Source: Thermoproteota archaeon
GTDB lineage: Archaea; Thermoproteota; Methanomethylicia; Methanomethylicales; JAGHCH01
Assembly (NCBI GenBank): GCA_021160575.1
Contig: JAGHCH010000005.1
Coordinates: 1-34,985, forward strand
Reading direction: 5' to 3'
DNA length: 34,985 nucleotides
Part shown: piece by piece, positions 1 through 34,985 of the stretch
How positions within the stretch are numbered: position 1 is the first letter of the stretch
How the letters are laid out: every line of letters starts with the position of its first letter
Program-made: the position numbers and the translations under genes
Notes under the pieces: generated by a model
What the model was told of the DNA's origin: nothing
Seen by the model: only the letters and a program-made list of their open reading frames with translations
The model's database searches: none

Positions 1-377
1 AGGACTAAGTTGTCTCCGTATCTGCCTAGGAAGGATTTCTTTCTTGGCTGGTCTCTCCTGTAATAGTCTTTGTCGATGATGTCGTCGTGGAGGTCGAAGG
101 CTCCTCCAGCTAGGATCATGGCTGCAGCCACCGGCTTGACGAGTTCAGGGTTTCCTCCCACGGCTTCGCAGGCTAATGTCATGAGAGCTGGGCGTACGTA
201 GTCTGGCCGCTTTTCCAGAAATTCTTTGAGGGCTTTTCTAGCTCTGAGGGCGTAGATTTTCTCTGAGAGAAGTTCTCTTTTGGCGAGTTCGAGAGCTTCA
301 CGGCCCTTTTCTTGGAGGAGCTTTTGAACCTGCTTGGCCTTTTCAAGGTATCGCCTTCTGTCTTCTTCGCTGATCAT
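1..377 (-). CDS. Polyprenyl (geranylgeranyl) diphosphate synthase, N-terminal part, truncated by window edge
   Basis: Reverse-strand reading from ATG at 377: MISEEDRRRYLEKAKQ...AGGAFDLHDDIIDKDYYRRDQPRKKSFLGRYGDNLV; DDxxD first Asp-rich motif. Absent from ORF track because it is open at the edge. Confidence 0.85.
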   Translation of the reverse strand, partial: MISEEDRRRYLEKAKQVQKLLQEKGREALELAKRELLSEKIYALRARKALKEFLEKRPDYVRPALMTLACEAVGGNPELVKPVAAAMILAGGAFDLHDDIIDKDYYRRDQPRKKSFLGRYGDNLV

Positions 378-1474
378 TTCTGGTCACTTGCTGTTTTTGT
401 TGGTGTGGCTTGAATAAAAGTGTTGAGTTCTTGGAGGAGTTTGGGGTGGAGCTTCTTGGTGATGTAGATGGTGGCGGTGAATACTAGGACGTAACATCCT
501 AGGAGGATGTGGGCGTTGTCGAGGGCTGTGTATATTCCTTTTAGGTTGGGGTAGAGGTAGGTGGGGACCATTTGGAGGACTTGTGGGTAGACGTTGAAGA
601 ACCAGTGGATGAGGAGGGAAGCATAGATGCCGTATTTCACGTAGAGGTAGCCGAAGACTAGCCCGGCTAGGGTTGCTGAGGTGATCTTGCCTGCTGCCCA
701 GACGCCGGAGAGGTAGTGGGCTAATCCGAAGATGGAGGCTGAGAAGGCTATGAGGAAAAGCTCGACAAGCCTTGTCTCTCTACTCTCTAGTTGAAGCTTT
801 TTTCTAGCGGTGGATGGTGTGGAGATGGAGGATACTACTGCTTGGAGCTTCTGGCTTGCGGAGAGAAGCTGGAAGTTCTGCTTTCCTGCAAGGAGGTAGT
901 AGATGGCTAGGGGTAGTGCTAGTGGGAGTGCTCTGTAGCAGATTTCCTCTACTATGACTGAATAGGAGAGGAAGAAGAGATCTAGGAAGGGGTTTGTGAT
1001 GGGAAGTTCTCCTGTTGGTATTCCGGCTTTCTCTTGGAGGCTTTGTAGAGTTAGAACTGCTGTGTAGAGGCCACTAGTGTAGAAGGGCATGGAGAGGAGG
1101 AAGTTCTTGGTGAGGTTGGAGGGGTGCTTAAATGTTTGCTTTAAGGCGTTCTTGAGATCTTGCTCTCCAAGCACTATGGAGAGGGCTATGGAGAGGGCGA
1201 AGATGATGGAGAAAGCTGCAAAGGCTTCTGCCACTGTGAAACAGCAGGGCAGCTCCACCTCTATGATAGCTAGGATAGATAGCCTGATGGAGGAGAAGGT
1301 TTTGCATGCAGCTTTAACTCCTGGCTCTGTGAAGTATAGGAGAAGAGGGGCAGCAAACATCGCGAAGAGGTAGCTGGCGATAAGGATGAAGGCTACTGTC
1401 ACTATTGCTAGAGAAAGAATTCTAGCAAGTCTAGCTGGAGCCTGTGGAGGAGCTTTACCCTCAAGCGAGGGCAT
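374..1474 (-). CDS. CPBP family (CAAX protease/bacteriocin-processing type) intramembrane metalloprotease
   Basis: Polytopic protein with EEICYR (EExxxR), FGLAHYLSG (FxxxH) and HWFFN (HxxxN) motifs; stop overlaps the GGPPS start (ATGA). Confidence 0.8.
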   Translation of the reverse strand: MPSLEGKAPPQAPARLARILSLAIVTVAFILIASYLFAMFAAPLLLYFTEPGVKAACKTFSSIRLSILAIIEVELPCCFTVAEAFAAFSIIFALSIALSIVLGEQDLKNALKQTFKHPSNLTKNFLLSMPFYTSGLYTAVLTLQSLQEKAGIPTGELPITNPFLDLFFLSYSVIVEEICYRALPLALPLAIYYLLAGKQNFQLLSASQKLQAVVSSISTPSTARKKLQLESRETRLVELFLIAFSASIFGLAHYLSGVWAAGKITSATLAGLVFGYLYVKYGIYASLLIHWFFNVYPQVLQMVPTYLYPNLKGIYTALDNAHILLGCYVLVFTATIYITKKLHPKLLQELNTFIQATPTKTASDQK

Positions 1475-1485
1475 GCTCTATCTTC

Positions 1486-2397
1486 CTAGAAGCTCACACG
1501 ACCGATGGAGATCCTTCTTTTCACTGTGTCTATGTATATTTCAACGCCTTTAACCTTGGGCAACTTGAGGAGGAAGTCCCTCTCAGTTACTATTCCAACG
1601 AGCTTTCCTTCATCGACTACTGGTAGGCAGCCAGCGTTGATTTCAGCCATCTTAGCGGCAGCCTCCCCTACATCGGCGTCGGGATCTATGACTACGACAG
1701 GCTTTGAGGCATAGGTGGAGACGGGAGTTGCGAGGAGTTCACGGTACTTACCTTCTTCAAGTAAGGGTTTAGCAGCTTCAGAAGTGAAAAAGCGTAGAAT
1801 GTCCTTCACAGTCACTATGGCTTCTATCTTACCCTCTCTTACTAGGGGGAGTCTCCTTATGTCGTACTTGATGAACAGCTTCATGGCTTCAAGGGTTGCT
1901 GTTTCAGGAGATATTGTGAGAACGGGCTGAGACATGATCTCGGATACTTTGACGTAGGCATGGTGATGCGCTAGAAGCTTCATAATGTGCCTCTCTGAAA
2001 GAGAGCCCCAAAGTCTACTTTCCTCGTCGAGCACCGGGAAGGCGCCGACGTCGTACTTTAGGAAACTGTTTATGGCTTCGACGAGGCTATCCTCGACGTT
2101 CACAGTTACTATTCTCCTGCTCATAATGGATTCTATGGGCTCACTGCGCAGGGCTTTCCATAGCTCCCCAGAGTATTTCTGCTTGACAATGCGGTACTTC
2201 CACCCACCTCCCAAGAAGTTAATGATGTCTTTTGCGGAAGCTACTCCTAGGAGAAAGCCCTTCTCGTCTACTATGTAGGCGTGGCGGATGAGCCTTGCAG
2301 TGAGGTTCTGCAAAACTTGATAGATGGGAGAGGTTAGGGACGCTATGACTGCTGGAGGATGTCTTGCGATGTCTTTAACTTTGCATATGGCTGCCAT
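1486..2397 (-). CDS. CBS-domain protein (four CBS motifs)
   Basis: Repeated CBS signatures: FPVLDEESRLWGSLSERHIMKLL, RRLPLVREGKIEAIVTVKDILRFF, GCLPVVDEGKLVGIVTERDFLLKL, plus an N-terminal AYIVDEKGFLLGVASAKDIINFL. Confidence 0.85.
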   Translation of the reverse strand: MAAICKVKDIARHPPAVIASLTSPIYQVLQNLTARLIRHAYIVDEKGFLLGVASAKDIINFLGGGWKYRIVKQKYSGELWKALRSEPIESIMSRRIVTVNVEDSLVEAINSFLKYDVGAFPVLDEESRLWGSLSERHIMKLLAHHHAYVKVSEIMSQPVLTISPETATLEAMKLFIKYDIRRLPLVREGKIEAIVTVKDILRFFTSEAAKPLLEEGKYRELLATPVSTYASKPVVVIDPDADVGEAAAKMAEINAGCLPVVDEGKLVGIVTERDFLLKLPKVKGVEIYIDTVKRRISIGRVSF

Positions 2398-2480
2398 GAG
2401 GGGTCATCTCATGGGAATGTCGAGCTGCTAATAGTCTTTTGCTATATACAGTTAATAGAGTTGCTTTTTAAGCTGCTGTT

Positions 2481-2873
2481 CTAATCCTCGACAACTAAGG
2501 GTAATTTAACGCCCTTTCTATTGTAGGCTACTACACAGTACTCTGAGTCGTAGGGGTAAGCAGCGATCAGCATCACTATTCCGAAAAAGTTGTTGAGGTC
2601 TTCTGGTGAAGGAACTGGTATGCCACTTGGATGGGAGTGGTAAGTGCCTATGATTGAGAAGTCTACAGGGAGCATGTGCAGAGGAATTGCTGTGAAGGTT
2701 TCACCGTACTCGGCTAAGGGTGGTATGAGAGCCTCCTCTATCACGACCTCCCCTTTGCGCCGCTTTCCTCGGAGAAGGAAGATGTTCTCTCGTGGATGAG
2801 CTCTTCTAGAGAATTCGAGGAGCCCTTCGAGAACCTCCCTCTTGATCCTCACAGTAAGGTAGTCCTTGGACAT
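2481..2873 (-). CDS. JAB1/MPN/Mov34 (JAMM) domain metallopeptidase
   Basis: GTYHSHPSGIPVPSPEDL = HxHPSG...SxxD JAMM motif; start overlaps upstream mrp stop by 1 nt. Confidence 0.8.
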   Translation of the reverse strand: MSKDYLTVRIKREVLEGLLEFSRRAHPRENIFLLRGKRRKGEVVIEEALIPPLAEYGETFTAIPLHMLPVDFSIIGTYHSHPSGIPVPSPEDLNNFFGIVMLIAAYPYDSEYCVVAYNRKGVKLPLVVED

Positions 2874-3748
2874 TAAGGCTTCTCCTTCTTCCCTCCTTGT
2901 AGGAGGAAGTCCTCAACCTTAGCTACGATGTCCATGAAGGCTTTAGCTGCGGAGGAATCGGGGTGCTTAACTACAAATGGGATTCCAGCGTCAGAGTCCT
3001 CGACTATCCGCGGGTCTAAGGGGATTTTGCCTAGAAAAGGCACGTTCAGCTCTCTGGCAATTTTTTCTCCTCCCCCGGTCTTGAAGATGTCGATTTTAGC
3101 ACCGCAGTTGGGGCAGATGAAGCCGCTCATGTTCTCCAGAATGCCTATCACGGGAACTTTCAGCTCATGGGCAAATATTACAGCCTTCTTCACCACCGCT
3201 TGAGAGACCTCTGAGGGAATTGTTACAATGATGGCTCCGCTCATGCCTGGGATAAACTGAGCGATGCTGAGAGGCTCATCACCCGTTCCTGGAGGAAGAT
3301 CTATTAGGAGGAAGTCTAAAGATCCCCATACCACATCTCCTAGGAACTGCCTTATCGCGGCGGTTTTTAGAGGACCTCTCCAGACTACTGGTACCTCTTC
3401 GCTGGGCAGCAGAAAACCCACTGAGACTATCCGCATGCCTAAGGGGCCTTTCACGGGGAAAATTCCTGGAGGACCCACCTCCAGCCTAGCACCTTGTAAT
3501 CCCAGCAGCTTGGGGATCGTCGGTCCATGGATGTCGGCGTCTAGGATGCCTACTTGGTAGCCTTTCATGGCAAAGGCTGCAGCGAGGTTTGCTGTTACCG
3601 TTGACTTACCTACACCTCCCTTGCCGCTGAGAACTGCTATCTTAAATCTAACTTTGGACATGCGCTTCCGGATCTTTTGAAGATCCTCCTGAAATCGCTT
3701 GAAAGCCTCTTGCCTAGCTTCAAGAGAACTCTGAGGAGTACTCTGCAT
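2873..3748 (-). CDS. Mrp/NBP35 family P-loop ATPase (Fe-S cluster carrier)
   Basis: Deviant Walker A GKGGVGKSTVTANLA, DADIHGPTIPKLLG, DLPPGTGDEPL, CPNC motif. Confidence 0.9.
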   Translation of the reverse strand: MQSTPQSSLEARQEAFKRFQEDLQKIRKRMSKVRFKIAVLSGKGGVGKSTVTANLAAAFAMKGYQVGILDADIHGPTIPKLLGLQGARLEVGPPGIFPVKGPLGMRIVSVGFLLPSEEVPVVWRGPLKTAAIRQFLGDVVWGSLDFLLIDLPPGTGDEPLSIAQFIPGMSGAIIVTIPSEVSQAVVKKAVIFAHELKVPVIGILENMSGFICPNCGAKIDIFKTGGGEKIARELNVPFLGKIPLDPRIVEDSDAGIPFVVKHPDSSAAKAFMDIVAKVEDFLLQGGKKEKP

Positions 3749-3849
3749 GAGGGATCATCTCCTTAGATGGAGATCTCAAAGGAGGAATGTTGAGCTGGTA
3801 GTTGGAATAAATTGGCATCTGCAACTTAAACCTTTCTGGAAACTTGAGC

Positions 3850-4299
3850 TTAATGGACGATGAGGAGTGAGCATTCAACATTGGAAGCTACAGCTAAGCT
3901 TACGCTGCCAACTCCAGGCTGGGATTCCTTGCCCAAGCCCCTGCGCCCTAGCACGAGAAGATCCACCCTAGACTCTTGCACATGCTTAGCCAGCTCCTCT
4001 ACTGGGTCTCCTTCAAGTAACACCTTTTCAAGGGAAACTTCATGCTTGCTGGCAATTCTCTCCGCACAGTTCAATGCCTCCTTGCCCATTTCGCGTAGAA
4101 AATCTAGGTAATGGGCTTCAGGTAAGGCGGAAGATGCTGCGTAAGGGAGCCTTGTCGGCACAACATGGATGGCTTGCACGATTTCAGCGTTGAAGAGCTT
4201 AGCCATGCGGCACGCCACCTCGAGAGCTTTGAAGCTGTAAGCTGAACCATCCACACCAACTGCTATTCTCTTAAACTCGGGGGTGTAGACTTCGCACAT
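3850..4299 (-). CDS. Universal stress protein (UspA family)
   Basis: RIAVGVDGSAYSFKALEVA N-terminus and LLVLGRRGLGKESQPGVGSVSLAVASNVECSLLIVH C-terminus (G2xG9xGS-type). Confidence 0.85.
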   Translation of the reverse strand: MCEVYTPEFKRIAVGVDGSAYSFKALEVACRMAKLFNAEIVQAIHVVPTRLPYAASSALPEAHYLDFLREMGKEALNCAERIASKHEVSLEKVLLEGDPVEELAKHVQESRVDLLVLGRRGLGKESQPGVGSVSLAVASNVECSLLIVH

Positions 4300-4558
4300 G
4301 GTTTCTCCTCCCCTCTAAAGATGAGGAACATACCTTATCCTTTTAAGCTGCAAGAAGTCTAAGGTAACGAGAGTTTTTCAAGGCTTCGGATTAAGCAAGG
4401 GAATAACCGAATACAGGCTCCAAGCTGGTTTGCAACTTAAAATGGTAGAATCAGTTGGTCTGCTGAGATGTCTAGTTGACGCACTTCTTCTTAGACATTG
4501 AAGCTGAGTGTTGCTGAAAACAAGCTATGGACTAGAACTGCACAAATGACTTGTTAAT

Positions 4559-5071
4559 TTACGTTGATGCTGGCGTATTGCGGGGAACTTTAGCTCTATC
4601 ACACCTACACCTAAAGCTCTGTATTACTTGCTTTGCCACCTCATCGTAGTCTTTGGATTTTTCTCCAGAGTATTCGGCGAAAACTACGAAGAAGCGGTTG
4701 GTCTTCTCACAGTAGACGCCTAGTCCTACAATGATGTGGTGGTGTTCTCTAGTGAAGCGAGCTTTAGAGATGTAATGAATCCTGTGGAAGTCACAGGAGT
4801 GTCCTTCTGATCCTCGATATTCGAAAGGCTGCACGTCGACACTCCGAACGTGCCTATTGCCTTTGATATGTTCTACTTGGTAGTTGAAGAAGTCCTTAGC
4901 CGTTGGGAACTCGTCTTTAAAGCGGCTAAGAGAATCCCAGATGATGGCTATGGCGAGCTTGTTCGGCGCATTTAAAAGAATTCTGCCTACTTCATAGTTA
5001 GTGGGCTTGGATATCTCGACGCTCCAGTCTTCTGGAATCTCTATTTCGAAATCGTAAATCGAGAATATCAT
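4559..5071 (-). CDS. Hypothetical protein
   Basis: 170-aa ORF beginning MIFSIYDFEIEIPEDWSVEISKP; no family confidently recognised. Confidence 0.55.
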   Translation of the reverse strand: MIFSIYDFEIEIPEDWSVEISKPTNYEVGRILLNAPNKLAIAIIWDSLSRFKDEFPTAKDFFNYQVEHIKGNRHVRSVDVQPFEYRGSEGHSCDFHRIHYISKARFTREHHHIIVGLGVYCEKTNRFFVVFAEYSGEKSKDYDEVAKQVIQSFRCRCDRAKVPRNTPAST

Positions 5072-5305
5072 GTGCAGGATACCTCTCGGAGGAAAGGTTT
5101 AGACGGTTAAGGTATAAAACGTTGTGGTGGCCATGATATACACCTCAAACAAGGAACAAATCATCGACGCAAATCCATTCTTCTCTCTCCAAGAGATTTA
5201 GGGGAAGAAAAACATGTTTGATTTGAAGGAATAAAGTGTAAAGGTCAAGTTCGATGAAAAGCATTTGATAAGCACTGAGGCAATAGTTATAATTCCTTTA
5301 AATCG

Positions 5306-5785
5306 CTAGAAGAGACACTGCTTTAGCTTTCTATAAGTGTTAGCTAAGTGCTCTGAGATTACCTTTGTTTCTGCTAGGACCGGCATGAAGTTGGTGTCTC
5401 CATTCCATCGCGGCACGACGTGGATGTGAAGATGATCGAAGCCTGCTCCAGCAGGCCTCCCTATGTTCACTCCTATGTTGAAGCCATCGGGGTTCATGGC
5501 CTTCTTGAGAGCTTGAAGCGAGAGCTTGAGCTGCTGGAAAAATTCTCTGGCCTCCTCATCGGTTAATTCTTCAACTTGGGTAATGTGGCGGTAAGGGGCT
5601 ATCATGAGGTGCCCGTTGTTATAGGGAAAGGCATTAAGCATTATGTAGCAGTACCTACCTCTTAAGAGAATGTAGTTTTCTTCATCGCGGTTTTGCTTAG
5701 GTTTCTCGCAGAAAATGCAGCCTTCAGTCTGCTTGGCTGCTTCTTCAATATACTGCATTCTCCAAGGAGCCCATAGCCTCTTCAA
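5306..5785 (-). CDS. HIT family hydrolase (TTG start)
   Basis: MKRLWAPWRMQYIEE N-terminus and HLHIHVVPRW histidine triad. Confidence 0.9.
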   Translation of the reverse strand: MKRLWAPWRMQYIEEAAKQTEGCIFCEKPKQNRDEENYILLRGRYCYIMLNAFPYNNGHLMIAPYRHITQVEELTDEEAREFFQQLKLSLQALKKAMNPDGFNIGVNIGRPAGAGFDHLHIHVVPRWNGDTNFMPVLAETKVISEHLANTYRKLKQCLF

Positions 5786-5804
5786 TATGGGAAACCTCCT
5801 CGCT

Positions 5805-6032
5805 TCACGGGGCTTCTCCCAGATATCTTACGAGGAGGTGGGATATAGCGTCATGCACTACTAGCCCTATGCCTAGAAGAAGACCGACTAGATTGTTAAA
5901 GTAGAAGGAAAGTAAAGCGATTAAAGCTCCAACGTAGGAGTGGTGTATTCTCTTCCCGAGAATGTATACTTTTGTCTTGGTGATGAAAAACCTCCTTGCG
6001 AGGTACTTGGCAGCGCTTCGCAGGTTCATCAT
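5805..6032 (-). CDS. Small conserved-looking membrane protein with His-rich motifs
   Basis: 75 aa; GKRIHHSYVGALIALLSFYFNNLVGLLLGIGLVVHDAISH: two hydrophobic segments flanked by HH and HDxxxH. Confidence 0.6.
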   Translation of the reverse strand: MMNLRSAAKYLARRFFITKTKVYILGKRIHHSYVGALIALLSFYFNNLVGLLLGIGLVVHDAISHLLVRYLGEAP

Positions 6033-6137
6033 TTCACCAACGGGGGCTTAAGGTATTGAAAACTGAAAAATAAGCTTTTTGAGAATTAAAGATTAAGGGG
6101 ACCAACGCTCAAAGCGAGGATGGTGGGTGGAATTTGC

Positions 6138-6620
6138 ATGGAGTTGAAGGTCGTTGAGTTGAAAATCCCAGAAGGTTGCAATATCATAGTGGGGCAGTCT
6201 CACTTCATTAAGTCGATTGAGGACATCTACGAAGCGATGGTGAACTCTGTTCCAGGAGTTAAGTTCGGCTTGGCATTCTGTGAGGCTTCGGGAAAGCGGC
6301 TGGTGAGAGTTGAGGGGACGGACGAGGAGCTAAAGAAGACGGCTGTGGAGAATGCGCTGGCAATAGGTGCTGGGCATAGCTTTGTGCTGTTGATGAAGGA
6401 TGCATACCCCATCAACGTGCTGAACGCCTTGAAGCATGTGGTGGAAGTGGTGTCCATTTACTGTGCAACGGCTAACCCGGCGAAGGTGATCATAGCAGAT
6501 CTAGGCGAGCAGAGGGCTATCCTAGGCGTCGCTGATGGATTTACTCCTAGAGGCGTGGAATCCGAGAAAGATGTTGCTGAAAGGAAAGAGTTCCTAAGGA
6601 GAATAGGGTATAAGCGGTGA
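6138..6620 (+). CDS. Adenosine-specific kinase family protein (DUF355-type)
   Basis: MELKVVELKIPEGCNIIVGQSHFIKSIEDIYEAM...GHSFVLLMKDAYPINVLNALKHVVEVVSIYCATANPAKVII; ATG at 6138 is preceded by a GGTGGGTGG SD-like sequence (track start 6120 less likely). Confidence 0.8.
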   Translation: MELKVVELKIPEGCNIIVGQSHFIKSIEDIYEAMVNSVPGVKFGLAFCEASGKRLVRVEGTDEELKKTAVENALAIGAGHSFVLLMKDAYPINVLNALKHVVEVVSIYCATANPAKVIIADLGEQRAILGVADGFTPRGVESEKDVAERKEFLRRIGYKR

Positions 6621-6757
6621 TTCAAGGTATAAGTAAAAAGTTTAAGTATTGCTTGGTAACTCCAATTTTTCCTCGGAGCGTAGCTGAATGTCTCTTAGTG
6701 GATGTAGCTTCTCGCCTCCTTCTCTGCTTAATAGCAAAGAAGAGGGGTTAGAGGCCC

Positions 6758-7138
6758 TTGCAGAGAGAGCAACGTAAGAAATGCACTCCTACATGCCCAT
6801 TCTTCAGATGCGGCCAAAAGGCCTTAGTAAAGCCGGGTTTTGGCAGGGAGAAGTTTGGTAAGGATCAGTTTAGGCGCGGCGGCCCAAGAAGCTTTTCGAG
6901 GCATCAAGAGGTGAAGGAACCTTGGTGCATGTGGACCAACGATGTCTGTATAGGCTACAAGTGCAGCTATGCCTTCTGCGAGAAAAGAGCTCTCCTACCA
7001 GATGGCACTTGCAGCTTAGAGGCTAGGACAATATCGCAGAAAACTAGGAGCATAGAAGAGGAGGCTAGAGCCGAAGAAAGCGTGATGCGCCAAGCGAGGC
7101 AGAAGCTGCTACGGAGGGGCTACGACTTCATAGAATAG
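6758..7138 (+). CDS. Cysteine-rich (putative metal-binding) protein of unknown function, TTG start
   Basis: 126 aa with 8 Cys: CTPTCPFFRC...WCMWTNDVCIGYKCSYAFCEKRALLPDGTC. Confidence 0.65.
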   Translation: MQREQRKKCTPTCPFFRCGQKALVKPGFGREKFGKDQFRRGGPRSFSRHQEVKEPWCMWTNDVCIGYKCSYAFCEKRALLPDGTCSLEARTISQKTRSIEEEARAEESVMRQARQKLLRRGYDFIE

Positions 7139-7183
7139 CGGCAAAACCCATAAATTAAGGAGCTTTGAGAGGAAATGTGGAGC

Positions 7184-7259
7184 GCCGGGGTGGCCGAGCG
7201 GCATAGGCGGCGGGCTGCAGACCCGTTCCACCAGGGTTCGAATCCCTGCCCCGGCTCCA
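7184..7259 (+). tRNA. tRNA-Cys (anticodon GCA), CCA encoded
   Basis: Cloverleaf: acceptor GCCGGGG/CCCCGGC, anticodon arm GCGGG-CTGCAGA-CCCGT, T arm CAGGG-TTCGAAT-CCCTG, discriminator U73, encoded CCA; intronless. Confidence 0.95.
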
Positions 7260-7420
7260 TCTTCTTCCCAACGTCTTCTATGTCGGCTTAGAGATCTTTC
7301 CTCTCTCTTTTACGGCAATGTCGCTTCTCCTTGAGAAGGAAAAGCTCTTTATGGCCAAGGGGATTGAATTTTCAAGGCGGGTAATCTATTGTCTCGAGGG
7401 ATCGCTAGGTGAGATAGACC

Positions 7421-8611
7421 ATGTCGCTGGAGAGATTTAGGGAGATACGAAGAGAGGTGCATGAGGATGAAGTTATCAACTTGAACCCCATTCAGCGGGG
7501 AGGCGTTCTGACTCCGGCTGCTCGTAGAGCTTTGGTGGAGTTTGGAGATGGGTATTCGATCTGTGATCGCTGTCCTCCCAAGACTCCTAGGCTCGATATG
7601 ATTGAGAGACCTCCTGTAAAGTCGTTCTACGAGGAGCTGGCAAAGTTTCTCGGTTTAGATGTGGCGAGAGTTGTGACTAGGTGTAGGGAGGCGATGTTCA
7701 TAGCCTTATACATGCTCGGTGATAGAGGGGGCTACGTGGTTCTCGATAGCTTGGCCCACTACTCAACATACCTTGCAGTGGAGCTGGCTAGGATGAAGGT
7801 GAAGGAAGTACCTAACACTGGCTATCCGGAGTTCAGAGTTGAGGTTGAAAAGTATAAGGAGAAGATTGAAGAGGTAATTGATGAAACTGGCGATCCGCCG
7901 GTTGCCGCTGTCTTGACGCATGTTGACTCCTATTACGGGAATTTAGCTGATGCGAAGGCTGTTGGGGAGATCTGCAAGAGGTATGGAGTGCCCTTCATCT
8001 TGAATGCTGCCTACACAGCTGGAGTAATGCCAGTTAACGGCAAAGAACTTGGAGTAGATGTTCTGGTGAGTAGTGGTCATAAGAGCTGGGCTGCTTCAGC
8101 CCCCACAGGCATTCTGGCTATGACGGAGGAGATGGCACAACGTATCTTGAAGACCTCTGAGATCAAAGGAGATCTTACTGGGAGAAGCTTCCCGGTAAAG
8201 GAGCTTGGCCTTCTGGGCTGCACTGTTATGGGGGCGCCTCTCGCCACTTTGATTGCAAGCTTTCCAGATGTTGTGGAGAGAGTTAAAAGATGGAGTGAAG
8301 AACTGGAGAAGGCCCGCCACTTTGCCAGTGAGATGGAGAAGATTGAGGGAACTAGGCTTTTGGGAGTAAAGCCTAAGATGCACACCTTGATGCACTTCGA
8401 ATCCATGGGTTTCTACAAGGTTTCTCAAAGCCATAAAAGAAGAGGCTTCTTCCTCTACGATGAGCTGAAGAAAAGGAAGATTTACGGAATCCAGCCCGGC
8501 TTAACGAAGCACTTCAAGCTGAATACCTATGGCTTAAGCTGGGATCAAGTGAGATACGTAGCCTCGGCATTCAAGGAGATAGCGGAGAAATATGGTTTAG
8601 AGGTGGTCTAG
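7421..8611 (+). CDS. pscS: O-phospho-L-seryl-tRNA:Cys-tRNA synthase (SepCysS)
   Basis: INLNPIQRGGVLTPAARRALVEFGDGYSICDRC N-terminus and PLP-Lys region SSGHKSWAASAPTGIL typical of SepCysS; SD AGGTGAG before ATG. Confidence 0.92.
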   Translation: MSLERFREIRREVHEDEVINLNPIQRGGVLTPAARRALVEFGDGYSICDRCPPKTPRLDMIERPPVKSFYEELAKFLGLDVARVVTRCREAMFIALYMLGDRGGYVVLDSLAHYSTYLAVELARMKVKEVPNTGYPEFRVEVEKYKEKIEEVIDETGDPPVAAVLTHVDSYYGNLADAKAVGEICKRYGVPFILNAAYTAGVMPVNGKELGVDVLVSSGHKSWAASAPTGILAMTEEMAQRILKTSEIKGDLTGRSFPVKELGLLGCTVMGAPLATLIASFPDVVERVKRWSEELEKARHFASEMEKIEGTRLLGVKPKMHTLMHFESMGFYKVSQSHKRRGFFLYDELKKRKIYGIQPGLTKHFKLNTYGLSWDQVRYVASAFKEIAEKYGLEVV

Positions 8612-9948
8612 GCGAACTCTAAGTAGTGTTCGTACTCCCACTGAGTGATCTTGGTGCGGGTCTCCGCCCATGAACCTTCGCTCTCTATGTAGGACTGCCA
8701 CTCCTTGGTCTTGAGCTCTACTAGCTTGTTAGCTACGTGGTCGCCTAACGCTCTCCAGATCACCTTGTCCTTCTTGAAAGCCTCGATAGCCTCCTCGAGG
8801 CTGCCTGGGAGAACCTTTATGCCGTGGCGCTCCAGCTCCTCTTCTGAAGCATGGTAGATATTGCCTTGGTATGGTTCTCCGGGATCAATCTTGTTCTCTA
8901 TGCCGTCCATTCCAGCAGCGATCACGGCGAGGATGCCTAGGTAGGGGTTCATTGAGGGATCAGGATGCCTATACTCGACGCGCATGGCCTTCTCGTAGCC
9001 GAGATAGTAGACTGGCACTCTCACGAGTGTGGAGCGATTAGCGTAGCCCCATGCTACGTAGACTGGAGCTTCATATCCAGGGAGGAGTCTCTTGTAGGAG
9101 TTGACGAGCGGCGCTACTACAAGGGACATTCCTCTTGCATGCTCAAGGAGACCGCCTATGAAGTACTTAGCAGTTTCAGAAAGACCTTCACCTTTTTCGG
9201 CGAAGAGGTTCCTTCCCGTCTTGACGTCGGTGAGGCTTAAATGCACATGGCAGCCGCTGCCGTTGATCCCCCAGAAAGGCTTAGGCATGAAAGTGGCTAT
9301 TAATCCGTGCTTCTTAGCTATCGCCTTAACAGCACTTTTAAAGATGACAAGATTGTCGGCAGTGCGTAGCCCATCAGAATGGCTAAAGTCTACTTCATGC
9401 TGCCCGATGGCTACTTCGTGGTGGGATTTATCGAATTTAAACCCTATGGATTCAAGGATTTCAATAATCTCTCTCTTAAGCAGCTCACCTTCATCAAAGG
9501 GAGGCAAGTCACAATATCTCCCAGCATCCATAGGCACTGGCGGAGACGCTTTTCTTACGAAGAAGAACTCGGGCTCACAGCCAACATTAACTACTACACC
9601 GTACGCTTCCCTGAGTTTTTCCAGGTAGCTCTTGAGCAAACCCCTAGGATCCCCCTCAAATGGCTTGCCATCTGGGTAGAAGACATATGAAAGAGCTAGC
9701 CAAGTACAGTTATCTTCCCACGGAAGAGATATGAGAGCTGAAGAGTTAGGCTTCGCTACCATGTCACTTCTATGAATTTCAACAAAGCCGGGAATAGAGG
9801 AGCCGTCAAAGCCAACGCCTCTACTGAAAGCAGCATTAGCTTCGTAGCTTCTTAGAGTTATTCCCCTAAGGTGCCCATGAATATCGATGATACCTACTTT
9901 GAGGTATTTGGCCTCCGAAGGCAGAGGACTGCTTTTAATGGAGTTCAA
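8608..9948 (-). CDS. glnA: Glutamine synthetase
   Basis: GVGFDGSSIPGF, EPEFFF, HHEVAIGQHEVDF, GINGSGCHVHLSL, YRHPDPSMNPYL motifs; TTG start preceded by GGTGATC SD. Confidence 0.95.
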   Translation of the reverse strand: MNSIKSSPLPSEAKYLKVGIIDIHGHLRGITLRSYEANAAFSRGVGFDGSSIPGFVEIHRSDMVAKPNSSALISLPWEDNCTWLALSYVFYPDGKPFEGDPRGLLKSYLEKLREAYGVVVNVGCEPEFFFVRKASPPVPMDAGRYCDLPPFDEGELLKREIIEILESIGFKFDKSHHEVAIGQHEVDFSHSDGLRTADNLVIFKSAVKAIAKKHGLIATFMPKPFWGINGSGCHVHLSLTDVKTGRNLFAEKGEGLSETAKYFIGGLLEHARGMSLVVAPLVNSYKRLLPGYEAPVYVAWGYANRSTLVRVPVYYLGYEKAMRVEYRHPDPSMNPYLGILAVIAAGMDGIENKIDPGEPYQGNIYHASEEELERHGIKVLPGSLEEAIEAFKKDKVIWRALGDHVANKLVELKTKEWQSYIESEGSWAETRTKITQWEYEHYLEFA

Positions 9949-10132
9949 CCCAGATCACCAGCTCGGCTGAATCTCCTTGCTCCACATCATGCCAGAGAGA
10001 AGGATCTGTGCAAGTATTTAAGTGTTTATTTAAACAATTTTGACATTATTCCCAGTTTTCTTGAATATTGTTTTATAGGAGCAGAGGCAGTGGAGGACTA
10101 GCTAAACTCTTAGCGGAATCCTTGAGGAATAC

Positions 10133-11347
10133 TTGAACAAAAAGCAAGCGTTTCGAAAAGAGAGCGAGGAAAGTTTAAGTGGTGAAGATGCTAGTTTGGT
10201 GAGAAGGCGGTGCGTCTTGGCTATAGATGAGGAACTAGGCTTCGTGGTAACTCCTTGGGAGGTTAGAGGAGAAGTAGACTACGGCAAGCTCATCAAGAAG
10301 TTTGGAGTGGAACCCCTCACGAGAGAGCTTCTTCAAAGAATTGAGAGGCATGCAGGATATCTACACCTCTACTTGAGGAGAGGACTCTTCTTCGCTCATA
10401 GAGATTTAGGCTTATGGCTGGACTCCTATGAAAAGGGAGTGAAAGTCGTTCTCTACACTGGAAGAGGACCCTCTGGAAGGACACATATAGGGCACCTAGT
10501 ACCATGGATTTTCACAAAATATCTTCAGGATGCCTTTAAGGCAACACTTTACTTCCAGGTAACGGATGATGAAAAGTTTCTAGTTAAGCAAGAACTCACG
10601 ATGGATGAGGTGGAGAGGTACTCCTATGATAATGTCCTAGATGTGATAGCTGTAGGCTTCGATCCGGAGAGGACTAAAATGTTCATCGACACCAAGTATG
10701 CGAAGACCCTCTACAGGATAGCCGTGGAGGTAGCGAAGCATGTCACCTTCTCCACGGCTAAGGCAACCTTTGGTTTCACGGAGAGCTCCAACATAGGGAT
10801 AATATTCTTCCCGGCCATCCAAGCAGCACCATGCTTTCTAGCTCAGTATTTGGAGGGGAAAGATGCGCATGTACTCATTCCATGTGCAATAGATCAAGAT
10901 CCCTACTGGAGAATCGCTAGGGATGTAGCTCCAAAGCTGGGCTTTAGAAAGCCAGCAGGTATCTTCAGCAAGTTTGTCCCAGGGCTTATCCAGGGAGGGA
11001 AGATGAGCGCCAGCATTCCAGAGAGCAGCATCTTCATGACAGACACGCCAGAGGAAGCCGCCAAGAAGGTGTGGAATGCCTTTACTGGAGGGCAGCCCAC
11101 AGTAAAGGAGCAAAGGGAGAAAGGAGGAAACCCCGATATTTGCACTGTCTACTACTACTTCTACTTTCTCTTTGAAGAAGACGACAAAGTAGTGGAAGAG
11201 CTTTATCAGCGCTGTAGAACTGGAGACGTTATATGTGGGGAGTGTAAGAGGAAGTTGGCAGAGAGAGTGGCTAAATTCTTGGAGGAGCATCAAAGGAGGA
11301 GGGAGAGAGCAAAAGACTTAATTGACAAGTTCTTAGTGGAGGATTGA
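10133..11347 (+). CDS. trpS: Tryptophanyl-tRNA synthetase (class I, archaeal type)
   Basis: GRGPSGRTHIGHLVPW (HIGH), TDDEKFLVK, AIDQDPYWRIARD, GGKMSAS (KMSKS). Start uncertain (TTG). Confidence 0.92.
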   Translation: MNKKQAFRKESEESLSGEDASLVRRRCVLAIDEELGFVVTPWEVRGEVDYGKLIKKFGVEPLTRELLQRIERHAGYLHLYLRRGLFFAHRDLGLWLDSYEKGVKVVLYTGRGPSGRTHIGHLVPWIFTKYLQDAFKATLYFQVTDDEKFLVKQELTMDEVERYSYDNVLDVIAVGFDPERTKMFIDTKYAKTLYRIAVEVAKHVTFSTAKATFGFTESSNIGIIFFPAIQAAPCFLAQYLEGKDAHVLIPCAIDQDPYWRIARDVAPKLGFRKPAGIFSKFVPGLIQGGKMSASIPESSIFMTDTPEEAAKKVWNAFTGGQPTVKEQREKGGNPDICTVYYYFYFLFEEDDKVVEELYQRCRTGDVICGECKRKLAERVAKFLEEHQRRRERAKDLIDKFLVED

Positions 11348-11350
11348 ATA

Positions 11351-11791
11351 TTGCCACGTGGCAGAGCGGCTAGGATAGCCAAGTTTGCTGGTATTTTCTT
11401 CATGGTTGTGCTGATTCTAAGCGCGGTGCTGGGATTCCTATACCCGATGGTGAGCAGAGGGGAGAAAGCTCCCGCAAGCACGCCGGAGATAGAGGAGAAG
11501 CTCAACGCGCATAAGCCCTTTATCATCTACTTCAGGTATGAGAAGAGCCTTGCTTGTAGTGAGCAGGATAGAGAGCTTTTGAGAGCTATTTACCCAGATT
11601 ATGCTTGGAAGATTGATTTAGTGGTCATAGAGTACGGCAACGACACCGTGAAGGTGTTTAAGGACTATGGAATTCAGGGCGTGCCCTCACTGGTTTTTGT
11701 TGACAAGGAAGGATACATAAAGTACATCTTCAAAACGCAGCTCGTGAAAGCGGACACCATTAAGAAGGTGCTTGCTCAACTGGTTTCGTAG
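11351..11791 (+). CDS. Membrane-anchored thioredoxin-fold protein with single active-site-like Cys
   Basis: N-terminal TM segment, then thioredoxin-like FIIYFRYEKSLACSEQDRE...YGIQGVPSLVFVDKEGYI (cis-Pro loop); TTG start 3 nt after trpS stop. Confidence 0.6.
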   Translation: MPRGRAARIAKFAGIFFMVVLILSAVLGFLYPMVSRGEKAPASTPEIEEKLNAHKPFIIYFRYEKSLACSEQDRELLRAIYPDYAWKIDLVVIEYGNDTVKVFKDYGIQGVPSLVFVDKEGYIKYIFKTQLVKADTIKKVLAQLVS

Positions 11792-13434
11792 AGCATCTGT
11801 CTTCGATAGATGCCCTCCACTCTCTTCAAGGTGTCTATTTCATCTGGCCCCTTATCTGGTCGTAGTCTCTTGATTCGCGGGAAGCGGAGAGCAAAACCAC
11901 TATCATGTCGATCGCTCTTCTGAATGCCGTCGAAAGCCACCTCGATAACTATTTCTGGTCTAACCAGGACCCGCATTCCCAGATCCTTTATCACCATGCT
12001 CTTCAATCTCTCAGAGAGCTCAAGCATTTCCTCATCAGTTAGCCCAGAGTAGGCTTTGCCTATCACTCTGAAGCGCCCTTCATCATCTCTCACTGCAAAG
12101 ATGTAGTCGGAGAGGATGCCAGCTCTCTTCCCATGCCCATACTCGGCGCCCACTATGACCACATCGAGGGTGTCCAGCTCCTTTTTAAGCTTCAACCAGT
12201 GCTTTCCACGTCTCCCTAGAATATAGGGAGAGCCTGGATCCTTCACGACTAGTCCTTCAAATCCCTCAGCTTTACTCTTTTCAAATAAAGTTCTCAAGGA
12301 GGCGACGTCCTTGACTTCATGCATTTCAGAGAGGTGCACATTATCTGGAAGAGATAGCTGTTCAAGGATTTGCCTTCTCTCAGCGAGCGGCTTGTCTACT
12401 ACAGGAGAGTCCCCGTAGTATAGGACATCGTAGAGGAATAGATGTAGTGGAATCTCCTCAAGAAGTCTTCTGGTGATCTTCTTCCGGTGGAGTCTTCTCT
12501 GCAGTACTTGAAATGGGAGCGGTTTGCCATCTCTCATAGGCAAGATTTCTCCATCAAGGATTAAAGTACCTGAAATCTTCTTAACGGCTTCCACGATTTC
12601 GGGGAAGAAAGCCGAGACCTCCTCTAGCCTTCGAGAGAAAATACGGATGGTGCTGCTCTTCTTATGTATCTGCGCTCTAGCGCCGTCATACTTAAAGTCT
12701 GCTAAGACTGGCTTCTTGAAGTACTCTATGACCTCTTCAGGGGTTTGAGCAGTTTCAGCTAGCATGAAGCCAGCTGGCTTTAGTGGCGTCACTTTAACAT
12801 TGTGGAGCTGTTTTTGCTTGGCTAGCACAGCGACTTCCCCTAGGTCGTTGATCGCTAGGGAGGCATTGCGAACTCTCTCCAAGGGCTCGCCAAAGGCGGA
12901 GGCTATTGCTTCCTCAATTAACCCCTCGATGGCACCTATGCGCAATTCAGAGGTGAGAACCTTGACTATGTACTTAGCCTCTAGAGGAGTTGCTGAGAGA
13001 AGGAGGCCTCTAAGTATTGTGGAGCGCATGGTTGCAGCCTTAGCTCCTGAGATAGAGGCAATCTTGTCGAAGGCGCGGTATACTCGCTGTAAGGTTAGGG
13101 GTTCCATGAGAAGCTGAGCTTGAGCACGCTTGGAGAGCATGTGGAAGATAGTCTCGCCTAGATCGCCGTACTTCTTGTAGGTCTCGTAAAGCTGCAGCTC
13201 GTCGGCTCCTGTGATTTCAAGGATTATCGATGCTATGGTGCTGTAGCCTACATTGGGATCCCTGGGATCACCCTTGGGAAAAGCCCTGCCAGTTAGGAAG
13301 GTTACAGCTATTCGTAGGTCAGGATCAGCGAGTTTTCGCAGATATTCTGCTAGGATGGCCACCTTCTCTATCTTACTTGATGTAGCCTTTACGCGTTCGC
13401 AAGTTTCAGCGAAGTCTTTGAAGCTGCCTTGCAA
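11776..13434 (-). CDS. lig: ATP-dependent DNA ligase
   Basis: FKYDGARAQIHKKSSTIRIFSRRLEEVS (KxDG nucleotidyltransferase motif), LDGEIL, EGLVVKDPGSPY, WLKLKKE. Confidence 0.95.
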   Translation of the reverse strand: MQGSFKDFAETCERVKATSSKIEKVAILAEYLRKLADPDLRIAVTFLTGRAFPKGDPRDPNVGYSTIASIILEITGADELQLYETYKKYGDLGETIFHMLSKRAQAQLLMEPLTLQRVYRAFDKIASISGAKAATMRSTILRGLLLSATPLEAKYIVKVLTSELRIGAIEGLIEEAIASAFGEPLERVRNASLAINDLGEVAVLAKQKQLHNVKVTPLKPAGFMLAETAQTPEEVIEYFKKPVLADFKYDGARAQIHKKSSTIRIFSRRLEEVSAFFPEIVEAVKKISGTLILDGEILPMRDGKPLPFQVLQRRLHRKKITRRLLEEIPLHLFLYDVLYYGDSPVVDKPLAERRQILEQLSLPDNVHLSEMHEVKDVASLRTLFEKSKAEGFEGLVVKDPGSPYILGRRGKHWLKLKKELDTLDVVIVGAEYGHGKRAGILSDYIFAVRDDEGRFRVIGKAYSGLTDEEMLELSERLKSMVIKDLGMRVLVRPEIVIEVAFDGIQKSDRHDSGFALRFPRIKRLRPDKGPDEIDTLKRVEGIYRRQMLYETS

Positions 13435-13516
13435 AGCTGCGATACCCTCTACTGAGTAGTTAGTTAGGTTATCCGAGAAAAGTAGTGTGCTGCAAATGAG
13501 GATGATAAAGAGGATT

Positions 13517-13768
13517 TTAAGGAGAGCCTATCAAGGTGGTGGTGCGGATAATCCCGGGAATTCTGCGTATGGAGGAGACCACTTCATCGAGCACTTTCAT
13601 GTCTCCGACTTCTATTCTCACGATGACATCGTACTCTCCATAGACTACGTGACAATCGGTTACTCCGTGAAATTTCTTGACCTCTTTGGCTATAGCAGAC
13701 TCTCTTCCAAGCTCGGTAACTAGAAGAATATAGGCGACAATACCTTTTTCGGACACAATGTTCACCAT
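13517..13768 (-). CDS. Stand-alone Lrp/AsnC ligand-binding (RAM) domain protein
   Basis: MVNIVSEKGIVAYILLVTELGRESAIAKEVKKFHGVTDCHVVYGEYDVIVRIEV...IPGIIRTTTLI; no HTH; ATG at 13768 preferred over the track start 13936, which reads antisense to ubiX. Confidence 0.8.
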   Translation of the reverse strand: MVNIVSEKGIVAYILLVTELGRESAIAKEVKKFHGVTDCHVVYGEYDVIVRIEVGDMKVLDEVVSSIRRIPGIIRTTTLIGSP

Positions 13769-13828
13769 TAATGATGTGCGGAGCAATGCTCTTAAACTTT
13801 GTTGCCTCGATAGAAGTGGGATGTCAAG

Positions 13829-14398
13829 ATGAAGGTCGTTTTGTGCATAACCGGAGCCAGCGGTGTAGTCTACGGCGTTAGAATTCTTGAAGAGTTGGCT
13901 AAGAGGGGGCATGAAATCGATCTCATCGTGACGCAAGAGGCAGAGAAGCTTCTAAGCTATGAAGTTGGAATAGAGGTGGAGGAGTTAAAGAAATGGGCGT
14001 CGCACCTATACCGTGAAGACTACTTAGAAGCGCCCATTGCCAGCGGCTCACAGAAATTTGATGCTCTAGTTATTGCCCCTTGCAGCATGAAGACAGCCGC
14101 GGGCATCGCGCACGGATATGCCGAGAACTTGGTGTTGAGGACTGCAGACGTGGCCCTCAAGGAGGGTAGAAAGCTGATACTGGTGGTTAGAGAGGCCCCC
14201 CTCAACGCTATTCACTTGGAGAACCTCTTGAAGCTGTCAAAGATAGGAGTTCACGTAGTTCCAGCCGCTCCAGGATTCTATGGAAGACCTAGAAGCGTTG
14301 AAGATCTGGTCAACTTTATTGTGGGGAAGGTGTTGGATCTCCTAGGAGTGGAGAATGACCTTGCTCCTCGCTGGAGTGGCTTTCACTCTTCTGGATAG
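13829..14398 (+). CDS. ubiX: UbiX-family flavin prenyltransferase
   Basis: VVLCITGASGVVYGVRILEELAKRGHEIDLIVT, SGSQKFDALVIAPCSMKTAAGIAHGYAENLVLRTADVALKE, LVVREAPLNAIHLENLLKL. Confidence 0.93.
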   Translation: MKVVLCITGASGVVYGVRILEELAKRGHEIDLIVTQEAEKLLSYEVGIEVEELKKWASHLYREDYLEAPIASGSQKFDALVIAPCSMKTAAGIAHGYAENLVLRTADVALKEGRKLILVVREAPLNAIHLENLLKLSKIGVHVVPAAPGFYGRPRSVEDLVNFIVGKVLDLLGVENDLAPRWSGFHSSG

Positions 14399-14759
14399 TG
14401 CTGATGAGCTCATGTACACATTCCTCGGAGTGCTCAATAAGCTTCTCAATATCCTCTCTTGAAGCATTTTCCACGTGAATTCCCACAACTGCAAGGCATG
14501 TTCTACCCAGACTTCTCGAAATCAAGGAAGCTGCCTTAACAGCCACTAAGTAGTCCTTATGCCGTGGAAGTGAAAAGGCTACTGGGGGATTGCCCTCTAT
14601 AGAAAGGGCAAATCCCCCTATGTGCGGCTTTTCTCCACCACATATGATGATGAGGTAGTCCTCGCCCACTTTGATAAGGAAGGCGGATACCTGAAGTCTG
14701 CCTTCTCCTTTGCGGATGTAGAGAAGTGAGGTGCTGTCAGACCTGCGTGGGGTAATCAT
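14316..14759 (-). CDS. LpdD-like putative prenylated-flavin chaperone
   Basis: CGGEKPHIGGFALSI...HKDYLVAVKAASLI...GIHVENASREDIEKLI, resembling the LpdD-like domain (recalled, not searched); convergent with ubiX. Confidence 0.62.
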   Translation of the reverse strand: MITPRRSDSTSLLYIRKGEGRLQVSAFLIKVGEDYLIIICGGEKPHIGGFALSIEGNPPVAFSLPRHKDYLVAVKAASLISRSLGRTCLAVVGIHVENASREDIEKLIEHSEECVHELISTIQKSESHSSEEQGHSPLLGDPTPSPQ

Positions 14760-14830
14760 CCTCGAACCTCATTGGACTGAGAGTTCACATCATCCAGCAG
14801 CTGTTAATAGGTTTGAGTTAGAGATTAACA

Positions 14831-15550
14831 TTGCGTTTTAAGTTAAGTGAAGCTTTAGTAGTGTTGGTTGTCAATTCCTTATTTACAAGGCATTTAGTTG
14901 GGTGGATGCGCTCATTGATTACGTGGATCGTGATGATACTTGGAGCGGTCCTAGGCTTCGCCTCCGTTTCCACTCTTACAAGGGCGAGTTTAACCACCCT
15001 GACCAATCAGCTGGCTATGAGAGAAGGAATCTCCTTAGCAGTGGCTCAAGTGGTTATAGGCATGCTCCCTGTGAGAGTTTTTTTAGGAATCGTCACTATG
15101 TCTCTTGGCTTCATCATCCATGGGCTTTTCCCAGTGATTGAGAAGTATCAACATTACATTATGCCCATTCTAGGCACAGCACTAGTTATCTATGGGTTAT
15201 CTAAGAGCGGACTCTTCGCATGGTGGTTAAGCGAGGTCGAGGTGAAGTTGATCAGCGGCATGCCCTCCTACAACTTAGCAGTGACCGGATTAATGTCCTC
15301 GGTGCTTCCTAACGGCCCTATGGTATACGCTATGGCCTTCGGCATGCTAACCTTTCCTGAGCATGCGCTGCTCCTCTTCCTAGTTAGCGCGGCGGGAAGC
15401 GGCGTCGCTTTGGTGATCTTGGCTTTTAAGGCTCGCTCCTCAATGGAGACGGGCATGTCTTTCGTTGACATAGAGCTTCTAGTGAGGCTTACTGGTGTTA
15501 TGCTGTTGACCATGGGCTTCGTGCTGATAGCGTGCATTAAACTTTTTTAA
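14831..15550 (+). CDS. Polytopic membrane protein (possibly DsbD/TauE-like exporter fold)
   Basis: 239 aa, about six hydrophobic segments, MSSVLPNGPMVYAMAFGMLTFPEHALLLFLVSAAGSGVAL; TTG start. Confidence 0.55.
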   Translation: MRFKLSEALVVLVVNSLFTRHLVGWMRSLITWIVMILGAVLGFASVSTLTRASLTTLTNQLAMREGISLAVAQVVIGMLPVRVFLGIVTMSLGFIIHGLFPVIEKYQHYIMPILGTALVIYGLSKSGLFAWWLSEVEVKLISGMPSYNLAVTGLMSSVLPNGPMVYAMAFGMLTFPEHALLLFLVSAAGSGVALVILAFKARSSMETGMSFVDIELLVRLTGVMLLTMGFVLIACIKLF

Positions 15551-17070
15551 TAGCTGGGAAATTCGTCGAGGAGCATACCTTCTATAACCACTGGCTTCAG
15601 CGTGTAGAAAAGCGATTGCGCCTCTGCAAGTTTAACACTCCTTTCAGCGAAGATCTCCATAATGGGCTGATCCTTCTTAACTACATGTCCAGCTTTCACG
15701 TGTAAGAGGACTCCAGCACCCTTATCCACTGGAGCTCCAGCAGCTCTAGCTATGGAGCGAATGGCGTAGTTGCTTATGCTGGTAATATAGCCATCTATCG
15801 GCGAGGTGATCACAATGTGCTTATTGCCCACGGGGATTTCGTCAGGGGTGATTTCGGGGTTTCCTCCTTGAGCTTCGATGATCTCCTTCATCTTGGAGAG
15901 AGCCTTCCCAGACTGGAGGATATCCCTAGCCACTTGAGAGCCGGAGCCTCTTGGAACTGTCCTAGCCTCCTCCATGAGAAGACCTGCCAAGGCTACTGAC
16001 TTCTCTATTAAGCTTAGAGGACCTTTTCCATGGAGAGCCTCAAGGGCTTCCCTTGCTTCAAGAGCTGGGCCCACCGCGTAGCCTACGGGTTGCCCTCCAT
16101 AGGTGATTCCACACCTTATGTTTATGCCTAGCCTACGTCCCAGCTCTACAAACTCTTGAGCTAGCTGACGAGCCTCCTCCATGGTCTCTACCTTAGCCTC
16201 CCTTCCTGTGGGGATATCAAGCACTACTACCTTTGCTCCAACAGCCAGCTTTTTGGCTAATATGCTGGCAAGCATCTGCGGCCTGGGATCGATGCCTAGG
16301 GGGTACTCTACCCTAATGAAGATATCATCGGCAGGAGCTATGTTAAGAGCCCCTCCCCAGACGATGCATCCCCCGACCCGCCGTACTATTCGCTTAACCT
16401 CTTCTGCAGAGAATTCAACGGGAGCTAGCACCTCCATGGTGTCGGCAGTTCCAGCTGGGCTTGTGATTGCCCTGCTACTGGTTTTAGGTATTTTCAGACC
16501 AGCAGCGGCAACTATAGGAACTATTAGCAGGCTAACCTTGTTTCCGGGCACGCCCCCTATGCTGTGCTTGTCAACCACTAGTTCTCCGAAGTCCAGCATT
16601 GCCCCGGTTTCAGCCATAGCGCGGGTGAGATGCTCGGTTTCCTCCATAGACATGCCGAGGTACTCCTCGGCTAGAAGAAAGGCGGCTAGCTCAAGTTCGC
16701 TGAGAGCGTGGTTTACAACGTCTCTTACAATGCTGTAGATTTCATCTCTGCTTAGAGAGCCCCCTCTCATCTTCTTTCTAATGTAGAGCACTGAGGAGGG
16801 CGTTCGGGTGGGTGCTACCTCCAGCTCTTCACCTTCAACTATCGAAAGATCATCAACTAGGTCTCTGAAGACACCTACCTCCCCAGGGTTTACAAACGTA
16901 TGGGTGATCTCAACGAGTGCTACAGTGGTTTTACCGCCTTTGCTGATGGATACTCTATCGTGAACCCTCACATCAAGCGCTTTAGCATCTTTTTCGTTGA
17001 GGAGGACGCTCTTCTTTCCAGTAACGATGTCGATGGTCTTCACTTTAAGGAGCAATTCCCCAAACCTCAC
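15547..17070 (-). CDS. AMP phosphorylase (archaeal thymidine-phosphorylase-like)
   Basis: VDKHSIGGVPGNKVSLLIVPIVAAAGLKIPKTSSRAITSPAGTADTMEVLAPV and the N-terminal domain of the archaeal AMPpase family. A TTG at 17055 after GGTGAGG is an alternative start. Confidence 0.9.
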   Translation of the reverse strand: MRFGELLLKVKTIDIVTGKKSVLLNEKDAKALDVRVHDRVSISKGGKTTVALVEITHTFVNPGEVGVFRDLVDDLSIVEGEELEVAPTRTPSSVLYIRKKMRGGSLSRDEIYSIVRDVVNHALSELELAAFLLAEEYLGMSMEETEHLTRAMAETGAMLDFGELVVDKHSIGGVPGNKVSLLIVPIVAAAGLKIPKTSSRAITSPAGTADTMEVLAPVEFSAEEVKRIVRRVGGCIVWGGALNIAPADDIFIRVEYPLGIDPRPQMLASILAKKLAVGAKVVVLDIPTGREAKVETMEEARQLAQEFVELGRRLGINIRCGITYGGQPVGYAVGPALEAREALEALHGKGPLSLIEKSVALAGLLMEEARTVPRGSGSQVARDILQSGKALSKMKEIIEAQGGNPEITPDEIPVGNKHIVITSPIDGYITSISNYAIRSIARAAGAPVDKGAGVLLHVKAGHVVKKDQPIMEIFAERSVKLAEAQSLFYTLKPVVIEGMLLDEFPSY

Positions 17071-17150
17071 CTAGTAGTGATAGTAGTACCAGCTTAAGAC
17101 TGGGGGAACCTCCTATAAAAGGGGTAACTAGTTTGCCTACCACCCGGCGA

Positions 17151-17960
17151 TTAGAGGGCTAGGAGAAGGAGAATCGCGGTAAGCCCCCCAGAAAAAGTGG
17201 CTAAGAAGTTCACTGCATGATTGTCCATATTTCTATAGCCGCTAATGTGAATCGCGGGAACGCCGCAGTGGTGGCTCCACTCAGTGATCTTGTTGCACTT
17301 AGCGCATCTAAACTGTGCTTGAACAGTGGCTCCAAGAACACTATCTATCGTTGAGCCAATGAAGCACGCACCTATCACTACAGCATATAGCTTCCAGAGA
17401 GGCCAGCTAATAGCTCCAACAAGATAGGTGATTGTAGCGATCACAAAGCCTGCGAAAAGTATTGCCAGCTCCCCTAGGAGAGTGATCCCTCCAGAACTCC
17501 CAGGGGGCACTCTCTTCTTGAGGTTTGTTATCAAGCGGGGATAACTCTTTGAGAGCATACCTATCTCCGTAGCCAAGGTATCGGCGCAAGCGGTGGCTAC
17601 AGCTCCTAGAAAGCCAGCGAAGAAGAGGTCGTAGGGAAGAGCGAACTCTATAACTGCAAAGCACATAGCAACTCCACCGTTGGCTAGGACATTTTTCCAG
17701 CTCCTGGCGCCGCCCTTTCTCTCAGCTACGCCCAGCCTACGCTTCACATCATATTTGTACTTGGTAAAAGCCCCTGCGATAAGATGAAAGGCTAGTATGG
17801 TGACAAACCACTTCCATCCCCCGAAGATGAAAACTGAGAGTCCAACCACGAAGCCAGCAATCAGCCCCGAAGTGTCAACGATCTTAGTCTTATAGGATAG
17901 AGCGCCGAAAATAGAAACGACCATAACAGCAGCCAGCACATTTAGCGGGTCTAGCGGCAT
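17151..17960 (-). CDS. DUF92/TMEM19 family membrane protein
   Basis: IVDTSGLIAGFVVGLSVFIFGGWKWF, VLANGGVAMCFA, ADTLATEIGMLSKSYPRLITNLKKRVPPGSSGGITLLGE. Confidence 0.82.
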   Translation of the reverse strand: MPLDPLNVLAAVMVVSIFGALSYKTKIVDTSGLIAGFVVGLSVFIFGGWKWFVTILAFHLIAGAFTKYKYDVKRRLGVAERKGGARSWKNVLANGGVAMCFAVIEFALPYDLFFAGFLGAVATACADTLATEIGMLSKSYPRLITNLKKRVPPGSSGGITLLGELAILFAGFVIATITYLVGAISWPLWKLYAVVIGACFIGSTIDSVLGATVQAQFRCAKCNKITEWSHHCGVPAIHISGYRNMDNHAVNFLATFSGGLTAILLLLAL

Positions 17961-18145
17961 AAAGCCACCACTTCGCTTTTTCGTGATGTTAAAGACCCGC
18001 CGTAATAAAGTTTTGTCTCCTATTAACTCTAGCCTAAGATTATAACGAGAGAAGAATTTAACGTTTTAGCAAATAGTTAATGTGGAGCCACTAACGAGGG
18101 ATGGTAAGAGTTAAATGCTCTCTAAGCCTCTCTGAAGAAAAAGCT

Positions 18146-18154
18146 ACATATAAA
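18146..18154 (+). promoter_or_regulatory. Candidate TATA box (ACATATAAA) for the 18188 ORF
   Basis: About 38 bp upstream of ATG 18188, with GGAGGGG SD between. Confidence 0.4.
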
Positions 18155-18187
18155 GAGCACCATGTCACGTTAAGCGGAGGGGCAGAC

Positions 18188-18460
18188 ATGCCAAAAGGAG
18201 CACTGCTCTACAAGCTTGCTCTCCAAAGGCATGGCTTAGAGCAGCTAGATGTCTACAGGTATCCCGACCGAGACGAAGTACGAATACGCGCTAGGGATAC
18301 AGGGGAAGTCTACGTGATAGCACTTCCAAGGCACCGCGAACTGATGAGTGTAGAAGAGTACGTGGAGCACGTGAAGAAGGCGGTAGCTAAAGCTAGAGAG
18401 ACAAGAGCAAGAGGAGCGAAAGCTAAAGAAGGAAAAGCCAAGGAGAAGAAGACTTCCTAG
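18188..18460 (+). CDS. Small protein of unknown function with basic Lys/Arg/Ala-rich tail
   Basis: MPKGALLYKLALQRHGLEQLDVYRYPDRDEVRIRARDTGEVYVIALPRHRELMSVEEYVEHVKKAVAKARE...; strong SD GCGGAGGGG before ATG 18188 favours it over the track start 18101. Confidence 0.6.
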   Translation: MPKGALLYKLALQRHGLEQLDVYRYPDRDEVRIRARDTGEVYVIALPRHRELMSVEEYVEHVKKAVAKARETRARGAKAKEGKAKEKKTS

Positions 18461-18550
18461 TGTTCTCGCATTATGTTTTAAGAAAGTAAAGCATAAGCCA
18501 TTATTAATTTCATTTTTTCAAAGTTTTCCATTCATAACCGAGTTTTAGGA

Positions 18551-18567
18551 GTATAAGTGACTTATAC
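18551..18567. promoter_or_regulatory. Perfect inverted repeat GTATAAG-TGA-CTTATAC, candidate operator
   Basis: 7-bp arms, 3-bp spacer, just upstream of a TATA-like element and the NCS1 permease. Confidence 0.5.
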
Positions 18568-18573
18568 ATGAGC

Positions 18574-18582
18574 TTTTATATA
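18574..18582 (+). promoter_or_regulatory. Candidate TATA box (TTTTATATA)
   Basis: 22-46 bp upstream of the candidate NCS1 permease start codons (18600, 18618, 18624). Confidence 0.45.
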
Positions 18583-18599
18583 AGATCCCCATTCACGAT

Positions 18600-19934
18600 A
18601 TGGGCTCCTTGAAGGGGATGGCGATGGCTGAGGAGTGCGGCTACTCGCTGAGACCCGTGCCCCGCGAGCAAAGGAGCTTCGGCTTCCTTGACAACTTTGC
18701 AATCTGGTTTGGCGCAGACATGGGAATCGCTGTTTTCTGGGCTGGAGCACTGCTAACACCGTTTCTTTCATTGAGAGATGCACTCATCGCGATTATCATT
18801 GGGCACGTGATTGGCAATTTCCTTATGGGTCTTGTGGGCTTGATGGGCGCTAGAACTGGTGTGCCTACTATGGTGCTGGCCAGAGGTGCGCTGGGCATTA
18901 GGGGTAGCTACTTACCGTCGATCCTCAACTACATTCAGTTAGTGGGATGGACCGCTGTGATGATAGATGTTGCAGCGAGGGCTATGGATACTGTCTATGC
19001 AGGTTTTGTAGAAGGAGGCAGCCTCTACATCGTATGGGCAGTGGTTTTCGGAGCTGCTGTAACTCTCTGGACGATCGTGGGTCCAGAGAAATGGAAGCTT
19101 TTAGAGAAGATGGCCGTGGCTTTGCTACTGATCTTAAGTGCATGGCTCGTCTACGTGGTGACCACAAGGTTTGACTTTTGGGAGCTTTTCAACCGCCCTG
19201 GCGTAGGGGGGATGCCCTTCTGGATAGGTTTAGATTTAGTGATAGCCATGCCTATCTCTTGGATTCCTTTGATAGCGGATTACGCTCGTTTCTCCAGAAG
19301 CCTTAGAGGATGCTTCTGGGGGATCTACTTAGGGCACTTTGTTGGCAGTGGTCTCTGCTATTTCCTTGGAGCATTGACAAATGTAGCTGCTAACTTTCCA
19401 GATCCCATAGCGATTGTAGCTGCCTATGGGTTAGGCATTCCAGCGATGTTGATCATCCTCTTCTCAACCACCACAACCGCGTTCTTGGACATCTACTCAG
19501 CTGCAATCACCTTTAAGAACGTGTTTTTGAGGGCTAGCGTGAGAAAGCAAGTTTTAGTTGTAGGGATGCTAGGCACTGGTATTGCGCTTCTCTTCCCGCC
19601 GGAGCAATATGAGTGGTTTTTGCTCTTCATAGGAGGCGCCTTCACTTCTTTGGCGGCGATAATGTTGGCTGACTTCTTCCTCGTGAAGAGAGGTTATAAC
19701 GCCTATGAGCTGTTGAGGAGGGAGGGGAACTACTGGTACTTTGGAGGAGTGAACATAAAGGCAGTGGTCGTGTGGGCTTTCGGCTTCATCTTCTATATGC
19801 TGCTGGCTGCTTCATCACTGCTGGGTGTTGAGGTGCCAGTGTTTTCCTCCATAGCTGGAATGCTGGGATGCTCTCTGCCAACTCTTGCCGTTACAGTGGT
19901 GCTCTATCTAGCTCTGTCCAGCTTTAGGCGCTAG
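18600..19934 (+). CDS. NCS1 family nucleobase:cation symporter (cytosine-permease/CytX-like)
   Basis: FLDNFAIWFGADMGIAVFWAGALLTPFLSLRDALIAIIIGHVIGNFLMGLVGLMGARTGVPTMVLARGALGIRGSYLPSILNYIQLVGWTAVMI, typical NCS1. Start may be ATG 18618 or 18624. Confidence 0.88.
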   Translation: MGSLKGMAMAEECGYSLRPVPREQRSFGFLDNFAIWFGADMGIAVFWAGALLTPFLSLRDALIAIIIGHVIGNFLMGLVGLMGARTGVPTMVLARGALGIRGSYLPSILNYIQLVGWTAVMIDVAARAMDTVYAGFVEGGSLYIVWAVVFGAAVTLWTIVGPEKWKLLEKMAVALLLILSAWLVYVVTTRFDFWELFNRPGVGGMPFWIGLDLVIAMPISWIPLIADYARFSRSLRGCFWGIYLGHFVGSGLCYFLGALTNVAANFPDPIAIVAAYGLGIPAMLIILFSTTTTAFLDIYSAAITFKNVFLRASVRKQVLVVGMLGTGIALLFPPEQYEWFLLFIGGAFTSLAAIMLADFFLVKRGYNAYELLRREGNYWYFGGVNIKAVVVWAFGFIFYMLLAASSLLGVEVPVFSSIAGMLGCSLPTLAVTVVLYLALSSFRR

Positions 19935-20599
19935 CCTTGTTTTGGTGCTTGGCTTTTTCTGTAGAGTGCTTCCCAGAAGAGGTATTCATATCTTTGAATG
20001 AGCAGGGCTATGAATTTGAATCGACCTACCTCCGCGTAGGGTTCAATGACCTTGAGAGCTGCCTCCTCGAGGGCTGTGAAGGGTCCGGAGAAGGCGTCGA
20101 AGAAGGAAGTTTCCTTGATGTTGTAGTTCTTCTTAAGGGCATTGGAGAGCTTGCTGCAGTTTTCGCCCCATACGGGGAGGTTGACCACCATTGCGAAGGC
20201 TTGCTCTCCAGGGTTTGCATGTAGGGATAGCCAGGAGAGGAAATGGGTATAGGCTACTGCTTCCGGTATTGGCTGCGCCGCTTCGAGTTCTGAGGTTGTG
20301 AGCCCTAGGGTTCGGGCTAGCTTGAGAAGATTGCGTAGTGCTTGGAGGTCTCCTTGGAAAAGCATGGAAAAGAACTCCAGCTCCTCTAGATTGGTGGCTC
20401 GCGACGCCATTTGAGCCAAGCTTTTGGCATCATGATAGACGATGTAGTACTGCTGCTTAGCCAGCTCCTTGAAGGCTTCTGCTGGAAGCTTGCCTTCCAA
20501 GGCTTCTGTGATGAAAGGGTGATCGAGAATTTTTCTGTTGAGAGGTTGAAGCTCCTTTCTCACGGAATTGAGGAGCTGGCGTGCCTTCACGCCAATCAC
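19931..20599 (-). CDS. TenA/PqqC-like family protein
   Basis: HPFITEALEGKLPAEAFKELAKQQYYIVYHDAKSLAQMASRA...LPVWGENCSKLSNAL...FDAFSGP. Start GTG 20599 after GGTGATT SD preferred; longer track start is 20659. Confidence 0.8.
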   Translation of the reverse strand: MIGVKARQLLNSVRKELQPLNRKILDHPFITEALEGKLPAEAFKELAKQQYYIVYHDAKSLAQMASRATNLEELEFFSMLFQGDLQALRNLLKLARTLGLTTSELEAAQPIPEAVAYTHFLSWLSLHANPGEQAFAMVVNLPVWGENCSKLSNALKKNYNIKETSFFDAFSGPFTALEEAALKVIEPYAEVGRFKFIALLIQRYEYLFWEALYRKSQAPKQG

Positions 20600-20609
20600 C
20601 TTCAAGAAA

Positions 20610-21581
20610 CTATTCTTCACGGAAGGTTCTTGAGAGTTCCTCCCCGAGAGCCCAGCCAAACTCCTCCCTCAAAACAAGGATGGCACCCTGCGGGGGAATG
20701 ACTCCCTTCTCGGTGATTATGATGTCTATGAACTCTGGTGGCGTGACGTCAAATGCTGGGTTGCGGACCTTGACGTTTGGACACTCTTTAAAGAACTCCG
20801 GAGGAACTACCTCTTCAGCTGGCCTCTCTTCAATTTCTACTAATTCGCCTAATGCCGTATAGGGGCTGAACTTGTAGGTTTCAGCTGCTACAAATACCCG
20901 AACTCTAGCCTCATGGGCTGCTAGCGCTATCATTGAAGTGCCTATCTTGTTGACAACAGCTCCATTAGCTGTAACTGCGTCGGCGCCCACTACCACTTTG
21001 TCCACTTCGTGCATGAAGTAGCGCACTGCTGAATCTATGATTAAGGTAACTGGAACCCCAGCATCATGGAGTGCTTTTACAGTTAGCCTTCCTTGGAAGC
21101 GCGGCCTTGTCTCGGTGGCGTAGACCGAGATCTCCTTGCCCTGCCTAAAGGCTGTCAGAATGATAGAGATAGCTGCCGAGCTATTGCAGTGGGTGAGGAT
21201 TATGTCGCCGTCCCTTATCCTTCTGGCTCCTATTTCACCTATCTTCTTGATAGCTTGCTGAGAGGATTTAATGAAGTATTGAGCGGAGTTGATGACTATT
21301 TCTCTCAGCTCCTCTAGGGAGGCGCCACTCTGAAGGGCTGTTCTAGCTCTGTGCATGATGTACTGGATACCATTGGGTAGTGTTACAGCTGTGGGGCGGG
21401 TGGCTAGGAGGAGCTTTGAAGCTTCCTCTAGGTGCTCCATGAGCTCTTCAGCTTTACTGGCGGGGGATTTCTGGGCAACTAGCGAGAGAGCGTAGACGGC
21501 GGCTCTGCCTATCTCTGCGGCTCCGCGTATCTTCATGTCGCGGATGTTGTTTGCTATTTTGATGACCTCTAGTGGTATCAA
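20610..21581 (-). CDS. Ribose-1,5-bisphosphate isomerase (eIF2B-like family)
   Basis: [100 protein letters not shown] 21581 overlaps the prs stop (TTGA) and follows a GGAGGTG SD. Confidence 0.88.
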
Positions 21582-22477
21582 CGCGTCCACCTCCTCAAGC
21601 ACTCCGCTAGGAGGGGAGCGATGCTGACGCAGCTCACCGGGCTTGGCACGCTGTCGCTTGCAAAGATGCTCTTCACCCCAGCAAGGTAAATTTTGGTGAG
21701 AGCGCCGTTGACCAGTATTGGGTGTGTGCAGCAGGCATAGACTGCTTTGGCGCCTAATTTTAGGCATTGCTTGGCAGCTTCAGCCATGGTTCCTCCAGTG
21801 CTGATGATGTCATCCATGATGAGCACTACCTTCCCCTTGACGACTTCCTCCTCTTTAGGTGTAACCATAACCTCGGTTGGGCTTAACCGCTTCTTGACGA
21901 AGACTGTGTGCTCCACCTTCACGTGGCTTGCTGCCTTAGCTACTAGAGCTTCTGATTCTTCATCGGGCCCCACTATGGCCAGCTCATTTGGCGAGAACTT
22001 GTATTCTTTGATGAAGTATTCTGCTAGGCTTTTTGAGGCGGAGAGATGGATGAACTCCGCTTGGAGGAAGGGGGCTAAATCCCTCAGCCGATGAAGATGG
22101 GCATCCACAGTGACTATGGCATCTAGCTCAAGGGAGTTTAAAAGCTCCGCCACCACCTTTAAGCTGATGGGCTCTCCCGGGTTAAAGCGGGCGTCTTGCC
22201 GGGCATAGGCCAAGTAGGGAATAACTGCAACTACCTTTGAGGCGCCAGCTCCTCTAGCTGCTTCAGCTAGGAGGCAGAGTTCCACGAGGTATTCATCTGG
22301 CTTGTGGGCTAGGCTCTGCAGCAGAACAGCGGTTTCACCTTCGAGTGGTCGAGTTATTCTGAGGTACTTCTCCCCATCGGGGAACTTGCGAATCTCCGCT
22401 GGAGCTAGCTCCACTTCGAGGGCTTGAGCTAGTCTTAGAGAAAGAAGAAGGTTGGAAGATCCCGGAACGACTATCAA
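21578..22477 (-). CDS. prs: Ribose-phosphate pyrophosphokinase (PRPP synthetase)
   Basis: [57 protein letters not shown]-binding motif. Confidence 0.94.
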
Positions 22478-22490
22478 TAGCTCTTCCCCG

Positions 22491-23684
22491 CTAGAGTTCC
22501 TCCCACATGGCTTCGTAAAGTTTCTCCATGTCCTCCTTTGTGGGCTTCCTCGGATTTCTAGCTATAAACCTCTGCTGGTTAGTGAAGAGGTCTTCCACCA
22601 TCTTCGGCAGCTCCTCTTTTGGCACTCCTACGTCGCTGAGCGAAGTGGGAAGTTCAAGGCTCTCGATAAGCTCTCGAACAGCCCCAATGGCTTCCACAGC
22701 TGCTTCCTTCGACGAGAAGCCAGCTACGTCTAAGCCCATGGCTAGGGCAGCTGAAGCCAGCTTCTCTGGCACTGTTGGAAGGTTGTACTCCATCACATAG
22801 GGTAAGCAGAGGGCACATGAAGCACCGTGTGCCAGCTTGTAGTCTACTGCATAGGTGTAGGCTATACCATGGGGAAGGCATAGCCCAGCATTAGTGAACG
22901 CCATCCCGGCTAGAGCTGAAGCCAGTGCCACGCCGTATCTAGCCTCGATGTCTTCCCCGTTTGCGTAAGCTCTCTCAAGGTACGTGAAGACCAAGCCTAT
23001 TGCCTCTAAGGCTAGGGCATCCGTGAAGTTGTTGGCCTCGACGGACATGAGAGACTCGATGGCGTGTGAGAGGGCATCAATTCCCGAGGCTGCAGTGGTT
23101 TTCGGTGGCACGGTGATGGAGAGCACGGGATCTATTATCGATACATCGGCATTGAGGTTAAAGCTCCATAATGCTACTTTAACTCTGCCATCCACCACCA
23201 CTGCTGCTGGAGAGACCTCGCTGCCAGTTCCAAATACTGTTGGCACCAATATTAGGGGGAGTCTTTTCTCCTTGACCTTGTAAGCTCCAACGTACTCTGA
23301 GACATCTCCCGGATTCTTGGCTAGAGCGGCTGCTATCTTTGCTACGTCCATCGAGCTTCCCCCACCAATCCCTATGACTAAGTCGAAGCCCTCAGAGCGC
23401 ACTGCCAAAACAGCCTTCCTAGCGGTGTCAATGCTGGGCTCTGGCTCCACTTGGCTGAAGACGGTGACTGAAAATCCAGCTTCCTCTAAAGGTTTGCAAA
23501 GTTCATCGACTATGCCTAGAGAGCGGACAGTCTTTCCCGATACTACGAAGACCTTCTTGGGGGAGAACTTGGAGACCTCTTCCACTAGCTTCTTGGAGGA
23601 ATGGACGCCGAAGACGATGCGGGTTGGCGTGTAGTAGGAGTAGGTCTTGAAGAGGAAGTGCTGCAGCTTAACCTCCATTTTCAT
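22491..23684 (-). CDS. Iron-containing alcohol dehydrogenase family
   Basis: IGIGGGSSMDVAKIAA, VPTVFGTGSEVSPAAVV, GIDALSHAIESLMS, LPHGIAYTYAV. Confidence 0.9.
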   Translation of the reverse strand: MKMEVKLQHFLFKTYSYYTPTRIVFGVHSSKKLVEEVSKFSPKKVFVVSGKTVRSLGIVDELCKPLEEAGFSVTVFSQVEPEPSIDTARKAVLAVRSEGFDLVIGIGGGSSMDVAKIAAALAKNPGDVSEYVGAYKVKEKRLPLILVPTVFGTGSEVSPAAVVVDGRVKVALWSFNLNADVSIIDPVLSITVPPKTTAASGIDALSHAIESLMSVEANNFTDALALEAIGLVFTYLERAYANGEDIEARYGVALASALAGMAFTNAGLCLPHGIAYTYAVDYKLAHGASCALCLPYVMEYNLPTVPEKLASAALAMGLDVAGFSSKEAAVEAIGAVRELIESLELPTSLSDVGVPKEELPKMVEDLFTNQQRFIARNPRKPTKEDMEKLYEAMWEEL

Positions 23685-23764
23685 ATACCTCCGTGAGCAA
23701 TTATGCTGAGAAGGTGGATAAATAACGAACCCTTTGAAAGGCAGGGGTACATGGAGGCTTCGCC

Positions 23765-24490
23765 TTGAAGGCTAAGAAGGGAGTCTTCCACCTTGAATGC
23801 CACCCCGGAGAGGTGGCAGAGAGAGTAATTGTATGTGGCGCTCCTGAAAGGGTGCAGAGGGCTTCAAAGCTTCTTGAGAACGCTGAACTGGTTAGCGGGA
23901 AGAGGGGGCTGCTTGTCTACACGGGCGGGTATAAAGGGGCTGAAGTAACCGTAGCCACCACTGGGATGGGTGGAGCCTCTGCAGCTATTGTTGCGGAGGA
24001 GCTGATAGAGCTCGGAGCAAAGACGATCATTAGGGTTGGAACTACAGGGGCTCTTCAAGAGGAGGTTGATGTAGGAGATCTCATAGTTGTTGAGGGAGCA
24101 GTTCCTCTTGATGGAACTTCTAGAAGCTACTCCCCAGAGGGGTTCTGCCCAGCTAGCAGCAGCGAGGTGGTGCTGGCTTTAAGAGAAGCTGCAAGGGAGC
24201 TGGGTGAGAAAAGGATACATGTTGGCTTGGTTTGCAGTACGGATGCCTTTTACTTAGAGGATGTCGACTTCGTGGAGAAGTGGTCGAGGAGAAAGGTGCT
24301 CTCAGTGGAGATGGAGTGCGCAGCCATAATTACAGTTGCCAGGATCAGAGGGGTTAAGGCTGGCGGGATATTGGTCGTGAACGGCAACCTCAAGAAGGAA
24401 GTGGCTATGGTTTCCCATGAGGAGATAGCGGATAGAGAAGAAATGGCCTTGAGGATGGCTATGGAGGCGCTACTCAAAGTCCCCTTATGA
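23765..24490 (+). CDS. Nucleoside (uridine-like) phosphorylase, PNP/UDP family
   Basis: VTVATTGMGGASAAIVAEELIELGAKTIIRVGTTGALQEEVDVGDLIVVEGAVPLDGTSRSY, VLSVEMECAAIITVARIRGVKAGGILVVNG; TTG start. Confidence 0.88.
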   Translation: MKAKKGVFHLECHPGEVAERVIVCGAPERVQRASKLLENAELVSGKRGLLVYTGGYKGAEVTVATTGMGGASAAIVAEELIELGAKTIIRVGTTGALQEEVDVGDLIVVEGAVPLDGTSRSYSPEGFCPASSSEVVLALREAARELGEKRIHVGLVCSTDAFYLEDVDFVEKWSRRKVLSVEMECAAIITVARIRGVKAGGILVVNGNLKKEVAMVSHEEIADREEMALRMAMEALLKVPL

Positions 24491-25436
24491 AAAACCCCCT
24501 CGCTCTAAGGAACTCTGAGACTTGCTGTAGAGTAGGTAGGCCTCCTCTAGCTCCTGGATGTGCTATCTTCAGGGCGGCGACGGCGTTCCCCATAATGCAG
24601 CACTCTCGAAAAGATAGCCCTAGGAGCAAGCCCTTAATGAAACCAGCGTTAAAGGCGTCCCCAGCTCCAGTGGTGTCGACGACTTCCTCGACCTCAAAGG
24701 CAGGGATGAACTCCCTTTCTTCCTCTCCCACGGCATAGACTCCTTTAGCACCCATCTTCACCACGACTGTTGGAGCATACTCAGAGAGTACATCCGCCGC
24801 TTTCTTAGGATCACTGATCCCAGTAATTGCCTTGACCTCGGTTGAGTTTACAAAGAGGATGTGAGTCTTCTCCAGAACGGGTGCGAACTCCTTAAGAGGG
24901 TACTTGAGGGCTGAGCCTCCCGGGTCATAGGTGAAGACAGCTCCTCCCCGTACAGCCTTTGCGGCTATTCCCTCGGCAGTGGAGGGCTTCACGCTGCTAG
25001 CATGGACGATTTTAGCTCTTCTAGCGGCTTTTAGGGGAAGGCTCCGCGAGGAGAGGAGCTGGTTAGCTCCTCGAAAAGCCACCATTCTTTTGACGCCACT
25101 TCTCTCCACGAGAACTAGCACATAGCCAGTGGTTCTCCCTTTCTCAACTCGAATTAGCCGCGTGTACACCTTCTCCCTTTCAAGCTCAGCGAGAGCGGAT
25201 TTGCCCATCTCATCGGAGCCTATATGCGCGATGAGGCCTACCCTGCTTGAAAGCCTTGAGAGAGCTACTGCAAAGTTGGCGGCGGAACCTCCAAACGAGA
25301 TGTGAAAAACTCTAGCCTCCACTTCTCCGTCGGGTGGTGGAGTAGACTCAACAAAGGCTGTAATATCGACGTTAAGGTTACCCACGGCTAGAGTGTCGAA
25401 GACTCTAGCTGCGTTTTTCAAGGATGATCCTAGCAT
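24474..25436 (-). CDS. PfkB family carbohydrate/nucleoside kinase
   Basis: VGNLNVDITAFVE, FGGSAANFAVALSRL, VVDTTGAGDAFNAGFIKGLL; ATG at 25436 (track start 25439 is TTG). Confidence 0.88.
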   Translation of the reverse strand: MLGSSLKNAARVFDTLAVGNLNVDITAFVESTPPPDGEVEARVFHISFGGSAANFAVALSRLSSRVGLIAHIGSDEMGKSALAELEREKVYTRLIRVEKGRTTGYVLVLVERSGVKRMVAFRGANQLLSSRSLPLKAARRAKIVHASSVKPSTAEGIAAKAVRGGAVFTYDPGGSALKYPLKEFAPVLEKTHILFVNSTEVKAITGISDPKKAADVLSEYAPTVVVKMGAKGVYAVGEEEREFIPAFEVEEVVDTTGAGDAFNAGFIKGLLLGLSFRECCIMGNAVAALKIAHPGARGGLPTLQQVSEFLRARGFFIRGL

Positions 25437-26124
25437 CAACTATGCGTGCCCCCGACGGATAGACTATTGTGGGATTGAAATCGAGTTCACGTATCTCTGG
25501 AATAGCAACCACTAGTTGAGAAGTCTTCACTAAAGTAGAGATTAAAGCGCCTATATCGGCTGGGGGCTTGCCTCTCGCGCCGGCTAGCACAGGATATGCC
25601 TTGATCTCCCTTATCATGGAGAGAGCGTCAGCCTCGGTGAGGGGGGCCACTCTAAAGGACACATCCCTGAAGACTTCTACGAAGATTCCGCCTAGCCCAA
25701 ACATTATGGTGGGGCCGAATTGAGGGTCTTTAAGTGCTCCAACGATGGTCTCTATCCCGGGAGGAGCCATTCTCTCTACGAGGATGCCTTTAACTTCGGC
25801 TTCAGGGACTTTTGCTTTAACGTTCTCCAAGATCTCCGAGTAGGCGGCTCTCACCTTCTCCTCGCTATCCAAGTTGAGCATGACTCCCCCAACATCCGAT
25901 TTGTGCACTACTTGTGGGGAGACGATCTTCATCACAACTGGGTAGCCTAGCCTAGAGGCGTAGTTCACGGCTTCATCGGCTGTCTTGGCAACATGCCAAT
26001 CATCTACTGGTAATCCAGCTAGCTTGCAGATCTGCTTGGCTTCGGGTTCAAGCAGCCTGTTCCTCCCTTCGGAGTAGGCTCGCTCTATTATGGATTTTAT
26101 GGCTTGAAGGTCCAAGAAGCTCAC
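25405..26124 (-). CDS. ADP-forming acetyl/acyl-CoA synthetase beta subunit (ATP-grasp)
   Basis: LGYPVVMKIVSPQVVHKSDVGGVMLNL, VERMAPPGIETIVGALKDPQFGPTIMFGLGGIFVEVFRDVSFRVAPL, LDFNPTIVYPSGARIVDARIIL. Confidence 0.92.
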   Translation of the reverse strand: MSFLDLQAIKSIIERAYSEGRNRLLEPEAKQICKLAGLPVDDWHVAKTADEAVNYASRLGYPVVMKIVSPQVVHKSDVGGVMLNLDSEEKVRAAYSEILENVKAKVPEAEVKGILVERMAPPGIETIVGALKDPQFGPTIMFGLGGIFVEVFRDVSFRVAPLTEADALSMIREIKAYPVLAGARGKPPADIGALISTLVKTSQLVVAIPEIRELDFNPTIVYPSGARIVDARIILEKRS

Positions 26125-26196
26125 CGCACATTACTAGGCGGGGACGCTGCATATTTATAGGTTTAAGCTAAGCCTACTCAGCATCACATTGATGGA

Positions 26197-28116
26197 GTGT
26201 GCTCCTTGATGCTGCACCCGGTGCTTGGAGTTGCTGGTGAGAGGAGGCTGCTGTTGGGCAATGAGGCCGTGGCTAGAGGTGCTATAGAGGGAGGAGTGGA
26301 GGTAGCAGCCTCCTACCCTGGAACGCCAGCCTCTGAGATCTTGGAGACTTTAGCGGAAGTGGCTGAGGAAGTAGGCATCTATGTGGAGTGGTCGACTAAC
26401 GAGATGGTGGCATGGGAGGTTGCCGTCGGAGCAGCTATGTGCAATAAGAGGAGCATGGCATCGATGAAGCATATAGGTGTGAACTGGGTGATAGATCCCC
26501 TCATGCACTCAGTTCTCCACGGCTTCAATGCTGGGCTTCTCTTAGTATCATGCGATGACCCCTCGGGGCATAGCTCTGCTACAGAGCAGGATAACAGGAA
26601 TCTAGCGTATATGGCAGAGATTCCCATCTTGGAGCCAAGCGATCCTCAAGAAGCAAAGGACTTTACTGTTGAAGCTATTGAGATCTCAGAGGAGCTTAGA
26701 GTCCCTGTCCTCTTGAGGCTTGTAACAAGAGTTGCGCATACTAGAGGTGACGTCGTTCTAGGAGAGCTGAGGAGGGAGTCTAGGAAGCCGGAGTTCCATG
26801 ATGACTTTTACACTAAGTTTGTACTGAAAAAAGGGTTTGCAGGACCTAGAGTGATTCCAGAGCTGCACAGGATTCTCCATGAGAAGCTTGAGAGGGCAGT
26901 TAAGCTTGCTGAGAAGAGGAAGCTGAACAAGGTGAAGGGCGGTGGAGGCGAGCTGCTCATAGTGTCTTCTGGAGTGGCTTACAGCTATGTGAAGGAGGCT
27001 ATCGAAGACTTGGGTGTCGAGGATAAGGTTACCGTGCTGAAGGTGGAGATGGTTCATCCATTTCCAGCTGAGCTTTTGCGGGAGCTTCTGAGAGACCATA
27101 GGAGGGTGCTCGTTTTAGAGGAGGGGGAGCCGTATCTAGAGAGGGAGGTTAAGCTTGCGGCTTTCGACGGTAAATGTACTGTAGAGGTTCATGGAAAGCT
27201 TTCTGGGAAAATTGGGAGAGTTGGAGAGCTTGACCCTGTAGAGGTGAGAAAAGCTATAGCTGAGATGCTTGGCGTGGAAGTTGAAGGTGAAGGGCCTAGC
27301 ATCGGTGAGCTTGAGCTTAGAGAGCTTACTACTCCGAGGGTGATTTCCTTCTGTCCGGGATGTCCTCATAGAGCTGCCTTCTATGCATTGAAGAAGGCTA
27401 TCAACAAGGTTTGCAAGGGAAAGCATCTTGCCATAGGCGATATAGGCTGCTACACTATGGGAATGAATCCACCGCTTCGGGTGCAGCAGACGGTGTTCTG
27501 CATGGGCGGCAGTATAGGCATGGCTTGTGGAGCCGCGCATAGTGGATTAGATTGCCCGGTGATTGCCACGGCAGGAGATTCAACGTTTTTCCATGCATGT
27601 ATTCCAGGATTAATCAATGCAGTGTACAATAAGGCTAAGCTGCTCTTTCACATACTTGACAACGAAGCCACGGCGATGACGGGCTTCCAGCCTCATCCGG
27701 GAACCGGGAAAACAGCCGTTGGGTTGGAGGCTAGGAAGATTAAGATAGAAGATGTGGCGAGAGCTTGCGGTGCTGGCTTTGTGGAAGTGGTAGATCCCTA
27801 TGATTTGAAGCGCTGCGAGGAGGTTTTTGCGAAGGCTCTGAGGTATGAGGGAGTTGCCGTCGTCATCACGAGGAGAGAGTGCGCGCAGCTATTCTTGAGG
27901 AAGCTAAGGCACAAAGGATTGAAGCCATCGCTGGTGGTTGTTGATGAAGAGCTATGCAAGGGATGTAAAGTGTGCATAAACCAGTTTGGCTGCCCAGCTA
28001 TCTGCTGGGACCAAGAAAAGGACAAAGCGCGTGTTGACCCAGTTCTCTGCATCGGCTGCGGGGTATGCATTCAAGTATGCCCGTTTAACGCTCTCAAATG
28101 GGGGGAAAGAAGGTGA
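26197..28116 (+). CDS. iorA: Indolepyruvate:ferredoxin oxidoreductase, alpha subunit
   Basis: YPGTPASEILETLA, GDIGCYTMGMNPP, TAGDSTFFHACIPGLINAVYNKA (TPP), CKGCKVCINQFGCP and CIGCGVCIQVCP clusters. ATG 26209 is an alternative to GTG 26197. Confidence 0.93.
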   Translation: MCSLMLHPVLGVAGERRLLLGNEAVARGAIEGGVEVAASYPGTPASEILETLAEVAEEVGIYVEWSTNEMVAWEVAVGAAMCNKRSMASMKHIGVNWVIDPLMHSVLHGFNAGLLLVSCDDPSGHSSATEQDNRNLAYMAEIPILEPSDPQEAKDFTVEAIEISEELRVPVLLRLVTRVAHTRGDVVLGELRRESRKPEFHDDFYTKFVLKKGFAGPRVIPELHRILHEKLERAVKLAEKRKLNKVKGGGGELLIVSSGVAYSYVKEAIEDLGVEDKVTVLKVEMVHPFPAELLRELLRDHRRVLVLEEGEPYLEREVKLAAFDGKCTVEVHGKLSGKIGRVGELDPVEVRKAIAEMLGVEVEGEGPSIGELELRELTTPRVISFCPGCPHRAAFYALKKAINKVCKGKHLAIGDIGCYTMGMNPPLRVQQTVFCMGGSIGMACGAAHSGLDCPVIATAGDSTFFHACIPGLINAVYNKAKLLFHILDNEATAMTGFQPHPGTGKTAVGLEARKIKIEDVARACGAGFVEVVDPYDLKRCEEVFAKALRYEGVAVVITRRECAQLFLRKLRHKGLKPSLVVVDEELCKGCKVCINQFGCPAICWDQEKDKARVDPVLCIGCGVCIQVCPFNALKWGERR

Positions 28117-28721
28117 AAATCAACATTATTGTAGCTGGCGTCGGCGGGCAGGGAAACGTTACAGCAGCTTATCTGCTGGGAGTTGCTGCTCTAGAAGCGG
28201 GGTTTAATGTAAGGGTTGCTGATGTATATGGCTTAGCTCAGAGAGGAGGAGCGGTGGTCAGTCATGTGAGGATAGGGAGGGTGTACTCCCCCCTCATAGG
28301 AAAGAGAGAGGCTGATGTTGTAGTAGGTTTAGAACCTATGGAGGCTCTAAGGAATGCTGCAAAGTTTGTAAAGCGAGAAGGAGTCGTGCTGACAAATACC
28401 TATCCAATCTACCCTATAGAAGCATCTGTTGGAGAGTTTCAATACCCAGAAATCGGCAAGCTATTGAAAGCCATGAAGAAACTAGCGAAAACCGTGGTTG
28501 CCATTAACGCGCAGAGGCTGGCTAACGAAGCAGGGCTACCCATAGCGGCTAACATAGCAATGCTCGGCGCTCTAGCAGCTTTAGAAGTACTGCCCTTCAC
28601 AGCGCAACACATGAGAAGCGTGGTAGAGAAGTATATTCCACGCTTCAAGGAGGAGAACTTGAAAGCGTTTAACCTTGGGTTCAGGGCTTGTGGGGAAGTT
28701 CTAAGTCATAGAGACCGCTAG
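28098..28721 (+). CDS. iorB: Indolepyruvate:ferredoxin oxidoreductase, beta subunit
   Basis: IIVAGVGGQGNVTAAYLLGVAALEAGFNVRVADVYGLAQRGGAVVSHVRIG; overlaps iorA 3' end. Confidence 0.93.
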   Translation: MGGKKVKINIIVAGVGGQGNVTAAYLLGVAALEAGFNVRVADVYGLAQRGGAVVSHVRIGRVYSPLIGKREADVVVGLEPMEALRNAAKFVKREGVVLTNTYPIYPIEASVGEFQYPEIGKLLKAMKKLAKTVVAINAQRLANEAGLPIAANIAMLGALAALEVLPFTAQHMRSVVEKYIPRFKEENLKAFNLGFRACGEVLSHRDR

Positions 28722-29357
28722 GCTCCTAATGATATCTGCGACGTCTTCACAACGGTCAGCAATCTCCTCCAAATCATCGGCTAGCTCTTTGAGAAGCATG
28801 AACTTTGTCAAGCCGAGCTTGGAACTCGTCTCTAAGAGGTCCTTGGTGAGAGAGATATGAACTCCATCAATTTCCTCTTCTAACATTTCAACCTTGTCAC
28901 AGACATCTATGGCATTCTTAGGCTTCTTGCCTAGAAGCCTCATAGCTTTTACCATGGTTTCTGCTTGCTGCGCAAGTAAGGAGGCAACTTGCAGAAAAGC
29001 GCTCTCCAGATAATCAGGAACACCTTCAGCTGCTTGGGGCAAGAGAGCTGTCCTGCTGGAAGCTATTTTCGCACGAGTAGCCACGTCATCAGTGGCAAAT
29101 ACTAAGCGTAGGAGCACTTCGCTATCTATTGGGTGGAAGGAGCCTCTCGATATTTCGTGGATGATCTTTCTTTTAAGGTCGTCAGCTTCCTTCTCTATCA
29201 TTATGAGACGCCCGTTGCTATTTAGAAGAGAGTCTATGTCCTTCGAAAAGAAGGCTTTAACAACATCCTCCAGTAGCTTAATGACCATGCAGACCTTCTC
29301 CGCGTGGGTGCAGGAAAGGTTCATTACCTTCTTTTCAAGGCGCCTTCCAATCCACAT
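28701..29357 (-). CDS. PhoU-like DUF47 family protein
   Basis: EADDLKRKIIHEISRGSFHPIDSEVLLRLVFATDDVATRAK, LLKELADDLEEIADRCEDVADIIR; ATG 29357 preferred over TTG 29378; downstream of PiT. Confidence 0.85.
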   Translation of the reverse strand: MWIGRRLEKKVMNLSCTHAEKVCMVIKLLEDVVKAFFSKDIDSLLNSNGRLIMIEKEADDLKRKIIHEISRGSFHPIDSEVLLRLVFATDDVATRAKIASSRTALLPQAAEGVPDYLESAFLQVASLLAQQAETMVKAMRLLGKKPKNAIDVCDKVEMLEEEIDGVHISLTKDLLETSSKLGLTKFMLLKELADDLEEIADRCEDVADIIRSLAVSMT

Positions 29358-29396
29358 GATGATGTTAGCTGAAGGCAATCATGGAGCCTCCCATCT

Positions 29397-30434
29397 TCAA
29401 GCTATTCCAATAATAGTTAGAACTAGGTAGATAACTATGGCGATGCCAGCAGCGCAAGGCACCGTGAGGAGCCATGAGGAGATGATATAGGTAGTTACTG
29501 TTCTATCCACTGCCTTGATACCTTTCGCCAATCCTACTCCTATAACTGCACCAACAATGGAGTGGGTGGTTGAGATAGGCATGCCATATCCCCAGAGAAC
29601 ATGGGGGACTATTGTGAAGAGCAGCACGGTAATTGCCATGCTGAACTGAGCTATGAAGCCGCTTAAGGGATTAAGCGTGGTGATTCGACTTCCTATCGTG
29701 ATGATCACCCTCCTACCATAAGTGAGGCCGCCTACGATTATTCCGGCAGCTCCTAATGCTGCTAGCCAGATGGTAGACCCTACGAACCATAGTTGCCGTT
29801 CTCCAAGTACTGCAGAGACTACTCCAACGGCGTTTGCAACGTCGTTTGCTCCAAAGGAGTAGGCTGTGAAGCATAGAACGCCTATCTGAAGGAGGCGTAT
29901 GGTTCGCTCATAGTTAGAGGCTATCCCTTTGAATCTCCGTGGCACAACATAATTTAGGGTCTTATACATTACAAGAGCAAAGCTCATTGCCAGAAGAGGG
30001 GAGAGAACCCAGCTTAAGACTACGGATGACATAACACCCCAATTGATATTAGTAACACCAGCCACTACCAAGCCTGCTCCCAGTACACCCCCCACAGCGC
30101 TGTGAGATGTCGAAACTGGAATGCCTTTCCATGTGCAGAAGTACACCCATATGAAGGTCGCTAAGACGGCTGCGAAGACAGCAAGGGGGGTTAGATACTC
30201 TGTGGGCACTATACCTTTTCCAAGGGTTTTCATCACTCGATACCCTTGTGTAACTGCTCCTAAGAAGGTAAACACCGAGAAGAAAAGCATGGCTTTTTTG
30301 AGGGAGAGAATACGCCCCCCAACAGAAGTTGCCACGGAATTGGCTGCATCGTTGGCTCCTATGATCCATGCAATGAGAAGAGCTAACCCCATACTCAAGG
30401 CAGCCAGTACTTCGAAGGGGATTTCCGCTGCCAT
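29397..30434 (-). CDS. Inorganic phosphate transporter (PiT family)
   Basis: GANDAANSVATSVG, FGANDVANAVGVVSAVLG, GMPISTTHSIVGAVIGVGLAKG. Confidence 0.95.
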   Translation of the reverse strand: MAAEIPFEVLAALSMGLALLIAWIIGANDAANSVATSVGGRILSLKKAMLFFSVFTFLGAVTQGYRVMKTLGKGIVPTEYLTPLAVFAAVLATFIWVYFCTWKGIPVSTSHSAVGGVLGAGLVVAGVTNINWGVMSSVVLSWVLSPLLAMSFALVMYKTLNYVVPRRFKGIASNYERTIRLLQIGVLCFTAYSFGANDVANAVGVVSAVLGERQLWFVGSTIWLAALGAAGIIVGGLTYGRRVIITIGSRITTLNPLSGFIAQFSMAITVLLFTIVPHVLWGYGMPISTTHSIVGAVIGVGLAKGIKAVDRTVTTYIISSWLLTVPCAAGIAIVIYLVLTIIGIA

Positions 30435-30438
30435 CTCT

Positions 30439-31893
30439 TTAACTGCTCCTCTGCAGCTCGTTTAGCTTCCGGCGGATCAGCTCATTGGTTAATGCAGGGT
30501 CAGCTCTCCCCTTAGTATGCCGCATAACTTGCCCCACGAGGAAGTGCACGGCTTTCTCGTCCTTAAGAGCGTCTTGCACAGCCTTGGGGAACTCTCGGAA
30601 AATCTTCTCAATCAGCTGGGAGAGATAGTTTTCATCTACAATCCGCTTCATTCCCTTCTCTTCAACGAGCTTGGATGGAGGAATGCCCTTCAGCACCACA
30701 TCAAATATGAGGAGTTTAGCTATTTTAATGCTTATCACGCCATCATCCATCAGCTTGAGAAGCTCAGCTAGGTGTTCGGGTTCCATCTTGATGGAGGACC
30801 AGTCAAGGTTGTACTCGTTGAGGACTCTCATGGTATCGGTCATCAGCCAGTTGCTGACCTTCTTTGGGCTGGGGTAGAGCTTTACGCATGCTTCGAAGAA
30901 GTCGGCTAGAGCCTTTTCACTGGTGAGGACGCGGGCATCGTACTCTGGTAGCCCATACTCCCTCATGAATCTCTCAGCGCGGTGATCTGGAAGCTCGGGC
31001 ATCATGGAGCGGACGCGCTCTATGAAGTCCTCGGTGATCACTATAGGCACGAGATCTGGCTCTGGGAAGTAGCGGTAGTCGTGCTCCTCCTCCTTCACCC
31101 TTAAGGTGAAGGTCATCCGCCTGTCTTCATCCCAGTGCCTAGTTTCACGCCGCACTTGCTGCCCTCTCTTGAGGAGCTCTCTCTGTCTGGCGATCTCGAA
31201 GCTTAGAGCACGCTCAACCTCCTTGAAAGAGGTGATGTTCTTGATCTCTACTCTAGCTCCCCCAGCTAGGGAGATGTTGGCGTCGCAGCGCATAGAGCCC
31301 TCCAAGCTGCCATCAAAGATGCCGCAGTGCTCTAGGATCGACCTCAGCTTTTGAAGGAAGATTCTCGCCTCCTTAGGTGAGGAGAGGTCGGGCTCAGTCA
31401 CTATCTCGAGGAGAGCTATTCCAGCTCTATTGTAGTCCACTAAGGTGTAGGGAGACAGCTCGATGGGGCCTAGGTGAACTAGCCTAGCTGGATCTTCTTC
31501 AAGCTGGATTCTTGAAATTCTAACCCTCTTTCTCGTTCCATCTACGTCTATATCCACATAGCCGCCGCGCCCTATGGGGGTGCCGCCAGCTCTATCATAC
31601 ATGCTGATCTGGAAGTTCTTGCTCATGTCAACGTAGAAGTAGTTCTTCCGGAAGAACACGGCTCTCTCGGAGACTTGGCAGTTGAGGGCTAGAGCCGCCA
31701 TCACAGCGAACTCTATAGCCTTCTTGTTGACAACTGGCAGGGAACCGGGCAGGCCTAGACAAACTGGGCAAGTATGGGTGTTGGGAGGCTTTCCACGGTA
31801 GTCGGAGGGGCAGCTGCAGAAGAGCTTCGTCTTAAGGCTTGTGAGCTGAACGTGCACTTCGAGCCCGATTACCACATCTTGCTGTTGCTGCAT
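30439..31893 (-). CDS. gatB: Asp-tRNA(Asn)/Glu-tRNA(Gln) amidotransferase subunit B
   Basis: VVIGLEVHVQLTSLKTKLFCSC, TCPVCLGLPGSLPVVN, YFYVDMSKNFQISMYD, DYNRAGIALLEIVTEPDL. Confidence 0.97.
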   Translation of the reverse strand: MQQQQDVVIGLEVHVQLTSLKTKLFCSCPSDYRGKPPNTHTCPVCLGLPGSLPVVNKKAIEFAVMAALALNCQVSERAVFFRKNYFYVDMSKNFQISMYDRAGGTPIGRGGYVDIDVDGTRKRVRISRIQLEEDPARLVHLGPIELSPYTLVDYNRAGIALLEIVTEPDLSSPKEARIFLQKLRSILEHCGIFDGSLEGSMRCDANISLAGGARVEIKNITSFKEVERALSFEIARQRELLKRGQQVRRETRHWDEDRRMTFTLRVKEEEHDYRYFPEPDLVPIVITEDFIERVRSMMPELPDHRAERFMREYGLPEYDARVLTSEKALADFFEACVKLYPSPKKVSNWLMTDTMRVLNEYNLDWSSIKMEPEHLAELLKLMDDGVISIKIAKLLIFDVVLKGIPPSKLVEEKGMKRIVDENYLSQLIEKIFREFPKAVQDALKDEKAVHFLVGQVMRHTKGRADPALTNELIRRKLNELQRSS

Positions 31894-31904
31894 GCTTGAA
31901 CCTC

Positions 31905-33353
31905 CTAGATGGGTGGCTTAAGGTTGTGGTAGCTGGAGCACTGCTCGTAGGTGTAGGCTACTCTGAACATCACATGCTCATGGAAGGGTGCCGCCATGAT
32001 CTGCAATCCCACCGGAAGTCCATCTACGAAGCCGCAAGGCACCGAAATTGCCGGAATTCCAGCGAGATTAATGGGCACTGTGTCGATGTCCACCATGTAC
32101 ATGGCTAGCGGATCTTCAATTCTCTCACCTATCTTGAAGGCTGGAAGGGGCATGGTTGGAGCAAGAAGGACATCAAACTTCTTGAAGGCGCAGTCGAAGT
32201 CACCTTTGATAAGCGTTCTCACCTTCAAGGCCTTCAAGTAGTATTGGTCGTAATATCCAGCAGATAGAGCGAAGGTGCCGAGTATAATCCTCCGCTTCAC
32301 CTCGGCTCCAAAGCCCAAAGCTCTTGTCTTGGAAAACACTTTAACCCACTCTTCGCCCTCCTCGAAAGCACTGAAGCCGTAGCGCACGCCATCATACCTA
32401 GCCAGATTTGAGCTAGCCTCAGACATCGCGATGATGTAGTAGGCGGGCAGCGAATAGGGGAGATGCGGAAAGGATACCTCCTCATACTCCATTCCATGGC
32501 TTTCAAGGAGCTTGATAGCCCTCCAAACAGCTTCAGCAACCCGTGGATCCGTCCCTTCACCGAAGAACTCCTTGGGAATTCCAGCTTTGAGCCCCTTCAC
32601 ATCCACCACGAGGGCTGAGAGATAGTCCTTAGAGGGGGGATCAACCGAGGTGCTGTCATTAGGATCTCGCCCACAGATTACTGAGAGGAGGAGAGCTGCG
32701 TCACGGACATCTCTAGTGATGGGACCTATCTGCTCTAAGCTATTGGCATAGGCTACAAGCCCGTAGCGGCTCACGAGCCCATAAGTGGGCTTCACGCCAA
32801 CCACGCCGCAGAAGGCAGCAGGACACCTCACAGAACCTCCAGTATCAGAACCAAGGGAAGCAACTGCTTCCCTTGCAGCAACAGCAGCCGCGCTACCACC
32901 AGAAGATCCTCCAGGAACACATTCAAGGTTCCATGGATTATAGGTGGGGCCATAGGCGCTGTTCTCGGTGGAAGAGCCCATGGCAAACTCGTCCATGTTA
33001 GTCTTGCCAATGATTAAGCCACCTTCAGCCTTTATTCTGGCGACTGTTGTGGCATCGTATGGAGGAATGTATCCTTCAAGGATCTTAGAGGCACATGTAG
33101 TTGGAAGACCTCTAGTGCTGATGTTATCCTTTATAGCTATAGGCGCATTAAAAAGAAGACCCTCACTTGAAGAATTACTGCGCATCTCTTCATTGACTGC
33201 GAGATAGGCGTGAAGCTTGCTGTCCACCTCCTTGATTCTCGAGAGATAAGCATCCACTACGTCTTCCCTGGAGACATTCCCTCTCCTAAGAGCATCAACC
33301 AGCTCGAACAGCGTTAGCTCCAGTAGCCGCTTCATCACTGGAACCTCACACAA
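31905..33353 (-). CDS. gatA: Asp-tRNA(Asn)/Glu-tRNA(Gln) amidotransferase subunit A
   Basis: Amidase signature PGGSSGGSAAAVAAREAVASLGSDTGGSVRCPAAFCGVVGVKPTYG. ATG 33335 is the likely start (after GAGGT). Confidence 0.96.
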   Translation of the reverse strand: MCEVPVMKRLLELTLFELVDALRRGNVSREDVVDAYLSRIKEVDSKLHAYLAVNEEMRSNSSSEGLLFNAPIAIKDNISTRGLPTTCASKILEGYIPPYDATTVARIKAEGGLIIGKTNMDEFAMGSSTENSAYGPTYNPWNLECVPGGSSGGSAAAVAAREAVASLGSDTGGSVRCPAAFCGVVGVKPTYGLVSRYGLVAYANSLEQIGPITRDVRDAALLLSVICGRDPNDSTSVDPPSKDYLSALVVDVKGLKAGIPKEFFGEGTDPRVAEAVWRAIKLLESHGMEYEEVSFPHLPYSLPAYYIIAMSEASSNLARYDGVRYGFSAFEEGEEWVKVFSKTRALGFGAEVKRRIILGTFALSAGYYDQYYLKALKVRTLIKGDFDCAFKKFDVLLAPTMPLPAFKIGERIEDPLAMYMVDIDTVPINLAGIPAISVPCGFVDGLPVGLQIMAAPFHEHVMFRVAYTYEQCSSYHNLKPPI

Positions 33354-33642
33354 TTTTAGGCGCTACGAAGTAACCGTTCTTCTTGTGAGCAGCATTCCTC
33401 AGAGCCTCCTCTTGAGGGAGAGGAGAGGCTGGCTCATCTTCTCTGAAGACATTGGTCAGTTCTACAACATGGTAGGTTGGCTGAACATTAGAGGTATCAA
33501 CTTCGTCGAGCTTTCTGAAGAATTCCAAGATCCTGTTGAGCTGCTCTGTGAAAACCCTTTTCTCTTCCTCAGAGAGTTCCACCTTGGCTAGCCAGGAGAG
33601 GTGTTCGGTCTGTTCTAGGGATACCAGCTTACGTGAAGCCAA
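33346..33642 (-). CDS. gatC: Asp-tRNA(Asn)/Glu-tRNA(Gln) amidotransferase subunit C
   Basis: HLSWLAKVELSEEEKRVFTEQLNRILEFFRKLDEVDTSNVQPTYHV; TTG start with GGTGAG SD. Confidence 0.92.
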   Translation of the reverse strand: MASRKLVSLEQTEHLSWLAKVELSEEEKRVFTEQLNRILEFFRKLDEVDTSNVQPTYHVVELTNVFREDEPASPLPQEEALRNAAHKKNGYFVAPKIV

Positions 33643-33746
33643 TCCAAGCTCACCGTGGGCGTGAGCGCCCTCATCCGGGTCAGCCTAGAGAAAGAGGCAA
33701 AGACTCTAAAGCTTTTCCGTCTCTAGGAAAAAGAAGGAAGAAGAAG

Positions 33747-34187
33747 CTACTCGACTTTGATGGAGTGTTTACGGACTGCTTCAAGCTTGGGAAGCTTGAC
33801 TTCGAGAACTCCGTTCCTGAAGGTAGCTTTAGCTTTGGAGGGATCTACTTCCGCGGGGAGGCTTACTTTTGTGTAGAAGCCAGTGTAGCGCCTCTCCAGC
33901 TGATAGGGGCGTTCAGCCTCCTCTCGCCGAGTTTCAGCTTTGATCTCTAGAGTCTTGTTGTAGAGGCTTAGCTGAATATCCTCTTTGTTCACTCCGGGAA
34001 GCTCGGCCACAACGACTACTTCATTATCGGTTTCATACACATCAACGAGGGGTTCGCGATACTCTGGCGCTAGAGTTGCCCGTGTTCTCCGCGGAGGGGC
34101 CCATAGAGGGGTTCTCAGGATATCACTAAGTAAACGATCTAGCTCTCGCTGAATTCTCCTTATTTCATCGAAGACGTCGCGGTGCAT
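33747..34187 (-). CDS. Hsp20/alpha-crystallin small heat-shock protein
   Basis: PLVDVYETDNEVVVVAELPGVNKEDIQLSLYNKTLEIKAE...FYTKVSLPAEVDPSKAKATFRNGVLEVKLPK. Confidence 0.94.
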   Translation of the reverse strand: MHRDVFDEIRRIQRELDRLLSDILRTPLWAPPRRTRATLAPEYREPLVDVYETDNEVVVVAELPGVNKEDIQLSLYNKTLEIKAETRREEAERPYQLERRYTGFYTKVSLPAEVDPSKAKATFRNGVLEVKLPKLEAVRKHSIKVE

Positions 34188-34212
34188 GGCAGATCCCCAA
34201 TATTTCTAGCTA

Positions 34213-34220
34213 AAATATAT
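34213..34220 (-). promoter_or_regulatory. Candidate TATA box (ATATATTT on minus strand) for hsp20
   Basis: Centre about 30 bp upstream of the hsp20 ATG, consistent with a leaderless/short-leader transcript. Confidence 0.4.
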
Positions 34221-34293
34221 TTGACTACGAAACATATAATAGCGAGCAAACTATTAAAACTTTCCCTAAACTGGAGGGTAGGTGGGGATATGT

Positions 34294-34985
34294 ATGGCTA
34301 AGAAGGAGCTGATGCTCAGAGTTGCTGAGGCTAAGCAGCGTGACGTAGGCAGGAGCATCGCCCGCATAGATAGGAGTGCGATGAGTGCCTTGGGCGTGAG
34401 TATAGGGGAGTACATCGAGATTAGAGGGAAGAAGGGCACTGTAGCTGTTGTTTGGCCTCCTTACCCTGAGGATGAAGGAAAGGACATCATCAGAATTGAC
34501 GGCATCATTAGGCAGAATGCTGGAACCTCCGTGGGAGAGACCGTTGTTGTCTCTAAAGCTGATGTAAAGCCCGCCACCCGCGTGGTTTTTGCTCCGACTG
34601 AGGCTGTGAGGTTCGGCGCTGATTTCAGCGAGTATGTGAAGAGGCAGCTATTGGGGAAGCCCATCACTAGAGGGGACAGCATTCAAGTGCCTATTCTCGG
34701 CGTTGCTTTGAGATTTGTAGCGGTTGCAACTCAACCTTCGCCGCAGGTTTACATCACCGAGGACACCGAGATCATGGTGAGGGAGGAGCCAGCGAAGGTT
34801 GAGGAAATTGCAGTGCCTAGGGTTACCTACGAGGATATCGGCGACTTGGAGGAGGCTAAGCAGAAGATTAGAGAGATGGTAGAGCTTCCATTGAAGCACC
34901 CGGAGCTGTTCAGGAGGCTGGGAATCGAGCCTCCTCGAGGAGTGCTCCTCTATGGCCCGCCGGGCTGTGGTAAGACTTTGCTTGC
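34294..34985 (+). CDS. Cdc48/VCP-type AAA+ ATPase, N-terminal part, truncated by window edge
   Basis: [43 protein letters not shown]...[54 protein letters not shown]; not in ORF track (open at edge). Confidence 0.95.

Follow-up and report, generated by a model that had tools for sequence, protein, structure and literature searches.

A tRNA-Cys/SepCysS locus of the RNA-dependent cysteine pathway in a Methanomethylicia archaeon and its probable bystander, a conserved eight-cysteine protein

Introduction

The closest described counterparts of the locus reported here belong to the RNA-dependent cysteine pathway of methanogens and TACK archaea, in which SepRS and SepCysS serve tRNA-Cys (PMC5424206, PMC8762117). 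Three cysteines of SepCysS have been implicated in persulfide or Fe-S formation, and an insertion found in most archaeal SepCysS clades was described by Mukai et al. (PMC5424206). Loci in which tRNA-Cys is followed by SepCysSn and SepCysS have been published for Bathyarchaeota BA2, and the adjacency of tRNA-Cys and SepCysS has arisen in further groups as well as in Bathyarchaeota (PMC5424206). A Taw1/TRAX/EndoV/RFK cluster has been published for SepRS, and the "most complete" SepRS cluster was reported for Verstraetearchaeota among others (Mukai et al. 2022, PMC8762117).

The window analyzed here is a stretch of 34,985 nucleotides from a genome (1.40 Mb in 131 contigs, 92% complete) of the class Methanomethylicia (Ca. 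Methanomethylicota, formerly Verstraetearchaeota). A first-pass annotation had placed a tRNA-Cys gene, a SepCysS gene and an upstream ORF encoding eight cysteines, hereafter called the 8-Cys gene, in one functional neighborhood. The window was compared with its own family (f1) and the sister family Methanomethyliaceae (f2), which together form the order referred to below, with the other families of the class, and with Thermoproteota genomes in general.

Results

The 8-Cys gene, tRNA-Cys and SepCysS are collinear on the + strand in that order, at the positions first assigned to them, as borne out by ORF, ARAGORN and profile results (Table 1). The SepCysS match to TIGR02539 exceeds the cut-off of 365 bits and spans residues 15-391, as is required of a curated full-length member, and the protein can be aligned over its full length with the enzymes of M. 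jannaschii and A. fulgidus (3wkr, 2e7i). In this alignment the PLP lysine, Lys221 in the motif SGHKS, is kept along with Cys48, Cys51 and Cys267. An eight-residue insertion at positions 248-255 matches the insertion of most archaeal SepCysS clades (PMC5424206).

Table 1. Features of the tRNA-Cys/SepCysS locus and its upstream flank.
Feature	Positions in window	Strand	Basis and remarks
Adenosine-specific kinase family gene (PF04008)	6120..6620	+	Pfam, 249 bits; upstream neighbor, syntenic in the order; cluster c2 in sister-family loci
Predicted TATA-like elements 5' of the 8-Cys gene	6622..6651	+	Weight-matrix scores
8-Cys protein gene, 126 aa	6758..7138	+	Unannotated family conserved in Thermoproteota; considered a bystander
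BRE/TATA-like element of tRNA-Cys, ATAAAT at -34	7143..7159	+	Offset as in the sister family
tRNA-Cys(GCA), U73, G37, CCA encoded	7184..7259	+	ARAGORN, RF00005
Spacer between tRNA-Cys and SepCysS	7260..7420	+	Site of the SepCysSn gene in the sister family; gene absent here
SepCysS, 396 aa	7421..8611	+	TIGR02539, 525 bits; alignment to 3wkr and 2e7i

tRNA-Cys(GCA) is the one tRNA gene that ARAGORN detected in the window. Its anticodon loop reads CUGCAGA, and inspection of the sequence confirmed the previously noted U73, GCA anticodon and G37, which are the features asked of a tRNA-Cys of the RNA-dependent pathway, as well as an encoded CCA. G37 and U73 are shared with the tRNA-Cys of methanogens and TACK archaea. 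It is also the single tRNA-Cys gene among the 36 typed tRNA genes of the genome; these were Rfam matches typed one by one, with introns allowed for refractory cases. Many of the genes could be typed only when an intron was allowed (contigs C35, C10, C106, C119, C23, C25 and C78).

Before tRNA-Cys, the sister family keeps a TATA-like element with the sequence AATAAATA at about -33, to which an element at -34 corresponds in the window. Training of the promoter weight matrix drew on a small number of related tRNA-Cys promoters from the sister family. The matrix overfits, and only the match in position was used; the highest scores of this overfitted matrix within 6600-7440, which about 0.04% of window positions reach, fall upstream of the 8-Cys gene. 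Judged from these motifs, tRNA-Cys appears to have a promoter-like element of its own. The orientation of the three window genes permits shared transcription. In the sister family, however, an antisense ThiF/MoeB-like gene intervenes between the 8-Cys gene and tRNA-Cys, so a shared transcript of these two is not the conserved state. This ThiF/MoeB/UbaA-like adenylyltransferase gene, seen near SepCysSn-SepCysS at L069:1581-2327 and likewise in other sister-family loci and not in the window, is a possible sulfur-carrier link to SepCysS.

In the order, tRNA-Cys lies directly before SepCysS in 20 of 20 intact loci; the corresponding count for a distance of up to 1.5 kb is 0/8 in the remaining families of the class. 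The adjacency is beyond chance. In 19 sister-family genomes a gene of about 56-63 aa, with its start about 12 nt after tRNA-Cys, precedes SepCysS, and the three genes form a tight run. Because its profile matches the N-terminal domain of MJ1481 (SepCysE) with an E value of 5e-8, the encoded peptide was identified as SepCysSn. A search of the window genome for SepCysE, suggested by the first-pass annotation, and for SepCysSn, either of which would mark a transsulfursome, detected neither in the 92% complete assembly; the best match (E 0.53) fell in an unrelated ORF, and the spacer before SepCysS holds no such gene. The window genome differs in this from the pathway as described in methanogens and TACK archaea, although SepCysSn could sit in the missing 8%. 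Elsewhere in the class, a SepCysSn-like domain lies in frame at the SepCysS N-terminus in family f7 (G032:C22, G031:C90; weak scores), and a small stand-alone SepCysSn-like ORF lies far from SepCysS in family f9 (G036:C2:231891-232031); the linkage of SepCysSn therefore changes within one class.

Like the Bathyarchaeota BA2-type loci (PMC5424206), the window has tRNA-Cys directly before SepCysS, and the sister family likewise has SepCysSn between the two; the window differs in that SepCysSn is missing and SepRS is not in the same operon. Since such loci have already been published, the arrangement is known in kind and is here found in a new archaeal family. Inherited gene order, without shared regulation, might account for the adjacency: the entire neighborhood of adenosine-specific kinase, 8-Cys, tRNA-Cys, SepCysS, TrpRS and UbiX is syntenic throughout the order, the predicted promoter would serve tRNA-Cys separately, and 161 nt separate tRNA-Cys from SepCysS in the window. 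The recurrence of the adjacency in Bathyarchaeota and other groups and the short distance at which SepCysSn starts in the sister family argue against this explanation, which has some weight and is not the favored one. The expectation that the neighborhood would be conserved in relatives held within the order, but the three-gene set of 8-Cys, tRNA-Cys and SepCysS is confined to that order.

The 8-Cys gene begins with TTG, and its product contains eight cysteines with the pattern CX3CX4C...CX6CX4CX4CX10C, all eight being invariant among the aligned members of the family. It had been called an ORFan, a label that does not stand: relatives were found in 34 of the 40 class genomes, among them each of the 21 near-complete ones, and a profile search gave one match per genome in 288/398 Thermoproteota genomes. 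No Pfam, NCBIfam, PHROG or PDB family was found to cover the protein, and the literature gave no description of a crenarchaeal 8-Cys or EndA-linked family. A Pfam Atracotoxin match, present in one of 21 members with an E value of 0.004 and below the cut-off, was taken as a chance match of cysteine spacing. Identity with SepCysE or SepCysSn was rejected, as no similarity was found and the true SepCysSn is a separate peptide of the sister family; identity with a known ribosomal or other solved protein was likewise rejected after a PDB profile search gave nothing. An apparent 951-aa fusion of the 8-Cys domain in genome G161 proved to be a translation read through a masked run of N. The AlphaFold2 model (pLDDT 56, pTM 0.29) was too poor for a fold search, and predicts, with the same poor quality, a basic C-terminal helix. 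The protein is probably metal-binding.

Neighbors of the gene were surveyed in 53 loci outside the class, sampled one per genus or family where possible. EndA, the tRNA-splicing endonuclease, was within two genes in 28/53 loci, where it directly precedes the 8-Cys gene on the same strand; UbiX was within two genes in 21/53 and ThrRS in 9/53. In several families of the class, the 8-Cys gene is followed by a nucleotidyltransferase gene and ThrRS, with ThrRS near 8-Cys in three class loci. Two cluster types recur: many Thermoproteota have PhoU/DUF47-like - EndA - 8-Cys - UbiX, others sugar kinase - 8-Cys - ThrRS (both covered by L126:6073-7701, L114, L193 and 25 further loci), and nothing was found in the literature on EndA - 8-Cys - UbiX or 8-Cys - ThrRS clusters of Thermoproteota. 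The 8-Cys family in these clusters is the same as that of the window, where by contrast neither EndA nor ThrRS adjoins the gene. A UbiX-like flavoprotein gene does occur in the window at 13829-14398, 7 kb from the 8-Cys gene, and because UbiX is its direct neighbor in many Thermoproteota, this copy may be left over from an earlier arrangement of the genes.

These surroundings make a tRNA or translation role plausible for the 8-Cys protein, insofar as gene order and sequence are a guide. It might be an unrecognized tRNA-maturation or translation factor of Thermoproteota in general, binding zinc or an Fe-S cluster and, according to lineage, situated next to EndA, ThrRS or tRNA-Cys/SepCysS, in which case its closeness to tRNA-Cys/SepCysS would be a tRNA-linked placement and not that of a bystander. 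The position directly 3' of EndA in over half of the sampled loci, ThrRS in nine more and in the three class loci, and the predicted basic helix are consistent with such a role. UbiX, sugar kinases and nucleotidyltransferases are, however, equally regular neighbors, and no domain or fold match lends the idea weight, the model being too poor. It is considered possible but rather unlikely, and a bystander remains the preferred view of the gene in this locus.

The pathway was followed through the remainder of the genome. SepRS, whose absence would have told against the first-pass proposal, is present on a separate contig (G000:C78:8485-10062; 650 bits, cut-off 381), and both it and SepCysS are clear homologs of the characterized enzymes (PMC5424206, PMC8762117). 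It sits in the same cluster as that published (PMC8762117), in the series Taw1-like radical SAM, TRAX/translin, SepRS, endonuclease V and CTP-dependent riboflavin kinase (RFK). A search for CysRS, also suggested at first pass, did not find it in the 92% complete assembly, and no cysteine synthase scored above the cut-off there. With SepRS present and neither of these detected, SepRS/SepCysS is the only charging route found, and hence probably the sole source of Cys-tRNA in the cell and perhaps of cysteine. RNA-dependent cysteine synthesis, as originally proposed, is thus supported by the presence of SepRS, the failure to find CysRS and the conservation of the tRNA-Cys/SepCysS pair across the order.

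Because the assembly is 92% complete, CysRS or CysK could sit in the missing parts. That CysRS does exist in the missing 8% would accord with the division of the assembly into 131 contigs and with a short CysRS-like gene in most sister-family genomes. It is nonetheless improbable: CysRS is also absent from G029 and G030 of the sister family and from the two f7 genomes, each with a completeness of 90% or more, so that its absence is common in the class. The short CysRS, of about 387-421 aa, was seen in SepRS/SepCysS-bearing Methanomethyliaceae (G009:C4, G023:C6, G011:C3, G024:C7 and G028:C37, loci L163-L167, and others) and may not be a tRNA synthetase but some different Cys ligase.

Whether the 8-Cys protein belongs to the same functional neighborhood as an accessory sulfur or metal protein, as proposed, was weighed by co-occurrence. 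SepCysS was found in 39/398 Thermoproteota genomes and the 8-Cys family in 34 of those 39; 254 of the 288 carriers of 8-Cys are without SepCysS. Across all 398 genomes the two are weakly associated (odds ratio 2.8, p=0.04), an effect that the class itself accounts for and that disappears once the class is left out (odds ratio 0.71, p=0.74). The two distributions are therefore independent and do not support the proposal. One genome 99% complete, G006 from the family of Ca. Culexarchaeum, has 8-Cys and CysRS, without SepRS or SepCysS. Families of the class beyond f1 and f2 that carry SepCysS have it on another contig than the 8-Cys gene or 30 kb or more away from it. The eight invariant cysteines and the conserved closeness to tRNA-Cys/SepCysS inside the order notwithstanding, a role of the 8-Cys protein as a dedicated sulfur or Fe-S partner, feeding the persulfide or cluster of SepCysS, is very improbable, given these 254 genomes, the missing association outside the class, the lack of linkage in other class families, and EndA and ThrRS as its neighbors in many other lineages.

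Discussion

The preferred reading, held with a probability of roughly 85%, is that the window contains the tRNA-Cys/SepCysS half of the RNA-dependent cysteine pathway, that SepRS is encoded elsewhere in the genome, and that the 8-Cys gene is a bystander. By analogy with the characterized homologs, on which the proposed chemistry rests, SepRS from the TRAX/EndoV cluster would charge tRNA-Cys with phosphoserine, and SepCysS would turn the tRNA-bound phosphoserine into cysteine, sulfur replacing phosphate via PLP with the three conserved cysteines as the likely sulfur carrier. The Cys-tRNA would then be used in translation, and might also supply free cysteine. Of the three-part functional unit first envisaged, the conserved tRNA-Cys/SepCysS pair stands, and membership of the 8-Cys protein, with its independent distribution, is unsupported. 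The simplest reading of the 8-Cys gene is a bystander held in place by inherited gene order, and its product probably has no part in RNA-dependent cysteine synthesis; the persistence of the gene close to SepCysS in all parts of the order is compatible with a lineage-specific link as well.

The RNA-dependent cysteine pathway is hereby extended to a further family of Methanomethylicia in which no other charging route was found, and gain or loss of SepCysSn and CysRS is documented within one order. A tempting functional link between 8-Cys and SepCysS is removed as unsupported. Interest now centers on the 8-Cys family, which is strictly conserved in Thermoproteota, falls outside the family libraries searched and lies near tRNA genes or tRNA enzymes in many lineages. 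Elsewhere in the window, at 2481-3748, a JAB/JAMM-domain gene (PF14464) abuts a Mrp/NBP35 P-loop ATPase-like gene on the same strand, a possible Fe-S or sulfur-carrier related pair.
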